The notes below the pieces were generated by a model. The model did no database searches, was not told where the DNA came from, and worked only from the letters and a program-made list of their open reading frames with translations. A DNA stretch of 64,000 nucleotides from Polaromonas sp. SP1 (GTDB taxonomy: Bacteria > Pseudomonadota > Gammaproteobacteria > Burkholderiales > Burkholderiaceae_C): assembly GCF_003711205.1 (NCBI RefSeq), contig NZ_CP031013.1, positions 1,674,001-1,738,000 on the forward strand. Direction: 5' to 3'. Below are positions 1-64,000 of this stretch, piece after piece. The translations under genes were made by a program, and so were the position numbers. Positions within the stretch are counted from its first letter, which is position 1, and every line of letters starts with the position of its first letter.

Positions 1-247
1 CTGGTGATTGCGGCTGGATGGCATGGGCAGGGACTGCGGACGTGGCCGCATCTTGCGGTGTCCTGGCGGGAAGGCTGATCTGGGTTCCCTGGGCTGCGAC
101 ATTCAAGCCGTCAAGCCAGACAAGGGCTGCCTGGATTTCCTCGGCTTCAAATCCTGCCGCTGTGAGTTTGCGGCTGAGTCGTTGAAGTTCGGGGCAAGCG
201 TCACCTTGCCAGTAATTCTCGTAGACGTACACCAGTACTTCAAACAT
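1..247 (-). CDS. smg: Smg/DUF494 family protein, partial (C-terminus beyond window edge)
   Basis: The first 82 codons of a minus-strand gene are present and the rest runs off the left edge. The N-terminus MFEVLVYVYENYW is the hallmark of the Smg/DUF494 family, small proteins of roughly 150 residues with no settled biochemical role. The gene lies 68 bases downstream of dprA on the same strand, the usual dprA-smg order in betaproteobacteria. The ATG has no Shine-Dalgarno sequence; instead a promoter (TTGACA and TATATT) ends six bases before it, so the message may be leaderless. Identity is confident; function is not known. Confidence 0.85.
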   Translation of the reverse strand, partial: MFEVLVYVYENYWQGDACPELQRLSRKLTAAGFEAEEIQAALVWLDGLNVAAQGTQISLPARTPQDAATSAVPAHAIQPQSP

Positions 248-253
248 GTACCC

Positions 254-284
254 AATATAACGCAGATGAAGCGCACTGTGTCAA
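254..284 (-). promoter_or_regulatory. Promoter of smg, close-coupled to the start codon
   Basis: Read on the minus strand, a perfect TTGACA lies 19 bases before TATATT (18 if TTATAT is taken as the -10). The hexamer TATATT is followed by six bases and then the smg ATG. A start site at or within one or two bases of the ATG is predicted. Seen in sequence; function inferred. Confidence 0.5.
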
Positions 285-315
285 GCGTCTTTGTGGGGGG
301 CGGGACGCGGCAGCA

Positions 316-1458
316 TCATCCGGTGGCCAGGCGCTGGAACAGGCCGCCGGGCAGGCGTGCAAGCTGCCCGTCCAGTTCGAGCTCCAGCAACTGCTCCTGC
401 AGCCGCGCGGTATCAAGACCGGTTCGCGCCTGCAAGGCATCCAGGCTGACTGCATCGAACCCCAAAGCCTGCATGAGCGGGGATTCGGGGCAAGTCTCCT
501 TCACCTGCGCATCGTTATCGGCCTGCACGCCGGCCGCGTGAAGATTTGTGCGGCCGGCCGCAAGGCTCAGCTCCTCGAGGACGTCTTGCGCGACTTCCAC
601 CAGCTTCGCGCCTTGCTTGATCAGTGCGTGGCAGCCACGGGACTGCGGGGAGTGAATGGAGCCTGGAATCGCGAAAACCTCTTTGCCCTGTTCCGCCGCA
701 AGCCGTGCCGTGATCAGTGAGCCCGACTGCAGCGCCGCCTCCACAACCAGCGTGCCCAGGGACAGCCCCGAGATGATGCGATTGCGTCTCGGAAAATTCG
801 CTACAAGCGGAGGGGTGCCAAGGTGAAACTCACTGATGATCATTCCCTGCTGCGCAATCCGGTGGGCCAGCGCCAGATGCTTCTTTGGATAAACCCGGTC
901 CAGCCCGGTACCGACCACGGCAATGGTGTCGCCGCCGCCGAACAGTGCCCCATCGTGTGCCGCACCGTCAATCCCCAGTGCCAGCCCGGAGACAACACAC
1001 AGCCCGGCGCTGCCGAACGCCCTGGCAAACTGCCGTGCGTTGGTCTCGCCCTGAGGTGTCGGATTGCGGCTGCCGACGATGGCGATGTTGGGCACTGTGT
1101 GCACCTCGCCGGCGAGCAATTGTTTTGCGTGCGACCCCAGCATGTAAAGCATCAAGGGCGGGTCTTCAATGTTGAGCAGGGCGGCGGGGTAGGTCGCATC
1201 GCCCAGCGCGGCGATCAATCGGTCATCTCCTGCGGCCAGCCATGTCTGGGTGGTTTGCAAAAGCGCCTCCAGGCCGGGTGGTTCGGTCTGGATGGCTTTG
1301 ACAAGCTTGCCGCTGCCCACCTGCCCCAAAGCTGCGGCGGGCTGCTCGAAGATGGCTTGTGCCGACCCGAATGTGGCCAGCAGCTTGCGTGCGGCGTCGT
1401 TTCCGAGTCCGGAAGACAGGGTCAGGCGTAACCAGGCCCGAAGCTCGTGCGTGTCCAC
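316..1458 (-). CDS. dprA: DNA-processing protein DprA
   Basis: DprA binds incoming single-stranded DNA and loads RecA during natural transformation. The 380-residue protein carries the Rossmann-like DprA core with IVGSRNP at about 127-133, SGLALGIDGAAH at 157-168 and FPRRNRII at 222-229. A C-terminal winged-helix segment follows at about 320-375. The start used is a GTG (GTG-GAC-ACG) at 1458; I see no convincing Shine-Dalgarno before it. It lies between the LysM protein gene (92 bases upstream) and smg (downstream), all on the minus strand and possibly one transcript. A complete dprA hints at competence genes elsewhere, but none is in this window. Confidence 0.95.
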   Translation of the reverse strand: MDTHELRAWLRLTLSSGLGNDAARKLLATFGSAQAIFEQPAAALGQVGSGKLVKAIQTEPPGLEALLQTTQTWLAAGDDRLIAALGDATYPAALLNIEDPPLMLYMLGSHAKQLLAGEVHTVPNIAIVGSRNPTPQGETNARQFARAFGSAGLCVVSGLALGIDGAAHDGALFGGGDTIAVVGTGLDRVYPKKHLALAHRIAQQGMIISEFHLGTPPLVANFPRRNRIISGLSLGTLVVEAALQSGSLITARLAAEQGKEVFAIPGSIHSPQSRGCHALIKQGAKLVEVAQDVLEELSLAAGRTNLHAAGVQADNDAQVKETCPESPLMQALGFDAVSLDALQARTGLDTARLQEQLLELELDGQLARLPGGLFQRLATG

Positions 1459-1550
1459 GTCAGTGTTCCGGATAAAACGTCAGCCAGGCGGGCAGCGCGT
1501 CTTGCCTGCGGATGCACGCAGCGCTTGAGGCGTATTGCGCGTCAGCCGCT

Positions 1551-2777
1551 TCAGTTGGGGTTGACGAACCGGTCGCCGACTTTCACACCATCGTTGATCT
1601 GCAGAATCAGGGCGTAAGAAAGATTGTCGAAGGTGCGGAACACCATCAGCAGGCCGTTGCGTTCATTGGGCAGCTTGATTTGCGGGCGTGCGCTGTCGGT
1701 TTTGTCGGCAAGCCTCTCTCCGTCTTTTATGATCGCCATGACGTGGCCACGCTCAAGCCCGTCTTTGGCGCCGCGGTTGATCACCACGACCTGGTTTTCG
1801 GACGCATTGGCTACCGCACTGCCGTAGATCGAGACAATCTGGCCGGTCACCCGGGTGGCTGGAGCGTGCGGAACGTAGCTGACAATTTCACGGGGAGGTG
1901 CGGGTAGCAGGCGGTCACCGACCCGCATTTCTTCCTTGGTGGCCACGATGTCGATGGTGGCAGGAACAATTTCAGTTTGTGCTTTGCCGTCTTTGCCCTC
2001 TACCTGCATGACGGACTCGCCGCGCATCAATTCGGCCTTGCCGATGTACTGCGCTTCGTAGCCCAGGATTTGCTGGGTGGTCGGGTCCTTCAGGGCGGTT
2101 GCATCGCGATAAACGCGGTAGTCCAGCGGCTGGCCCTTTGCATCGCTGAGGGGTTTGCCGGTGGCTACACCGCCAACGTACTCGCCGCGTGCATAGGCAC
2201 GGTCGCCGCGGCTCAGCAGTACGCGCCCTTCCTGGGCCGCCACGATACGGGGCGCCCTGGAGAAGGTCGCATCATCAACAATGATGGCTTCCGCAAGGAA
2301 GGGCTCAATGGCATTGGGCGACAGCGTGGGGATGGACGCGTCTGCCAGTGTTTCAAAGCGGGTCCGTGGGGACACCCGCACCGTGTCCGTCGGCGGGCCG
2401 TCCGAAGAAGCTGCCTGCCGTGTGCGCAAGGTGGCGCGGCCGCCGGTTTTATCGAGGTAAAGCTGCTGGCCGGGATAAATGCGATGGGGGTTGCGGATAT
2501 CGTCCAGGTTCATGCCCCACAGTTCGGGCCAGCGCCATGGGCTTTTCAGGAACATGCCGGAAATGGCCCAGAGCGTGTCGCCCCGCTTGACGGTGTAGTT
2601 GTCGGGTGCGTTGGGCGACAGCTCGCTCAGCGGAACGCCGGTTTGGGCGACCTGGGTTGCCGTGGCTTTTTGCGCCGGGGTGATGGGGAAATTCTGGGCA
2701 TGCAGGCCGGCGGTCACGCCCAAAAGGGCCGCAGCGGCTATTGAAATTTGACTGAAACGACCAAAATTTGTTTGCAT
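1551..2777 (-). CDS. Secreted LysM peptidoglycan-binding protein
   Basis: A 408-residue exported protein. Residues 1-27 look like a Sec signal peptide (hydrophobic run IAAAALLGVTAG, then HAQ). One LysM domain spans about 61-109 (YTVKRGDTLW through IYPGQQLYL) and should bind peptidoglycan glycan strands. The remaining ~300 residues have no catalytic motif I recognise. Genes of this kind sit beside dprA and divergent from def in many Burkholderiales. It most likely acts in periplasmic wall binding or envelope maintenance. It is divergent from def across a 230-base AT-rich gap that should hold both promoters. Confidence 0.85.
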   Translation of the reverse strand: MQTNFGRFSQISIAAAALLGVTAGLHAQNFPITPAQKATATQVAQTGVPLSELSPNAPDNYTVKRGDTLWAISGMFLKSPWRWPELWGMNLDDIRNPHRIYPGQQLYLDKTGGRATLRTRQAASSDGPPTDTVRVSPRTRFETLADASIPTLSPNAIEPFLAEAIIVDDATFSRAPRIVAAQEGRVLLSRGDRAYARGEYVGGVATGKPLSDAKGQPLDYRVYRDATALKDPTTQQILGYEAQYIGKAELMRGESVMQVEGKDGKAQTEIVPATIDIVATKEEMRVGDRLLPAPPREIVSYVPHAPATRVTGQIVSIYGSAVANASENQVVVINRGAKDGLERGHVMAIIKDGERLADKTDSARPQIKLPNERNGLLMVFRTFDNLSYALILQINDGVKVGDRFVNPN

Positions 2778-3007
2778 CTTTGTAAGCCCTCGGCGCTTTT
2801 ATGAGGCTGGCAGACACTACCTGGGCGAAACCGGGCAGAAAAAGCCGCGTCTATATCTTGATAAATCACTAGCGATTTTGTACCTAAGCCCTTGATTAAG
2901 CAACGATTACGCGATTCTGGGAATATCGGGATGCTGAAAAACAGAGAAAAGTGGCGAAAATAGCGACATCTCCCCCTTATCCCTACCCAGGCCTCCAGCC
3001 TTTCCCC

Positions 3008-3529
3008 ATGAGCCAGTTGACCATCCTTCGTTATCCAGACCCCCGCCTGCACACGGTGGCCAAACCCGTGGCAGCTGTTGACGCACGCGTGCGCAAGCTG
3101 GTCGACGACATGCTTGAGACCATGTATGACGCCGAGGGCATCGGCCTGGCCGCAACCCAGGTGAACGTGCATGAGCGCCTGATCGTCATTGACGTGAGCG
3201 AGGGCCGCGACCAGCCCATGGTGCTGATCAACCCGGAAATCACCTGGGCCAGCGAGGAAACGCGCGTCGGTGACGAAGGCTGCCTGTCGGTGCCCGGCAT
3301 TTACGACGGCGTTGAACGTTCCACCTCAATCAAGGTGCAAGCGCTCAACCTGGACGGCAAGCTGCAGGTGCATGAGGCCGAGGGCATGCTGGCCGTCTGC
3401 ATCCAGCATGAAATGGACCATCTGATGGGCAAGGTGTTTGTGGAATACCTCTCGCCGCTCAAGCGCAACCGCATCAAGACCAAGATGATCAAGCAGAAAA
3501 AGGACGAGGAGCGCGACGCCGTCCGTTGA
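3008..3529 (+). CDS. def: Peptide deformylase
   Basis: Removes the formyl group from the N-terminal methionine of new proteins. The 173-residue product has the three family motifs: GIGLAATQ at 44-51, EGCLSVPG with metal-ligand Cys92, and QHEMDHLMG with His134, Glu135 and His138. The reading frame is open further upstream to a possible start at 2951, but homology begins at [12 protein letters not shown], so the ATG at 3008 is chosen. The usual partner gene fmt follows 113 bases downstream. Confidence 0.97.
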
Positions 3530-3628
3530 GTCTGTTGAGCGCCCGCCCCGCTTGCCGGGGCGGCTCGCCATGCGTGCCGGAGGACGGGGGCTTTGCGGCC
3601 CCTGCCGCGGGATTTCCCTGAGAGTCCT

Positions 3629-3634
3629 TAGAAT
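3629..3634 (+). promoter_or_regulatory. -10-like element before fmt
   Basis: TAGAAT lies eight bases before the fmt ATG. There is no Shine-Dalgarno between it and the start codon, so transcription probably begins at or just before the ATG. No good -35 is visible. Confidence 0.35.
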
Positions 3635-3642
3635 CGGACTCC

Positions 3643-4626
3643 ATGCGCGTCATTTTTGCCGGTACCCCAGAGTTCGCCCGAGTGGCCCTGGAAAGACTGC
3701 ACGCAGCCGGTTTTGACATCCCCCTGGTCTTCACACAGCCCGACCGCCCTGCCGGCCGCGGCATGAAACTGCAGGCTTCGCCCGTCAAGCAGTGGGCAGA
3801 AAGCGCCCACGTTGCCGTCGCCCAGCCCCGCAGCCTGCGGCTGGATGGCAAATTTCCTGACGACGCCGTAGCAGCCCGCGAGGCTATTGCCGCCGCACAC
3901 GCGGACGTGATGGTCGTCGCGGCTTACGGGCTGATTCTTCCGCAGTGGGTGCTTGATGCTCCCAGACTGGGCTGCCTGAATATCCACGCGTCTTTGCTGC
4001 CGCGCTGGCGCGGCGCCGCCCCTATTCACCGCGCCATCGAAGCCGGCGATACCGATACCGGCGTCACCATCATGCAGATGGATGCCGGGCTCGACACCGG
4101 CGACATGCTGCTGGGCGAGAAGCTGCGGATCACTGCGCAAGACACCACCGGCTCCCTGCACGACAGGCTGGCCGACCTGGGCGGGCGCCTCATCGTTGAA
4201 GCGCTGGAACTCGCTGCCTGCGGCGGCCTCAAGCCGGTCGTCCAGCCGGCAGACGGCGTCACTTACGCCCACAAAATCGAGAAACACGAAGCCCTGACCG
4301 ACTGGACGCAAGGCGTGGCCGCCATTGAGCGCCGCATTCGCGCCTTTAATCCCTTCCCGGGCGCCGCCGGCCTGCTGGACGGCCAGACGCTCAAATTCTG
4401 GCGGGCCGAAGTGCTGCCCGGTGCGGCGCCGGCAAATTCCCAGCCCGGCCAGGTGCTGGCCGCGGGCCCGGAAGGCGTCGACATCGCCACGGTAGACGGC
4501 GTTCTGCGGGTGAGCCGCCTGCAAAAGGCCGGCGGCAAGGCGCTCGACGCGGCCGATTTTTTGCGGGGTTTCGAGATCCGGCCTGGCATGGTGTTCAGCC
4601 AGGCGCAAGCCGGACGGCCCGTATGA
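3643..4626 (+). CDS. fmt: Methionyl-tRNA formyltransferase
   Basis: Transfers a formyl group from 10-formyl-tetrahydrofolate to Met-tRNAi, making initiator tRNA. The protein is 327 residues, a normal family length. The N-terminal formyltransferase fold opens with [12 protein letters not shown]. The catalytic segment [15 protein letters not shown] (Asn113, His115) and Asp151 are present, as is the SLLPRWRG signature at 117-124. The C-terminal tRNA-binding domain starts at about 210. It is the second gene of the def-fmt pair, but a -10-like TAGAAT just before the ATG suggests it also has its own start site. Confidence 0.97.
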
Positions 4627-4642
4627 GCAGAAGGAAGGTTTT

Positions 4643-5386
4643 GTGAAAACATTGTTCAAGCACCCCGAGTTTCGCGTGGGGGTGGCAGAGCTCGCCGCCG
4701 TGGCGCCGGGCATTGCCGCCTGGGGCCTGATGACGGGCGTGGCCATGGTCAAGTCGGGCATGAGTTTGACCGAGGTCCTGCTGATGGCCATCCTGGTGTT
4801 TGCCGGCAGTTCCCAGCTGGCGGCCCTGCCGCTGATCGTGGCCGGCGCGCCCATGTGGGTGATTTTGGCCACCTCGTTTTGCGTCAACCTGCGCTTCATG
4901 GTGTTCAGCGCCCATCTGCGACCTTATGTCATGCACCAGGGCCTGTGGCGTCGCATGGCGTTTGGCTACGGCATGGCCGACCTGAACTATGTGCTCTTTA
5001 CCAAACGCTTCCCGCACCCGTCCAGCGACGCCGCCGGCATCGCAGCACAAGACGCCTACTGGATCGGCAGCTGCGGCATGAGCTGGGTCAGCTGGGTGGG
5101 CGCCACGCTGGTGGGCATCGCCCTGGCCAACTCCATCCCGCTGTCCTGGGGCCTGGGTTTTGCCGGCATCCTGGCGCTGCTGGGCATCATGTGGTCGCTG
5201 GCGACCACGCGCCTGCGGGCGGTGTCTGCGGCTATCGCGGGCGCCGCCGCCGTGGCCACGTTTGCCCTGCCGCTCAAACTCAATATCCTGGTGGGCATCG
5301 CGGCGGCCGTTGTCGTCTGCCTGATCCTGGAAAAAACCGCACCGGCCCGGCCTGAAGCCAGCCCCGGAACCGGAGACACCGCATGA
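4643..5386 (+). CDS. azlC: AzlC family branched-chain amino acid exporter, large subunit
   Basis: Large membrane subunit of the AzlCD/YgaZH type exporter for branched-chain amino acids. It has 247 residues and several hydrophobic segments; the FAGSSQLAALPLIVAGAP stretch near residues 53-70 is typical of AzlC. The start is GTG at 4643, chosen for the strong Shine-Dalgarno AAGGAAGG just upstream. Its stop overlaps the azlD start (ATGA), so the two are translationally coupled. It lies 16 bases after fmt and may be cotranscribed with it. Confidence 0.9.
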   Translation: MKTLFKHPEFRVGVAELAAVAPGIAAWGLMTGVAMVKSGMSLTEVLLMAILVFAGSSQLAALPLIVAGAPMWVILATSFCVNLRFMVFSAHLRPYVMHQGLWRRMAFGYGMADLNYVLFTKRFPHPSSDAAGIAAQDAYWIGSCGMSWVSWVGATLVGIALANSIPLSWGLGFAGILALLGIMWSLATTRLRAVSAAIAGAAAVATFALPLKLNILVGIAAAVVVCLILEKTAPARPEASPGTGDTA

Positions 5387-5718
5387 ACCAGACCGATCTC
5401 TGGACAGTGGTCACCATCCTCGGCATGACGCTGATGACCGTCATCACGCGCTCCTTCTTTTTCCTCTCGGACAAACCCTGGACATTGCCCGGCTGGGCGC
5501 AGCGCGGCCTGCATTACGCGCCCATCGCCGCGCTGGCCGCGGTGATCGTGCCGGAAATGGTCATGACGCAAGGCCATTTCATCGCGACCTGGAAAGACGC
5601 GCGGCTGTTTGCCGTAATCGCCGGCACCGCCTGGTATTACTGGCGGCACGGTGTTCTGGGCACCATCCTGGCCGGCATGGCGGTGTACCTGCCGCTGCAC
5701 ATGGGCTTGAATTGGTAG
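5383..5718 (+). CDS. azlD: AzlD family branched-chain amino acid exporter, small subunit
   Basis: Small membrane subunit partnering AzlC. It has 111 residues and about four hydrophobic segments, with the family feature TRSFFFLSD near 22-30 and a proline/alanine-rich core. The ATG overlaps the azlC stop by four bases. The gene ends where a GC-rich repeat begins, so this is the last gene of the fmt-azlCD run. Confidence 0.88.
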   Translation: MNQTDLWTVVTILGMTLMTVITRSFFFLSDKPWTLPGWAQRGLHYAPIAALAAVIVPEMVMTQGHFIATWKDARLFAVIAGTAWYYWRHGVLGTILAGMAVYLPLHMGLNW

Positions 5719-5903
5719 CCCCCACGGTCGCTCACTTCGTGTAGCTCCCGAGGCCTTGCAGGCCGCGGCTCGCGAGACGCTTCGCCTCTGTCGCCCGTCC
5801 AAGCCTGCGCATGCAGGCTTGGAGCCGCGGGCTCCAGCCCCTCGGGGGGCCGCCCGCCTGCGGTCTGGCAAAGCCAGTCCCGCGGCTCATGCTGGGCTTG
5901 AGA
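5719..5903 (+). repeat. GC-rich dispersed repeat B, copy 1
   Basis: It begins with CCCCCACGGTCGCTC and ends CCTGCGGTCTGGC, AAAGCCAGTCCCGCGGC, CTCATGCTGGGCTT. The same blocks recur in nearly the same order at 8865-8990, and the first block recurs in exbB near 33689. It contains internal inverted repeats such as CCAAGCCTGC with GCAGGCTTGG. It fills most of the azlD-pgk gap (5719-6028), which holds no gene. Confidence 0.75.
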
Positions 5904-5978
5904 GTTCGGTTGTGTAACAGTGGGGCTTATCCCCGGCTTTGTCTGACTGGCCGGGTGCTTCCAGCCACCTACAATTTG

Positions 5979-6011
5979 AGGCTTTGGGCGATCTGACCCA
6001 AAGCCTTTTTT
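5979..6011 (+). terminator. Hairpin with U-tract directly before pgk
   Basis: AGGCTTTGGG, an eight-base loop, CCCAAAGCCT and then six T form a perfect rho-independent terminator shape. It ends only 17 bases before the pgk ATG. A possible -10 (TACAAT, 5970-5975) sits just before it. It may end readthrough from fmt-azlCD, or act as a leader hairpin on the pgk message. Confidence 0.7.
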
Positions 6012-6028
6012 CATTCTGTGAGCCCTCC

Positions 6029-7222
6029 ATGAACTTCATCCGTTTCTCCGACCTGTGCGCCAGCGGCAAGGCTGCCGGCCAGCGCGTTTTCATCCGTGCC
6101 GACCTCAACGTGCCGCTGGGTGACAACGGCCACATCACGGAAGACACGCGCATCCGCGCTTCGATTCCCTGCATCCAGATGGCGCTGGACGCCGGTGCGG
6201 CGGTGATGGTGACGTCCCACCTCGGGCGGCCCGTGGAGGGTGAATTCAAGCCGGCGGATTCGCTGGCGCCGGTGGCCAAACGGCTGGGCGAGCTGATGAA
6301 GCGCGACGTTGCGCTGGTGTCCGGCTGGGTCGATGGCGTGGATGTGAAACCCGGCCAGCTGGTGATGCTGGAGAACTGCCGCCTCAACAAAGGCGAGAAG
6401 AAAAACAGCGAAGAGCTGGCTCGCAAGATGGCCGCACTTTGCGATATTTTTGTGCACGACGCTTTCGGCACGGCGCACCGCGCCGAGGCCTCCACCTATG
6501 GCATTGCGCAATACGCGCCGGTGGCCAGCGCCGGCCCGCTGCTGGCCGCCGAGATGGACGCCATCTCCAAGGCCCTGTCCAGCCCCCGCAGGCCGCTGGT
6601 CGCCATCGTGGCCGGCAGCAAGGTCTCGACCAAGCTCACCATCCTCAAAGCCCTGGCGGCCAATGTCGACCAGCTCATCGTGGGCGGCGGCATCGCCAAC
6701 ACCTTCATGCTGGCCGCCGGTTTGAAAATCGGCAAAAGCCTGGCCGAAGCCGACCTGCTGGCCGAGGCCAAAGCCGTGATCGACGCCATGAAAGCGCGCG
6801 GCGCCGAGGTGCCGATTCCGACGGATGTGGTCACCGCCAAAACCTTTGCCGCCGACGCGCCGGCCACCGTCAAGGCGGCTGCCGACGTTGCCGATGACGA
6901 CCTGATCCTGGACATCGGCCCGCAAACCACCGCGCGGCTGGCAGCGCAACTCAAGGCGGCCGGCACCATCGTCTGGAACGGCCCGGTCGGCGTGTTTGAA
7001 TTCGACGCGTTCGCCAAAGGCACCGAAGGCATCGCGCGCGCCGTGGCCGACAGCAGCGCGTTTTCCATTGCCGGCGGCGGCGACACCCTGGCCGCCATCG
7101 CCAAGTACGGCATTGAAAAGCAGGTCGACTACATCTCGACCGGCGGCGGCGCTTTCCTTGAAGTGCTGGAAGGCAAGACGCTGCCGGCCTTCGAAATCCT
7201 GCAAAAACGCGCTGCGGGTTGA
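6029..7222 (+). CDS. pgk: Phosphoglycerate kinase
   Basis: Interconverts 1,3-bisphosphoglycerate and 3-phosphoglycerate with ATP formation. The 397-residue length is normal. The N-terminal substrate site shows [11 protein letters not shown] and TSHLGRP, and the C-terminal nucleotide domain ends with [13 protein letters not shown] and STGGGAFLE. An in-frame start at 5939 exists but would run through the hairpin; family homology begins at MNFIRFSDL, so the ATG at 6029 is used. pyk follows after a 200-base gap and fba lies further along, so this is a loose glycolytic cluster. Confidence 0.97.
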
Positions 7223-7227
7223 AAGCG

Positions 7228-7297
7228 GTTTGCTCCTTTTTCAGGAGCAACTAGCCCATACGGGATATGGGCTGCAGCCACTTTTTATATAAAAAAT
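7228..7297 (-). repeat. Dispersed repeat A copy, after pgk
   Basis: Reverse-orientation copy: AGGAGC, then TAGCCCATACGGGATATGGGCTGC and an AT-rich end. A hairpin TTGCTCCT/AGGAGCAA (7230-7250) within it could help end pgk transcription. Confidence 0.6.
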
Positions 7298-7398
7298 GGC
7301 AGGCCAAACCGCCCGGGGCGGTGGTCTCTATATGCTTCAGGCCCAAGGCGATGCGGGTCATTTGGTAACGTCTTCGTAACCGTTTTCATGTGAAAATC

Positions 7399-7413
7399 GG
7401 AAACTAAATTACA
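7399..7413 (+). promoter_or_regulatory. Possible HexR-type operator before pyk
   Basis: GGAAACTAAATTACA matches 12 of 15 positions of the HexR consensus TGTAATTAAATTACA as I remember it. It abuts the pyk Shine-Dalgarno (AGGAGA). HexR controls central carbon genes, pyk among them, in several proteobacteria. A second palindrome, TTTTCA-TG-TGAAAA, lies just upstream at 7383-7396. Tentative. Confidence 0.25.
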
Positions 7414-7423
7414 GGAGACAGAC

Positions 7424-8863
7424 ATGAAGATGCAGCGCCGCGGCACCAAAATCGTTGCCACCCTTGGCCCCGCTTCCAGCGATCCGGCCTTGCTGGAGCA
7501 GATGATCCGCGCCGGCGTCAATTGCGTGCGGCTGAACTTCAGCCACGGCACCGCCCAAGACCACATCGACCGCGCCGCGCTGGTGCGTGAAGCCGCCACC
7601 CGCGCCGGCCGCGAGGTCGCCATCATGGCCGACCTGCAGGGCCCGAAAATCCGTGTCGGCAAATTTGCCGAAGGCAAGGTGCAGCTCGAGCAAGGCGCGA
7701 AGTTTGTGCTCGACGCGTCCCGCACCGAGCTGGGTGACATCAACGGCGTGGGCCTGGACTACAAGGAGCTGCCGCGCGACGTCAAGGCCGGCGACACTCT
7801 GCTGCTCAACGACGGCCTGATTGTCATGACGGTTGAAAAGGTCAAGGGCGAGCAGGTCCATGCGACGGTCAAGATCGGCGGCGTGCTGTCGAACAACAAG
7901 GGCATCAACAAGCAGGGCGGCGGCCTGACGGCGCCGGCGCTGACAGCCAAGGACATGGAAGACATCAGGACCGCGATGAGTTTCCAGGCCGACTACGTCG
8001 CGGTGAGCTTTCCGCAGAACGCCAGCGACATGGAAATGGCGCGCCAGCTGTGCAATGTGGCCGGCGCCGAATTCCGTCACAAGCCGGGCCTGATCGCCAA
8101 GATCGAGCGTGCCGAGGCGATCCCGAACCTGGAAGCCATCTGCCGGGCCAGCGACGGCATCATGGTCGCGCGCGGCGACCTGGCCATCGAGGTCGGCAAT
8201 GCCGCCGTGCCGGCGCTGCAAAAACGCATGATCCGCATGGCCCGCGAGCTGGACAAGGTGGTCATCACCGCGACCCACATGATGGAATCCATGATCACCA
8301 ACCCGGTGCCTACCCGCGCCGAGGTCAGCGACGTGGCCAATGCGGTGCTCGACGGCACCGACGCCGTCATGACCTCGGCCGAGACCGCCGCAGGCCGTTA
8401 TCCGCTGGAGACCATCATCGAGATGGCCAACATCTGCGCCGAAGCCGAAAAAGCCGAGGACGTTAAACTGGACGCCGACTTCACCGGCATGACCTTTGAC
8501 CGCATTGACCAGTCCATCGCCATGGGTGCCCTGTTCACGGCCCATCACCTGGGCTGCAAGGCCATCGTGGCGCTGACCGACTCGGGCTCGACGGCGCTGT
8601 GGATGAGCCGCCACCGCATCCATATCCCCATCTACGCCCTGACGCCCAAACTGGCGACCCAGCGCAAGATGGCGCTGTACCGCAATGTGCGCCCCCTGCT
8701 CATGGACACCAGCGCCGAACGCGACACCGCACTCGGCGATGCCGAGGCGCACCTGAAAAAACGCGGGATCGTCGACAGCGGTGATATCTACGCCATCACG
8801 TGCGGCGAACCCATGGGCGCGCCGGGCGGCACGAACATGCTGAAGATCTGCCGGGTGGAATAG
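7424..8863 (+). CDS. pyk: Pyruvate kinase
   Basis: Catalyses phosphoenolpyruvate plus ADP to pyruvate plus ATP, the last step of glycolysis. The product has 479 residues and opens RRGTKIVATLGPASS. The ADP/metal region NFSHG is near residue 36, and the active-site segment IMVARGDLAIEVG near 245. Short C-terminal allosteric-domain features (TDSGSTA) are present. A clear Shine-Dalgarno (CAGGAGACAG) fixes the ATG at 7424. The gap to pgk holds a repeat A copy and a possible operator, so pyk probably has its own promoter. Confidence 0.97.
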   Translation: MKMQRRGTKIVATLGPASSDPALLEQMIRAGVNCVRLNFSHGTAQDHIDRAALVREAATRAGREVAIMADLQGPKIRVGKFAEGKVQLEQGAKFVLDASRTELGDINGVGLDYKELPRDVKAGDTLLLNDGLIVMTVEKVKGEQVHATVKIGGVLSNNKGINKQGGGLTAPALTAKDMEDIRTAMSFQADYVAVSFPQNASDMEMARQLCNVAGAEFRHKPGLIAKIERAEAIPNLEAICRASDGIMVARGDLAIEVGNAAVPALQKRMIRMARELDKVVITATHMMESMITNPVPTRAEVSDVANAVLDGTDAVMTSAETAAGRYPLETIIEMANICAEAEKAEDVKLDADFTGMTFDRIDQSIAMGALFTAHHLGCKAIVALTDSGSTALWMSRHRIHIPIYALTPKLATQRKMALYRNVRPLLMDTSAERDTALGDAEAHLKKRGIVDSGDIYAITCGEPMGAPGGTNMLKICRVE

Positions 8864-8864
8864 G

Positions 8865-8990
8865 GCCCCCACGGTGGAATAGGGCCCCCACGGTCGTTCG
8901 CTTCGCGTAACTTCCTGCCCCCCGAGGGGGCCGCCCGCCTGCGGTCTGGCGAAGCCAGTCCCGCGGCTCATGCTGGGTTGGATAGCCCCT
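8865..8990 (+). repeat. GC-rich dispersed repeat B, copy 2
   Basis: It begins with a local duplication of GGAATAGGGCCCCCACGGT, derived partly from the pyk stop region. Then come CGCTTCGCGTA, CCCCCCGAGGGGG, and the block GCCGCCCGCCTGCGGTCTGG with GAAGCCAGTCCCGCGGCTC shared with 5719-5903. Confidence 0.75.
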
Positions 8991-9043
8991 TGCGGTCGCT
9001 CGTTCTTGAATCCATCGGCGCCTGGCCTGCGTACTTGGGAGTC

Positions 9044-9916
9044 ATGCACAACATTGACTCCCCCTTGCCAAGACGCTCATTTTTTGCCATGTTGCCCGCG
9101 CTGCTCACCGCGTGTTCGGGTGCCGATTTGCTCAACGCCACGGTGGCGACCGACACCTACCGGCGTACCGAGGGCATCGCTTACGGCCCGGAAGCGCGGC
9201 AGCGGCTGGATGTTTACCAGCCGCAGGGCGAGGTTCGCAACGCACCGGTGGTGGTGTTTTTCTACGGCGGCAGCTGGTCAAAAGGCGAGCGCGCCGACTA
9301 CCGCTTCGTCGGCGAGGCTCTGGCCTCGCAGGGCATCGTTGCCGTGGTGGCGGATTACCGCCTGAGCCCCGCCGTGCGCTACCCGGTTTTTGTGCAGGAC
9401 AGCGCGCGCGCCGTGCGCTGGGCGCGCGACCACGCGGCCGAATACGGCGCGGACCCGGCGCGCCTGTTTGTCATGGGCCACAGCGCCGGTGCGTACAACG
9501 CCGCGATGGTCGCGCTGGACGCGCGCTGGCTGCAGGCTGAAGGCATGAAGCCTTCGCAACTGGCGGGCTGGATAGGCCTGGCCGGCCCTTACGATTTTTT
9601 GCCGATTGGCGATCCGCAGACACAAGTTGCCTTTGAATGGCCCGGTACGCCCGCCGACAGCCAGCCGATCACGCATGCCTCCCGCGCATCTCCGCCGGCA
9701 CTGCTGCTGGCCCCCACCGAAGACCGCTCGGTCGATCCGCAGCGCAGCACCGTGGCCATGGCCGCGCGGCTCAAAAGTGCCGGTGTGCGGGTGGATTCAG
9801 AGCTGTTCGGCGGCGTCAGCCATGTGACCATCATTGCATCGATGGCGTCCGTGCTCAGAGGGCGGGCGCCTGTGCTTGAGCGGGTGACGGCCTTTGTGAA
9901 ATCATCTGGCCGATAA
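9044..9916 (+). CDS. Alpha/beta hydrolase, probable lipoprotein carboxylesterase
   Basis: A 290-residue serine hydrolase of the BD-FAE/carboxylesterase-like alpha/beta fold. The nucleophile elbow GHSAG and the oxyanion-hole segment FFYGGSW are visible; the probable acid and base (Asp in PTEDRS, His in GGVSHVT) lie near the C-terminus. The N-terminus has a lipobox-like LLTAC, suggesting an exported lipoprotein. The start is uncertain: the ATG at 9044 is used, the frame opens earlier at 8978 through repeat B, and 9089 is also possible. The 3' end overlaps the convergent PAP2 gene by 62 bases. Substrate unknown. Confidence 0.8.
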   Translation: MHNIDSPLPRRSFFAMLPALLTACSGADLLNATVATDTYRRTEGIAYGPEARQRLDVYQPQGEVRNAPVVVFFYGGSWSKGERADYRFVGEALASQGIVAVVADYRLSPAVRYPVFVQDSARAVRWARDHAAEYGADPARLFVMGHSAGAYNAAMVALDARWLQAEGMKPSQLAGWIGLAGPYDFLPIGDPQTQVAFEWPGTPADSQPITHASRASPPALLLAPTEDRSVDPQRSTVAMAARLKSAGVRVDSELFGGVSHVTIIASMASVLRGRAPVLERVTAFVKSSGR

Positions 9917-10583
9917 CGCTGTCCACCAGGGCTGCAGTTGCCCAGCAAAGCCATGCCGTCCAGAGCGTATGGCTCATGTAATGGGCGCCGCGCACCTGCT
10001 GCGCCAGGCCCAGCACCGATCCCGCGAGCAGGGCGCCGGCCAGCCAGCGCCGCGCCGTTCGGGGCAGGGCATGGCGAAACGCGAAAAAACCGCCCACAAA
10101 CGCAAAACCCGCCGAGGCGTGGCCGGCAGGAAAGCAGCCGCCGCTGCCGCCGTCGCGCACGCCCCAGGCCCAGTGGGACACATAGGCCACCGTCCCGCCG
10201 AATTCATGGAGCTCCCAGGGGCAGCTTGTGAGGCTGTGCAGCTTGAGGGTGGACACCACCAGCAGCGAAACCAGGGTGGTGAGCGCCAGCTGGACGCGGC
10301 GCTCCACAGCCAGCCGGCAGATGGGGCCGAAAGGCCGCGCGACGGCCGCCAGCAGCGCCAGCTCGACCGCCCAGGGCAGCCAGCGGATGCCGTCATGCAG
10401 CGTGCCACGCCAGAACCAATGGTCTTCCAGGGGAAAACCGGCCGGGGAGCCGAACCAGCGCGCCATCCACAGGTCCAGGCCTGAATGGTCCCAGGCCAGC
10501 AGCACGGCGAGGCTGAGCAGGGTAACCAGGAAAACACGGGACACAGCGGGGGCGCCGTCGCCGTCGAAGGAGGAAGCGGTCAT
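9855..10583 (-). CDS. PAP2 family membrane phosphatase
   Basis: An integral membrane phosphatase with the three PAP2 motifs: K-x6-CP (KLHSLTSCPW), P-A-G-H (GCFPAGHAS) and R-x5-H (RGAHYMSHTLW). About six hydrophobic segments are visible. The ATG at 10583 gives 242 residues; a TTG at 10622 would add 13. It is divergent from a two-component system. PAP2 enzymes next to OmpR-type regulators often dephosphorylate lipid A or undecaprenyl pyrophosphate; that role here is inferred from context only. The 3' end overlaps the upstream hydrolase gene tail to tail. Confidence 0.85.
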   Translation of the reverse strand: MTASSFDGDGAPAVSRVFLVTLLSLAVLLAWDHSGLDLWMARWFGSPAGFPLEDHWFWRGTLHDGIRWLPWAVELALLAAVARPFGPICRLAVERRVQLALTTLVSLLVVSTLKLHSLTSCPWELHEFGGTVAYVSHWAWGVRDGGSGGCFPAGHASAGFAFVGGFFAFRHALPRTARRWLAGALLAGSVLGLAQQVRGAHYMSHTLWTAWLCWATAALVDSVIGQMISQRPSPAQAQAPAL

Positions 10584-10699
10584 GGGAGGTTCGCGCAAGC
10601 GGGTGGACACGGGAAGCCGCAAGATAGTGGGGGCGTCTTAACTCACCCTTAAGGCCTTGCACCGGGCTGTGAAACCCCCCGGCCGCCGCCCGCAGCGCC

Positions 10700-10705
10700 G
10701 ACAAT
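10700..10705 (+). promoter_or_regulatory. -10-like element before the response regulator
   Basis: GACAAT lies exactly six bases before the ATG at 10712, matching the spacing seen at six other genes in this window. No Shine-Dalgarno separates them. Confidence 0.3.
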
Positions 10706-10711
10706 GGACGC

Positions 10712-11407
10712 ATGCGAATCCTGGTGGTGGAAGACGATGCCGGTATTGCCCTGGGCCTGCGGGCCAACCTGCAGCAGCGGGGCTATGCGGTCGATGCCTG
10801 CGGCAGCCTGGCTTCAGCGTGGACGGCCCTGTGCAGCGAGCCGTTTGACCTGGTGCTGCTGGACCTTGGCCTGGCGGACGGTGACGGCGGCGACTTGCTG
10901 CTGCGGATAAGGCGGGTGCGCAGCAGCGCGGACGGGCCGCTGCCTGATCCGCAAACGCCGGTGCTCATCATGACTGCCCGCGACCAGGTCGCCGACCGGA
11001 TTTCCGGCCTCAACCTGGGGGCCGACGACTATCTCGTCAAGCCCTTTGACCTTGATGAACTTGAGGCCCGCATGCGCGCCCTGCTGCGCCGTGCGGCGGG
11101 GCGCGCCCATCCCCTGCTGGTGCATGGCGACCTGGTGATCGACCCGGCCGCCCATACGGTGCTGCGTGCGGGGCAAGCCGTTGACCTTGCGCCACGCGAA
11201 TTCACCTTGCTGCTTTTGCTGCTGGAGTCCCGTGGGCGGGTGCTGTCGCGCCAGCAACTGGAAGCACGCCTTTACAACTGGCAAGACGCCGTCGGCAGCA
11301 ATGCGATCGAGGTGCATGTGCACCATCTGCGGCGCAAGCTGGGCGAGGGTCTGATCCAGACGATGCGCGGGGTCGGTTACTTCATACCGCGGGATGAGCG
11401 CGCATGA
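10712..11407 (+). CDS. OmpR/PhoB-family response regulator
   Basis: A 231-residue DNA-binding response regulator. The receiver domain has acidic pocket Glu8/Asp9, phosphoacceptor Asp51 (LVLLDLGL) and the conserved Lys near 110 in ADDYLVKPFD. A winged-helix output domain follows (about 125-226), ending MRGVGYFIP. The stop overlaps the start of the histidine kinase gene by four bases, so the pair is coupled. It resembles the QseB/PmrA/TctD group. The divergent PAP2 phosphatase gene is a natural candidate target. Confidence 0.93.
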   Translation: MRILVVEDDAGIALGLRANLQQRGYAVDACGSLASAWTALCSEPFDLVLLDLGLADGDGGDLLLRIRRVRSSADGPLPDPQTPVLIMTARDQVADRISGLNLGADDYLVKPFDLDELEARMRALLRRAAGRAHPLLVHGDLVIDPAAHTVLRAGQAVDLAPREFTLLLLLLESRGRVLSRQQLEARLYNWQDAVGSNAIEVHVHHLRRKLGEGLIQTMRGVGYFIPRDERA

Positions 11408-12786
11408 CGGCCAGCCCTCGCCAGGTCTCGCTGACGCGCCGCCTCCTGCTGTGGGTGCTGGCGGCGCTGTTGCTGGTATGGGCCGGATTTGTGGCGGTGG
11501 GCTGGCGCACCGGTGTTCATGAGGCGGGCGAGCTGACCGATGGGCACCTGGCCAGCACGGCGGCGCTGATGCTCAACCTGGATCTGCCGCCGTTTGTAGA
11601 GGCATCGCGCGAAACAGCACGCGCCGTCATTCCCACGCTGAAAAACCACGACTACCAATCTTCCCTCAGCGTGCTGGTGCGCGACGCCGGCGGGCAGCTG
11701 CTGGCCCGTTCGGGCGATGCGCCCCTGGCGCCGTTCAGCGAACGGGCGGGTTTTACCGATGTGGCGCTGGGCACGCCCCCGACCCTCTGGCGCAGCTTTT
11801 CGCAGTGGGATGCCGGCCACGCGCGGCAGGTGACGGTGCTGGTGCGGGCCGACGAGCGCGACGAGCTGGCCTCTGACGTGGCCGGGCAACTGGCCGAGCC
11901 GGGGCTGTGGCTGCTGCCGGCCGTGGCCATCGCGCTGTGCATCGCGATCTGGCGCGGCCTGCGGCCCTTGCAGGCCTTGTCGCGCGACGTGGCCGAGCTG
12001 GAGGTGGACAAGGCCGAGCGCCTGCAGGCCCGCCACCCCTATCGGGAATTCAACTCGGTGGTGCGTTCCATCAACACGCTGGTGGGCCAGCAGCAGGCTT
12101 CGTTGGAGCGGGAACGCCAGCTGGCCAGCGAGGTGGCCCATGAGCTGCGCACTCCCTTGTCGTCCATTGCCTTGCAGGCGGCATCGCTGCGCGGTGAGCT
12201 CACAGCCCCGGCGCGCGAACAGGCGCTGGCGCAAATCGGTGCCGACGCGATGCGGGCCGGTCACGTCATCACGCAGTTGCTGGCGCTGGCGCGGGCCAGC
12301 CGCAGCGACCTGCAGCAACAGATGCAGCCCCTGGACCTGGGCGCGCTGGCCGCGCAGGTGGTCGCCGGGTATGCGCAGGCCTCCTGGGAAAGCGGGCACC
12401 AGCTCAGCGTGCAGGGCGAGGAGCGCGAGGAGCGCGAAGAGGGCGAGGAGGGCCCCAAGGTCGCGCCCGAAGTTTTCGCCCATCCGCTGCTGCTGGAGCT
12501 GGCCTTGCGCAACCTCATTGACAACGCCCTGCAACACACGCCCCGGGGTACTTTCGTGTCGGTGCAGTGGGGCCACGATGCGGCCGGCGCGTGGCTTCAG
12601 GTGTGCGACGACGGCACAGACACGGCCGCTGGGCGGTCTCCGGTAGCGCAGTCCACCGAACGGCTGGGGCTGGGCCACAAGATCGTGGCCCGTGTGATGG
12701 ATGTGCATGGCGGCCAGTTCGCGCAGATACCCGCGTCCCCGCCCTTTACACGCTGTTACCGCATGGTTCTGCCTCTAATTCCCTGA
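11404..12786 (+). CDS. Sensor histidine kinase
   Basis: A 460-residue inner-membrane kinase partnering the preceding regulator. A first membrane segment lies at about 15-35 and a second at about 165-185, flanking a periplasmic sensor loop. The dimerisation box has phosphoacceptor His246 in EVAHELRTP. The ATP-binding domain shows the N box (NLIDNALQHTP, about 370), DDGTDT and a GLGHKIV G2 box. An acidic run of Glu/Arg repeats near 340-350 (EEREEREEGEEG) links the kinase subdomains and is unusually charged. Signal unknown. Confidence 0.92.
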   Translation: MTASPRQVSLTRRLLLWVLAALLLVWAGFVAVGWRTGVHEAGELTDGHLASTAALMLNLDLPPFVEASRETARAVIPTLKNHDYQSSLSVLVRDAGGQLLARSGDAPLAPFSERAGFTDVALGTPPTLWRSFSQWDAGHARQVTVLVRADERDELASDVAGQLAEPGLWLLPAVAIALCIAIWRGLRPLQALSRDVAELEVDKAERLQARHPYREFNSVVRSINTLVGQQQASLERERQLASEVAHELRTPLSSIALQAASLRGELTAPAREQALAQIGADAMRAGHVITQLLALARASRSDLQQQMQPLDLGALAAQVVAGYAQASWESGHQLSVQGEEREEREEGEEGPKVAPEVFAHPLLLELALRNLIDNALQHTPRGTFVSVQWGHDAAGAWLQVCDDGTDTAAGRSPVAQSTERLGLGHKIVARVMDVHGGQFAQIPASPPFTRCYRMVLPLIP

Positions 12787-12932
12787 ATAACCCGGCTTTA
12801 CGCAGCCGTTAGAATGAAGGCTTCGGTTACTTCACGGTTACGGCTCCTTCTGCAACCCTCGCGTTGCACGGCCTTCCGCCCTGTAACCCGCCTTCTTCTG
12901 GCAGCGTTTTTTAACTTTCTGGGGATCTGATC

Positions 12933-13997
12933 ATGGCACTCGTATCGATGCGCGAGCTGCTGGACCATGCAGCAGTCAACGGCTACGGCATTCCGGCTTT
13001 TAACGTCAACAACCTCGAGCAGGTGCAAGCCGTGATGGAAGCGGCCAGGGAAACCGGCGCGCCCGTCATCCTGCAGGCCAGCGCAGGCGCCCGCAAATAC
13101 GCCGGTGAGCCCTTCATCAAGCACCTGATCGAAGCGGCCATCGAGATGTACCCCAACATCCCCCTGGTCATGCACCAGGACCACGGCCAGAACCCGGCCG
13201 TTTGCCAGGGCGCCATCGACCTCGGTTTCTCGTCCGTGATGATGGACGGCTCGCTCGAAGCCGACGGCAAGACCATCGCCAGCTATGAATACAACGTTGA
13301 CGTGACGAAAAAAGTCTCGCAACTGGCCCACAAATACGGCGTCACCGTGGAAGGCGAACTCGGCTGCCTCGGTTCGCTGGAGACCATGAAGGGCGACAAG
13401 GAAGACGGCCACGGCACCGACGCCACCATGACGCGCGAGCAGCTGCTGACCGACCCCGAGCAGGCGGCGGACTTCGTCAAGCGCACCCAGATTGACGCGC
13501 TGGCGATCGCCATCGGCACCAGTCACGGCGCCTACAAGTTCACCCGCAAGCCCACCGGCGACATCCTGGCGATCGACCGCATCAAGGAAATCCACAAACG
13601 CATCCCCAGCACCCACCTGGTGATGCACGGCTCGTCTTCGGTGCCGCAGGAAATGCTGGCCATCATCCGCCAGTACGGCGGCCAGATGAAGGAAACCTAT
13701 GGCGTGCCTGTTGAGGAAATCCAGGAAGCCATCAAGCACGGCGTGCGCAAGATCAACATCGACACCGACATCCGCCTGGCCATGACCGGCGCGGTGCGCA
13801 AGTTCCTCGCTGAAAACCCCGAGAAATTCGACGCCCGTGAGTGGCTCAAGCCCGCCCGCGAAGCCGCCAAGGCCCTGTGCAAGCAGCGCTACATCGAATT
13901 CGGCTGCGAAGGCCAGGGCGCCAAGATCAAGGGCGACACCCTGCAGGTCGTGGCCGCCAAGTACGCCAAGGGCGAACTCGCTCAAGTGGTGCACTGA
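12933..13997 (+). CDS. fba: Class II fructose-bisphosphate aldolase
   Basis: Cleaves fructose 1,6-bisphosphate to dihydroxyacetone phosphate and glyceraldehyde 3-phosphate, with zinc. The 354-residue protein belongs to the class IIB/Calvin-cycle subtype: [16 protein letters not shown] carries a zinc ligand, and [18 protein letters not shown] is a subtype signature. [10 protein letters not shown] and the DTDIRLAMT segment complete the site. The ATG at 12933 follows GGGGATC. A TAGAAT -10-like element at 12811-12816 implies a leader of ~115 bases. A clear terminator follows the stop. Confidence 0.96.
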
Positions 13998-14036
13998 AAA
14001 TTCCCGCCTTCCGCCCGCGCGGATTGGCGATAATTC

Positions 14037-14071
14037 AAAGCCCGTGGACTCTCGAGTCGCGCGGGCTTTTT
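14037..14071 (+). terminator. Rho-independent terminator after fba
   Basis: AAAGCCCG pairs with CGGGCTTT around an inner stem GACT-CTCG-AGTC, followed by a T run. It lies 40 bases past the fba stop and 32 bases before purC. Confidence 0.85.
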
Positions 14072-14102
14072 CTTTGATTCCCCTCCGTTTACGCCGCCCA
14101 CC

Positions 14103-15011
14103 ATGACCCAAGCACTCCACACCTCTGCCCTGACCTCCCTGCCCCTGCTGGCGCGCGGCAAGGTGCGCGACAACTACGCCGTGGGCAAAGACAAACTGCT
14201 GATGGTGGCCAGCGACCGCCTGAGCGCGTTCGACGTCATCCTGGGCGAGCCGATCCCCGGCAAGGGCGCGCTGCTCACACAGATGGCGCTGTTCTGGTTC
14301 GACAAACTCGGTCACATCTGCCCCAACCACCTGACGGGCGAAGCGCCTGAAAGCGTCGTCACCCCGGCCGAAGTGCCGCAGGTCGTGAACCGCTCCATGC
14401 TGGTCAAACGCCTGAAGCCGATTCCCGTCGAGGCCGTGGTGCGCGGCTACCTGGCCGGCAGCGGCTGGAAGGAATACCAGGACAGCCAGGCCGTGTGCGG
14501 CGTGCCCCTGCCCCCAGGCCTGAAGAATGCCGGCAAGCTGCCCGAGCCCATCTTCACGCCGGCCGCCAAGGCCGAAGCCGGCGAGCACGACGAAAACATC
14601 AGCTACGAGCAGGTGGTGAAGGTCGTCGGCCCTGAGCTCGCCGCGCAGATCAAAAAGATCAGCATCGAGATCTACAGCACCGCCGCCGCCTTCGCGCTCA
14701 CCAAGGGCATCATCATTGCCGACACCAAGTTCGAGTTCGGCCTGGACGAAGACGGCACGCTCACGCTGATGGACGAAGTGCTGACGCCCGATTCGTCGCG
14801 CTACTGGCCGATTGAAGGCTACGAGGCCGCTTATGCCGCCGGCCAGAACCCGCCCAGCTACGACAAGCAGTTTGTGCGCGACTGGCTCGAAGCCGTGCGT
14901 ATCAACGGCAAGCCCTGGGACAAAACGCCGCCTGCACCGCGGCTGCCTGCCGATGTTGTCGAGAAAACGGCCGCTAAGTACCAGGAAGCCTTGACGCGCT
15001 TGAAAGGTTGA
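14103..15011 (+). CDS. purC: Phosphoribosylaminoimidazole-succinocarboxamide synthase
   Basis: SAICAR synthase of de novo purine synthesis: joins CAIR and aspartate with ATP. The 302-residue length suits the longer PurC form common in betaproteobacteria. Motifs include [14 protein letters not shown] for ATP binding, [11 protein letters not shown], and the [12 protein letters not shown] segment. purE and purK lie 1.5 kb downstream but are separated from it by a membrane protein gene and by cnoX on the other strand. Confidence 0.96.
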
Positions 15012-15044
15012 ACTGCCGCTACGCTCAGCGAAACACGGCTATCC

Positions 15045-15431
15045 ATGCTTGAGTTCATCGCCGAGATCCTTGTCGAGGGCGTGCTCACTCTTTTCTCGGA
15101 ATTATTCAACCTCGGGTTGCGCAAATCATTGCGCACACGCCCAGATGCGGATCCGCTGGGAGACCTTCTGGTGGGGGCGGCGCTCGGGTTTGCGCTGGGA
15201 CTCGCCAGCGTCTATTTCATTCCCCTGTTGGCCCTGCGTGAACCGGTTCTTCAATGGCTCAACGCTTTGCTCAGCCCGCTGCTGGCCGCGCTGTTGATTC
15301 TGCTGTGGAGAAGAAACCGTCTTCAGGACGTTGCGGCCGGGACAGCGCCACAGTCAGGGCGCGCCATTGTGTTTCAGGCCTTTGTAGTGGGCATGTCGTT
15401 TAACCTCAGCCGCCTTTTGTTTGGGCACTAA
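15045..15431 (+). CDS. Hypothetical membrane protein
   Basis: A 128-residue protein that I do not recognise. It shows an amphipathic N-terminus, two clear hydrophobic spans (about 43-65, GAALGFALGLASVYFIPLL, and 72-90, ending in RRNR), and a last weak one near 110-125 (FVVGMSFNLSRLLF). It starts 34 bases after purC on the same strand and may be cotranscribed with it. Base composition is like its neighbours. Confidence 0.6.
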   Translation: MLEFIAEILVEGVLTLFSELFNLGLRKSLRTRPDADPLGDLLVGAALGFALGLASVYFIPLLALREPVLQWLNALLSPLLAALLILLWRRNRLQDVAAGTAPQSGRAIVFQAFVVGMSFNLSRLLFGH

Positions 15432-15459
15432 ACCCCGGCAAGCCGACCCTGGCGACGCC

Positions 15460-16359
15460 TCAACTCAATACGACACTGCTTAGGCGCCGGCGGTACGTCG
15501 CCACGACGGGGTCTTCCGGCGGAATCTGCCCATCCGCCACCTTGGGTTTGGGCGCTTCCATGATGTCGAGCACGGCGATGTAGGTCTTGCGTGCCAGGTC
15601 TTCGCTCCAGGCCTTGTCGCGCATCAAAATCTCCAGCAACTCGTCGAGGGCTTCTGTCCAGCGCTGTTGCACCATCAGCCAGCGGGCCTTGCCAAAGCGC
15701 GCGTCAAAGTCCCGTTTGTTGGCCGCAATTTTTGCATCAAATTGGCCTGCAGCCGAATCGCCACCTGCACTTGTAGCTACAAAATCAATAGCATCCATCC
15801 AGCGCTTGAGCGAGTCAAAACGCCGCACCACGGTGGTTTGGGCGATGACCGGCGCAAACGCCACCTTGGCGTCGTCTTCGCGGCCCAGTTGCAACAGCAG
15901 CTTCACGTAGTCAAAGCGCGCGTTGTCGTCGGCCGGGTTGGCGGCAACAGCGTGCTGCAGCTTTTCGAGCACGGCGTCCGGGTCGGTGGGCTCTTCTTCG
16001 AGCGTCAGCTCGGGCTCTTGCGCCAACGCATCCGCCGGCGGCAGGTGTTTGTCGAGGAACTCCTTGACCTTGCCTTCGGGCAGGGCGCCGGCAAAGCCGT
16101 CCACCGGCTGGCCGTTCACCATCAGGATGCAGGTCGGGATGCTGCGGATGCCGAAGGCGGCGCCCAGTTGCTGCTCCTGGTCGGAGTCGATCTTGACCAG
16201 CTTGAAGCGGCCGGCGTATTCGACTTCGACCTTTTCAAGAATCGGGCCCAGCGACTTGCAGGGGCCGCACCAGGGCGCCCAGAAGTCGATCAGCACGGGC
16301 GTGGTCATGGAAGCCGTAACGACTTCGGCTTCGAAATTGGCAATGGTGACGTCGATCAT
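15460..16359 (-). CDS. cnoX: Thioredoxin-fold co-chaperone CnoX/YbbN
   Basis: An N-terminal thioredoxin domain (about 1-105) followed by tetratricopeptide-like helices. CnoX proteins hold oxidant-damaged proteins and pass them to GroEL or DnaK. The active-site motif is WCGPC with both cysteines (Cys31, Cys34), so a redox role is possible, unlike the E. coli protein, which lacks the pair. It has 299 residues, a normal length. Residues about 189-209 are encoded by a copy of dispersed repeat A, read antisense, which lies between predicted helices. It is divergent from purE. Confidence 0.9.
15734..15795 (+). repeat. Dispersed repeat A copy inside cnoX
   Basis: On the plus strand: GGCCTGCAGCC, a variable middle, then GTAGCTACAAAATCAATAGC. 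This is the forward form of repeat A, antisense to cnoX, and it keeps the reading frame open. Confidence 0.6.
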
Positions 16360-16471
16360 GGTCTTGCAGAGTTGGGGTGTCGGGGGCGGGTTTCAACCCG
16401 CGTGGCGCGGCGTGGCGCCCGGGAGGAAGGAGCGTAGCACGCAGGACAAGGCCTCGCCGGTGGCCTGCCCT

Positions 16472-16477
16472 TAAAAT
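16472..16477 (+). promoter_or_regulatory. -10-like element for purE
   Basis: TAAAAT lies 49 bases before the purE start in the divergent cnoX-purE gap. No convincing -35 is seen. Confidence 0.3.
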
Positions 16478-16526
16478 CAGAGGTTACGGGCAAGCAGCCT
16501 GCAACCCCGGCCTTGAAGGTCCCCGC

Positions 16527-17036
16527 ATGACAACAAGCAACAATTCGGCAAACCCCCTGATAGGCGTGGTGATGGGCTCCAGCAGCGACTGGGAGACCAT
16601 GCAGCACGCCGTGCAGATCCTCATGCAGTTCGGCGTGGCGCACGAGGCCCGCGTCGTGTCGGCCCACCGCATGCCTGATGAGCTGTTTGCCTATGCCGAA
16701 GGCGCCTCCGGCCGCGGCCTGCAGGCCATCATCGCCGGCGCCGGCGGCGCGGCCCACCTGCCCGGCATGCTGGCCGCCAAAACCGCCGTGCCGGTGCTGG
16801 GTGTGCCCGTGGCCAGCAAACACCTGCAAGGCGTCGATTCATTGCACAGCATCGTGCAAATGCCCAAGGGCATTCCCGTTGCCACCTTTGCCATCGGCAA
16901 CGCCGGCGCGGCCAATGCGGCGCTGTTTGCTGTCGCCATGCTGGCCCTGCACGACAAGGCGCTGGCCGCCCAGCTGCAGGCTTTCCGCGCCGAGCAAACC
17001 GCTGCCGCCCACGCCATGACACTGCCTCCCGCATGA
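16527..17036 (+). CDS. purE: N5-carboxyaminoimidazole ribonucleotide mutase
   Basis: Class I PurE converts N5-CAIR to CAIR in purine synthesis. The 169-residue protein has the family motifs [18 protein letters not shown] and [13 protein letters not shown]. The frame opens upstream at 16377, but homology starts at the ATG at 16527. The stop overlaps the purK start (ATGA), so the consecutive enzymes are translationally coupled. Confidence 0.96.
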
Positions 17037-18283
17037 GCCTTCCAAGCCTTCCCCCGGGCCTTCCTGTTTTTCCCGGCACCGTTTGCGCTTCCGGCCAGCC
17101 CGCCACGCTGGGCGTGATGGGTGGTGGCCAGCTGGGCCGCATGTTTGTGCACGCCGCGCAGCGCCTGGGTTACTTCACCGCGGTGCTGGACCCGGACGCG
17201 CAAAGCCCGGCGGGCCTGGTCAGCCACCACCATATCCAGACTGGCTACGACGACGAAAAGGGGCTCAAACAGCTCGCATCGCTCTGCGCCGCCGTCACCA
17301 CCGAATTTGAGAATGTGCCTGCCGGTGCGCTGAAAACGCTGGCCACCAGCCTGCCCGTGGCACCCGGCGCCGCCGCGGTGGGCATCGCCCAAAACCGCAT
17401 CGAAGAAAAATCGCACTTCACCGCCAGCGCCGCCGAGTCGGGCGTCTTGGCCGGCGTGACTTGCGCGCCTTATGCCGTGATCGAAACGGCAGAACAGCTG
17501 AACGCCGTGCCGGCCAACTTGCTGCCCGGCATCCTCAAAACCGCGCGCATGGGTTACGACGGCAAAGGCCAGGTGCGCGTCAAAAATGCGGCTGAACTCG
17601 CAGCCGCCTGGGCCGATCTGAAAAAGGTCCCCTGCGTGCTCGAAAAAATGCTGCCACTCAAAGCCGAGTGCTCCGTTATCGTGGCACGCGGCTGGAACGG
17701 CGACATCGTCAGCTTTGCGCCGCAACTGAATGTGCATGTGGACGGCATCCTCGCGGTGACCGAGGCTTATGAGGGAAATATGCCTGCAGCCCTTGCGCAG
17801 CGTGCGCAGGCAGCTACAAAAACCATAGCAAACCATGTCGGCTACGTCGGCGTGCTGTGCGTCGAGTTTTTCCTGGTGGACGACGGCAGCGCTGACGGCG
17901 CGCTCATCGTCAACGAGATGGCGCCCCGCCCGCACAACAGCGGCCACTACACCATGGACGCCTGCGACGTCTCGCAGTTTGACCTGCAGGTGCACGCCAT
18001 GGCGGGCCTGCCGCTGCCGCAGCCGCGCCAGCATTCACCGGCCATCATGCTCAACCTGCTGGGCGATGTGTGGTTTGACGCGCAAGGCAATTCACGCACA
18101 CCCGACTGGCAGGCCGTGCTGGCCCTGCCCGGCGCGCACCTGCATCTTTACGGCAAGACCGAAGCGCGCCCCGGGCGCAAGATGGGCCACCTCAACATCA
18201 CCGGCGCCGACATCGCGGGCGTCAAAGCCACCGCGCGCAAGGCCGCTGCCATCCTGGGCCTGCCGGGCCTGGGCCATCTCTGA
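17033..18283 (+). CDS. purK: N5-carboxyaminoimidazole ribonucleotide synthase
   Basis: ATP-grasp enzyme making N5-CAIR from AIR, bicarbonate and ATP, feeding PurE. It has 416 residues with the N-terminal [11 protein letters not shown] loop, ATP-grasp segments ([27 protein letters not shown]) and the metal-binding [14 protein letters not shown]. Residues about 248-267 ([16 protein letters not shown]) coincide with a copy of dispersed repeat A, within an expected helix. It overlaps purE at its start and the Sua5/TsaC gene at its stop (TGATG). Confidence 0.95.
17776..17832 (+). repeat. Dispersed repeat A copy inside purK
   Basis: TGCCTGCAGCCCTTGCGCAG, then CAGGCAGCTACAAAAACC and ATAGCAAA: the AGCCC block, the AGCTA block and the ATAGCA end of repeat A, in frame in purK. 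Confidence 0.55.
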
Positions 18284-19278
18284 TGATTCTTCGCGGCACC
18301 GACGCTGAAGCGATTCTTGAAGCCGCGCGCCGCATCCAGGCCGGCGGCCTCGTCGGCTTCCCGACCGAGACGGTGTATGGCCTGGGCGCCGATGCCTCGA
18401 GTGACACAGCCGTCGCCGGCATTTTTGAAGCCAAGGGCAGGCCGTCCGACCACCCGCTCATCGTGCATGTGGCCGACGCGGCGCATGTCGAGGCTTACGC
18501 CAGCAGCGTGCCGCCTTTTGCCGCGCGCCTGATGAAGGCCTTCTGGCCCGGGCCGCTCACCGTGATCCTGCCGCGCAAGCCGGGTGTAGCGGCGGCTGCT
18601 GCCGGTGGTCAGGATTCGATCGGCCTGCGCTGCCCTTCGCATCCCGTCGCGCTGGCTTTCCTGAAAGCGTGTGACACCGGCGTGGCCGGCCCCAGCGCCA
18701 ACCGCTTCGGCCGCGTCAGCCCCACCACCGCGCAGCATGTGCAGCAGGAGTTCGGCGACAGCCTGCTGGTGCTCGACGGCGGGCCCTGCGATGTCGGCAT
18801 CGAGTCCAGCATCGTCGATTGCACGCGCGGGCGGCCCGTGCTGCTGCGCCCGGGCATCCTCACGCGTGCGCAGCTCGAAGCGGCCTGCGGTGAAGCTGTG
18901 CTGGGCAAAGACGAATTCGAGCAAGGCGACGCAGACCTGGGCGACGCACCGCGCGCCTCCGGCACGCTGGAGGCGCACTACGCGCCCGACGCCAAGGTGC
19001 GCCTGATGGACGCTGGGCCGATTCAAACCGCGCTCGATTTGCTCGGCGCCGACGCCGCCCACATCGCGGTCTATGCCCGCAGCATCGTGCGTATCAAGTC
19101 CGAAAAAGTCCTGTACCGCCGCATGCCCGACGATGCCCTCGCCACCGCGCAGCAACTCTTTGCCGTGCTGCGTGATTTCGATGCCAAAGGCGTCAAGCTG
19201 ATCTGGATTGAAAACCCGCCGCCGGCTGCCGAATGGGACGGCGTGCGCGACCGGCTGGGGCGCGCTGCCGCCAGTTGA
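18283..19278 (+). CDS. tsaC: L-threonylcarbamoyladenylate synthase (Sua5/TsaC family)
   Basis: Makes threonylcarbamoyl-AMP from threonine, bicarbonate and ATP for the t6A37 modification of ANN-decoding tRNAs. It has 331 residues: the YrdC/Sua5 domain (about 1-200; GGLVGFPTETVYGLGADA and GPSANRFGRVSPTTA) and a C-terminal Sua5 domain, so it is the long Sua5-type form. The start overlaps the purK stop (TGATG). The partner t6A gene tsaB is in this same window at 22 kb. Confidence 0.93.
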   Translation: MILRGTDAEAILEAARRIQAGGLVGFPTETVYGLGADASSDTAVAGIFEAKGRPSDHPLIVHVADAAHVEAYASSVPPFAARLMKAFWPGPLTVILPRKPGVAAAAAGGQDSIGLRCPSHPVALAFLKACDTGVAGPSANRFGRVSPTTAQHVQQEFGDSLLVLDGGPCDVGIESSIVDCTRGRPVLLRPGILTRAQLEAACGEAVLGKDEFEQGDADLGDAPRASGTLEAHYAPDAKVRLMDAGPIQTALDLLGADAAHIAVYARSIVRIKSEKVLYRRMPDDALATAQQLFAVLRDFDAKGVKLIWIENPPPAAEWDGVRDRLGRAAAS

Positions 19279-19299
19279 GGCGCGGGGAAAGAGAGGGTT

Positions 19300-19596
19300 A
19301 TGTTTGACGAAAAAACCGTATTCGTACTCATTGTTCTTGCGGTCGTCTTTGTTGTGATGATGTGGCGCGAACGCCGTAGCGACCGGTGGAACGCCGGCGG
19401 GTGTTGCTACCAATGCGGCAAGGCACTGGGGTTTGATTTCAAAACGGTCACGCGAAGGTACAAAGGCGGGTCGACCAAGACGGTGGATTTCTGCGCGAGA
19501 TGTGCGCGTCATCGAAAAGCCTGGGGTTGGCTCGTCCTTGGCATGGTGATCCTTTTTGTGGCGCTGATGGCGTATCACCTGAGCCACGCAGGCTGA
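19300..19596 (+). CDS. Hypothetical small membrane protein with paired cysteines
   Basis: A 98-residue protein with two membrane segments (about 6-22 and 75-93). A cytosolic-looking loop between them holds CCYQCG near 32-37 and CARCARH near 61-67, arranged like a zinc ribbon. I know of no named family. It starts 21 bases after the Sua5/TsaC gene and 50 bases before the LysE gene on the same strand. AAAGAGAGG upstream is a good Shine-Dalgarno. Confidence 0.6.
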   Translation: MFDEKTVFVLIVLAVVFVVMMWRERRSDRWNAGGCCYQCGKALGFDFKTVTRRYKGGSTKTVDFCARCARHRKAWGWLVLGMVILFVALMAYHLSHAG

Positions 19597-19648
19597 GCTT
19601 TATGGGCATACTGGCGGCAACCATCACCCATCCGTAAAGGGCGCTTTC

Positions 19649-20272
19649 ATGCTCTCCATCCTCCTCACCATCTGGTTTCTCCACGTCGCGGCCATGATGA
19701 GCCCCGGCGCCAATGTGTTGCTGGTCTCGCAGCTTGCCGCCAGCGACCGCGCGCGCAGCGCGGTGTTTGCGGCGCTGGGTGTCACGGTGGGCGCGGCCAT
19801 CTGGGCCTTGTGCGCGGTGCTGGGTGTCAATGCCGTGTTCCAGATCTTTCCGGGGCTGCGCCTGGCGCTGCAGGTGGCCGGCGGCCTGTACCTGCTGTAT
19901 GTGGCCAGCCGGCTGTGGCGCTCGGGCGGCCTGGCGCTGGGTGAGGGCGGGCCGTCGGTGTCATCGGCCGCCGCGTTCCGCCTGGGTTTCCTCACCAACA
20001 TCACCAACCCGAAATCGGCGCTCTTTTTCGGCAGCGTGTTTGCCGCTTCGTTTCCGGCGTCGCCCAGCCCGGTGTTGCAAGTTGCCGCGGTGGTCATGAT
20101 TGTGGCCAACGCGCTGTGCTGGCACACGCTGCTGGCGTATTTGTTCTCGCGCGAGCGTGTGCGGCTCGCATATGCCCGCACGCGCGGCACGGCGGACCGC
20201 ATCGCGTCGGTGGCCGTGGGTGCATTGGGCTTGGGCCTGCTGGCGGCTTCTTTGCGCGAAGCACGCTCCTAG
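19649..20272 (+). CDS. LysE family amino-acid exporter
   Basis: A 207-residue membrane protein of the LysE/RhtB translocator family. It has about six hydrophobic segments; MMSPGANVLLVSQLA near 17-31 carries the conserved PG motif and GFLTNITNPKSALFF near 110-124 the conserved NP. Such proteins export lysine, homoserine, threonine or related compounds; the substrate cannot be told from sequence. Confidence 0.9.
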   Translation: MLSILLTIWFLHVAAMMSPGANVLLVSQLAASDRARSAVFAALGVTVGAAIWALCAVLGVNAVFQIFPGLRLALQVAGGLYLLYVASRLWRSGGLALGEGGPSVSSAAAFRLGFLTNITNPKSALFFGSVFAASFPASPSPVLQVAAVVMIVANALCWHTLLAYLFSRERVRLAYARTRGTADRIASVAVGALGLGLLAASLREARS

Positions 20273-20409
20273 AACTGCCGGTTGCCTAAATTTGAGGCAT
20301 TGTGGCGCAGGCCGCGTCAAATGGCGTTTTCACCCGCAAGCCGCGTGGTCATCAACAGCTTTGTCCACACCCGGCAGGGATAACTCAGCGCTTTGGCGGT
20401 AGCGTCAGG

Positions 20410-21915
20410 CTATCGGGCCGCCTCTTTTACCGTCCATTCCAGCAACGCATCCAGCGCCGGGCGGGCGGCGCCGGCGTTCGGGTGATTGATCAGGCCCACC
20501 ACGATGTAGCGCGTGCCGCTGTTGCCGTTGGCATAACCCGCAATCGCCGTCACGTCGCGCAGCGAGCCGGTCTTCAAAAAAGCCTGCCCCGCCACGCCCT
20601 TGCCGCGCTCGCGCAGCGTGCCGTCCACGCCGGCGATGGGCAGTGAATCAGCCAGGTCGGCGGCCAGCGGGCTTTTGGCGGCGTGCAGCAGCAGCGCGCC
20701 CAGGCCGGCTGCCGTTACACGCTCATTGCGGCTCAGGCCCGAACCGTTGTCCATCAGGGGTTGCGCTGTGCCCGGCAGGTTCTTCTTCCACCAGGCGGCC
20801 AGCGCGGCGTGGGCCGAATCGAGCGTGCCGGCTTTGGGCTGGCCCAGGTTTGCGTGCAGGCCCAACGTCAGGAAGAGGTGCTGCGCCATCACGTTGTTCG
20901 AATATTTGTTGACGTCGCGCACCACCTCCAGCAGCGTCGGCGACTGGTGCTCAAACCGGATCGCAGCTTTTTCGCCCGAGATCGTGCCGGTGCTGCGCAG
21001 CGTGGCCAGCTCCTGCGGCGTGGCGTCGCGCGCCGTGCCGGTCAGCAAGCCGCCCAGCTGCCGCCAGGAGCCCTCAATCGCGCGCGCGGCAAAGCTGGAC
21101 GGGTCGGGGTAGGCGCTGGGCCAGACTTTTTCGCCGCAGGCCGATGAGTAGGTGCCCAGGAATTCGATGTTGACCGGGTTCTCGACGCTGGCGCGCAGCT
21201 CGCTGCGCCAGTCGCCGCAGCGGCCCACACGCACCATGGGCACACTCGCGCCCACTTGTACACCGGCCAGCGGCGGCTCGTAGCGCACCAGCGCGCGGTT
21301 GCTGGCCATGTCCGGCGTGAAGGTCATCACGATGGACTTGAAGTTGATGAGCAGCGCGTCGGGCCGCGCGTTGTACGGCCGCAGCGGCTCGCCGTCGAAC
21401 TCGCCCGGGTCGGTGGGCGGCACGCTGAAGGCGCTGCGGTCCAGCACGATGTCGCCGCGAATCACGCGCGCACCGCCGGCCTGCACCTGGGCCAGCAGGG
21501 CCTGCAGGCGCTCAACCACCAGCTTCGGGTCGCCGCCGCCTTGCACCACCAGGTTGCCGTTGAGCAGCCCGCCCGAGGTGCTGCCGTCCAGGATCACCTT
21601 CGTTTTCCAGGTGAAGTCGCGGCCCAGCGCATCGAGCGCCGAGTAGGTGGTCACCAGCTTCATGACGGAGGCCGGGTTCATCGGCGTGTCGATGCGCCAG
21701 CTCAGGCGCGGCACCGGCTTGCCGGTGGCGGCTTCCACCACCAGCATGGAGACCGCGTCGCGCGGCACCTTGGCGCGCGCCAGGGCTTTTTCAATCGGGG
21801 CCGGCAGGCGCGGGGCTTGCGCCAGGGCGGTGACAGAGGAAAGGGCCAGCACGGCGGCCAGCACGCTCAGCGCAACAGGGTGCGGCGTGCGTGGGCGCTG
21901 CGGGTCTTGGGTCAT
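20410..21915 (-). CDS. dacB: D-alanyl-D-alanine carboxypeptidase/endopeptidase (PBP4)
   Basis: A class C penicillin-binding protein that trims or cleaves peptidoglycan cross-links in the periplasm. The 501 residues include a signal sequence (about 12-33) and the three active-site motifs: SVMK (Ser83, Lys86), SNN (339-341) and KTG (448-450). The large insertion between the first and second motif is typical of the DacB family. A -10-like GATAAT sits six bases before the ATG, with no Shine-Dalgarno. Confidence 0.95.
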   Translation of the reverse strand: MTQDPQRPRTPHPVALSVLAAVLALSSVTALAQAPRLPAPIEKALARAKVPRDAVSMLVVEAATGKPVPRLSWRIDTPMNPASVMKLVTTYSALDALGRDFTWKTKVILDGSTSGGLLNGNLVVQGGGDPKLVVERLQALLAQVQAGGARVIRGDIVLDRSAFSVPPTDPGEFDGEPLRPYNARPDALLINFKSIVMTFTPDMASNRALVRYEPPLAGVQVGASVPMVRVGRCGDWRSELRASVENPVNIEFLGTYSSACGEKVWPSAYPDPSSFAARAIEGSWRQLGGLLTGTARDATPQELATLRSTGTISGEKAAIRFEHQSPTLLEVVRDVNKYSNNVMAQHLFLTLGLHANLGQPKAGTLDSAHAALAAWWKKNLPGTAQPLMDNGSGLSRNERVTAAGLGALLLHAAKSPLAADLADSLPIAGVDGTLRERGKGVAGQAFLKTGSLRDVTAIAGYANGNSGTRYIVVGLINHPNAGAARPALDALLEWTVKEAAR

Positions 21916-21921
21916 GGGTCG

Positions 21922-21947
21922 ATTATCGCGGCAGGCCGTCAGACGGC
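21922..21947 (-). promoter_or_regulatory. Close-coupled -10 and palindrome before dacB
   Basis: On the minus strand GATAAT is followed by six bases and the dacB ATG. Just upstream, between where the -10 and -35 would lie, is the 13-base palindrome GCCGTC-A-GACGGC (21935-21947), placed as an operator would be. No -35 consensus is seen. Confidence 0.35.
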
Positions 21948-22030
21948 TTTGACCCCGGCTGGGCCCGAAGAGGCGTTGGCGCGGATAATCAAGGCCTTCC
22001 CCGCAGGATGCCTTCCTGGCGGATGTGCAG

Positions 22031-22087
22031 GTTGCTATTAATTTAGTAGCTAAATGTGCATAACCTACAAGGGCTGGAGCCCGATTT
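22031..22087 (-). repeat. Dispersed repeat A copy before tsaB
   Basis: Reverse form: TTGCTATTAATTTAGTAGC, a short middle and GGGCTGGAGCCC. It ends two bases before the tsaB ATG, so it supplies the gene's immediate leader. Confidence 0.7.
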
Positions 22088-22088
22088 A

Positions 22089-22850
22089 ATGCCTAAACCC
22101 CTGAAATTTCTCGCCTTTGACACCAGCACCGACCGCATGTCGGTCGCGGTGACCGACGGCGTGCGCACCTGGCAGCACAGCGGCCCCGGTGGCGCGCAGG
22201 CCTCGACCACGCTGATCCCGGCCGTGCTGGCGCTGCTGGCGGAGGCGGGGCTGGCGCTGGGCGAGCTCGATGCGATTGCCTTCGGCCGCGGCCCGGGCTC
22301 GTTCACCGGGCTGCGCACCGCCTGCGCCGTGGCGCAGGGCCTGGCGCTGGGCGCCAACCATGGCGCGGGCGTTCCCGTGCTGCCGATTGACACGCTGATG
22401 GCGGTGGCCGAAGAGGCGCGGTTCCAGCGCGACGGCGACTCGCAGCCAGCGCTGCGGGTGACGGCGCTGCTGGACGCCCGCATGGACGAGATGTATGTGC
22501 AGGGTTTTGACTTCAGCGGTGGGCAGTGCCGCGCGCTGGGCGAATGTGAGCTGGTGCGGCCTGAAGCGTGCACGCCCGATGCGGCCACCGGCCTGCTCGC
22601 GGGCAATGTGTTTGCGGTGTACGCCGGGCGCTTGCCGGCCGGGCTTGCAGATTTTGCGCAGGCCGAGGCCTTGCCCACGGCCACCGCCTTGCTGCGCCTG
22701 GCGCCCCAACTGGCCGCCGCCGGCCAGTGCGTGAGCGCCGACCTCGCCCTGCCGCTCTACGTTCGGGATAAAGTAGCGCTCACAACCGAAGAGCGTGAGC
22801 AGGTTAAAGCTGCCAAGCTCCTCGCCGAGGCCCCACCCCTTTCCCCATGA
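22089..22850 (+). CDS. tsaB: tRNA threonylcarbamoyladenosine modification protein TsaB
   Basis: Scaffold protein (YeaZ) that forms the t6A-transfer complex with TsaD and TsaE. It has 253 residues. The ASKHA-fold start LAFDTSTDRMSVAV and the segment AFGRGPGSFTGLR are diagnostic. The frame opens at 22056, but that stretch lies in repeat A, so the ATG at 22089 is used. The stop overlaps the rimI start (ATGA). Confidence 0.93.
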   Translation: MPKPLKFLAFDTSTDRMSVAVTDGVRTWQHSGPGGAQASTTLIPAVLALLAEAGLALGELDAIAFGRGPGSFTGLRTACAVAQGLALGANHGAGVPVLPIDTLMAVAEEARFQRDGDSQPALRVTALLDARMDEMYVQGFDFSGGQCRALGECELVRPEACTPDAATGLLAGNVFAVYAGRLPAGLADFAQAEALPTATALLRLAPQLAAAGQCVSADLALPLYVRDKVALTTEEREQVKAAKLLAEAPPLSP

Positions 22851-23326
22851 ACGCCATCCTCAAGCCCCTCGAAGCCCAGTTCGAAGCCATGACACCCGCA
22901 TGGCTGGGCGAGGTGGTGCGCGTGGAACAAACCGCCTACGACCATCCGTGGACGCAAGGCAACTTCACCGACTCCATCAATGCCGGCTACCACGCGCAGC
23001 TGCTCACGGCGGGCAACGCGCCCAACGCCGTGCTGCTCGGCTACTTTGTGGCCATGAAGGGTGTGGACGAAGTGCACCTGCTCAACATCACCGTGGCGCC
23101 TGAGCACCAACGCCAGGGCTGGGCCCGCGTCATGCTGGACGGCCTGGCCCTGTGGGCGCGCGGGCAGGGCGCGCAGTGGCTGTGGCTGGAAGTGCGCGTG
23201 AGCAATGCGCGCGCCAAGGCCGTGTATGAGGCCTACGGCTTTCGCCATGTCGGCACGCGCCGCAACTACTACCCCAATGGCTCTGCTGCGCGCGAAGACG
23301 CCGTAGTCATGAGCCTGGCGCTGTGA
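22847..23326 (+). CDS. rimI: Ribosomal protein S18-alanine N-acetyltransferase
   Basis: GNAT acetyltransferase of 159 residues. Motif A is seen as LLNITVAPEHQRQGWARVML (acetyl-CoA binding), followed by WLEVRVSNARAKAVYEAYGF, the RimI signature. RimI acetylates the N-terminus of S18. The tsaB-rimI pair is conserved in many proteobacteria, and the four-base overlap implies coupled translation. Confidence 0.93.
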   Translation: MNAILKPLEAQFEAMTPAWLGEVVRVEQTAYDHPWTQGNFTDSINAGYHAQLLTAGNAPNAVLLGYFVAMKGVDEVHLLNITVAPEHQRQGWARVMLDGLALWARGQGAQWLWLEVRVSNARAKAVYEAYGFRHVGTRRNYYPNGSAAREDAVVMSLAL

Positions 23327-23336
23327 GGCCCGCACG

Positions 23337-24128
23337 ATGAGCCTCGTCCTCGACAAACGCCATCGCGCCATGCTGCGCGAGATGGGCGTGCGGGTGTGGC
23401 AGCCTGCGCCTGACGTTGTACCTGCTATCGATTCAGGAGCGGGTGGTGCAAGCACAGCGAGGGCTGCAGCTGATTTTGTGCATGAAACAAAGCCTGTTGC
23501 ACCTGCCGCAGCTTCTCCTGCACGTGAAGCCATTCCCGCGCGCACCGCGCCCGCGCGTGCTCCCGTGGCCCCCGCAGCCGCCGCACCGCAAGCCCCCGCG
23601 CGTGAAGCCGCTGCAACCGGCACGTGGAGCATGGGCGAAGCCCAGGCGCTGTACGCCGACGTCGCCCACGGCGAAGGCTCACGCTGGCTGGTGCTGGCCG
23701 AAACGCCGGCCGCCGCGCTGCAACGCGGGCCCTTCAATCCATTCGAAGGCGAGGCCGGCAAGCTGCTCGACAACATGCTGCGCGCCGCGCGATTGAACAA
23801 GGCCGGTGTGGTGTTGCTGGCGCCGCTGGCCCGGGGCGCGGCAGCAGGCGCCGGCACCGGCACCGGCCTGCCCGAGGCTTTGCCCGCGCTGGTGGCCGCT
23901 GCACGGCCCGACGTGGTGCTGGTGATGGGCCGCCTGGCCGCGCAAGCCCTGCTGCAGTCCAGCGAACCCTTCGGCAAGCTGCGCGGCCAGGTGCACGGCC
24001 TGCATGGCGCCAAAACCGTGTTGACCTACGACGCTACTTATCTGCTGCGTAATGCGGCCGACAAAGCCAAGGCCTGGGATGATTTGTGCCTGGCGATGAG
24101 CCTGGTTACCACGCCTGGCTCGGCCTGA
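23337..24128 (+). CDS. Degenerate family-4 uracil-DNA glycosylase-like protein
   Basis: This 263-residue product sits where betaproteobacteria usually carry a family-4 uracil-DNA glycosylase after tsaB-rimI. The fold is recognisable in PFNPFEGEAGKLLDNMLRAA, DVVLVMGRLAAQALL, FGKLRG and TYDATYLLR. The catalytic parts are lost: the usual GE-x-PG-xx-ED loop reads AETPAAALQ, the usual HP of the last motif reads DA, and only one cysteine remains, so an iron-sulphur cluster cannot form. An Ala/Pro-rich linker fills about 50-95, and residues 28-50 come from repeat A. It is probably a non-catalytic DNA-binding relative. Confidence 0.75.
   Translation: MSLVLDKRHRAMLREMGVRVWQPAPDVVPAIDSGAGGASTARAAADFVHETKPVAPAAASPAREAIPARTAPARAPVAPAAAAPQAPAREAAATGTWSMGEAQALYADVAHGEGSRWLVLAETPAAALQRGPFNPFEGEAGKLLDNMLRAARLNKAGVVLLAPLARGAAAGAGTGTGLPEALPALVAAARPDVVLVMGRLAAQALLQSSEPFGKLRGQVHGLHGAKTVLTYDATYLLRNAADKAKAWDDLCLAMSLVTTPGSA
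23421..23485 (-). repeat. Dispersed repeat A copy inside the glycosylase-like gene
   Basis: Reverse form: CTGCTATCGATTCAGGAGC, a variable middle, then GAGGGCTGCAGC. It is in frame and encodes residues about 28-50. Confidence 0.6.
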
Positions 24129-24136
24129 TTTTTCTT

Positions 24137-25027
24137 TCAGGTTTTTTCAGAAGCGTTGCGGCTCGGCGCCAACACCGAGGCAATCGCCACCACCATCAAC
24201 ACCACCGCCGCCCAGTCCTGCCAGTGCAGCACTTCGCCCAGGCCGAGCGCGCCTGAGAACACGCCCAGGATGGGAATCATCATCACGCTCAGCGTCGAGG
24301 CCACCGGCGGCAGCGCGCGCGCCAGCGTGAACCAGGCCGCGTGTGCAAAGCCGAAGATCAGCACGGCGTTGTAGAGAATCGCGCCCCAGGTGATGGCTGA
24401 AGGCGCTTTCCACTGCGGCATCTCAAAGGCGATGCCCAGCACGCTCAGCAACACGGCCGTCATCACCGTCATCCAGAAAGAGAGCGTCAGCGTCGCTGCG
24501 GCGATCGTGGTCTTGCGCAGCATCTGCGTGCCCAGCGCCCACACGGCCGCCGCCACCAGCGCGCACAACACGCCCAGCGGCCTTCCCGAAAGATTCGTCA
24601 GCTCATACCAGAGCAGCAGCGCCACACCCACAGCGGCAGCCGCCACACCCAGCCAGTTGCGGGCTTTCAGCTTCGCGCCAAAAAACCAGGCACCCAGCAG
24701 CGCCGAAAAAATCGGCATCGTGTAGCCCAGGATGGCCGCACGCCCGCTGCTCAGATTTTTCACCGCCAGGATGATGAGTGCATGCCAGACAAACATGTTC
24801 GCCGCCGCCAGCCAGAAGAGTTCGCGCCACTTGTCCCGCGGCACAAAAAACGGCACCTTCAGCACCACCATCGCCAGCCCCAGCACCGGAATGCCCAGCC
24901 AGATCGAGATCGCCCGGAACGTCAGCGGCGGAAAGTCCGCAATGCCGATCTTCATCACCGGCCAGTTCAGGCCCCAGACCAGTGTGAGCAGAACGAGCAG
25001 GACGAGTTGGCGTTGCGACAATTGCAT
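24137..25027 (-). CDS. EamA/DMT-superfamily transporter
   Basis: A 296-residue inner-membrane transporter with ten hydrophobic segments in two EamA halves (about 8-145 and 155-290). Segments typical of the RhaT/EamA group include LVWGLNWPVMKIG and MMIPILGVFSGALGLGE. Members export metabolites or amino acids; the substrate here is unknown. It converges with the glycosylase-like gene across eight bases and is divergent from pyrF. Confidence 0.9.
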   Translation of the reverse strand: MQLSQRQLVLLVLLTLVWGLNWPVMKIGIADFPPLTFRAISIWLGIPVLGLAMVVLKVPFFVPRDKWRELFWLAAANMFVWHALIILAVKNLSSGRAAILGYTMPIFSALLGAWFFGAKLKARNWLGVAAAAVGVALLLWYELTNLSGRPLGVLCALVAAAVWALGTQMLRKTTIAAATLTLSFWMTVMTAVLLSVLGIAFEMPQWKAPSAITWGAILYNAVLIFGFAHAAWFTLARALPPVASTLSVMMIPILGVFSGALGLGEVLHWQDWAAVVLMVVAIASVLAPSRNASEKT

Positions 25028-25098
25028 AGGGAGGATAGATCGATGGTTTGCGTGGATTGTCCCGGTTTGAGACTAAACCTGCTGAAGAGCCACCTTCT

Positions 25099-25104
25099 TA
25101 CAAT
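25099..25104 (+). promoter_or_regulatory. -10-like element before pyrF
   Basis: TACAAT is followed by AGGACT and the pyrF ATG. Those six bases could also act as a Shine-Dalgarno (AGGA), so leaderless and leadered readings are both possible. Confidence 0.35.
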
Positions 25105-25110
25105 AGGACT

Positions 25111-25950
25111 ATGAACTTCTTAGACATGCTGGGCGCCGCAGAACGCCAGAACAAATCCATGCTCTGCGTCGGCCTGGACCCGGAACCGGCCAAATTTCCC
25201 GGCAAGCTCAAGGGCGACGCCAACAAGATCTACGATTTTTGCGCCGCGATTGTCGACGCCACCGCCGACCTGGTGATTTCTTTCAAGCCGCAGATCGCTT
25301 ACTTCGCCGCCCACCGCGCCGAAGGACAGCTCGAACGCCTGATGGAACACATGCGCCGTGTCGCGCCGCAAGTGCCCATCATCCTGGACGCCAAACGCGG
25401 CGACATCGGCTCCACCGCCGAGCAGTACGCCAAAGAGGCTTTTGAGCGCTACGGTGCCGACGCGGTGACACTTTCGCCTTTTATGGGCTTCGACTCTGTC
25501 GCGCCGTATTTGCAATATGAAGGCAAGGGCGCATTTTTGCTGTGCCGCACCTCCAACCCCGGCGGCGACGACTTGCAGAACCAGCGCTTCGCCTCGATCG
25601 AAGGCCAGCCGCTGCTGTACGAACACGTGGCACGCCTGGCCCAAGGGCCATGGAACCTCAACGGCCAGCTCGGCCTGGTGGTAGGCGCGACTTACCCGGC
25701 AGAAATCGAACGTGTGCGCACGGTGGCCCCTACCTTGCCTTTGCTGATCCCCGGTGTGGGCGCGCAGGGCGGTGATGCAGTGGCGACCGTCAAGGCCGGC
25801 TGGCGCGAAGGCGCGCCCATCATCGTGAACTCGTCGCGCGCGATTTTGTACGCGTCTTCGGGTGATGATTTTGCCGAGGCTGCGCGGCGTGAGGCGATCC
25901 GGACGCGGAATGTGCTGGAGGCGGCCCGGGGTGAGGCGCTGAAGCGCTAA
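25111..25950 (+). CDS. pyrF: Orotidine 5'-phosphate decarboxylase
   Basis: Decarboxylates OMP to UMP, the last step of pyrimidine synthesis. The 279-residue product is of the longer subfamily 2. The catalytic signature [19 protein letters not shown] and the N-terminal CVGLDPEP are clear. The frame opens upstream at 25048 but homology starts at MNFLDMLG, so the ATG at 25111 is used. It ends six bases before the convergent corA stop. Confidence 0.96.
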
Positions 25951-25956
25951 CTTCGG

Positions 25957-26943
25957 CTACTTCAGCCAGCCGCGTTTGCGGAAGTACCACATCGGCACCA
26001 CTGCGCTGGCCACCATCAGCGCAATCGCATACGGATAGCCCAGCGCCCAATCAAGCTCGGGCATGAGCTTGAAGTTCATGCCGTAGACGCTGGCAATCAA
26101 CGTGGGCGGCAGCAGCGCGACGCTGGCCACCGAGAAGATCTTGATGATCTTGTTCTGGTTGATGTTGATGAAACCGACCGTGGCGTCCATCAGGAAGTTG
26201 ATCTTGTCGAACAGGAAAGCCGTGTGCGAATCGAGCGAGTCGATGTCGCGCAGAATCTGCCGCGCTTCCTCGAACTGCTCGGCGTTGAGCATCTTGCTGC
26301 GCATCATGAAGCTGACGGCGCGGCGCGTGTCCATCATGTTTCGGCGGATGCGGCCGTTCAAGTCTTCGTGGCGGGCGATGGCGCCCAGCACTTCACCGGC
26401 CAGCGCGTCGGTCACGTCGCCCGACAGCACCTGGGCGCTGACTTTTTCAAGCTCGACATAAATGCCTTCGAGCGTGTCGGCGGAATACTCCGCATCGGCG
26501 TCGAACAGCTTGAGCAGCACTTCCTTGGCGTCCTCGATCAGCCCGGGCGCACGGCGCGCGCGCATGCGCAGCAGCCTGAACACCGGCACATCCTCGTCGT
26601 GGATGGAAAACAGCACGCCCTTGCTTTTGAGGTCGTCGTTGACCAGGTTCAGGATGAAAGCGACGCGCACCGTGCGCGGCTCGGCGTCGTCGGCGATCAG
26701 GAAGTCGGAGCGGATGTGCAGCTCGCCGTTGTCTTCTTCGTAAAAGCGCGCGGACTCTTCAATGTCCTCGTCCATCGCGTCTTCGGGAATGGACAGGCCG
26801 TAATACTGCTTGATCCAGCGTTTTTCTTCGAGGGTGGGAGATTCCAGGTCGACCCAGATGGGCTGGAATTTCGAGAGTTCTTCCAGGGATTCGATTTCTT
26901 CCTGGAAAAGCCGGCCGTTGGCGAGCGTGAAAATATTGAGCAT
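25957..26943 (-). CDS. corA: Magnesium/cobalt transporter CorA
   Basis: Pentameric Mg2+/Co2+ channel. Of 328 residues, the N-terminal cytosolic domain takes about 265. Two C-terminal membrane helices follow; the first ends in the selectivity motif YGMN and the second (IALMVASAVVPMWYF) ends in a basic tail. The MNF after the GMN motif is typical. The gene follows the patatin gene on the same strand with a 264-base gap, so it likely has its own promoter, near the tandem 10-mers at 27011-27030. Confidence 0.95.
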   Translation of the reverse strand: MLNIFTLANGRLFQEEIESLEELSKFQPIWVDLESPTLEEKRWIKQYYGLSIPEDAMDEDIEESARFYEEDNGELHIRSDFLIADDAEPRTVRVAFILNLVNDDLKSKGVLFSIHDEDVPVFRLLRMRARRAPGLIEDAKEVLLKLFDADAEYSADTLEGIYVELEKVSAQVLSGDVTDALAGEVLGAIARHEDLNGRIRRNMMDTRRAVSFMMRSKMLNAEQFEEARQILRDIDSLDSHTAFLFDKINFLMDATVGFININQNKIIKIFSVASVALLPPTLIASVYGMNFKLMPELDWALGYPYAIALMVASAVVPMWYFRKRGWLK

Positions 26944-27010
26944 GACTGACTGCCTATCGGTTCAGGGGGCTTGGCGCAAAGCATGCGCGAGCCTTGCGCG
27001 AAAGCGCGGT

Positions 27011-27030
27011 AAATCGCGATAAATCGCGAT
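27011..27030 (-). repeat. Tandem 10-base repeat upstream of corA
   Basis: AAATCGCGAT occurs twice in a row, and TCGCGA within it is palindromic, giving two palindromes one helical turn apart. It lies about 70-90 bases before the corA start, a position suited to a regulator site. Confidence 0.45.
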
Positions 27031-27207
27031 AAAGGGCGGTGGGATGATGGCATCGCTTTCAACCCCCTTTTGAACGTGGGCCTTGCGGGGCCGCTCGCCA
27101 GTCTGCGGTGTTGAAAGCTAGCGACTAGGGCTGCTTTCCAAGGATGTCTCCGTTATTGAATCAGCGGCGATTATGGCATTTCAGGCCATGTTTATCTACC
27201 GCGCGGC

Positions 27208-28422
27208 CTACGTAAAGAAGGCGATGAGTTCGTCCTTGCGGGCATAGGCATCGTGCTCGCCCAGCGCCATGAGCGCCTTCACAAATCCGGGCTCGAACAA
27301 CAGGTAGCTGGCCAGCGCGGCGCCGCCGGGGCTGCCCTTGGCGCCAAGTGCGCCCAGGCCCGCCAGCGCGTTGTAGGTGCCGGCCGGCAGCTCGGTGGCA
27401 TGGGCCTGCGCGAGCGCGTCCAGCGACTGCGACGGTGCGATCGCCAGGATGTCCACCGGACGGTAAGGCATGACCGCGGCGATCTCGCGCGGCATCTGGC
27501 GCACGGTCTTGCTCACGCGCTGCGCCTGCTCCACGTCGGCCTGCAGGGTGTCCTGAAAAACGCTGGCCATGGCATGGCCGGCAATCGCGCCCAGCGTGGG
27601 CCGGCCGCTGACACTGGCGCCGTTGCCGCCGGCAAAGCTGGCGCGCTCGGGCTGGCCGACGCCGATCACCAATACCTTGCCGGCGCCCAGGTGCAGAGCG
27701 GGCGAGAGCGGCGAGCTCTGGCGCATGGATCCATCGCCGAAAAATTCCGGATGCCCATCTACCCAGAGCGGCGTGGACGGAAACAAAAAAGGAATGGCGC
27801 TGGAGGCCATCAGATGTTCGATGGTGATGGGCTGGAACTCGGCGCGCCGGCCCGGCCGGCTCCACAGGTCCGACTGCCGGCTCGCGGCCATCTGGCAGAA
27901 CGTCCAGTGCACACCGCTGCTGTAGCTGGAGGCGGTGACGGCCAGGGCGCGCAGGGTTTTGTCCTGCAGGGCCTGCTCGATGCGGCCGAGCGAAATCGCG
28001 CGGTGCAGCGTGTCCACCAGTGGCGTGTTGTCCAGAAGCGCCTGCTGCGCGCGCACCTGTTGCGACAGGAAAAGCGCGGCCGCGATCCGGCTGGAGCGTA
28101 TCCACCGCGGCACCTTGAGCTTGTAGACCTGCGACGAACGCAGCGTGGTCCAGAAGCTGGCCAGTTGCGCAAAGGCCTGCAGGCCCTCGCTCGCCCGGCT
28201 TGCAAGGAAGGCCGCATTGAGCGCGCCGGCCGACGTGCCCACCAGTATCTTGAACGGAAAGCGTGTGGTGGCCGCACCGCCCTGCAGGCTGAGCATGGTG
28301 GAAAGCGCGTGAAGCACGCCCGCCTGGTAGGCGGTGCGCGCGCCGCCGCCCATGAGCACCAGCGCGTTGCAGTCTTCGTCGGGCCGGGTCAATGCGGAGG
28401 AAATAATCGTCTCAAGCGACAT
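27208..28422 (-). CDS. Patatin-like phospholipase family protein
   Basis: A 404-residue serine acyl hydrolase. The glycine-rich oxyanion loop MGGGARTAYQAGVL (about 24-37), the nucleophile elbow GTSAG (Ser64) and the catalytic Asp230 in GDGSMRQ form the patatin Ser-Asp dyad. The frame opens upstream at 28548, but the ATG at 28422 begins the recognisable protein. Bacterial patatins hydrolyse phospholipids, or act as secreted toxins. No signal peptide is seen, so this is probably an intracellular lipase. Confidence 0.9.
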   Translation of the reverse strand: MSLETIISSALTRPDEDCNALVLMGGGARTAYQAGVLHALSTMLSLQGGAATTRFPFKILVGTSAGALNAAFLASRASEGLQAFAQLASFWTTLRSSQVYKLKVPRWIRSSRIAAALFLSQQVRAQQALLDNTPLVDTLHRAISLGRIEQALQDKTLRALAVTASSYSSGVHWTFCQMAASRQSDLWSRPGRRAEFQPITIEHLMASSAIPFLFPSTPLWVDGHPEFFGDGSMRQSSPLSPALHLGAGKVLVIGVGQPERASFAGGNGASVSGRPTLGAIAGHAMASVFQDTLQADVEQAQRVSKTVRQMPREIAAVMPYRPVDILAIAPSQSLDALAQAHATELPAGTYNALAGLGALGAKGSPGGAALASYLLFEPGFVKALMALGEHDAYARKDELIAFFT

Positions 28423-28804
28423 GGCGGGTTGTTGTGATTCTTCTGGCCTCTGCGGACATGGCGCTTTCGGGCTTGCCGGGTCGGTGATGGTGCAAGCATG
28501 ATGCCGCCGGCGTGGGTTTCGTGCAAGCCCGCAGGCTGGAGTGCGCACCGTGCATCACAAAAAACCAAGGGAAATCAAAGGCTTGCCGCTGCCTGCCGCA
28601 CCGGGCACTTGACCGGGTTTGCGCGGGACGGCGCAGGGTCAAGGAGTTTTTCATAAGGTTTCACTATTTATTGCGGCGCAAGGTTGCAATTGCAGGGTAT
28701 CGGGCGCATAGTGAATCCAAGAGAGTGTCCCCGTCTGCTGCCCCGCCCGCTTGGGCCCGGCGGCGTTTTCAACCCAGCTCCAACTTTGGAAAAGGAGTCT
28801 CTTT
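28423..28804 (+). other. Divergent intergenic region, patatin/hpf
   Basis: There is no gene in these 382 bases. They hold a 7-base inverted repeat CTTGACC/GGTCAAG (28608-28614 and 28637-28643) and the likely hpf promoter. rpoN, the usual upstream neighbour of hpf, is not here. Confidence 0.6.
28684..28712 (+). promoter_or_regulatory. Candidate promoter of hpf
   Basis: TTGCAA, 17 bases, CATAGT: a fair sigma-70 pair about 92 bases upstream of the hpf start. Confidence 0.35.
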
Positions 28805-29134
28805 ATGAACTTGACGATCAGCGGTCACCATCTTGAAGTTACCCCCGCGCTGCGCGGCTATGTGACAAGCAAGCTGGATCGGATTACCCGGCACTTTGAC
28901 CAGGTAGTGGATGTAAAAGTCCTGTTGACAGTGGACAACATGAAAGAAAAGGAAAGACGCCAGCGGGCTGAGTGCAATGTGCATGTCAAGGGCCGCGACC
29001 TGTTTGCCGAGAGTTCCCACGCTGATCTGTATGCCGCCGTAGACGAGTTGACCGACAAGCTGGATCGCCAGGTCGGACGTTACAAAACCAAAACCCAGGA
29101 TCACCACCACATTGCCGCCAAGCGCCAGGCCTGA
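28805..29134 (+). CDS. hpf: Ribosome hibernation-promoting factor, short form
   Basis: A 109-residue HPF/RaiA protein that binds the 30S decoding region in stationary phase and promotes 100S dimers. It has the family pattern [20 protein letters not shown], then the second half [18 protein letters not shown], and no C-terminal extension, so it is the short type. The frame opens at 28751; the ATG at 28805 follows AAAGGAG and is chosen. A strong terminator separates it from ptsN. Confidence 0.95.
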
Positions 29135-29246
29135 CCGGCCACTCGGCTTTCTGCTTCGCACCCCACACTGGCCGGCCGGAAATCCCGCTCCGGGCCATTG
29201 CGCCCCCTGGGTTGAGGGTTGCCGGGCAGGCGCCAGAAAAGTTGGC

Positions 29247-29278
29247 AAAAGCCGCTTGTGACGTCAAGCGGCTTTTTT
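29247..29278 (+). terminator. Rho-independent terminator after hpf
   Basis: GCCGCTT, an eight-base loop, AAGCGGC and six T. It lies 115 bases past the hpf stop and 60 bases before ptsN. Confidence 0.9.
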
Positions 29279-29338
29279 ATGCCTCTTTTTCCGGCAAACC
29301 CGCTGCAAAGTGCATAATTCGGCGACTCAAAGATTGTT

Positions 29339-29812
29339 ATGAACCGTCTTTCGCAAATTTTGCCCCCCTCCCAAGTGCTGGTCAGTGTTGAAGCGACCAG
29401 CAAAAAACGCGCTTTTGAAGAAGCCGGCCTGCTGTTTGAAAACCAGCATGGTTTGAACCGCGCGTTGATCACCGACAGCCTGTTCGCCCGCGAACGCCTG
29501 GGCTCCACAGGCCTGGGCCACGGCGTGGCGATTCCGCACGGCCGCATCAAGGGCCTCAAAGCCCCGATGGCGGCGGTTTTCCTGCTGCAGGCGCCCATCG
29601 GCTTTGATGCACCGGACGAGCAGGCCGTGGCCTTGCTGATCTTTTTGCTGGTGCCTGAAGCCGCCACGCAAAAACACCTCGAAATCCTCTCCGAGATCGC
29701 CGAACTGCTCAGCGACAGCACCCTGCGCGAGCAACTCAAGACCAGCACCGACGCCGCTGGACTGCACAACCTGATCGCTTCCTGGCACTCCGTCCACGAA
29801 GTCAGCTCTTGA
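29339..29812 (+). CDS. ptsN: PTS IIA-like nitrogen regulatory protein PtsN
   Basis: Phosphocarrier EIIA-Ntr of the nitrogen phosphotransferase system; its phosphorylation state influences potassium uptake and stress responses. It has 157 residues, and the phosphorylated histidine sits in [14 protein letters not shown]. hprK follows 13 bases later, the common betaproteobacterial order. A CATAAT -10-like element (29312-29317) precedes the ATG by 21 bases. Regulation of the kup transporter in this window is possible by analogy only. Confidence 0.94.
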
Positions 29813-29825
29813 GTTCGCGGCCGGC

Positions 29826-30776
29826 ATGAAGCCCACCGTTGTCAGCGCCGACGTTTTATTTGAAGACCACCGCGCCGCCCTGAAATGGGAATGGATCGCC
29901 GGCCTGGGTGCTTCCGAAAGGCGCTTTGACGAAGTTGCCGTGCGGGCCGCCCGCTCCGGTGCCGACCTGGTCGGTTACCTCAACTACATCCATCCCTACC
30001 GCGTGCAGATCCTGGGTGAGCGCGAAGTCGCCTACCTGACCAACGCCAGCCCCGAGGACTGCGCCCGCCGCATCTCGCGCATCATCACGCTGGAGCCGCC
30101 GGTGCTGATCGTGGCCGACGGCCAGGTGGCGCCCGACACGCTGCTGTCGATGTGCGAACGCGCACAGTTGCCGATGTTCTCCACGCCCGAATCGGCCGCC
30201 TTCGTCATTGACGTGCTGCGGGCCTACCTGTCCAAGCATTTTGCCGACCGCACCTCGATGCACGGCGTGTTCATGGACATCCTGGGCCTGGGCGTGATGA
30301 TCACCGGCGAGTCGGGCCTGGGCAAAAGCGAGCTGGGGCTGGAGCTGATTTCACGCGGGCACGGCCTGGTGGCCGACGACGCGGTGGATCTTTACCGCAT
30401 CAACCAGACCACCATCGAAGGGCGCTGCCCGGAGCTGCTGCAAAACCTGCTGGAGGTGCGCGGCATCGGCCTGCTCGACATCAAGGCGATTTTTGGCGAG
30501 ACGGCGGTGCGCCGCAAGATGCGCCTGAAGATGATCGTGCACCTGGTGCGGCGCGAGACGCTGGAGCGCGACTACGAACGCATCCCCTACGAGCCGCTGA
30601 CGCAGGACGTGCTGGGCATCCCGGTGCGCAAGGTCATCATCCAGGTGGAGGCCGGCCGCAACATCGCCGTGCTGGTCGAGGCCGCCGTGCGCAATGCGAT
30701 CTTGCAGCTGCGCGGCATCAACACCTACCAGGAGTTCGTGGAACGGCATCGCAAGGCGATGGAACAAGACGACTAG
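29826..30776 (+). CDS. hprK: HPr kinase/phosphorylase
   Basis: Phosphorylates and dephosphorylates HPr-type carriers on serine. It has 316 residues; Walker [10 protein letters not shown] lies at about 160-168, and the C-terminal K3-loop signature follows ([12 protein letters not shown], then [13 protein letters not shown]). Proteobacterial HprK acts alongside PtsN and NPr rather than in sugar repression. It is close to ptsN and presumably cotranscribed. It converges with fur. Confidence 0.95.
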
Positions 30777-30818
30777 AAGGTGCGAATAAACCTGCTGCGC
30801 GACCCGATCTTGCACCTG

Positions 30819-30872
30819 CGGTCCTCACCGTACGCATGTACGGCTCCGGTCCTCGATGCAACCTCGGACCGC
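30819..30872. repeat. Nested inverted repeat between hprK and fur
   Basis: The outer arms GCGGTCC/GGACCGC enclose an inner hairpin CCGTAC-GCAT-GTACGG. It lies between two convergent genes and could act as a bidirectional stop, although it has no T run. Confidence 0.6.
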
Positions 30873-30912
30873 TTGCTACGGTTTCTTCACGCCTTCTACG
30901 CCGTGAACGGGT

Positions 30913-30980
30913 AGTTGCTATCAAATTAATAGCTGTCGGTGCGCGAAAATAAAGGGCTGGAGGCCCTTTATGCTCAAAAC
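30913..30980 (-). repeat. Dispersed repeat A copy after fur
   Basis: Reverse form: TTGCTATCAAATTAATAGC, a middle, then AAAGGGCTGGAGGCCCTTTA, whose arms form a hairpin that could end fur transcription. Confidence 0.7.
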
Positions 30981-31433
30981 TCAGTTGTGGTGATGCCGCA
31001 CCGGTGTGCCGTTGCGGTTCGGGCATTTGTCTTTGGTGCAGTTGGCGTAGATTGACAGCGAATGGTCGGCGATGGTGAAGCCCTTGGATTTGGCGACCGA
31101 CTGCTGGCGTTTTTCAATCTCGGCGTCGTAGAACTCCTCGACCTTGCCGCAATCCAGGCACACCAGGTGGTCGTGGTGCTGGCCTTCGTTGATCTCGTAG
31201 ACGGCCTTGCCCGACTCGAAATTGCTGCGGTTGAGCAGGCCGGCCTGCTCGAACTGGGTCAGCACCCGGTACACCGTCGCCAGGCCGATATCCGAGCGCT
31301 CTTCCAGCAGCACGCGAAAGACATCTTCAGCCGTCATGTGGCGCTGTTTGCCCCCCTGGAAAATTTCCAGGATCTTCAGGCGAGGCAGCGTGGCCTTCAA
31401 ACCCGTGTTTTTCAGCTCGTCAATGTTGCTCAT
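30981..31433 (-). CDS. fur: Ferric uptake regulator Fur
   Basis: Iron-responsive repressor of 150 residues. The N-terminal winged helix contains [19 protein letters not shown]. The metal sites are in [16 protein letters not shown], and a final cysteine is in [12 protein letters not shown]. The C-terminus ends in a histidine-rich RHHHN. It is divergent from bamE, a conserved fur/bamE arrangement in betaproteobacteria. No Fur box is obvious in the 147-base gap. Confidence 0.96.
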
Positions 31434-31545
31434 GGGAAAACTCTCTGGGTAAACGGTGCAAGGCCGGTGCAGGGCCGGTGCGGGACCGGTGTAAAGCGGC
31501 GGTGCGGCCCTGCGGGGCAGGTGCCGGCCGGGGACCCCCAGCCGC

Positions 31546-31551
31546 TACAAT
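31546..31551 (+). promoter_or_regulatory. -10-like element for bamE
   Basis: TACAAT lies 29 bases before the bamE ATG in the fur-bamE divergent gap. Confidence 0.35.
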
Positions 31552-31580
31552 GAACAATCATATCGCTACACCCCCTTACT

Positions 31581-32162
31581 ATGTCAGCCATGCCTGCAAA
31601 TCATCGTTACAGCGCCCAAACCGCTTTCCTGCTCGCGGCTTGCGCGTTGCTGGCCTCCTGCAGCAGCTTGCGGGGCATGAGTGACAGCGCGGCCAATCCG
31701 GTCAACTGGATCACCCCCTACAAGATCGACGTCATCCAGGGCAATTTTGTGTCGAAGGAGCAGGTCGAACAGCTGCGTCCCGGCATGAGCCGCGACCAGG
31801 TCAAGGCGACACTGGGCACCCCGCTGATGGCCAGCCTCTTCCATGCCGACCGCTGGGATTACGTTTTCACCCTGAAGCGTCAAGGTGTGGAGCCCCAGTC
31901 TTACAAATACACCGTGTTTTTCAAGGGCGACCAGCTCGAGCGGTTTTCGGGCGATGAAATGCCCAGCGAAATCGACTTCATCACCAAACTGGGCAACAAG
32001 CGCAAGCTGGGCGACGTGCCCGTGCTGCAAGCCACTGAAGAGCAGCTGACCAAGGCGGCCGGCAAACCCAAATCCGATACGGCGGCCGCCCCTGCGTCCG
32101 CCAGCACGCCGGCCGGCGCGCCGACCGCCTCCTACCCGCCACTCGAGAGCCCGAAGCAGTGA
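31581..32162 (+). CDS. bamE: Outer membrane protein assembly factor BamE
   Basis: Lipoprotein of the BAM complex that inserts beta-barrel proteins into the outer membrane. It has 193 residues: lipobox LLASC near residue 30, then the SmpA/OmlA domain ([41 protein letters not shown]). The last ~45 residues are an Ala/Pro/Thr-rich low-complexity tail. Its stop overlaps the GTG start of dapB. Confidence 0.93.
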
Positions 32163-33010
32163 GCGGGGCGGGCACCCACCAGACTGCCCCAGCCACCCAG
32201 GCCCGCCACCACCGGGTCGCCGTGGCGGGCGCCAGCGGCCGCATGGGCCAGATGCTGATTGACGCAATCAGCGCCAGCCCCGACTGCCAGCTGACAGGCG
32301 CACTCGATATCGCCGCCAGCCCCTCCATCGGCCTTGACGCCGCCGCCTTCACGGGGCGCGCCAGCGGCGTCCTGATCAGCGCCGACATCCGCCAGGGCCT
32401 GAAAAATTCCGCCGTACTGATCGACTTCACCCGACCCGAAGGCACGCTGGCCCACCTGGCCGCCTGCCGCGAGCTGGGCGTCAAGCTGGTCATCGGCACC
32501 ACCGGCTTTTCCGATGCGCAGAAGGCCGACATCGCGGCTGCCGCCAAAGACATCGCCATCGTCATGGCGCCCAACATGAGCGTGGGCGTCAACGTCACGC
32601 TCAAGCTGCTCGAGATGGCGGCGCAGGCCCTGTCCACTGGCTACGACATTGAAATCGTCGAAGCGCACCACCGCCACAAGGTCGATGCGCCTTCGGGCAC
32701 CGCGCTCAAGATGGGCGAGGTGATTGCCCAGGCGCTGGGCCGCGACCTGAAGGACTGCGGCGTGTATGCCCGCGAGGGTGTGACGGGCGAGCGCGACCCG
32801 CTGTCCATCGGCTTTTCCGCCGTGCGCGGCGGCGATGTCGTTGGCGACCACACGGTCATGTTCCTGGGCACCGGCGAGCGCATCGAGATCAGCCACAAAT
32901 CGTCGAGCCGCAGCAATTACGCCCAGGGCAGCCTGCGCGCAGCCCGTTTCCTGGACGCCCATGCCACCGGCCTTTTCGACATGTTTGACGTACTGGGCCT
33001 GAAAAAATGA
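32159..33010 (+). CDS. dapB: 4-hydroxy-tetrahydrodipicolinate reductase
   Basis: Second enzyme of the diaminopimelate branch of lysine synthesis. It has 283 residues. The N-terminal Rossmann motif [12 protein letters not shown] is preceded by ~18 residues without homology, which supports but does not prove the GTG start at 32159 overlapping the bamE stop. The active-site signature [16 protein letters not shown] is intact. Confidence 0.95.
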
Positions 33011-33050
33011 ACCCGGCGCAGGTCACGGCGGCTGCGCGGGACTGACCCTC

Positions 33051-33800
33051 ATGGACTTCCTGAGCCTGATGACCCAGGGCGGCGCCGTCAGCGTGCTGGT
33101 GGCCTTGCTGCTGCTGGCCATGTCGGTGGCAAGCTGGGTCGTGATCCTCTGGAAAGCCTGGTTGCTGCACCGCGCCAGCGGCGACGTGGCCCGCAGCACC
33201 GCCGCTTTCTGGCAATCGGCCTCGGTGGAGCAGGCCCGCGAGAAAGTCGCCGCCTTCGACCGCGAAGCGCTGGTGCTGCCGCTGATTGCCGCCACAGACA
33301 TACAAGCCGGCGGCACGCTGGCCTCGGCCGGCGACAAATCCCAGCAACTCACCCGCGTCCTGCGCGACGCCCTGCACCGTGTCCTGAACAAGCTGCAGTT
33401 CGGCCAGGTGCTGCTGGCCACCGTCGGCTCCACCGCGCCCTTTGTGGGCCTGCTGGGCACCGTCTGGGGCATTTACCACGCACTGGTCGGCATCGCTTCG
33501 GCGGGCCAGATCACCATCGACAAGGTCTCCGGCCCCGTCGGTGAGGCCCTCATCATGACGGCGGCCGGCCTGGCGGTGGCCATCCCCGCCGTGCTGGCGT
33601 ACAACGTTTTCGGGCGCTACATCGGCCGCATCGAAGCCGACCTCGAAGGCTTTGCCCGCGATCTGCGCGAGCTGCTCGCATCCGCGGCCCCCACGCTTGT
33701 CGCTTCGCGTACTACGCTGCCCCCCGAGGGGGCTAATTTTCCTGGGGGCGGCCCGTCGGAAAATTCTCCGGCTGGTGACCGCTCACCGGTTTCCCTGTAA
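33051..33800 (+). CDS. exbB: MotA/TolQ/ExbB proton channel protein
   Basis: Inner-membrane stator protein that, with ExbD, couples the proton gradient to TonB-dependent outer-membrane transport. It has 249 residues with membrane segments at about 12-35, 120-145 and 160-185. The conserved ATVGSTAPFVGLLGTVWGI is present. The last ~37 residues (from about 213) are encoded by a copy of GC-rich repeat B and are rich in Pro, Gly and Ser, unlike normal ExbB tails. The stop overlaps the exbD start (TAATG). Confidence 0.92.
   Translation: MDFLSLMTQGGAVSVLVALLLLAMSVASWVVILWKAWLLHRASGDVARSTAAFWQSASVEQAREKVAAFDREALVLPLIAATDIQAGGTLASAGDKSQQLTRVLRDALHRVLNKLQFGQVLLATVGSTAPFVGLLGTVWGIYHALVGIASAGQITIDKVSGPVGEALIMTAAGLAVAIPAVLAYNVFGRYIGRIEADLEGFARDLRELLASAAPTLVASRTTLPPEGANFPGGGPSENSPAGDRSPVSL
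33689..33760 (+). repeat. GC-rich repeat B fragment inside the exbB 3' end
   Basis: GGCCCCCACGCTTGTCGC, TTCGCGTACTACGCTG, CCCCCCGAGGGGG: the first half of the repeat seen at 8876-8930, here read in frame at the end of exbB. Confidence 0.65.
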
Positions 33801-34246
33801 TGGCTTTCGGACGTCTTGAACGCACCCAGGGCCCGCAGCCCATGAGCGACATCAACGTCACGCCGCTGGTCGACGTGATGCTGGTGCTGGTGGTGATTTT
33901 CATCATCACCGCGCCTTTGCTGGCCAGCACCATCCCGCTCAGCCTGCCCAAAACCGATGCCGCCCAGCCGGCCGACACGCCGAAGTTCGTCACCCTGGTG
34001 GTCGACAAAACCGGCCAGGCCTTCCTGAACGACCGGCCCCTCGGCCTTGACGAGCTGGCGCAGCGGCTGGCCGAAACCGCCCGCCAGAACCCCGAGACTG
34101 AAGTCCAGTTGCGGGCCGATGAAGGCGTGGCCTACGGCAAGGTGGTGCAGGTGATGGGCGTGGCGCAAAAGGCCGGCCTCAACCGCATCGGCTTTGTGGC
34201 CGACCCCGGGCCGGCTGCGGCGCCCGGCGCGGCGGTAACCCGCTAA
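33800..34246 (+). CDS. exbD: ExbD/TolR family biopolymer transport protein
   Basis: Partner of ExbB, 148 residues, with one N-terminal membrane segment (about 20-42). The proton-bearing aspartate is in NVTPLVDVMLVLVVIF. The C-terminal periplasmic domain is normal. It is coupled to exbB by a start/stop overlap. leuS follows after 161 bases with its own -10-like element. Confidence 0.93.
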   Translation: MAFGRLERTQGPQPMSDINVTPLVDVMLVLVVIFIITAPLLASTIPLSLPKTDAAQPADTPKFVTLVVDKTGQAFLNDRPLGLDELAQRLAETARQNPETEVQLRADEGVAYGKVVQVMGVAQKAGLNRIGFVADPGPAAAPGAAVTR

Positions 34247-34269
34247 TCCGCCCGGCGCGCCCCAGCCCC

Positions 34270-34275
34270 TAAAAT
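34270..34275 (+). promoter_or_regulatory. -10-like element for leuS with pyrimidine-rich leader
   Basis: TAAAAT lies 132 bases before the leuS ATG. The last ~70 bases of the leader are almost purine-free, with spaced repeats of CTTTTCCG-like words and no visible Shine-Dalgarno. Confidence 0.35.
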
Positions 34276-34407
34276 CGGGGATTCGCGGCGGCAAGGCCGT
34301 GCGGCCCGCGCTGCCAGCCTCTTCACCGCTTCCCGGCCCTTTTGGCCGCTTTCGATTTCCGCTTTTCCGTTCTTCGCTTTTCCAGTTTTTCGCCTTCCCG
34401 GTTCCCC

Positions 34408-37050
34408 ATGCAAGACAAATACAACCACCTCGACGTTGAGCGCGACGCTCAAGCCCACTGGACCGCAGCCGACGCCTACCGCGTGACGGAAGACGCCAGC
34501 CGCAAGAAGTACTACGCCTGCTCGATGCTGCCCTACCCCAGCGGCAAGCTGCACATGGGCCATGTGCGCAACTACACCATCAACGACATGCTCACGCGCC
34601 ACCTGCGCATGAAGGGCTACAACGTCCTGATGCCCATGGGCTGGGACGCCTTCGGCCTGCCGGCCGAAAACGCCGCGATGAAAAACGGCGTGCCGCCGGC
34701 GAAGTGGACCTACGACAACATCGCCTACATGAAAAAGCAGATGCAGGCGATGGGACTGGCCATCGACTGGAGCCGGGAAGTCGCCACCTGCGACGCGAGC
34801 TACTACAAGTGGAACCAGTGGCTCTTTTTGAAGATGCTGGAAAAAGGCATTGCCTACCGCAAGACGCAGGTCGTGAACTGGGACCCGGTCGACCAGACCG
34901 TGCTGGCCAATGAGCAGGTGATCGACGGCAAGGGCTGGCGCACCGGCGCCGTGGTGGAAAAGCGCGAGATCCCCGGCTACTACCTCAAGATCACCCAGTA
35001 CGCCGACGAACTGCTCGACAGCGTCAGCAACAAGCTGCCCGGCTGGCCCGAGCGCGTCAAGCTGATGCAGGAAAACTGGATCGGCAAGAGCGAAGGCGTG
35101 CGCTTTGCCTTCACGCACGACATCGCGGATGCCGCCGGCAAGCTGATCGGCGACGGGAAGATGTATGTCTTCACCACGCGCGCCGACACCATCATGGGCG
35201 TGACCTTCTGCGCCGTGGCGCCCGAGCACCCGCTGGCGCAACACGCCGCCGCATCCAACCCCAAAATCGCCGCCTTTATCGAAGAAAGCAAAGCCGGCGG
35301 CACGACCGAAGCCGAACTCGCCACGCAAGAGAAAAAAGGCGTGCCCACGGGCCTCTTCGTCGCGCATCCGCTCACCGGCGACAAGGTCGAAGTCTGGGTC
35401 GGCAACTATGTGCTGATGAGCTACGGCGACGGCGCCGTGATGGGTGTGCCCGCGCATGACGAGCGCGACTTCGAGTTCGCCCAGAAATACAAGCTGCCGA
35501 TCAAACAGGTGGTCGACGTCAAGGGCCAGGCCTACAGCCTCGCCGCCTGGGCCGACTGGTACGGCGACAAGCAGCAGGGCGTGACGATCAACTCCGGCAA
35601 GTACAACGGCCTGGGCTTCAAGGCCGCGGTCGACGCCGTCGCCGCCGACCTCGCCGCCAAAGGCCTGGGCGAGAAAAAAACCACCTGGCGCCTGCGCGAT
35701 TGGGGCGTGAGCCGCCAGCGCTACTGGGGCACGCCGATCCCCATCATCCACTGCGAAGAGCACGGTGCCGTGCCGGTGCCTGAAAAAGACCTGCCCGTGG
35801 TGCTGCCGCAGGACTGCGTGCCCGACGGCTCTGGCAACCCGCTGCATAAACACGCGGGCTTTCACGCCGGCGTGGTCTGCCCCGTGTGCGGCAAACCCGG
35901 CCGCCGCGAGACCGACACCATGGACACCTTTGTCGACTCGTCCTGGTACTTCATGCGCTACTGCGACCCGAAGAACGACGAGAAGATGGTGGCCGAGGGC
36001 GCCAACTACTGGATGCCGATGGACCAGTACATCGGCGGCATCGAGCACGCCATCCTGCATTTGCTGTACGCGCGCTTCTGGACCAAGGTGATGCGCGACC
36101 TCGGCCTGGTGAAGGTCGACGAACCTTTCACCAAGCTGCTCACGCAGGGCATGGTGCTCAACGAGGCTTTCTCGCGCGTCACCACGGGCAAGCAGTACTT
36201 CTGGGCGCATGAGCTCGACATCGTGCGCGACGAGCACGCCAAGGTGATCTCGGCCACCGCCAAGGCCGACGGCCTGCCGGTGCCTTACGAGGGCTGGACG
36301 ACGATGTCCAAGTCCAAGAACAACGGCGTCGACCCGCAGGACCTGATCGAAAAGTACGGCGCGGACACCGCGCGGCTCTACACCATGTTCACCGCGCCGC
36401 CCGACACCACACTCGAGTGGAACGACGCCGCGCTGGAAGGCTCGTACCGTTTCCTGCGCCGCGTCTGGAACTTCGGCGTCAAGCTTCATGCTATCAATTC
36501 AGGAGCTGAAGACCAAGGCGGTGCCTTGTCTGCAGCCTCTTTTGACAAAGAAACGAAAGCGCTGCGCCTGGAAATCCACACGGTGCTCAAGCAGATCGAG
36601 TACGACTATCAGCGCATGCAATACAACACCGTGGTGTCGGGCAACATGAAGCTGCTCAACGCGATGGAAGACTTTAAAGGCGCTGCGTCTGCCGGGGCCA
36701 ACGCCGCCTTGCGCGAAGGCTTCAGCATCCTGCTGCGCTGCCTCTACCCGGCCACGCCGCACCTGGCGCACGCGCTGTGGTCGCAGCTGGGCTACGCGGC
36801 GCAGCACGGCGAGTTGCTCGACGCGCCCTGGCCCGAAGTCGATGCCGCCGCGCTGCAGCAGGACGAGATCGAACTCGTGCTGCAGATCAACGGCAAGCTG
36901 CGCGGCGCCGTCACGGTGCCGGCCGGCGCCGACAAGGCGGTGATTGAAGCGGCCGCGCTGGCGTCCGAGGCTTTCGTCAAGCAGGCCGCCGGCGCGCCCG
37001 CCAAAAAGGTGATCGTGGTGCCGGGCCGGCTGGTCAACATCGTGATCTGA
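34408..37050 (+). CDS. leuS: Leucyl-tRNA synthetase
   Basis: Class Ia synthetase charging tRNA-Leu. It has 880 residues. The HIGH-type motif is [15 protein letters not shown] (about 41-55); the CP1 editing domain contains the TRADTIMG region; the KMSKS-type loop reads TMSKS in [11 protein letters not shown] near 633. The frame opens at 34342 in the pyrimidine-rich leader; the ATG at 34408 begins homology. Residues about 695-714 ([19 protein letters not shown]) are encoded by a repeat A copy in the anticodon-binding region. Confidence 0.97.
36489..36547 (-). repeat. Dispersed repeat A copy inside leuS
   Basis: Reverse form: TGCTATCAATTCAGGAGCTG, a variable middle, then CTGCAGCCTCTTTTG. It is nearly the reverse complement of the intergenic copy at 49140-49207, so its origin from the repeat is clear. 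The reading frame is kept. Confidence 0.75.
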
Positions 37051-37081
37051 CAATCGCTTCACACAAGAGAAGGCAAGCCCC

Positions 37082-37585
37082 ATGCAGCGTCGCGCATTCC
37101 TCTCCCTGTCGGCCACCGCCGCCGCCCTCAGCCTGGCCGGCTGCGGCTTTGCCCTGCGCAAGGCGCCCGACTTCGCCTTCACCAAGCTGTACACCAACAT
37201 GTCCAGTTCGACGTTGGGCGTGGAGTTGCGGCGCTCGCTGCAGTCCACCGGCAAGGTGGAGGTGATCAACGATGCGCGCCGGCTCAACGAAGCGCAGGTG
37301 GTCCTCGACGTGCTGAGCGACCAGCGGGAGAAGGTTGTGCTCAGCACCAACGCCGCGGGCCAGGTGCGTGAATTCCAGCTGCGGCTGCGCTTCCGGTTCA
37401 AGCTGCGCACCCTGGCGGGCAAGGAGCTGATTCCCGACAGCGAAATCCTGCAGCAGCGCGACATCAGCTTTAACGAATCCGCCGTGCTGGCCAAGGAAGC
37501 GGAAGAAGCCCTGCTCTACCGCGACATGCAAAACGACATCGTCCAGCAGATCATGCGCCGGCTGGCGGCGGTGACGGAGCTCTAG
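37082..37585 (+). CDS. lptE: LPS-assembly lipoprotein LptE
   Basis: Outer-membrane lipoprotein that plugs the LptD barrel and helps place lipopolysaccharide on the cell surface. It has 167 residues, with a signal sequence and lipobox LAGC at about 17-20. The family pattern then follows (GFALRKAPDFAF, LYTNMSSSTLGVELRRSL). It comes 31 bases after leuS. holA, the usual next gene, is displaced 2.7 kb downstream by the arginase cassette. Confidence 0.92.
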   Translation: MQRRAFLSLSATAAALSLAGCGFALRKAPDFAFTKLYTNMSSSTLGVELRRSLQSTGKVEVINDARRLNEAQVVLDVLSDQREKVVLSTNAAGQVREFQLRLRFRFKLRTLAGKELIPDSEILQQRDISFNESAVLAKEAEEALLYRDMQNDIVQQIMRRLAAVTEL

Positions 37586-37616
37586 GCCTGATCCCGGCCG
37601 CGGGCCGGATTATGAA

Positions 37617-37679
37617 TAAAAAGTGGCTCTAGCCCAAGCGGGCTATTGGTATCTAGCTATCGTTTTGATAGTAAACAGG
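37617..37679 (+). repeat. Dispersed repeat A copy after lptE
   Basis: Forward form, one of the clearest: AAAAAGTGGCTCTAGCCC, GGGCTATTGG, TAGCTATCGTTTTGATAG. It lies at the left border of the arginase cassette. Confidence 0.8.
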
Positions 37680-37721
37680 GTTTGACCGATTCAAACCCTC
37701 AAGCCGTCAAGCCGTCAGGCC

Positions 37722-38639
37722 TCAAGCCCGCATCAGCGTGCTCTTGCCGAACAGGCTCTCAATCAAATCCACCGCCACTTCCGCCGTGCCGTTGCGCACA
37801 TCCAGCGCGGGGTTGAGTTCCATCACATCGAGTGAGCCCAGGAGGCCGGTGTCGGCAATCATCTCCATGCACAGTTGTGCCTCGCGGTAAGTGGGGCCGC
37901 CCTTGATCGCCGTGTCCACGCCGGGCGCGATGGACGGATCCAGGAAATCCACGTCAAAGCTCACGTGCAGGTGCGTGTTGGCGTCCATGCCTGAGAGCGC
38001 TTTTTCCATGGTGTGGCGCATGCCCATTTCGTCGATGTAGCGCATGTCGAAGACCTCCAGGCCTTCTTGCCGCACAAAACGTTTTTCGCCTTCGTCCACG
38101 CTGCGGATGCCGATTTGCCGTATCGCTTTAGGGCTCATCGCGGGCACCTGGCCGCCGATGCCAGTGAGTTCGGCCGGGCCGTGGCCGCACAGCACGGCCA
38201 CGGGCATGCCGTGCACATTGCCGGTGGGTGTGAGCGTGTTGGTGTTGAAATCGGTGTGCGCGTCCAGCCAGAGCACGCGCAGGGTTTTGCCGGTGTCACG
38301 GCAGTGGCGCGCCACCGCGCTGATCGAGCCGATCCCCAGGCAGTGGTCACCGCCCAGCAGAATGGGCATGTGGCCGGCCGCCAGGCTCTGGTACATCGCC
38401 TCGTGCACCGACTTGTTCCAGGCGACCACCTCATCCAGGTGCCGGTAGCCTTCGTCGGGCGGCAGCCAGGGGTTGGTGGGGCCGGCCAGGTTGCCGGTGT
38501 CGACCACCTGCAGCCCGCGGCCGTGCAGCGCCTCGCGGATGCCGGCCACGCGCAGGGCTTCGGGGCCCATGGAGGCGCCGCGGCTGCCCGCGCCGATGTC
38601 GGTAGGGGCGCCAATCAGGGCGACAGTGTTGGTCATCAA
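37722..38639 (-). CDS. rocF: Arginase
   Basis: Hydrolyses arginine to ornithine and urea using a two-manganese centre. The 305-residue protein has the metal-ligand motifs GGDHCLG, DAHTDFNT and SFDVDFLDP, plus HGMPVAVL. The gene starts within the stop region of the ornithine cyclodeaminase gene (four-base overlap), so the two are translated together: arginine to ornithine to proline. An agmatinase is less likely given the partner. The urea released could feed the allophanate route at the right end of the window. Confidence 0.93.
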   Translation of the reverse strand: MMTNTVALIGAPTDIGAGSRGASMGPEALRVAGIREALHGRGLQVVDTGNLAGPTNPWLPPDEGYRHLDEVVAWNKSVHEAMYQSLAAGHMPILLGGDHCLGIGSISAVARHCRDTGKTLRVLWLDAHTDFNTNTLTPTGNVHGMPVAVLCGHGPAELTGIGGQVPAMSPKAIRQIGIRSVDEGEKRFVRQEGLEVFDMRYIDEMGMRHTMEKALSGMDANTHLHVSFDVDFLDPSIAPGVDTAIKGGPTYREAQLCMEMIADTGLLGSLDVMELNPALDVRNGTAEVAVDLIESLFGKSTLMRA

Positions 38640-39727
38640 GGTGCCATTTCAGGGAGGGGGGACATGCGGGAAGCCCTGGCGGCCGGGGTGGCGGCAGCGG
38701 GTGCGAGGAGGCCGAACAGGTTCTTCGGGTTGTCCAGGTGCGGCACCAGGTCGATCTGGCGGCGGTTGGCCTCGTCGGCCAGCTGCAGCTTGTGCAAATA
38801 GCGCAGGGCCGAATAGTCTTCCAGCGCGAAACCGACCGAATCAAAAATCGTGACTTCTGCGGGCGATGCGCGCCCTTGGGCCGTGCCCTTGAGCACGTCG
38901 GCAAATTCGGCCACCTTGAAGTCTTCGGGCATTTGCTGAATCTCACCTTCGATGCGCGACTGCGGCTCAAACTCGACCACCACGCGCGCATCCTGGCGCA
39001 GCAGGATGTCGGCGTGCAACTCCGTCTTGCCGGGGCAGTCGCCGCCGACGGCGTTCAGGTGCATGCCGGGCCGGATCATCTCCGGCGTGAGGATGACGGC
39101 ATTGCGTTTGTCGGCGGTGATGGTGGTCACGATGTCGGCTCCTTGCACGGCTTCAGCCGCGGACTGGCAAATCGTCACGCTCAGGCCCTGCAGCCCCATG
39201 GCATGCAGGTTACGGGCCAGTTTATCGCTGGCGGCCGCGTCGATGTCAAACAGGCGCATCTCGCGTATGCCCAGCATGTGGTGAAAGGCGATCGCCTGGA
39301 ATTCGCTTTGCGCGCCGTTGCCGATGATGGCCATCACACGGCTGCCGGGGCGCGCCATCCATTTCGCGGCCAGCGCCGACATGGCGGCCGTGCGCAGCGC
39401 GGTGGTGATGGTGAGCTCGGACAGCAGCAGAGGGTAGCCGGTGTCTACATCGGCCAGCACGCCGAAGGCGGTGACCGTCAGCAAACCCAGCTCGGTGTTC
39501 TTCGGGTGGCCGTTGACGTACTTGAAGGAGTACTGGTGGCCGTCGCTGGTGGGCATAAGTTCGATCACGCCGTCGGGCGAATGGATGGCGTGGCGCGCCG
39601 ACTTGTCAAAGTCGTTCCAGCGCCGGTAGTCGTGCTCGATCTCGCCGGCCAGGCCTTCGATAAAGGCGGCCGCGCCGCGTTGGCGCACGATTTTCTGAAT
39701 GCTCTCAATGCCAATGTAGTCAACCAT
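38636..39727 (-). CDS. ocd: Ornithine cyclodeaminase
   Basis: NAD-dependent conversion of ornithine to proline and ammonia. It has 363 residues of the OCD/mu-crystallin family. The substrate residues lie in the segment ALRTAAMSALAAKWMARPGS, the Rossmann motif is VMAIIGNGAQSEFQ, and NAVGGDCPGKTEL matches bacterial OCD. The ATG at 39727 follows GGGAG. It is the first gene of the ocd-rocF pair and is divergent from an Lrp-type regulator. Confidence 0.94.
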   Translation of the reverse strand: MVDYIGIESIQKIVRQRGAAAFIEGLAGEIEHDYRRWNDFDKSARHAIHSPDGVIELMPTSDGHQYSFKYVNGHPKNTELGLLTVTAFGVLADVDTGYPLLLSELTITTALRTAAMSALAAKWMARPGSRVMAIIGNGAQSEFQAIAFHHMLGIREMRLFDIDAAASDKLARNLHAMGLQGLSVTICQSAAEAVQGADIVTTITADKRNAVILTPEMIRPGMHLNAVGGDCPGKTELHADILLRQDARVVVEFEPQSRIEGEIQQMPEDFKVAEFADVLKGTAQGRASPAEVTIFDSVGFALEDYSALRYLHKLQLADEANRRQIDLVPHLDNPKNLFGLLAPAAATPAARASRMSPLPEMAP

Positions 39728-39797
39728 GATGGGGCTCCCGGGGTCTGATGTTGATTTCCATTGTCTGCAGGCGGCGCGCTAAAGAAAAGACAGTAAG

Positions 39798-39827
39798 TTG
39801 ATCAAATTCATGTATTGTTTGAGCAAA
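39798..39827. promoter_or_regulatory. Putative Lrp-type operator between ocd and the lrp-like gene
   Basis: Two palindromes, TTGATCAA (39798-39805) and TTTG-AG-CAAA (39818-39827), have centres 21 bases apart, two helical turns. That spacing suits AsnC/Lrp octamers. They lie 29-60 bases before the regulator's -10 and about 70-100 bases before the ocd start. Confidence 0.5.
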
Positions 39828-39855
39828 TAGCCAGCCTGAATTAGCGTTTCGCCAA

Positions 39856-39861
39856 TAAAAT
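39856..39861 (+). promoter_or_regulatory. -10-like element before the Lrp-type gene
   Basis: TAAAAT is followed by exactly six bases (GGGCGC) and the ATG. No Shine-Dalgarno is present. Confidence 0.4.
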
Positions 39862-39867
39862 GGGCGC

Positions 39868-40290
39868 ATGGACGACACCGACCGCCAATTGCTTTCCCTG
39901 CTGCGGGACGACGCCCGGGCCTCGGTCGCCTCCATCGCCAAGGTCTTGCGCGTCTCGCGCGGCACGGTGCAAAACCGCCTGGCCAGGCTGGAGGCCGACG
40001 GCACCATCACCGGCTACACCGTGCGCCTCAAACCCCAGGCCGAGGGCCACCGCATCCGGGCCTTTATGACGGTGGCCGTCGAAGGCAACCGCACCGACGC
40101 CGTGCTGGCCGCCCTGCGCGGCGACCCGGCCGTGAGCGCCCTGCACACCACCAACGGCCGCTGGGACATGGTGGCCGAGCTGCAGGCCGACAGCCTGGAA
40201 GCCTTTGACCGCGTGCTGAGCCGCGTCCGCCTGCTGGAAGGCATTGCCAATACCGAGACCAGTTTGCTGCTGTCGACTACCAAACTCTGA
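39868..40290 (+). CDS. Lrp/AsnC family transcriptional regulator
   Basis: A 140-residue regulator with an N-terminal helix-turn-helix (about 5-55; ASVASIAKVLRVSRGTVQNRL) and a C-terminal RAM ligand-binding domain (about 65-140). It is divergent from ocd-rocF, with two palindromes between, so it most likely controls arginine/ornithine breakdown in response to an amino acid. The -10-like hexamer sits six bases before the ATG. Confidence 0.9.
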   Translation: MDDTDRQLLSLLRDDARASVASIAKVLRVSRGTVQNRLARLEADGTITGYTVRLKPQAEGHRIRAFMTVAVEGNRTDAVLAALRGDPAVSALHTTNGRWDMVAELQADSLEAFDRVLSRVRLLEGIANTETSLLLSTTKL

Positions 40291-40308
40291 GCTACTAAAC
40301 TCCCCCTC

Positions 40309-41406
40309 ATGAATCTGGCCCCCGCCCAACTCCAGGAACACCTTAAGCGCGGTTTAAAAAGCCTGTACACCCTGCACGGCGACGAGCCCCTGCTGGTGCA
40401 GGAGTTTGCGGACGCGCTGCGCGCCGCGGCGCGCGAGCAGGGCTACACCGAACGCACGGTGCACACCGTGGCCGGCGCGCATTTCGACTGGAGCGAGGTG
40501 CTGGCCAGCGGCGGTTCGCTCAGCCTGTTTGCCGACAAACAAATCGTCGAGATCCGCATCCCCAGCGGCAAGCCCGGCAAGGACGGCTCCGTCGCGCTGC
40601 AGCAGATTGCCGAGCGCGCACAAGGCGACGACTCCACCCTCACATTGGTCATGCTGCCGCGCCTGGACAGCATGACGGCCAAAGGCGCGTGGTTCGGCGC
40701 GCTTGAGAGCTTCGGCGTCACCGTCAAGTTCGACCCCATAGACCGCCGCAGCCTGCCGCAGTGGATTGCCCAGCGCCTGCAGCAGCAGGGCCAGCGCGTG
40801 GCCGCCGGTGAAGAAGGCCAGCGCACGCTGCAGTTTTTTGCCGACCGGGTCGAGGGCAACCTCTTGGCCGCGCACCAGGAAATCCAGAAGCTGGGCCTGC
40901 TGTACCAGGCGCAGTCATCTACCGGGGGCAGCAGCGACGGCATCCTCACATTCGACCAGGTCGAAAACGCCGTGCTCAATGTGGCGCGTTATGACGTCTT
41001 CAAGCTCTCTGAAGCCGTGCTGGGCGGCCAGTCGGTGCGCGTGGCGCGCATGCTCGACGGCCTGCAGTCCGAAGGCGAGTCCGAAGTGCTGGTGCACTGG
41101 GCGCTGGCCGAAGACATCCGCAGCATGAAGCGCGTCAAAGATGCGATCAGTGCAGGCCGACCCATGCCCATGGCGCTGCGCGAAAACCGCGTGTGGGGCA
41201 TCAAAGAGAAATTGTTCGAACGCGTGCTGCCCCAAATCGGCGACACCACCCTGGCCAACCTCTTGCACGCCGCCCACAAGGTCGACGGCATCGTCAAGGG
41301 CCTGAAGCAACCCGACTGGCCGGCTGACGGCTGGCAGGCGCTACACCGGCTGGCGGGCATGGTGTGTGAGCAGTGCGCTGCTCCCAGTCGCACCCGGCAG
41401 GCTTAG
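40309..41406 (+). CDS. holA: DNA polymerase III delta subunit
   Basis: Clamp-loader subunit that opens the beta sliding clamp. It has 365 residues, opening MNLAPAQLQEHLKRG, with the family segment LYTLHGDEPLLVQE. The middle AAA+-like domain holds NLLAAHQEIQKLGLL, and a C-terminal helical collar follows. It normally follows lptE directly; here it starts 18 bases after the Lrp-type gene and may be read with it. TAAACT lies seven bases before the ATG. Confidence 0.93.
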   Translation: MNLAPAQLQEHLKRGLKSLYTLHGDEPLLVQEFADALRAAAREQGYTERTVHTVAGAHFDWSEVLASGGSLSLFADKQIVEIRIPSGKPGKDGSVALQQIAERAQGDDSTLTLVMLPRLDSMTAKGAWFGALESFGVTVKFDPIDRRSLPQWIAQRLQQQGQRVAAGEEGQRTLQFFADRVEGNLLAAHQEIQKLGLLYQAQSSTGGSSDGILTFDQVENAVLNVARYDVFKLSEAVLGGQSVRVARMLDGLQSEGESEVLVHWALAEDIRSMKRVKDAISAGRPMPMALRENRVWGIKEKLFERVLPQIGDTTLANLLHAAHKVDGIVKGLKQPDWPADGWQALHRLAGMVCEQCAAPSRTRQA

Positions 41407-41437
41407 CCCCGAACGCACTGGGCCCGCGTCAGAAGCC

Positions 41438-41443
41438 TAAAAT
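41438..41443 (+). promoter_or_regulatory. -10-like element before proA
   Basis: TAAAAT, six bases (GGTGCG), then the proA ATG. No Shine-Dalgarno separates them. Confidence 0.4.
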
Positions 41444-41449
41444 GGTGCG

Positions 41450-42772
41450 ATGAACGCGCCTGACTCCCACAAAGCCCTTTCGTCCTCCAGCGACCTCGCC
41501 AGCGATGTCCCTCGGCTGATGGAGCAACTCGGATCCAAGGCAAAAGTGGCTTCAGCCCAGTTGGCGCGTGCACCAACTGCTATCAAAAACAGAGCATTGC
41601 TGAATCTGGCGGCCCTGCTGCGCCAGAACCTGGCGGCGCTGGAAACCGCCAACCAGCGCGACATTGAGCGCGCTACGGCCTCAGGCCTGGCTGGGCCGAT
41701 GCTGGACCGCCTCAAGCTCACCCCCAAAATCATTGAAACCGTGGCCGTTGGCTGCGAGCAATTGGCCGTGATGCCCGACGTGATCGGCGACATCATCGGC
41801 ATGAAAGAGCAGCCCAGCGGCATTCGCGTGGGGCAAATGCGTGTGCCCATCGGCGTGTTCGGCATGATTTACGAGAGCCGGCCCAACGTGACGATTGAAG
41901 CCGCGTCGCTGGCGATCAAGAGCGGCAACGCTTGCATCCTGCGCGGCGGCTCCGAAGCAATTGAGTCGAACAAGGCGCTGGCCGCGTTGGTGCAGCAAGC
42001 CCTGGTGGGCGCCGGCCTGCCTGCCGACGCCGTGCAACTGGTGCCGACGACTGACCGCGAAGCCGTGGGCCACCTGATCGCCATGCCGCAGTATGTGGAC
42101 GTGATCATTCCGCGCGGCGGCAAAGGCCTGATCGAGCGCATCAGCCGCGATGCCAAGGTGCCGGTCATCAAGCACCTGGACGGCAACTGCCATGTGTATG
42201 TCGACGACCCTTGCGACATCGAGATGGCGGTGAAAGTGGCCGACAACGCCAAAACGCAGAAATACAGCCCCTGCAATGCCAGCGAAGGTTTGCTGGTGGC
42301 GCGCGGGGTGGCGGCGCAGTTTCTGCCAAAAATCGGCGCGATCTACGCCGCCAAGGGCGTGGAAATGCGCTGCGACGCCGAATCGCAAGCCATCCTGGCG
42401 GCCGTCAAAGGCGCCAACCTCAAGGCCGCGACCGAGCAGGACTGGTACGAGGAATACCTGGCGCCCATCATCAGCATCAAGGTGGTGGCCGGCATTGACG
42501 AAGCAATCGCCCACATCAACCAGTATTCCAGCCACCACACCGACGCCATCCTCACGCGCGACCACATCAACGCCCAGCGATTTTTGCGCGAGGTGGATTC
42601 GGCCAGCGTCATGGTGAATGCGAGCACCCGCTTCGCTGACGGCTTCGAGTTTGGGCTGGGCGCCGAAATCGGCATCAGCACGGACAAATTCCACGCACGC
42701 GGGCCGGTCGGCATTGAGGGGCTGACGTCCCTTAAATATGTGGTGCTGGGGCAGGGCGAAGTGCGCTCCTGA
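41450..42772 (+). CDS. proA: Gamma-glutamyl phosphate reductase
   Basis: NADPH-dependent reduction of glutamyl phosphate to glutamate semialdehyde for proline synthesis. It has 440 residues of the aldehyde dehydrogenase fold. The catalytic cysteine is in [13 protein letters not shown]. The pattern [23 protein letters not shown] is diagnostic. Residues about 31-48 ([18 protein letters not shown]) are encoded by a repeat A copy. proB is not adjacent. Confidence 0.96.
41541..41593 (+). repeat. Dispersed repeat A copy inside proA
   Basis: Forward form: CAAAAGTGGCTTCAGCCC, a GC-rich middle, ACTGCTATCAAAAACAGAGC. It matches the intergenic copies at 37617 and 53346 and keeps the frame open. Confidence 0.75.
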
Positions 42773-42868
42773 AGGCATGCCGAGCTGAGAAGCCGGCCCA
42801 CGGATTTTTGGATGACCTACGTGGGCGTTACCCCTTGTAACCCCAGTATCTTGTCCCAATATCCCCAA

Positions 42869-43131
42869 GGGTGTATCCGCCACTCAAAGGGCACGCGAAA
42901 GGGGGCTATGCGGCTCAGGGCAAGGCGCCGTGAGTGCCGTGTAGCCTGCTACACAAACGAGCGGCAACGCAGCACTGGGGCGCATAGCCCCCTTTCCCTT
43001 CGGGTTGGCCCCAGAGGGGGTGTCTGCTTTGTCGCACGGCTTGCCAATAGGCATACTATTGGCGGCGCCGCGCTTCGCGCATCCATCCCCCTCTGGGGCC
43101 AACGCGTACCCTTTGAGTGGGGGATACACCC
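42869..43131. repeat. 263-bp closed multi-branch fold-back element
   Basis: The outer arms 42869-42897 and 43103-43131 pair at 27 of 29 positions. Directly inside are arm 2 (42898-42912 with 42981-42995, 15/15) and arm 3 (43005-43020 with 43087-43102, 16/16), separated only by CCC-TTC-GGG (42996-43004), itself a tiny hairpin. No base is left unpaired at the junction. Arm 2 is capped by GTGTAG-CCTG-CTACAC (42939-42954); arm 3 by GCCAATAG-GCATA-CTATTGGC (43043-43063). It occupies most of the 418-base proA-gshA gap. No credible gene and no clear target-site duplication are seen. It may be a MITE-like element, a terminator or a structured RNA. Confidence 0.85.
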
Positions 43132-43190
43132 TAGAATTCGGTCAGATATAACCGAAGCAAATAACAGATTCCCTCATCGAAAGTGGCCGA

Positions 43191-44486
43191 ATGGTTCCGC
43201 ACCTCATCACCGCCCTGAACGGCCCCATCAACGAACTCGAACAACGCGTCCTGGACTCCACACCGGCGATTGAGCGCTGGTTCCGGCTGGAGTGGATGGA
43301 GCACACGCCGCCTTTTTACAGCTCGGTCGACATCCGCAACGCCGGCTTCAAGCTGGCGCCCGTCGATACCAACCTCTACCCCGGCGGCTGGAACAACCTG
43401 ACGCCCGAGATGCTGCCGCTGGCGGTGCAGGCCGCCATGGCCGCGATTGAAAAGATCTGCCCCGAGGCGCGCAACCTGCTGGTCGTGCCCGAGAACCACA
43501 CGCGCAACAGCTTTTACCTGTCGAATGTGCTGCAGCTCAAGCGCATCTTTCACCAGGCCGGCCTCAATGTGCGCTTCGGCTCGCTCAGCTCCGACATCAA
43601 GGAGCCGACCACGCTGAACCTGCCGACCGGCGAGACCATCACCATCGAGCCGCTGATCCGCACCGACCGGCGCCTGGGGCTCAAAGACTTCGACCCCTGC
43701 ACCATCCTGCTGAACAACGACCTGTCGGCCGGCATCCCCGGCATCCTGGAAGACATCAACGAGCAATACCTGCTGCCGCCGCTGCACGCGGGCTGGTCGG
43801 TGCGCCGCAAGTCGCACCACTTCAAGGCCTATGAAGAAATCTCCAAGCGCTTCGGCAAGCTGCTGGGCATTGACCCGTGGCTCATCAACCCGATGTTTGC
43901 GCAGTGCGGCGAAGTCAACTTTGCCGAGAACACCGGCATGGAATGCCTGACGACGAATGTCGATGCGCTGCTGACCAAGATCAAGCGCAAGTACAAGGAA
44001 TACGGCATCAACGAAAAGCCGTTTGTCGTCGTCAAGGCCGACAACGGCACCTACGGCATGGGCATCATGACGGTGCGCGACGTCAAAGACCTGGACGTCC
44101 TGAACCGCAAGACCAAAAACAAGATGAGCACGACCAAAGACGGCCAGGCGCTGTCGGAAGTGATCATCCAGGAAGGCGTGCTGACCAACGAACGCGTGAA
44201 CGACGCGGTGGCCGAGCCCGTGGTCTACATGATGGACCGCTATGTGGTGGGCGGCTTTTACCGCGTGCATGCCGAGCGCGGTGTGGACGAAAACCTCAAC
44301 GCGCCCGGCGCCAGCTTTGTGCCGCTGGCCTTTGCCGACAGCGGCCGCCTGCCGCAGCCCGGCGAAAAGCCCGGCTCCAGCAGCCCCAACCGCTTCTATA
44401 TGTATGGCGTGATCGCCCGGCTGGCGATGCTGGCGGCGAGCTACGAGCTGGAAGCGACCGACCCGGACGCCGAGGTGTACGACTAA
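43191..44486 (+). CDS. gshA: Glutamate-cysteine ligase, proteobacterial ATP-grasp-like type
   Basis: First enzyme of glutathione synthesis. The 431-residue sequence belongs to the Thiobacillus ferrooxidans-type family, not the E. coli type: RLEWMEHTPPFYSSVDIRNA, APVDTNLYPGGWNNL, VKADNGTYGMGIMTV and YMMDRYVVGGFYRVHAERG are present. The ATG at 43191 follows GAAAGTGG. The start lies 60 bases after the fold-back element; TATAAC at 43147-43152 is a possible -10. gshB is in the same direction, after kup and benE. Confidence 0.94.
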   Translation: MVPHLITALNGPINELEQRVLDSTPAIERWFRLEWMEHTPPFYSSVDIRNAGFKLAPVDTNLYPGGWNNLTPEMLPLAVQAAMAAIEKICPEARNLLVVPENHTRNSFYLSNVLQLKRIFHQAGLNVRFGSLSSDIKEPTTLNLPTGETITIEPLIRTDRRLGLKDFDPCTILLNNDLSAGIPGILEDINEQYLLPPLHAGWSVRRKSHHFKAYEEISKRFGKLLGIDPWLINPMFAQCGEVNFAENTGMECLTTNVDALLTKIKRKYKEYGINEKPFVVVKADNGTYGMGIMTVRDVKDLDVLNRKTKNKMSTTKDGQALSEVIIQEGVLTNERVNDAVAEPVVYMMDRYVVGGFYRVHAERGVDENLNAPGASFVPLAFADSGRLPQPGEKPGSSSPNRFYMYGVIARLAMLAASYELEATDPDAEVYD

Positions 44487-44501
44487 GGTTTGGCACACCC
44501 C

Positions 44502-44610
44502 TATCGTTCTCACTTCGCTGCGCTGCGTGTAGTGCCTTTTCCCCTTGCAGGGGACGCCGCATGGCATCCGGCAAAGCCGGCCTGCCTGCGGCCCCTGGAA
44601 AGCGGGGGAG
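44502..44610 (+). repeat. Possible diverged GC-rich repeat after gshA
   Basis: It contains TTCTCACTTCGCTGCG, CGTGTAGTGCC and CCTGCCTGCGGCCCCTGG, resembling parts of repeat B. The match is weak. Confidence 0.3.
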
Positions 44611-44620
44611 CGGATTGTGA

Positions 44621-44680
44621 GTCTTTTAGGCCTCCAGCCCAGGCAGGCCTTGGGTAAGCAGCTATTAAAAGAATAGCGCC
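44621..44680 (+). repeat. Dispersed repeat A copy between gshA and kup
   Basis: Forward form: TCTTTTAGGCCTCCAGCCC, then AGCAGCTATTAAAAGAATAGC. The remainder of the 410-base gshA-kup gap holds a hairpin TTGTTGC-GGT-GCAACAA (44739-44755) and the kup promoter; I see no gene. Confidence 0.75.
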
Positions 44681-44791
44681 GAAAAATCCGCCGGTCCTCG
44701 CTGGTTTTTCCTCGCCTCCCGGCCGGTTTTGTTACAAGTTGTTGCGGTGCAACAAAAACCGCTTTTGTTGGAATTAGGGAAGCCCTCCGAC

Positions 44792-44819
44792 TTGCAAGCC
44801 CGCCCCCCGGGCGCAAAAT
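44792..44819 (+). promoter_or_regulatory. Candidate promoter of kup
   Basis: TTGCAA, 16 bases, CAAAAT, ending 77 bases before the kup GTG. The hairpin TTGTTGC/GCAACAA lies 37 bases upstream. Confidence 0.35.
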
Positions 44820-44896
44820 AGCGTTCCCAAAGGTAACCATTCCCGCCGCTGTTGGCCCGCTACGAGGGGGGCCAAACGCAAAGACGGGAAGTTTTT

Positions 44897-46765
44897 GTGT
44901 CCAGTAAAAAATCATCACTCGCGGCGCTCACGCTGAGCGCCATCGGTGTCGTCTATGGCGACATCGGAACCAGCGTCCTGTATGCCGTCAAGGAAGTCTT
45001 CGGTTCCGGGCACGTACCTTTTACCCCCGACAACGTCTACGGCATCCTGTCCATCTTCTTCTGGACGCTGACCGTCATCGTTTCCATCAAGTATGTGGCG
45101 CTGGTGCTGCGGGCCGACAACAACGGCGAGGGCGGCCTGATCGCCATGCTGGCGCTGGCGTCCAACGCGGTCAAGGACAAGCCCCAGCTGCGCAAAACCC
45201 TGCTGGTCGTCGGCATCTTTGGCACCTCGCTTTTCTACGGCGACGGCGTCATCACACCCGCCATCTCGGTGCTGTCGGCGGTAGAGGGCCTGGAAGTCGT
45301 CTCGCCGGCCTTCAAGCAAGGCGTGATCCCCATCACGCTGGTGATTTTGTTTGCGCTGTTCGCGGTGCAAAAGCACGGCACGGCCGGCATCGGCAAGTTC
45401 TTCGGGCCGATCACGCTGATCTGGTTCGGCGTGCTGGCGCTGCTGGGCATCTCACAAATCGTGACGCACCCCGAAATCCTGGTGGCGCTCAGCCCGCACT
45501 ACGCGGTGATGTTCATGTGGAACAACCCGGGCACCACCTTCATCATCCTGGGCGCCGTGGTGCTGTGCGTGACCGGCGCCGAAGCGCTCTACGCCGACCT
45601 CGGCCACTTCGGCAAGAAGCCGATCCGCCTGGCCTGGTTCTCGGTCGTCATGCCCTCGTTGGTGCTCAATTACTTCGGCCAGGGTGCTTTGCTCATCGGC
45701 AACCCCGCCGCCGTGAAAAACCCGTTCTACCTGATGGCGCCTGAGTGGGCGCTGCTGCCGCTGGTGTGCCTGGCCACCCTGGCCACGGTAATCGCGTCGC
45801 AGGCGCTGATCACCGGCGCCTTCAGCGTGACCAAGCAGGCCATCCAGATGGGCTATTTGCCGCGCCTCAATATCCAGCACACCAGCGTGCGCGACACCGG
45901 CCAGATCTACATGCCGTTTGTCAACTGGGGCCTCTTCATCACCATCGTGCTGGCGGTGCTGATGTTCCGCTCGTCGAGCAACCTGGCGGCGGCCTACGGC
46001 ATCGCGGTGTGCACCGACATGCTGATCACCACCATCCTGACTTTCTACGTGATCCGCTACGGCTGGAAGTACCCGCTGGGCCTGTGCATCGCGGCCACCG
46101 GTGTGTTCTTTGTGGTCGACTTCGCCTTCTTTGCCTCCAACCTGATGAAGCTGTTTGCCGGCGGCTGGTTCCCGCTGCTGATCGGCGGCGCCGTCTTCAC
46201 GCTGATGATCACCTGGAAGGAAGGCCGCTACCTGCTCAACGAAAAGCTGCGCGCCGACGCCATCGACCTGCCCAGCTTTCTCGACGCCGTTTTTGTCAGC
46301 CCGCCCGCGCGGGTCGAAGGCACGGCGGTGTTTTTGACGGCCGAGCCCGGCAGCGTGCCGAACGCACTCTTGCACAACCTCAAGCACAACAAGGTGCTGC
46401 ACGCGCAAAACCTTTTCGTGACGGTGCGCAACCACGAGGTCCCCTGGATCGGCATGAACAAGCGCCTCGAAATCGAATCGCTGGGCCACGACTGCTGGCA
46501 GGTCAATGTGCACTACGGCTTCAAGAACGACCTGGATTTGCCGAAAGCACTGCAGCAGATCAAGGGCCGCGGCTGCGAGCTGGAGTCCATGACCACCAGC
46601 TATTTCCTCTCCCGCGATACGGTGATCCCGACCATCGGCAGCGGCATGGCACCGTGGCGCGAAAAGCTCTTCGCGCAGATGCACCACAACGCCAGCGGCG
46701 CGGCTGACTTCCTGAATTTGCCGAATAACTCGGTGGTCGAGTTGGGTAGCAAGATCGAGATTTGA
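44897..46765 (+). CDS. kup: Potassium uptake protein Kup
   Basis: Proton-coupled potassium importer. From the GTG at 44897 it has 622 residues, the usual length, opening with [20 protein letters not shown]. About twelve membrane segments are followed by a ~170-residue cytosolic tail. The GTG is preferred over an upstream TTG (44852) because of homology and because GGGAAG lies seven bases before it. It sits between the two glutathione genes. Confidence 0.93.
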
Positions 46766-46902
46766 GGCAGGCAGCTCCCCGCAAAAAGCACAGCTGGAGC
46801 ACCACCAGGCTTCGATACCACAGCCCGAACGGGTAAGAGGAAATGGGAGCGTGACCAGGCCGGGAGCCGTAACCCAAAACAGCACCCAACCGGCAACCCT
46901 GC

Positions 46903-46908
46903 CAGAAT
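46903..46908 (+). promoter_or_regulatory. -10-like element before benE
   Basis: CAGAAT, six bases (CCCGGG), then the benE ATG. It is weaker than the proA and Lrp-type cases but has the same spacing. Confidence 0.3.
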
Positions 46909-46914
46909 CCCGGG

Positions 46915-48177
46915 ATGCAATTTTTCAAAGACCTCAACCTCGCCGCCTTCACGGCCGGCTTCGTCGCAGTCCTTGTCGGTTTCACCAGCTCCGTCGCCAT
47001 CGTCTTCCAGGCGGCGCTTGCTTTCAACGCGACGCCGGCCGAGATCGCCTCATGGATGTGGGCCCTGGGTATCGGCATGGGGCTGTGTTCGCTGGTGCCT
47101 TCGCTGTGGCTGAAAAAGCCGGTGATGGTGGCCTGGTCCACGCCGGGGGCGGCGGTGCTGGCGACTGCGGGGATGGCCGGCGGGTTTTCGATGGGGGAGG
47201 CGGTGGCGGCTTTTATGGTGAGCGCCGCGCTGATCACCTTGTTCGGCATGACGGGCTGGTTTGAAAAAGTCATGAACCGCATCCCGGTGGCGATTGCCTC
47301 CGCCTTGCTCGCCGGCGTGCTGGCGCGCTTCGGCATCCAGGCTTTTGCGGCGGCGCAAACGGCGTTGCCGCTGGTGCTCCTGATGCTGGCGATCTACCTG
47401 CTGGGCAAGCGCCTGATGCCGCGTTACGCCGTGGTGCTCACCTTGCTGGGTGCTATTATTTTTGTAGCGGCCCGCGGGCAACTGGCCTGGTCTGGGGTCA
47501 GTTTTTCTTTTGCCGTGCCGGTGTTTGTGGCGCCCCAGTTCACGCTGGCGGCGATTGTCAGCCTGGCCATTCCGCTGTTTGTGGTGACCATGGCGTCGCA
47601 AAACCTGCCGGGCGTGGCGGCCATCCATGCCGCGGGCTATGGCCCTGATTCGCCTGGCGGCGGCATCCCGGTGTCCAAAATCATCACGCTCAGCGGCCTG
47701 GCCACGTTGGCGCTGGCGCCCTTCGGTGCGTTCGCGCTCAACCTCAGCGCCATCACGGCGGCCATCTGCATGGGCAAGGAGGCGCATGAGGACCCGGCCA
47801 AACGCTACACCGCGGCGGTCTCCTGCGGCGCGATCTACATCGTCATCGGCATCTTCGGCGCGGCCATCACCGGCGTGCTCACGGCCTTTCCGAAAGAGCT
47901 GGTCGTGGCGATCGCCGGGCTGGCCCTGCTGGGCACCATCGGCAGCGGCCTGGCGGCGGCGGTGAAGGACGAGTCGCACCGCGAGGCGGCGCTTATCACC
48001 TTTCTTGTCACCTTGTCGGGCGTGGTAATAGCCGGTGTGGGCTCGGCCTTTTGGGGTGTGGTCGCGGGCGCGATCGCGCTCTTTGTACAACAATACGGGC
48101 AGCAACGCCGCCTTTCGCCGCACGAGCAGCCGCTCGCCAGGCCCGCACCCCCTCCAGGAAGCCCTCCCAAGCCATGA
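46915..48177 (+). CDS. benE: BenE family benzoate/proton symporter
   Basis: A 420-residue membrane transporter with about twelve hydrophobic segments. FTSSVAIVFQAALAF, MVAWSTPGAAVLATAG and NLPGVAAIHAAGY are typical of BenE, which imports benzoate in aromatic degraders. No ben or cat genes are nearby, so the substrate is uncertain. Its stop overlaps the gshB start (ATGA), an unexpected coupling to glutathione synthesis. A short repeat A-like stretch (TGCTATTATTTTTGTAGCGG) lies at 47451-47470. Confidence 0.88.
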   Translation: MQFFKDLNLAAFTAGFVAVLVGFTSSVAIVFQAALAFNATPAEIASWMWALGIGMGLCSLVPSLWLKKPVMVAWSTPGAAVLATAGMAGGFSMGEAVAAFMVSAALITLFGMTGWFEKVMNRIPVAIASALLAGVLARFGIQAFAAAQTALPLVLLMLAIYLLGKRLMPRYAVVLTLLGAIIFVAARGQLAWSGVSFSFAVPVFVAPQFTLAAIVSLAIPLFVVTMASQNLPGVAAIHAAGYGPDSPGGGIPVSKIITLSGLATLALAPFGAFALNLSAITAAICMGKEAHEDPAKRYTAAVSCGAIYIVIGIFGAAITGVLTAFPKELVVAIAGLALLGTIGSGLAAAVKDESHREAALITFLVTLSGVVIAGVGSAFWGVVAGAIALFVQQYGQQRRLSPHEQPLARPAPPPGSPPKP

Positions 48178-49130
48178 ACATTCTTTTTGTCGCCGACCCG
48201 CTTGAGTCCTTCAAGATCTACAAGGAAACCACCTTCGCGATGATGCGCGAAGCGCAACGGCGCGGGCACCGCATCAGCGCGTGTCAGCCGAAAGACATGA
48301 GCTGGCAAACCGGCGCCAAAGTCACGGCGCAGGTGCGCCACATCACGCTGACGGGCGACCCGGTGACATGGTTCACGGCCGACGCCGCCCGCCCGGATGC
48401 ACGTGAGGCCATCGCCGGCTTCGATGCCGTCGTGATGCGCAAGGACCCGCCCTTTGACAGCGAGTACTTCTACAGCACGCACCTGCTGCAGCAGGCCGAG
48501 CGCGAAGGCGCCAAAGTCTTCAACAAACCGGCCGCGCTGCGCGATCACCCGGAAAAGCTCGCCATCCTTGAATTTGCGCAGTTCAGCGGCCCGACGCTGG
48601 TCACGCGCAGCGCGGCCGACATCAAGCGCTTTCACGCCGAACACAGGGACATCATCCTCAAGCCGCTGGACGGCATGGGCGGCATGGGCATTTTCCGCGT
48701 GAAGGAAGATGGCCTGAACCTGGGCAGCATCACCGAGACGCTGAACAAAAACGGCGCCGAGAGCGTGATGGTGCAGCGGTTTTTGCCCGAGATCGCCAAG
48801 GGCGACAAGCGCGTGCTGGTGATAGGCGGCAAGCCCGTGCCTTTCAGCCTGGCGCGCATTCCGCAAGGCAGCGAGGTGCGCGGCAACCTGGCGGCGGGCG
48901 GGCTGGGCGTGGCGCAGCCGCTGTCAAAGCGCGACCTTGAAATTGCCGAGGCGCTGGGCCCGGTGCTGGCCGCGCGCGGCCTGCTGCTGGCCGGCATCGA
49001 CGTCATCGGCGACTACGTGACCGAGATCAACGTCACCAGCCCGACCTGCTTCCAGGAAATCCACGAGCAGGCCGGCTTTGATGTGGCGGCCATGTTCACC
49101 GATGCGCTGGAGGCGGCGCTCGGCGGGTAA
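48174..49130 (+). CDS. gshB: Glutathione synthetase
   Basis: Adds glycine to gamma-glutamylcysteine with ATP. It has 318 residues: NILFVADPLESFKIYKET at the N-terminus, ATP-grasp segments (ILKPLDGMGGMGIF) and the C-terminal VTEINVTSPTCFQEI. The frame opens at 48051, but homology starts at the ATG at 48174, overlapping the benE stop. PTS genes that often follow gshB in Burkholderiales are absent here. Confidence 0.96.
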   Translation: MNILFVADPLESFKIYKETTFAMMREAQRRGHRISACQPKDMSWQTGAKVTAQVRHITLTGDPVTWFTADAARPDAREAIAGFDAVVMRKDPPFDSEYFYSTHLLQQAEREGAKVFNKPAALRDHPEKLAILEFAQFSGPTLVTRSAADIKRFHAEHRDIILKPLDGMGGMGIFRVKEDGLNLGSITETLNKNGAESVMVQRFLPEIAKGDKRVLVIGGKPVPFSLARIPQGSEVRGNLAAGGLGVAQPLSKRDLEIAEALGPVLAARGLLLAGIDVIGDYVTEINVTSPTCFQEIHEQAGFDVAAMFTDALEAALGG

Positions 49131-49139
49131 CCTGAAATT

Positions 49140-49207
49140 TCAACAAAAAAGGCTTGCAGCCCATATATATCAAGGGCTTTCAGCTCCTGAATTAATAGCA
49201 TTCAAGA
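49140..49207 (+). repeat. Dispersed repeat A copy after gshB
   Basis: Forward form: AAAAAAGGCTTGCAGCCC, then TTTCAGCTCCTGAATTAATAG. It lies between the convergent gshB and amidotransferase genes and is the closest relative of the leuS copy. Confidence 0.8.
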
Positions 49208-49221
49208 GCGGGTAGCCCGGC

Positions 49222-50016
49222 CTAGGCGGCCGCGAGCGCACCGTCTTCAAACACCTTGAGCTCGCCCGGCGCAAAGGCCGTCCAGGCTTCGTTGGTGGTC
49301 AATGGCGCCGTCACCACCACGGCGACGCGGTCGGTCGGCTTGGTGTGCTCGGCAAAGTTCACGCTCACGTCTTCGTCGCTGAGCGTGGCGTGCGCAAAAG
49401 GGTGTTTGCGCTCCACGTAATACAGGTTGGTGGACGCATGCGCCCACAGCGCCTGGCCGTTGCTGAGCAAAAAGTTGAAAGTACCGTGCGTGGCGATGTG
49501 CGCGGCCAGCTCGCGCAGCGTGATGCTCAACTCCTTCACGCTGGGCACGCCCGCATGCGACTTGGCCATCTCCTGCATGATCCAGCAAAAGGCGCGCTCG
49601 CTGTCGGTGGTGCCCACAGGCCTGAAGCTGCCGTGCAAGCGCGGTGAAAAATCCTTCAGGTCGCCGTTGTGCGCAAACACCCAGTAGCGGCCCCACAGCT
49701 CGCGCACAAAGGGGTGGCAGTTTTCCAGCGCGACCCGGCCCTGCGTGGCCTTGCGGATGTGCGAGATGACGTTGCGGCTTTTGATCGGGTAGCGGCTGAT
49801 CAGCTCGGCCACCGGCGAGCTGCAGGCCGGCTGGTGGTCGACAAAATGGCGCAAGCCTTTGTCGCTGGCGCCGGCCACGCTATCGTCGCCTTCAAAAAAC
49901 GCGATGCCCCAACCGTCGGCATGGTGGTCGGTGTGGCCGCCGCGCTGCGCAAAGCCGCGAAAGCTGAAGGTCACATCCGTGGGGGCATTGCAGTTCATGC
50001 CTAGGAGTTGGCACAT
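49222..50016 (-). CDS. Class II glutamine amidotransferase (YafJ family)
   Basis: A 264-residue N-terminal-nucleophile amidohydrolase. The nucleophile would be Cys2 (MCQLLGMNC) after methionine removal, with FAQRGGHTDHHADGWG and HIRKATQG as in the YafJ group. YafJ-type proteins have glutamine amidohydrolase folds but poorly known acceptors. A good Shine-Dalgarno (AGGAAA) lies upstream, and the start is next to the MFS gene stop, so the pair is cotranscribed. Confidence 0.9.
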   Translation of the reverse strand: MCQLLGMNCNAPTDVTFSFRGFAQRGGHTDHHADGWGIAFFEGDDSVAGASDKGLRHFVDHQPACSSPVAELISRYPIKSRNVISHIRKATQGRVALENCHPFVRELWGRYWVFAHNGDLKDFSPRLHGSFRPVGTTDSERAFCWIMQEMAKSHAGVPSVKELSITLRELAAHIATHGTFNFLLSNGQALWAHASTNLYYVERKHPFAHATLSDEDVSVNFAEHTKPTDRVAVVVTAPLTTNEAWTAFAPGELKVFEDGALAAA

Positions 50017-50017
50017 G

Positions 50018-51505
50018 TCAGTCTGTTTCCTGCTTGTCGTTGTGTGGGTTGCCGGGCGCGGCGGGAACGGGCACGCGAAGCTGCCACGCCGCCACCATGG
50101 CCAGCACGCACAGCGCGGCCAGCATCAGGAAGGCTTCGTTGAAAGCCGCCAGCCGCGCCGGGCTGCTGGTGGCGTTGGCCAGTGAGTCGCCATGCGCGGC
50201 CAGCCGCCATTCCAGCACGATGCCGCACAGGCTCACGCCGATGGCGCCGCCCAGCATGCGCAAAAAATTGATGGCGCTTGCGCCTTGCGACAGCAAATGT
50301 TCATGCAGCGGCCGCAGTGAGCCGAGGTTGAGCGAAGGCAGGATAAAACCCAGCCCGATGCGGCCCAGCGTGGCCCACATCACCAGCAGCCACAGGCCCG
50401 AGGCCAGGCTCACCGTGAGCATCAGCGCGAACGACGCCGCCAGCAGGGCCAGGCCGATGCTGACGAGCAGCCAGGTCGGGTGTTTGTCCGCCAGCCGGCC
50501 CACACCGGCAATCGTGGCCGCCAGCACCAGGCCCGCGGGCAACAGGATGGTGCCGACATGCGAGGCGGAAAGATTCAGGCCCAGCTGCAGGTACACCGGC
50601 AAGAGGTAGGTAGAACCAAATAACGCCGTGCCGTAGATAAACGCCACGATGCTGCCCATGGCAAAGGGCCGGTAGCCGAAGAGCGCCAGGTTCATCAGCG
50701 GCGCGCCACCCGTAGCGGCCAGGCGGCGCTGCCACCAGACAAAAGCCGCCAGCGCCGCCAGTGCCGCGCCCAGCAGGGCGAAGGAATGTGCGCGCCCTGC
50801 GCCATGCAGCTCGACCATGCCGTTGAGCAGGCACAGCGTGCCCACCGCGCCCAGCAGCAGGCCGCGCCAGTCGATCATGGCGCCCTGGCGGTTCGCCGCC
50901 ACGCCGCCCGGTGCGGTGTCGGGCACATAGCGGTAAGCCATCCACAGCGACACCAGGCACAGCGGCACCACCATGAAAAAAATCGAACGCCAGCCGAACA
51001 GGTCGACCAGGATGCCGCCCACGCTGGGGCCCAGTGCCGGCGCCAGCACCACGCCCATGCCGAAGAGGCCGCTGGCGCGCCCCTGCTCGTGCGGCCCGAA
51101 GGCCCGCATGATGATGATCGCGGGAATCGGCTGCACCACGCCGGCCGCCAGGCCCTCGGCCACACGCGCGCCCAGCACCAGGCCGAAGCTGTTGGCCAGG
51201 CCGCCGACGATGCCGCCGGCCATCAGCAGCAGCATGGTGCCCACATAGGTGCGGCGGTAGCCGTAGCGCGACAGCAGCCAGGGCGTGGTCAGCATGGACA
51301 CCGTCATGGCCACCATGAAGCCCGAGCTCACCCATTGGGCGCGCTCCTGCCCCAGCGTGAAGTGGTGGCTCATGTCGGGGATCGCCACGTTCACGATGGT
51401 CGACGACATGATGGACGCCATCGTGCCGATCATCACGGCGAGCAGCAGCAGCCAGCGGTAACGCGGGCCGTGGCGTGCCTGGAGGCCGGCGAGGGAGGCG
51501 GACAT
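50018..51505 (-). CDS. MFS drug-efflux transporter, DHA2 (EmrB/QacA) type
   Basis: A 495-residue transporter with about fourteen membrane segments. Motif C of antiporters is seen as GVVLAPALGPSVGGILVD and motif A-like loops are present (LSRYGYRRTYVG). It likely exports toxic compounds by proton antiport; no EmrA partner is adjacent. It is flanked by the tautomerase gene upstream (17 bases) and the amidotransferase gene downstream (one base) on the same strand. Confidence 0.9.
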   Translation of the reverse strand: MSASLAGLQARHGPRYRWLLLLAVMIGTMASIMSSTIVNVAIPDMSHHFTLGQERAQWVSSGFMVAMTVSMLTTPWLLSRYGYRRTYVGTMLLLMAGGIVGGLANSFGLVLGARVAEGLAAGVVQPIPAIIIMRAFGPHEQGRASGLFGMGVVLAPALGPSVGGILVDLFGWRSIFFMVVPLCLVSLWMAYRYVPDTAPGGVAANRQGAMIDWRGLLLGAVGTLCLLNGMVELHGAGRAHSFALLGAALAALAAFVWWQRRLAATGGAPLMNLALFGYRPFAMGSIVAFIYGTALFGSTYLLPVYLQLGLNLSASHVGTILLPAGLVLAATIAGVGRLADKHPTWLLVSIGLALLAASFALMLTVSLASGLWLLVMWATLGRIGLGFILPSLNLGSLRPLHEHLLSQGASAINFLRMLGGAIGVSLCGIVLEWRLAAHGDSLANATSSPARLAAFNEAFLMLAALCVLAMVAAWQLRVPVPAAPGNPHNDKQETD

Positions 51506-51522
51506 GGCCCGGGCGTGCGGGC

Positions 51523-51714
51523 TCAGTCTCTCGGCTCGGACCAGAGCTTGCCGCCGGTGGCCCAGTTCTCGCGCTTGATGTCGGTGATCAGGATGTCCAC
51601 CGATTCGGCCTGACCGCCGAGGATTTCAACGCTCACGCGGGTGATGGCCTCCACCAGCTTTTTCTTCTGCTCGATGGTGCGGCCTTCCATCATTTCGACG
51701 TGGTAAGTGGGCAT
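51523..51714 (-). CDS. 4-oxalocrotonate tautomerase family protein
   Basis: A 63-residue tautomerase subunit. Pro at position 2 (MPTYHVEMMEGRT) becomes the N-terminal catalytic proline. Arg12 and the following EQKKKLVEAITRV helix match the family, and the length is exactly that of small 4-OT enzymes. A much longer open frame extends upstream but is unlikely protein. It is first in a run with the MFS transporter and amidotransferase genes. AGGAAACC is its Shine-Dalgarno. Substrate unknown. Confidence 0.88.
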   Translation of the reverse strand: MPTYHVEMMEGRTIEQKKKLVEAITRVSVEILGGQAESVDILITDIKRENWATGGKLWSEPRD

Positions 51715-51927
51715 GGTTTCCTCTGGGGTGTTGGGGTTGAAGGGGGGTTGAAGGGGGATTGAAGGGGTTTGGCTACACCCGATGATAAAAGCAAGCGGCC
51801 TGCAGTGTTTTGTCGGCCTGCACTGACAGCATGACAGGTGTTGCAGCCGGGCCTGGCGGGGCCTTGCCGGCGCTATCCTGTAGCCTTTGGTGTGCCGTGC
51901 AGGCCACCATTCATCCGGGCACGCCAC

Positions 51928-53331
51928 TTGTTTTTCACCACACCCTCCAGGTCCACGGACCAACCCCTGCCTTTGCTGGCCGGCCGCAACTACCGTTGCC
52001 ACTGCGGGCAGCCCGTCTTTTTCCGCAACAGCAAATGCCTGGCCTGCGGCACGCCGCTGGGGTATGACTGCGAGCGCGGCCTGCTGCTGCCGCTGATGCC
52101 GGGGCCGCAGGAGGGCACCTGGCAGGAATGGGAAGCCGAGAGTGCACCGGCCGCCGCGCCGCCTGACGACGCCGTGCCGCCGCCGCTGGAAAACATTCCC
52201 GGCCAGGAGTCGGCCGCCAACCTTGCGCCTGCCGCACCGGCCCAGGCCGCAGAGCCGGCGCAACACCCCGATGGCGGCGAGCCGCTGTACAAGCGCTGCC
52301 TCAACCTCTCAACCCCCGCGTCCTGCAACTGGCTGGTGCCGGTGGCAGACCCGGCCGACATGTGCCGCGCCTGCCGCCTCAACCGCACCATTCCGGACCT
52401 GACCGACCCCGCCCAGCCCGACAACGGCTACCTGTGGGGGCTGGTCGAGCTGGCCAAGCGGCGCCTGGTGTCCTCGCTCATACTGCTCGGGCTGCCGGTG
52501 GCGTCCCGCATGAGTGAAGACACCCAGCGCGGCCTGATGTTCGATTTTTTGCGCTCGCCGCTGAACGGCCCGCACATCATGACGGGCCACAACACCGGCC
52601 TGATCACGCTCAATGTCGACGAAGCCGACGACGCCAAACGCGAGGCGGTGCGCAAGGCCATGCGCGAGCCCTACCGCACGCTGCTCGGGCACTTCCGCCA
52701 TGAAGTCGGCCACTACTACTGGGACCGCCTGCTGGCCGGCACGCCCTGGATGGACGGCTTTCACGCACTCTTCGGCGACGAAACCCTGGACTACAAGGCC
52801 AGCCTGCAGCGCAATTACGACGAAGGCCCGCCCGCCGACTGGCCGCTGCATTACGTCAGCGCCTACGCCAGCACCCACCCCTGGGAAGACTGGGCCGAAT
52901 GCTGGGCGCACTACCTGCACATGCGCGATGCGATCGACACCGCCCTGAGCTTCGGCCTGAGCGTGGACCACTTCGACCTGGAGTTCACGCCCTTCACGAT
53001 AGACGCGCTGTACCAGCCGGAGCACCCCGAGGCCGAGCAGTTCCTGACCTTCCTCAACCACTGGACGCGGCTGACGACCATGCTCAACGAGATGTCGCGC
53101 AGCATGGGTCAGCCCGATTTTTATCCCTTTATCCTGCCGACAGAGACGGTCGCCAAGCTGCATTTCATTCATCTGGTGGTGACCTCGCGCAGCTGGCTGC
53201 AAGAGCCTATGCAGGCGCCGATGCAGGCACCGGCGCAAAGCCCGGCAGAAGATGTGGGCGCGAATGATGAGCCTGCGCTGCAACCGTTGCAGCCGCTGCA
53301 ACCCGTGCAGCAATCGCAGCAACAAAGCTAG
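51928..53331 (+). CDS. Putative zinc-binding metallopeptidase (DUF2248-like)
   Basis: About 467 residues. An N-terminal zinc ribbon, CHCGQPVFFRNSKCLACG, is followed by an Ala/Pro-rich linker and a second cysteine cluster (CLNLSTPASCN, CRACRLNRTI). The gluzincin core HFRHEVGHYYWDRL (HEVGH) comes next, and WAECWAHYLH supplies later ligands. This fits the putative zinc-binding peptidase family. The start is doubtful: no Shine-Dalgarno is visible, and TTG at 51928 and GTG at 51838 are candidates. The C-terminus ends in a Gln/Pro-rich repeat. Substrate unknown. Confidence 0.75.
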   Translation: MFFTTPSRSTDQPLPLLAGRNYRCHCGQPVFFRNSKCLACGTPLGYDCERGLLLPLMPGPQEGTWQEWEAESAPAAAPPDDAVPPPLENIPGQESAANLAPAAPAQAAEPAQHPDGGEPLYKRCLNLSTPASCNWLVPVADPADMCRACRLNRTIPDLTDPAQPDNGYLWGLVELAKRRLVSSLILLGLPVASRMSEDTQRGLMFDFLRSPLNGPHIMTGHNTGLITLNVDEADDAKREAVRKAMREPYRTLLGHFRHEVGHYYWDRLLAGTPWMDGFHALFGDETLDYKASLQRNYDEGPPADWPLHYVSAYASTHPWEDWAECWAHYLHMRDAIDTALSFGLSVDHFDLEFTPFTIDALYQPEHPEAEQFLTFLNHWTRLTTMLNEMSRSMGQPDFYPFILPTETVAKLHFIHLVVTSRSWLQEPMQAPMQAPAQSPAEDVGANDEPALQPLQPLQPVQQSQQQS

Positions 53332-53345
53332 CGCGGATTCTTAAG

Positions 53346-53405
53346 CCAAAAGTGGCTAAAGCCCAATCGGCACCTTGATAGTTGGCTATCTTTTTGATAG
53401 CAAAG
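53346..53405 (+). repeat. Dispersed repeat A copy
   Basis: Forward form: CCAAAAGTGGCTAAAGCCC, then GGCTATCTTTTTGATAGC. It follows the metallopeptidase gene. Confidence 0.8.
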
Positions 53406-53486
53406 GCGTGGAACAGGTTTGCGTTAAAGTCGGCTCACGTCCACCCTTTACGCCACCCTTACGCCGCCCTTTACGCCTTTGCACCC

Positions 53487-53822
53487 ATGCCCGCCAGACC
53501 TAAAGGCCACCACTACAGCGTCTATGTGATCGAGCTCGGGCCCGAGGTCTGGGACGTGGCGCGCTTTCGCCGCGCCAACCCCGACTACCAGCTGGGCAAA
53601 CCGTTTGTCTATGTGGGCATGACGGGGCTGGACCCGGATGTGCGGTTTGACAAACACAAGGCCGGCATCCAGTCCAACCGTTTCGCGCGTGATTTCGGCG
53701 TGCGCCTTTTGCCGCGGCTCTACGAGATGTACAACCCCATGCCTTACGACGCCGCGCGCGACATGGAGGTGGAACTGGGCATAGGCCTGCGCGAAGCGGG
53801 TTACGGCGTCTGGCAGGCCTGA
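53487..53822 (+). CDS. Hypothetical protein with GIY-YIG-like domain
   Basis: A 111-residue protein. HHYSVYVIELGPE and PFVYVGMTGLDPDVRFDKHK resemble the GIY-YIG nuclease fold (Y-V-x, YVGMT, RF-x-KHK), with Arg64 a candidate catalytic residue. The glutamate of the full nuclease may be E94 or E97 in MEVELG. The spacing is longer than normal, so activity is uncertain. The frame opens at 53382 within repeat A; the ATG at 53487 is used. Confidence 0.65.
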   Translation: MPARPKGHHYSVYVIELGPEVWDVARFRRANPDYQLGKPFVYVGMTGLDPDVRFDKHKAGIQSNRFARDFGVRLLPRLYEMYNPMPYDAARDMEVELGIGLREAGYGVWQA

Positions 53823-53839
53823 GCCGTTCTAGGTAGCTG

Positions 53840-54118
53840 TCATTCCAGCGCGCTCACGCTCACACCGTGCTGCCCGGAAAACGCCTGGAGGATCTTCGCG
53901 ATCTCTGCGTCCTGTAGCGTGGTGACCAGCTCGACGATCTTGTTGCCGGCGCCCTTGTGGCTGTCGCTGACCGCTACGGTTGCGGAAGGATCGCCGGCAG
54001 CAAACACTTTTTGCAGTGACGGGCCCAGTGAGGCCATCACGCCGTCAGGCCCGGACTGCGCCGGGCTTGAGGCGGCGGTGTACTGCACTTCAAAAGAGAA
54101 ATTGGTTTTAACGTTCAT
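53840..54118 (-). CDS. Hypothetical protein
   Basis: A 92-residue protein I do not recognise. It is soluble, with no membrane segment or cysteine; the C-terminal half (AGNKIVELVTTLQDAEIAKILQAFSG) looks helical. It lies 11 bases downstream of osmC on the same strand, so the two probably share a transcript. Composition is as for its neighbours. Confidence 0.5.
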   Translation of the reverse strand: MNVKTNFSFEVQYTAASSPAQSGPDGVMASLGPSLQKVFAAGDPSATVAVSDSHKGAGNKIVELVTTLQDAEIAKILQAFSGQHGVSVSALE

Positions 54119-54129
54119 GCCGGGCCCTG

Positions 54130-54567
54130 TTATTTCAGCAGCGTGGCTGTCAGGGTGATCTCCGGCACGCTGGCCAGCGCTTTCGACAGCGGGCAGCCTT
54201 TCTTGGCGCCTTCGGCAATTTCCTGGAACTTCGCCTCGTCGATACCGGGCACTTTGGCCTCCAGCGTCAGGGCGATGCGGTCGATCAGAAAGCCGTCGCC
54301 CTGCGGCACCAGGCGCACGCTTGCGCGCGTGTCGACCTTTTCGGTGGCAAAGCCGGCCTTGTCGCAGGCAAAAGAAAACGCCATGGTGAAGCAGGCCGCA
54401 TGAGCGGCGCCCAGCAACTCTTCCGGGTTGGTGCCGCTGCGGTCGTCTTCAAAGCGGCTGCCGAAGCCGTAAGGGTAGGCCTTGAGGGCGGCGGTCTCGG
54501 TGCTGATCTGGCCCTGGCCTTTTTTACCCTGGCCTTCCCAATGAACGGAGGCGGATTTTTCAGTCAT
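54130..54567 (-). CDS. osmC: OsmC family peroxiredoxin
   Basis: Organic hydroperoxide reductase of 145 residues with both redox cysteines, Cys59 (GAAHAACFTMAF) and Cys125 (KKGCPLSKAL). The pattern GTNPEELLGAAHAACF is diagnostic for the OsmC branch. The frame opens to 54852, but homology begins at the ATG at 54567, with AAAGAC as a weak Shine-Dalgarno. The hypothetical gene follows in the same transcript. Confidence 0.93.
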   Translation of the reverse strand: MTEKSASVHWEGQGKKGQGQISTETAALKAYPYGFGSRFEDDRSGTNPEELLGAAHAACFTMAFSFACDKAGFATEKVDTRASVRLVPQGDGFLIDRIALTLEAKVPGIDEAKFQEIAEGAKKGCPLSKALASVPEITLTATLLK

Positions 54568-54769
54568 GGATGTCTTTCGGCTGTTGGTGTTTGAAGAGGG
54601 CGCGCCCCGGCCATCGCAATGCAAACCGGCGAATGCCGTGAACGAAAGGCTTGGGGAGGACGCTGGAAACAACCAGTGTGCGCGCCGACGCGTCGGCAAG
54701 GCGTCAGACAGTGCCGCGAGCGGCGGTTTGGCGCTTCCTACAGCGCCGCACGAGCGCACGCCCGGGGGC

Positions 54770-57388
54770 TTACGCGGTTTCCGGCTCGGCGTGTTGGGCC
54801 GGCGCGGTTTGCGCGGCCGCTTCCGAGGCCACCACGTCCAGCGCCTGTGCAACCACGCCGTGGCTGTCCACCGGGCGGAGCAGGCGCTCGCGGATCAGGC
54901 GTTCGCAGCTGCGTTTGGTCATCGAATGCGGCTGGCCGCCGTGGCTTACGAACATGAACAGCGTGCCGCGGGTGCTGGCCCAGATCAGCTGGGCGCGCAG
55001 CCAGCGGCGGCGTGAATACAAATCGACCCAGTGGCCGGAGCGCAGGTTGAGCAGCAGGCGCTCGGCATCGCTCTGGGCCATGGCCGGCGGGGCGCTGGCC
55101 GTGGCTTGCTGCTCGGCGAGCAGCTCGGCATGCGAGGAGTCGAGCTCCTGCCCGCCGCTGTCTGTGGCCTCTTTGGCCTCCGCGGCTTTTTGGGCAGCGG
55201 GCTTTTCGTGTTCTTCTTCCAGCGGCGCCAGGTCGCCGGGCGCTGTCGGCAGCGTGTCTTCAAAGCCGGCGGCGTCCAGCTCCTCGCGCGCCAGCCAGGG
55301 GTGGGCGGCGGCCTTGGCGCGGCGCTGCTCGGGCGTGGCCGGCAGGGCCTCGGGCGTGGACGACAGATCGTCCGGCTCCAGCGGCATCGCACCGGACTCT
55401 TCCGCGTCGCGCCGGCTTTTGAGGCGGCGCAGCTTGAGCACCGGCCGGTGCAGCTTCATCAGGCCTTCAAAGAAAGGCTCGCTCTCGCGCGGGTCCTGGC
55501 CCAGCAGCTCCAGGCCTTCGTGCAGCTTGGACAAAAGTCCCGGGATCATCTCGATGAGCTTGGCCGGGCGCTTGAGCGTCACCTCACGCTTGACGCTCCA
55601 CAGCAGGTCGGGCACCACCGAGCCGAAGCCCATCGGGTCAATCTGGTTGCGCGTGTCGGCCAGTTTGGCGTGCGCCATGGCCAGCGCCCAGGGGCCGAAC
55701 AGGAAGTCCAGCACCAGGCCGGGCACCTGCTCCAGGTCGGAGCGCGTGCTCAGTTCAAAAGCAATCTGGTCGGCCTGCGTCTGGCGCTCTTCGGCAAAGC
55801 GCAGGGCCTGCAGCACATTGCTGCGGTTTTGGGACTCTTGCTGGTCCTGCTCGTCCCAGCCGTATTCGAGCGAGGCCAGCACCATGCCGAAAGGCTGCGC
55901 GTCCTCAATCGTCAGGCCGTTCAGCTCATTGAAGGCGCGTGTGACAGGCTCAAAAAAGGCCAGGAATTCGGGGCTGAACTCGTCGTTGTACTTGAAGCTG
56001 CGCTGCGCCACCCGCTCCATGACGCGGCGCCCGGCATGGCCTTCGTCGCTGAAGAAGCGCGGGTCCACCATCGCCAGGCGCAGCAGCGAAGGCTCCAGCG
56101 CCACGATGGCTTCGCGCACCGGCACCAGGAGGCGCGGGTCTTGCGCCACCTGGTTGACCAGCTTGCGCACCACTTCCAGCCCCAGCACCTGGCCGACCTG
56201 CTGGGCTTCTTTCTTGAGCTGGGTGCGGATGATCGCGCGCTCGCGCGGCTGCGCATACGAGCCCCACACCTCGGCGTCGAGGTGGCTGCGTTCGTTGACC
56301 AGGCGCTGCGGCCGGTCCACGGCCGGCATGCCTTCGTAGTCAGACAGGTAGCCGGGGCGCGACTCGGCCAGCGGGGCGGAGCCGGAATCCGGCGCTTCCC
56401 GCAGGGCGGTCAGCTCTTTCTCGACGGTCTGGTAATAAGAAGGCGCAAGGCCGTGGTGCGCGTTGCCACCGCCATGGAACAGGAAGTCCTGGAACAGCTC
56501 GTCCCGGATTTCGTAATTGGACAGGTCGGCGTATTGCGGCGCCGGGGCGGCGTTGCCCTCGCCAAAGCCGCCTTCACCGCCAGGCCCGTCAAAGCCCGTG
56601 CCGCCACCGCCGCCGTTGCCGCTACCCGTGCCCATGGCGGCAGCGCTTGAGCCGTTGCCGCCCTGGCCGCGCCGGCGCCCGGCGCTGGCCGGCGTCTGCA
56701 GCACGCGGTAACTGGCGCCCTGCACGTTGGCCAGCTCCAGCTGGTTGATGATGCGTTCGTAGAGCCGTTTGAGCTCGCGCCCCAGCGGCGGCGCCAGGAA
56801 GCGGAACCACAGCGCCGCCACCGGCGGCTCGGCATTGCTGGCCGCCACCATCTCGCGCAGTGTTTGCGCAAAGACGTCGGGCCGCAGCGGATTGAGGTCC
56901 GGCCTGACGTTGGGCAGGCCTTGCACGCTGCTGATCAGCTTGTTGAGTTCGGCCAGGCTCTGCTCGACCGCCGGCAGCACCAGCTGCAGCAGTCGCGACG
57001 ACTCGATCGCCTGCGACACGTGGCTGTCGTCGACCAGGGAAAAGCTGGCGTGGGTGAGGGAGGCAAAGGCGCTGGACGATGCGGCCGCCGATGCGGCGAT
57101 TTGTTCGGGCGAGGCTTCAGGCGTGCGGGCCGCCTGCGCGGCCACGGCCGCGTTGGCCTTGAAGTGGGCCAGCAGGTCGGCGGGGTACTGGGTGGCCCAG
57201 GCGGGTTTGTGCTTTTGCAGCTCCCGCCAGGCGGTGGCCATCTCGTCGCGTTCGCTGACCTTGGTGCTTTGGGTTTCCGCTACCTGCAGGCCCGCCACCG
57301 CATCTTCTATGCACTGCTCCAGCGCGGCCCGTGCCGCTTTGGCTGCCGCCTGGAGACAGGATTGAAGTACGTCAGGTTGCGAAGCCAT
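54770..57388 (-). CDS. DUF1631 domain-containing protein
   Basis: A large cytoplasmic protein of 872 residues that spans the DUF1631 family over most of its length. Function is unknown in the family. A Gly/Ser-rich linker (GSGNGGGGGTGFDGPGGEGG) near 250-270 and a Glu/Ala-rich stretch near 735-770 break it into N-terminal, central and C-terminal parts. The start is the ATG at 57388, where homology begins; the frame opens at 57448. The 202-base gap to osmC shows no further gene. Confidence 0.85.
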   Translation of the reverse strand: MASQPDVLQSCLQAAAKAARAALEQCIEDAVAGLQVAETQSTKVSERDEMATAWRELQKHKPAWATQYPADLLAHFKANAAVAAQAARTPEASPEQIAASAAASSSAFASLTHASFSLVDDSHVSQAIESSRLLQLVLPAVEQSLAELNKLISSVQGLPNVRPDLNPLRPDVFAQTLREMVAASNAEPPVAALWFRFLAPPLGRELKRLYERIINQLELANVQGASYRVLQTPASAGRRRGQGGNGSSAAAMGTGSGNGGGGGTGFDGPGGEGGFGEGNAAPAPQYADLSNYEIRDELFQDFLFHGGGNAHHGLAPSYYQTVEKELTALREAPDSGSAPLAESRPGYLSDYEGMPAVDRPQRLVNERSHLDAEVWGSYAQPRERAIIRTQLKKEAQQVGQVLGLEVVRKLVNQVAQDPRLLVPVREAIVALEPSLLRLAMVDPRFFSDEGHAGRRVMERVAQRSFKYNDEFSPEFLAFFEPVTRAFNELNGLTIEDAQPFGMVLASLEYGWDEQDQQESQNRSNVLQALRFAEERQTQADQIAFELSTRSDLEQVPGLVLDFLFGPWALAMAHAKLADTRNQIDPMGFGSVVPDLLWSVKREVTLKRPAKLIEMIPGLLSKLHEGLELLGQDPRESEPFFEGLMKLHRPVLKLRRLKSRRDAEESGAMPLEPDDLSSTPEALPATPEQRRAKAAAHPWLAREELDAAGFEDTLPTAPGDLAPLEEEHEKPAAQKAAEAKEATDSGGQELDSSHAELLAEQQATASAPPAMAQSDAERLLLNLRSGHWVDLYSRRRWLRAQLIWASTRGTLFMFVSHGGQPHSMTKRSCERLIRERLLRPVDSHGVVAQALDVVASEAAAQTAPAQHAEPETA

Positions 57389-57721
57389 CTGGGAGCCAGG
57401 TTTTCGGAAAGGAATGAGGGGGTGACTACCCCTGCGGCCGGCGTGCAACCATGGGTGCCGGGCGGAGGGAGGTATCTAGGTTAAAGGTCAACTGTGTCTG
57501 CAATGGAATGCTTGCAAAATGTTTCACTTAATTTCGCCTGCATACATATGGTTTGTAGCGCTTTGTGAGGGGCAACTGGCCCTAATCTGCCCTTAAATGC
57601 CCCTGAATGCAGGCTTTGGCGGGGCTGTCGGTAAGATTCGCGTTTGTCTCAAAAGGTCGGTTTGGCACAACACTTTTCGGTGTGAAAAATGCCCGGCCAT
57701 GTTGCGGAGTGTGTTTTGGTG
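57389..57721 (+). other. Divergent intergenic region, DUF1631/secreted protein
   Basis: 333 bases with no gene. The middle (57480-57570) is AT-richer than its surroundings and should hold the promoters of the flanking divergent genes. TGGCACAACACTTTTC at 57663-57678 resembles a sigma-54 site but lacks the -12 GC. Confidence 0.6.
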
Positions 57722-58276
57722 ATGTCCCTGCGGCTGTTATTCCGGCGCTTGCCCCGGTCCGTCTGGCTGGCCGGCGCGTGCTGGCTGGGCGCCTGCCCAG
57801 CCGCCTGGTCGCAAAGCGTCCTGCAAAACGCCGCCTTGCTCGGCATGAGCCGCGAACAGGTGGCCGCCGCCACGCCGGACGCCCAGCCCGTGCGCGCGCC
57901 GCGGCGGCTTTCGTCGGGTGCGCTGGGTTTGCTCCGCGTGCCCGATGCGCTGTGCGAAGGCGCACATTTTGAGCAGACCCTGTTTTTTGCGCAGCACAAG
58001 CTCGCCCAGATGGACCTGGTGCTGCTCAACCCGGCCTCCGGCCCAGGGTCGGAAGCCGCCATGGCCCAGGTGCATGAAGCGCTGCTGCAATCCCTGCGCG
58101 CCCGCCTTGGCCCCGAACTCGCCGCCTTCGGCACGGCGCCCGGCGCCCCGGCCGACACCGCGTCGTGGGTTGCTGCGGATGCCGACGTGATGCTGTTCCG
58201 CTCAGGCCGGGCCGATCACCCCAGCCTGCGGCTCGTCATCAAGCAGCGGCAGCTGGTGGACGCGGGCGAGCTGTAA
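57722..58276 (+). CDS. Hypothetical exported protein
   Basis: A 184-residue protein with a signal peptide (basic SLRLLFRRLPRS, hydrophobic WLAGACWLGACPA, likely cut after AWS). The mature part has two segments of a secreted-protein type (QNAALLGMSREQVAAATP; LRLVIKQRQLV) but no family I can name. An alternative start lies at 57689. It stands alone between the DUF1631 gene and the CoA-transferase remnant. Confidence 0.6.
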   Translation: MSLRLLFRRLPRSVWLAGACWLGACPAAWSQSVLQNAALLGMSREQVAAATPDAQPVRAPRRLSSGALGLLRVPDALCEGAHFEQTLFFAQHKLAQMDLVLLNPASGPGSEAAMAQVHEALLQSLRARLGPELAAFGTAPGAPADTASWVAADADVMLFRSGRADHPSLRLVIKQRQLVDAGEL

Positions 58277-58314
58277 CACTTTGACTCCGGGCCGCGGGTC
58301 TTCGCCGGTTTATT

Positions 58315-58378
58315 AAGGAAAAAGGCCTCTAGCCCATACACAACATGGACTATTAGCTATACATTTGATAGCAAATGC
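58315..58378 (+). repeat. Dispersed repeat A copy
   Basis: Forward form: AAAAAGGCCTCTAGCCC, then TATTAGCTATACATTTGATAG. It borders the CoA-transferase remnant on its 3' side. Confidence 0.8.
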
Positions 58379-58382
58379 TTTC

Positions 58383-58889
58383 TCAGGCCGTGTGCCGCAC
58401 CACACCGGCCAGCCCCAGCGCCGCGACGGCGTCCGCCTCCAGGCCCATCTCTGTCAGCAAGGCCTGCGTGCTGTGTCCCAGTGTTTCGGCCCCGCGGGCG
58501 CTAGGCTCGCCGTCCTGCGCAAAACTGAAACCCAGGCCGCGCGTGCGCACCTCTTGCATGCCTTGTGAAAACCGGAAGTCGGGCAGCTTCACGCTGCCGG
58601 TGTCGTCGACCTCCCGCAGGAACTCGCCCAGTTTGCGCACGCGTGCGGCCGGCACGCCGGCGTTGTTCAGGCGCGTTTCCAGCTCGGCGGCGCTGCGGCC
58701 TTCAAACGCCGCGCGCGGCCGGCCCAGCACATAGGCGGTGTCGCGCGGCACAACAAAACCGCCCGGCGAGTTGAAGGCGTCCAGGTCCAGCGCGCGGGCG
58801 TCTTCGCACAGTGCGTCCATGTCGAGTACCTCGGCAAGCGCCCGGAACTGCGCCGGCGCTGGGCCTGGGGCTGACGTAGTCGCAGTCAC
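58383..58889 (-). pseudogene. C-terminal fragment of a CaiB/BaiF (class III) CoA-transferase
   Basis: The 168-residue frame, from a weak GTG, matches only the last ~40% of a class III CoA-transferase. It begins at the FRALAEVLD segment and includes ELETRLNNAGVPAARV and the C-terminal SARGAETLGHSTQALLTEMGL. Full-length enzymes are about 400 residues, and the N-terminal CoA-binding half with its catalytic aspartate is missing. Repeat A copies lie at both ends (58315-58378 and 58935-59003), so deletion between repeats is a plausible origin. It is probably not functional. Confidence 0.65.
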
Positions 58890-58934
58890 AAAAAAGGCAC
58901 CCGAAGGTGCCTGTCTTGAGGGTTTAAGATTTAA

Positions 58935-59003
58935 GAAAATAAGGCCTGCAACCCTTTCAGGTCATTGGTCTCCAGCTATCAATTCAATAGCATATTAATA
59001 GCA
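58935..59003 (+). repeat. Dispersed repeat A copy after glcB
   Basis: Forward form: AATAAGGCCTGCAACCC, then AGCTATCAATTCAATAGC and a short ATTAATAGCA extension. Confidence 0.8.
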
Positions 59004-59005
59004 GA

Positions 59006-61228
59006 TCAGTTGGCGCCGGCTTTCACCTTCAAGCGCCACGCATGCAGCAGCGGCTCGGTGTAGCCGCTTGGTTGCTCCAGGCCTTTGTAGACCAGGTCGC
59101 AGGCCGCTTTGTAGGCCGACGAGGTGTCGAAGTTGCCGGCCATCTTCTGGTACAGCGGGTCGCCGGCGTTCTGGCCGTCGACCACGGCGGCCATGCGTTC
59201 AAAGGTTTCCTTGATCTGCGCTTTGGTGACCACGCCGTGCAGCAGCCAGTTGGCCATGTGCTGGCTCGAGATACGCAGCGTGGCGCGGTCTTCCATCAGG
59301 CCGACGTTGTGAATGTCGGGCACCTTGGAGCAGCCCACGCCCTGGTCGATCCAGCGCACCACGTAGCCCAGGATGCCTTGCGCGTTGTTGTCCAGCTCCT
59401 GCTGGATCTCGGCGGGCGTCCATTTCGCGTCGGGCGAGACCGGCACCAGCAGCAGCTCGGGCAGCAGGCGGGCGATTTCGGATTTCAGGTCGACCGTCTT
59501 CTCGATGTCTTTTTGCACCGCCGCCACATTCACCTGGTGGTAGTGCAGCGCATGCAGCGTCGCGGCCGTGGGTGACGGCACCCAGGCGGTGTTGGCGCCG
59601 GCTTGCGGGTGTGCGATCTTGGCCTTGAGCATGTCGGCCATCAGGTCTGGCATGGCCCACATGCCCTTGCCGATTTGTGCGCGGCCGCGCAGTCCGCAGG
59701 CCAGGCCCGTCAGCACGTTGCTGCGCTCGTAAGCGCTCAGCCACGGGCTGATCTTCATGTTGCCTTTGCGGATCATCGGGCCGGCCTGCATGGCGGTGTG
59801 CATCTCGTCGCCGGTGCGGTCCAGGAAGCCGGTGTTGATGAATGCCACGCGGCTGGCGGCGGCGGCGATGCAGGCTTTGAGGTTGACGCTGGTGCGGCGC
59901 TCTTCGTCCATGATGCCGAGCTTGACGGTGCTGTCAGGCAGGCCCAGCACTTTTTCGACACGGGTAAAGAGCTCGGCGGCAAACGCCACTTCGGCCGGGC
60001 CGTGCATCTTGGGCTTGACGATGTAGACCGAGCCCTTGCGGGAGTTCTTGATGCCGGCCTTGCCCTTGCGTTTCAAATCATGAATCGCGATGGCGGTGGT
60101 CACGACCGCGTCCAGGATGCCTTCGGGAATTTCTTTCGTGCTGCCGTCGGCCGCGGTGTACAGCACGGCCGGGTTGGTCATCAGGTGGCCGACATTGCGC
60201 ACAAACATCAGCGAGCGGCCGTGCAGCACGACGGGTTTGCCTGTCGGGCCGGTGTATTCACGGTCGGGGTTCAGGCCGCGGGTGAAGGTCTTGCCGTCTT
60301 TGGTCACGCTCTCGGTCAGCGTGCCCTGCAAAATGCCCAGCCAGTTGCGGTAGGCCAGCACCTTGTCGTCGGCGTCCACCACCGCCACGGAATCTTCCAG
60401 GTCCATGATGGTCGACAGCGCCGCTTCGACCACCAGGTCGCTCACGCCGGCTGCGTCAGTCTTGCCGATGGGCGTGCTGCGGTCGATGCGGATGTCCAGG
60501 TGCAGGCCGTTGTGCTGCAGCAGCACCGACGAAGGCGCAGACGCCTTGCCCTGGTAGCCGGTGAACTGGCTGGCGTCTTCCAGCCCCGTGGTCTTGCCGC
60601 CCTTCAGTGTGACGACCAGCTTGCCGCCCTTGACGGCGTAGCCCGTCGAGTCGATGTGCGAGCCCTTCTTCAGGGGCGCGGTGCGGTCCAGCACGTAGCG
60701 TGCGTATTCGATCACCTTGGCGCCGCGCACCGGGTTGTAGCCCTTGCCCTTGGTGGCGCCGCCTTCTTCAGACAGCACGTCGGTGCCGTACAGCGCGTCG
60801 TACAGGCTGCCCCAGCGCGCGTTGGCGGCGTTGAGCGCGTAGCGTGCATTCAGGATAGGCACCACCAGCTGCGGGCCGGCCTGTTTGGCGAGTTCGGCGT
60901 CGACGTTGCCGGTGGTGATGGTGACTTTTTTCGGCGAAGGCACGAGGTAGCCGGTTTTCTCGAGGAAGGCGCGGTAGGCCTTCATGTCGGTGATGGGGCC
61001 GGGGTGGGCCTTGTGCCAGGCGTCCATCTCGGATTGCAGGCGGTCGCGCTCGGCCAGCAGGGCGAGGTTCTTGGGCGCCAGGTCGGCCACGATGGCGTCA
61101 AAGCCCTTCCAGAAAGCACCGCTGTCCACACCGGTGCCGGGCAGCACTTCGGTTTCGATGAAGCGGTAAAGGCCGCTGTCGACCTGCAGGCGGTGGCTGG
61201 CGGTGCGTGTGTTGGTAGTGGTGTTCAT
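59006..61228 (-). CDS. glcB: Malate synthase G
   Basis: Condenses glyoxylate and acetyl-CoA to malate. It has 740 residues, the G isoform. [29 protein letters not shown] and [16 protein letters not shown] are typical, and the C-terminal domain is intact. The ATG at 61228 follows AAGGGA and is preferred to an upstream start at 61255. It is 69 bases downstream of the haloacid dehalogenase gene on the same strand, forming a likely two-gene unit. Confidence 0.96.
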
Positions 61229-61297
61229 GGTGTGGTCCCTTTTCTCAAAAATCAAAATTCAAATTTCAGAACAAAAAAATCAAACGCGGCTGCGGCG

Positions 61298-62005
61298 TTA
61301 TTGCAGCGGCAGCGAAAGCACATCGCGCAGGCTGCTGCCGGTGTACACCGGCTGCGTGCCCAGCTCTTCAAACGGCAGCTGGTAGCGGTTCACCCACAGC
61401 GTCTGGTAGCCGTACCAGGTGGCGGCCAGCGCGTCCCAGCCGTTGCAGCTCACAAAGGCGATCTGCTTGGCATCGAAGCCGGTGGCCTGGGGCCCGAGCG
61501 CATAGGCCTCGGGCGCCGTCTTGTATTTTTTGATGCTGTCCACGCTGATCACGTGGTCCAGTACGCCTTCCAGCCCGGCCGACTTCACGGCCACGTCCAG
61601 CATCGAAGGGTCGCCGTTCGACAGGATGCCGGTGACGATGCCGCGCGCCTTCAGGGCCTGCAGCACTTCCTTGTTTTCCGGAAAGGCCGACAGGTGGCGG
61701 TACTGGTTCATCAGCTGTTCTTCCTGGGCAGCGCCCAGCGCCAGCCCGAGGCGCTTGCACGCATAACGCAGGCCGGCGCGCGTGAGGTCCCAGAACGGCC
61801 GGTAATGCGCGCCGCCGTTGCTGGTGGTCACGAGGCGGGTGTATTCAATTTGTTTGTCGCGCCAGAGCACGCCCAGCGCATCGCCTTTGCCCGGAAACAG
61901 CTGTTCGGCCAGCAGGCCCACGCTGTACACGTCGAACAGCGTGCCGTAGGCATCAAACAGCACGGCGCGCAGTTTGGTGTTCGGGTGGGAGCGGGGCTTT
62001 TCCAT
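61298..62005 (-). CDS. L-2-haloacid dehalogenase (HAD type II)
   Basis: Hydrolyses L-2-haloalkanoic acids to D-2-hydroxy acids, for example chloroacetate to glycolate. The 235-residue protein keeps every catalytic residue of the Pseudomonas L-DEX enzyme in the right order and spacing: Asp18, Thr22, Arg49, Ser129, Lys162, Tyr168, Ser186, Asn188 and Asp191. The motifs read FDAYGTLFD, LSNGDP, KTAPEAY and SCNGWDA. It is the first gene of a unit with glcB, whose product consumes glyoxylate. AGAGG precedes the ATG. Confidence 0.93.
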   Translation of the reverse strand: MEKPRSHPNTKLRAVLFDAYGTLFDVYSVGLLAEQLFPGKGDALGVLWRDKQIEYTRLVTTSNGGAHYRPFWDLTRAGLRYACKRLGLALGAAQEEQLMNQYRHLSAFPENKEVLQALKARGIVTGILSNGDPSMLDVAVKSAGLEGVLDHVISVDSIKKYKTAPEAYALGPQATGFDAKQIAFVSCNGWDALAATWYGYQTLWVNRYQLPFEELGTQPVYTGSSLRDVLSLPLQ

Positions 62006-62163
62006 AAGCCTCTACTGTATTTGATACATGGCGCGCGATTAATCACCATGAAATCGCTTTATCCATGACTTTCACAAACCTAATTAACGGGTGCCGAGGG
62101 ATTTTGGAAGTTTTCGACACTTTTTAGGCATTGGCCGCCAGGCGCCGAAGCGGGCGGAGAGAT

Positions 62164-62179
62164 TGGCATAGCTCTTGCA
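62164..62179 (+). promoter_or_regulatory. Sigma-54-type promoter before atzF
   Basis: TGGCATAGCTCTTGCA carries GG and GC with the correct 12-base step and TTGC at -12, against a TGGCAC-N5-TTGC consensus. The predicted start is near 62191. Nitrogen control fits the gene's role. Confidence 0.6.
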
Positions 62180-62185
62180 TCTCGT

Positions 62186-62197
62186 CTTGTACACAAG
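62186..62197 (+). promoter_or_regulatory. GntR-type operator over the predicted atzF start site
   Basis: CTTGT-AC-ACAAG is an inverted repeat like FadR/GntR half-sites. It overlaps the predicted +1 of the sigma-54 promoter. No GntR gene is in the window. Confidence 0.4.
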
Positions 62198-62212
62198 TAT
62201 GGATGCTTTCAA

Positions 62213-63967
62213 TTGGTGCACATCTCTTCACTGCTGAATTCTCCCGAACCGCCCGCTGCGCCTGAAGGGGCGGCGGCCCCCGCCGGCACGGATTCCGGCT
62301 GGGCGCCCGAGGCCTGGATCACGAAGACGCCGTCTTTCCCGCCCGGCCAGGGCGGCGCACTGGCCGGGCTCTCGTTCGCGGCCAAAGACAATATTGATGT
62401 GGCCGGCGTGCCGACCACCGCCGCCTGCCCGGCGTTTGCCTACACACCGATGGCGCACGCCGCCGTGGTGCAAAAGCTGCTCGATGCGGGTGCGCAGCTG
62501 CTGGGCAAGACCAACCTGGACCAGTTCGCCTGCGGCCTGAACGGCACACGTTCGCCTTACGGCGCTGTGCCCAATGCGATCAACCCTGCCTATATATCAG
62601 GCGGATCGAGTTCCGGCTCGGCCTATGTGGTGGCGACAGGCCAGGCCGACTTTGCGCTGGGCACCGACACTGCGGGCTCGGGGCGGGTGCCGGCGGGCCT
62701 GAACAACATCGTGGGCTTGAAACCGTCCAAAGGACTGATCAGCGCACGCGGCGTGGTGCCGGCCGCGCAGAGCGTGGACTGCGTCTCCATCTTCGCGCGC
62801 ACCGTGGCTACCGCTGCGCGGGTGCTTGAAGCGGCGATGGGCTACGACCCGCTGGACCCGTATTCGCGGGTGTTGGCGATGGCCGGCTCCGCATTGCCGA
62901 AGGGCTTTCGTTTCGGCGTTCCGGCGTCGCTGGTGTTTTACGGCGATGCCCAGGCGCAAGACGCTTTCGATGCGGCCGTCGAGCGCATGAAAGCCTTGGG
63001 GGGCACACCGGTCGCCATCGACTACGCGCCGCTGGCAGAAGCCGCCAGCCTGCTGTATGAAAGCGCACTGGTGGCCGAACGCTACACCGCCGTGCGCGAT
63101 TTTTTCGACGCGCATGAGGGCGAGGTGATCGAGCCGGTGCGCAGCATCATCGGCGCCGGCCGCCGATACAGCGCCGCCGACCTGTACGCGGCCCAGACGA
63201 AACTGCGCGCACTCGGCCAGCAGGCCGCCGCGATGTGGCAGGACATCGATGTGCTGCTGCTGCCGACCGCGCCCACGCACTACACCTTGCAGGCCATGCA
63301 GCGCGACCCGGTCACGCTGAACCGCCATCTGGGCGCGTACACCAACTTCGTCAACCTGCTGGACTATGCGGCCCTCTCGGTGCCCAGCAGCATCCGCCCC
63401 GACGGCCTGCCTTTCGGCATCACGCTGGTCGGGCTGGCCGGCAGCGACTGGCAACTGGCCGAGCTGGGGCAGCGCTATCACCACGCCACCGGCCTGCTGC
63501 AAGGCGCGCTGAACGAAGTGCTGCCCGCGCCACAGGCCTTGCCCGGCATCGTGCCCCCGGCCACGGTCAAAGTGGCGGTGGTGGGCGCCCACCTTTCAGG
63601 CATGCCGCTGAACAGCCAGCTGACGTCGCGCGGTGCGACCCTGCTTGCCACCACCTGCACGGCGCCGGACTACCGCTTCTATGCCTTGCCGGGCACGGTG
63701 CCGCCCAAGCCCGGGCTGCTGCGTGTGGCCGCCAATGAAGGCGCGCGCATCGCACTCGAAATCTGGGAGATGCCGGTGCAGCACTACGGCTCCTTCGTGG
63801 CGCTGATTCCCTCGCCGCTGGGCATCGGCACGCTGGCGCTCGAAGACGGCAGCAGCGTGCAGGGCTTTGTGTGCGAGGCCCAGGCCGTGCAGGGCGCGCA
63901 GGACATCACGCACCTGGGCGGCTGGCGCGCGTATGTCGAATCCCTCAAGTCCGTCGCACAACCCTGA
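62213..63967 (+). CDS. atzF: Allophanate hydrolase
   Basis: Splits allophanate, the urea carboxylase product, into ammonia and carbon dioxide. It has 584 residues of the amidase-signature family: Lys58 (SFAAKDNID), cis-Ser132 (GGSSSGSA) and nucleophile Ser156 (DTAGSGR), with the same internal spacing as the AtzF/DUR1-type triad. A C-terminal allophanate-hydrolase domain follows from about 465. The start is TTG at 62213 or GTG at 62216; no strong Shine-Dalgarno is seen. The urea carboxylase gene is not in the window and may lie to the right. Confidence 0.92.
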   Translation: MVHISSLLNSPEPPAAPEGAAAPAGTDSGWAPEAWITKTPSFPPGQGGALAGLSFAAKDNIDVAGVPTTAACPAFAYTPMAHAAVVQKLLDAGAQLLGKTNLDQFACGLNGTRSPYGAVPNAINPAYISGGSSSGSAYVVATGQADFALGTDTAGSGRVPAGLNNIVGLKPSKGLISARGVVPAAQSVDCVSIFARTVATAARVLEAAMGYDPLDPYSRVLAMAGSALPKGFRFGVPASLVFYGDAQAQDAFDAAVERMKALGGTPVAIDYAPLAEAASLLYESALVAERYTAVRDFFDAHEGEVIEPVRSIIGAGRRYSAADLYAAQTKLRALGQQAAAMWQDIDVLLLPTAPTHYTLQAMQRDPVTLNRHLGAYTNFVNLLDYAALSVPSSIRPDGLPFGITLVGLAGSDWQLAELGQRYHHATGLLQGALNEVLPAPQALPGIVPPATVKVAVVGAHLSGMPLNSQLTSRGATLLATTCTAPDYRFYALPGTVPPKPGLLRVAANEGARIALEIWEMPVQHYGSFVALIPSPLGIGTLALEDGSSVQGFVCEAQAVQGAQDITHLGGWRAYVESLKSVAQP

Positions 63968-64000
63968 ACTTCCATTCACCAACCTTTCATTCATCACCTG

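Follow-up and report, generated by a model that had tools for sequence, protein, structure and literature searches.

REP and REPIN palindromes, linked to RAYT transposases, are short mobile DNA hairpins that are mostly intergenic. REPs measure 20–40 bp in the available part of one account (PMC3733652); the element described here, unlike these, carries ~100-nt hairpins in 265 bp with terminal repeats and a DDE-type duplication, and an assignment as a REP element was rejected on the size of the unit. A closer parallel is offered by MITEs, which, in the available text of one review (PMC10969869), are shorter than 500 bp, lack a transposase, end in terminal inverted repeats, are flanked by a target duplication, occur in many copies and share their ends with insertion sequences (ISs), all features in which the present family is alike. 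The same text describes MITE transcripts as stably folded, without a covarying interior, whereas the interior here is a fold with compensatory change, found under different ends. In Betaproteobacteria, the part of the literature on BRE that was available describes a ~90-bp GC-rich repeat, with 29 copies in Polaromonas sp. JS666 and others in Rhodoferax, Acidovorax and Delftia (Hot et al. 2011, PMC3110155); it occurs singly or in tandem, and no terminal repeats, target duplication, transposase or fold are described in that text. The portion seen of a study of Bordetella stem-loop families shows nothing comparable (PMC2267715). In a literature search that lay largely outside subscription journals and preprints, BRE was the only likely relative.

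The element lies in Polaromonas sp. SP1, within the 64,000-nucleotide stretch of contig NZ_CP031013.1 that was analysed (the window, to which all coordinates below refer), in the gap between two + strand genes, at 41450–42772 and 43191–44486, which we take from their translations to be proA and gshA. A first-pass annotation of this DNA had placed a fold-back in the same gap, and the coordinates hold. The best fold is one branched fold-back of 265 bp (42868–43132). Compared directly, the outer arms match at 27 of 29 positions (42869–42897 against the reverse complement of 43103–43131), the figure that the annotation had given and that the best fold bears out; an extra A–T pair at 42868/43132 closes the outer stem, and the terminal repeats are complementary at 28 of 30 positions over 42868–42897 and the right arm. 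On complementarity and fold, the left terminal inverted repeat is the 5' arm of the outer stem (42868–42896) and the right one its 3' arm (43104–43132). They form 27 pairs in the best fold, with mismatches at 42879/43121 and 42892/43108, and the neighbouring bases G42897 and C43103 pair into hairpins 1 and 2, respectively.

Hairpin 1 (42897–42996, + strand, ~100 nt, with the conserved core GCAAGGCGC...GCAACGC) and hairpin 2 (43004–43103, − strand, ~100 nt) have outer stems paired at 16 of 16 and 17 of 17 positions. The annotation was right that both are perfect; its counts, 15/15 and 16/16, each fall one short. Between them lies a mini-hairpin, CC-TTC-GG (42997–43003), with two pairs and a TTC loop, supported by the fold and by alignments A3 and A4 (see below), in nearly all rows of which CCCnnnGGG is kept and the loop letters vary. 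The four-way junction is left with no unpaired base, as had been noticed at the outset. All stems co-exist within this single best fold, whose energy is −186.9 kcal/mol as RNA (z −14.6) and −104.2 as DNA (z −13.1), with 0 of 200 dinucleotide shuffles as low in either case. The fold is not due to chance, given these shuffles and the homologues of the same architecture with other letters.

The two hairpins were assigned from the fold and a covariance model, R1, and hairpin 2 also from a joint alignment, A1, of 19 sequences (hairpin 1, reverse-complemented hairpin 2 and hairpins of other elements), from which R1 was built. In A1 hairpin 1 lines up with hairpin 2 once the latter is reverse-complemented; the two hairpins are therefore related and stand head to head in the element. 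Of the 29 consensus pairs, 21 change on both sides. R1 scores hairpin 1 at 75.0 bits (E 1.4e-16) and hairpin 2, on the − strand, at 90.9 bits, both being among the 19 sequences that built the model. A weak R1 match at 50141–50210 (− strand; 13.6 bits, E 0.73) was taken as chance. The element sits at a CCCTAGAAT stretch (43129–43140), ~60 bp ahead of gshA, at which no sigma-70-like promoter match was found; the copy in genome G028 (L004) likewise ends CCTAGAAT.

Comparison with relatives bears on how the element came to this gap. A probe of 370 bases from 43131 into gshA was matched in 83 of 87 genus genomes; 30 loci were returned, and of the 29 besides the window's own, 19 were anchored and aligned and 10 could not be. 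The uninterrupted site AATMTCCCTARAATTC is found in at least five relatives: G063, G061, G007, G004 and G010 read AATMTCCCTARAATTCGG in the proA–gshA gap, where the window reads AATATCCCCA-[element]-TAGAATTCGG. Further rows (e.g. G006 and G028) have the same empty site with more changes, and more distant relatives have other sequence at the gap, uninformative on insertion. The window element is, on these alignments, an insertion. Its left junction departs from the empty site by a single substitution and a single-base insertion, and the expected TA duplication of the window copy is therefore decayed; CA at 42866–42867 is its probable left copy, judging from the empty sites and the copies in genome G036. 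The right TA of the target site (43132–43133), whose T also closes the outer stem, is followed by GAATTCGG as in the empty relatives.

The window's own subfamily has GGGCC or GGGTG ends and TA targets. With eight candidates scored per genome, element matches were found in 9 of the 87 genus genomes at E <= 0.001, the window's own counted, several of them over one hairpin only. Genome G036 gave eight rows from its eight candidates, and seven full copies from it are in the set; G028, G056 and G011 have one copy each, and the G006 copy contains hairpin 2 but not hairpin 1. When homologous loci were folded with their flanks, the same architecture appeared with very different letters. In each of the seven full-length copies from G036, GGGCC...GGCCC is immediately flanked by TA at either end. 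The window's own genome carries other R1 hairpin elements, with TNA-type ends.

A search of 10 genomes with the G036 end pattern (<=3 mismatches) also returned TIR-only hairpins of ~50 bp, made up of nothing but the outer stem; three are from G036 and two from G006, at ~1476–1551 in each of L059, L062, L065, L073 and L077. In the same search G056 showed two single ends, with no partner found. A 52-bp end pair was seen in G261, and L406 is likewise an outer-stem-only hairpin. These short forms look like deletions of the inner hairpins, consistent with loss between short CG repeats.

The hairpin module itself is far more widespread. At E <= 1e-3, R1 matches 181 of 399 family genomes (83 of 141 genera), and at E <= 1e-4 it matches 115 of 349 order genomes (59 of 148 genera), with 32 family labels among the positives; the weakest of these matches may be chance. 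As 10 or 11 candidates were scored per genome, the copy numbers are floors, and scoring 150 candidates gave 144, 73 and 61 R1 matches in G151, G237 and G347. A DNA pattern for the hairpin core is found in at least 120 stretches, mainly in Acidovorax, Paracidovorax, Curvibacter, Polaromonas and a Burkholderiaceae MAG, with Variovorax, Paucibacter, Giesbergeria and Pseudorhodoferax also among the matches listed. Two JS666 contigs (L350, L361) match it too, a point of likeness to BRE as far as BRE is described in the text available; to judge from its description, BRE may be this hairpin unit. The pattern also occurs in two WRJY01 contigs (L258, L275) of a MAG labelled Desulfovibrionaceae, where mis-binning is likely and transfer possible.

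A frequent layout spans ~270 bp: terminal repeats, a hairpin, CCCnnnGGG and an inverted second hairpin. The ends vary, and the module is found under GGGCCTG, GARCSTGTTYACGATCT, GGGCTCGTTAATG, GGGCGAATCGAC and GAGCCTATTTCAG. Of 19 order-level loci, 15 were long enough to be read, 11 of them measuring 267–274 bp with ends such as GGGCTCGTTAATG, GGGCGAATCGAC and GAGCCTATTTCAG, and the remaining four 195, 253, 338 and 367 bp. A single-hairpin form of 161–170 bp is the best reading in 13 of 27 loci from IS-bearing genomes. Single-hairpin elements at L010, L011, L014, L103 and L105 have ends like GGAAGCGCTGAACAAGTCC, presumably resembling an IS5 end, and ~4-bp YTAR-like flanks; those at L387 and L399 (weakly L397) have ends like GGGATCCTCTGCACGAATCA, a further end type.

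Phages gave no match to the window element or to a TNA copy, viral contigs none to two exact patterns and plasmids none to the window element; among 72,556 plasmid records, a G036 copy matched one (45% cover) and a TNA copy one. The latter, the sole plasmid record for that query, is a 373-kb Comamonas odontotermitis plasmid with three places like the TNA element (NZ_CP083452.1:53952–54223). Around 53 of 60 elements examined, those with both neighbours called, the adjacent genes are tandem in 28 cases, divergent in 13 and convergent in 12, by crude gene calls. A preference for convergent genes was accordingly dropped (12 of 53), and a preference for stop codons is not claimed: by similarly crude calls, 12 of 51 elements lie exactly in a stop, and so do 67 of 438 TNA triplets in the non-coding background (p = 0.08).

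The most common subfamily is of the TNA type. R1 gave 93 matches on 70 loci. The 63 analysed further represent each element, where possible, by its first hairpin, and exclude L090 and L107, which lie at contig ends, as well as second, antisense and weak matches. Scores of the top terminal pair in these 63 hits range from 12 to 32, in a scan that always reports such a pair. Seven of the 63 were dropped at the canonical-end step, six are GGG-type and 50 are TNA-type (49 distinct, L091 being identical to L168). Identical flanking triplets, all TNA, are present in 29 of the 50 (28 of the 49 distinct). Of the 50, 38 measure 266–268 bp, and all fall within 199–336 bp. In the complete 4.6-Mb genome G275 there are 44 forward and 46 reverse ends with <=2 mismatches, mostly paired ~270 bp apart, from which that genome would hold about 45 elements.

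A candidate partner for this subfamily came from a PF01609 search of 12 carrier genomes, in which 73 places were listed and 30 fetched. Among those 30, L149 (genome G036) was the sole IS with MITE-type ends (GAGCCTGTCTACGATCTTC / GCGCCTGTCTACGATCTTC), and it has a TAA duplication. A 75-residue piece of its transposase has matches in 78 of 399 family genomes. The best 21 transposase loci include 12 with a MITE-type end pair, one partial case (L228), one with an unrelated internal pair (L223) and seven with none, some of these at contig ends. IS ends include GAACCTGTTCAAAATCTTTT, GAACGTGTTTACGATC and GAGCCTGTTTACGATCTT, and several copies have a 3-bp TNA target duplication. The ISs are ~840–851 bp long (843–851 bp in the ten inspected). 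Seven frames from four of them were compared with family models: PF13340 was found in the three first frames and PF01609 in the four second frames, and the NCBIfam model NF033580 ('IS5 family transposase') matched all seven, with scores that clear its threshold in the four second frames but not in the three first ones. ISs of the IS1031 type duplicate TNA. In the available text on Paracoccus, the IS427 group of the IS5 family is 832–865 bp long, with two overlapping ORFs and mostly a 2-bp duplication (PMC3281130). The partner IS is alike in its length, two frames, IS5-family DDE transposase and short terminal repeats, but it and the MITEs duplicate 3-bp TNA rather than 2 bp.

Within single genomes the agreement of ends is mixed. 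In G461 an IS end, GAGCGTGTTTACGATCTCC, is identical over 19 bases to the end of the MITEs L385 and L398; IS and MITE ends agree closely in G409 and G347 and disagree, in the MITEs inspected, in G366, G237 and G465. R1 matches are present in 18 of 21 genomes with a strong transposase match and in 163 of 378 others (Fisher p 1.1e-4, ignoring phylogeny and with the cut-off, E < 1e-16, chosen after the list was seen); two of the 18 rest on weak R1 matches (G137, G252). The other three strong-IS genomes have no R1 match with 150 candidates scored, and no R1 hairpin lies inside the IS in the 12 IS loci searched. At L211 (genome G466) the end of a two-hairpin match (685–923) lies near the beginning of an IS5-family IS copy; the IS was apparently inserted next to the MITE or into its flank.

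The window's own subfamily is a different matter. No IS with the window's ends GGGTGTATCC or the subfamily's ends GGGCCTGTTCAC was found in the 30 PF01609 loci fetched of the 73 listed, nor was one for GGGCC or GGGTG ends found in these loci or, by end pattern, in the 399 family genomes. The GGGCCTGTTCAC ends occur in only two of the 399, there 270 and 52 bp apart. The window genome and G275 have copies, yet neither PF01609 nor the transposase piece finds a match in them. An IS5-family transposase is thus proposed as the mobiliser of the window's own copy by analogy with the common subfamily. Size, terminal repeats and presence or absence at orthologous sites are those of a MITE, and for the TNA subfamily so are the target duplication and the IS-shared ends. 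The annotation's guess of a MITE-like mobile element is supported by the empty sites, target duplications and multi-copy dispersion, and for the common subfamily by ends in common with IS5-family ISs. Its further guess, a protein-binding cruciform, is possible.

Whether the fold is maintained was assessed in two alignments. A3 comprises 44 elements of the TNA type (28 from G275). Pairing holds in 97.5% of its cells, against 88.6% in shuffles, and both partners have changed in 54 of 100 pairs, compared with 27.8 in shuffles (0 of 500 as high) and 12–20 with partners slid. In A4, with 11 full copies from five genomes and 105 consensus pairs, 96.4% of cells are paired (87.0% in shuffles) and 45 of the 105 pairs have changed on both sides (15.1 in shuffles, 0 of 500 as high); with partners slid, pairing falls to 36.7–42.5% and two-sided changes to 7–15. 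Such compensatory changes agree with the first-pass suggestion that the structure is maintained. That annotation had regarded absence from other loci and genomes together with a lack of covariation, or else incompatible stems, as speaking against its reading; what was found is homologues at other loci and in other genomes, covariation in both alignments and stems that co-exist. As a whole, the first reading is partly supported.

If pairing were kept in a one-strand RNA, G-U pairs should be common and A-C pairs rare. Leaving out mostly-G-U (fixed) pairs, one in A3, two in A4 and one in 6S RNA, the G-U:A-C counts are 58:54 in A3 and 19:15 in A4, whereas 29 6S RNAs from the same family (of 30 loci retrieved, one was excluded because of its length) give 98:6. 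With the fixed pairs included, the counts become 94:54, 38:15 and 119:6, respectively. The 16 A3 rows from outside G275 give 17:17. The majority of off-pair types are singletons, and dead copies decaying at random would yield equal G-U and A-C whatever kept the fold; for pair types seen in at least two rows, the counts are 11:12 in A3, 2:1 in A4 and 18:0 in 6S RNA. By region, A3 has 15:18 in the terminal stem and 18:22 in hairpin 2, and G-U is in excess in hairpin 1 (61:14, or 25:14 without the fixed wobble). The fixed G-U pairs are strand-specific features and a reservation on the DNA-level reading. Overall, the counts favour pairing kept as DNA, and it looks to be kept either by selection on a DNA fold or by arm-to-arm copying. 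The share of transversions among two-sided changes was dropped as an argument against RNA, the 6S control being not clearly different (transition/transversion pair types 19/15 in 6S RNA, 36/37 in A3 and 25/28 in A4).

The reading we consider likely is a non-autonomous MITE that an IS5-family transposase mobilises in trans and whose fold is kept and acts as DNA; more generally, the family consists of MITEs with a conserved branched fold that is probably kept as DNA. That the fold is kept follows from two-sided changes that preserve pairing while the letters turn over. The transposase of a separate IS5-family IS would recognise the ends and move the element, and the IS may later be lost, with the MITE copies remaining. 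The fold could act when the DNA is single-stranded at a replication fork, or as an extruded cruciform, and its simplest role would be to hold the two ends together or to offer a protein a hairpin. It may even be that these elements represent a class of mobile DNA in which the folded DNA shape is itself the selected feature, a branched module carried across much of Burkholderiales under changing ends, with its pairing kept as DNA and the fold needed for mobilisation or for a host function; this wider proposal is possible, and we put it forward tentatively.

It is doubtful, if well worth considering, that the arms are unselected and have been kept alike by template switching (quasi-palindrome correction) in an ordinary MITE. 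Arm copying predicts the absence of a clear strand bias that is seen among changing pairs, the ~50-bp TIR-only hairpins make it plausible that the DNA folds in vivo, and in hairpin 1 conservation averages 0.88 in unpaired and paired columns alike. However, template switching should erase internal loops, and 17 of the 28 unpaired columns of hairpin 1 are at least 0.95 conserved; the length of 266–268 bp in 38 of 50 TNA-type copies also argues against it. The annotation had raised a structured transcript as an alternative. In this view transposition would have spread an RNA, be it an sRNA, an attenuator or a bidirectional terminator, that is kept for its transcript; it is disfavoured and in our view improbable. 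Changing pairs accept A-C as readily as G-U, which 6S RNA does not, Rfam gave no match near threshold over 42700–43300 (best E 0.38, far below gathering scores), and the crude neighbour calls (n = 53) show no preference for convergent genes, despite a very stable RNA fold, the fixed G-U pairs of the + strand (one in A3, two in A4), two terminator-like matches inside the element (mean 0.5 in shuffles) and the bprJ region of Bordetella pertussis, which in the text available is transcribed and contains a BRE repeat (PMC3110155).

A different kind of enzyme, of the HUH/Y1 or tyrosine-recombinase type, might read folded single-stranded DNA, with the IS5-like ends secondary. The occurrence of one hairpin module under several different ends and the persistence of copies in genomes without a detected PF01609 transposase would fit such a mover, yet the TNA duplications and the ends shared with an IS of the same genome fit the expectation for a DDE transposase, and we regard this explanation as improbable. 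As for a one-off local foldback without relatives, the exact 263-bp sequence is indeed single-copy in its genome, but homologues of the same architecture in many genomes refute it, and it deserves practically no credence.

For the preferred reading of a MITE whose fold is kept as DNA, several consequences follow. If the fold is needed for movement, there would be IS5-family systems with a DNA-structure step, of which the compared literature, in the parts available, has no example. The family offers an example of compensatory change that may reflect DNA, not RNA, and the comparison of G-U with A-C, set beside an RNA control, is a strand test that could be used on further repeats classed as 'structured'. 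A family of chromosomal mobile elements that extends across the order now has a structural definition, and its common subfamily a probable mobilising transposase.
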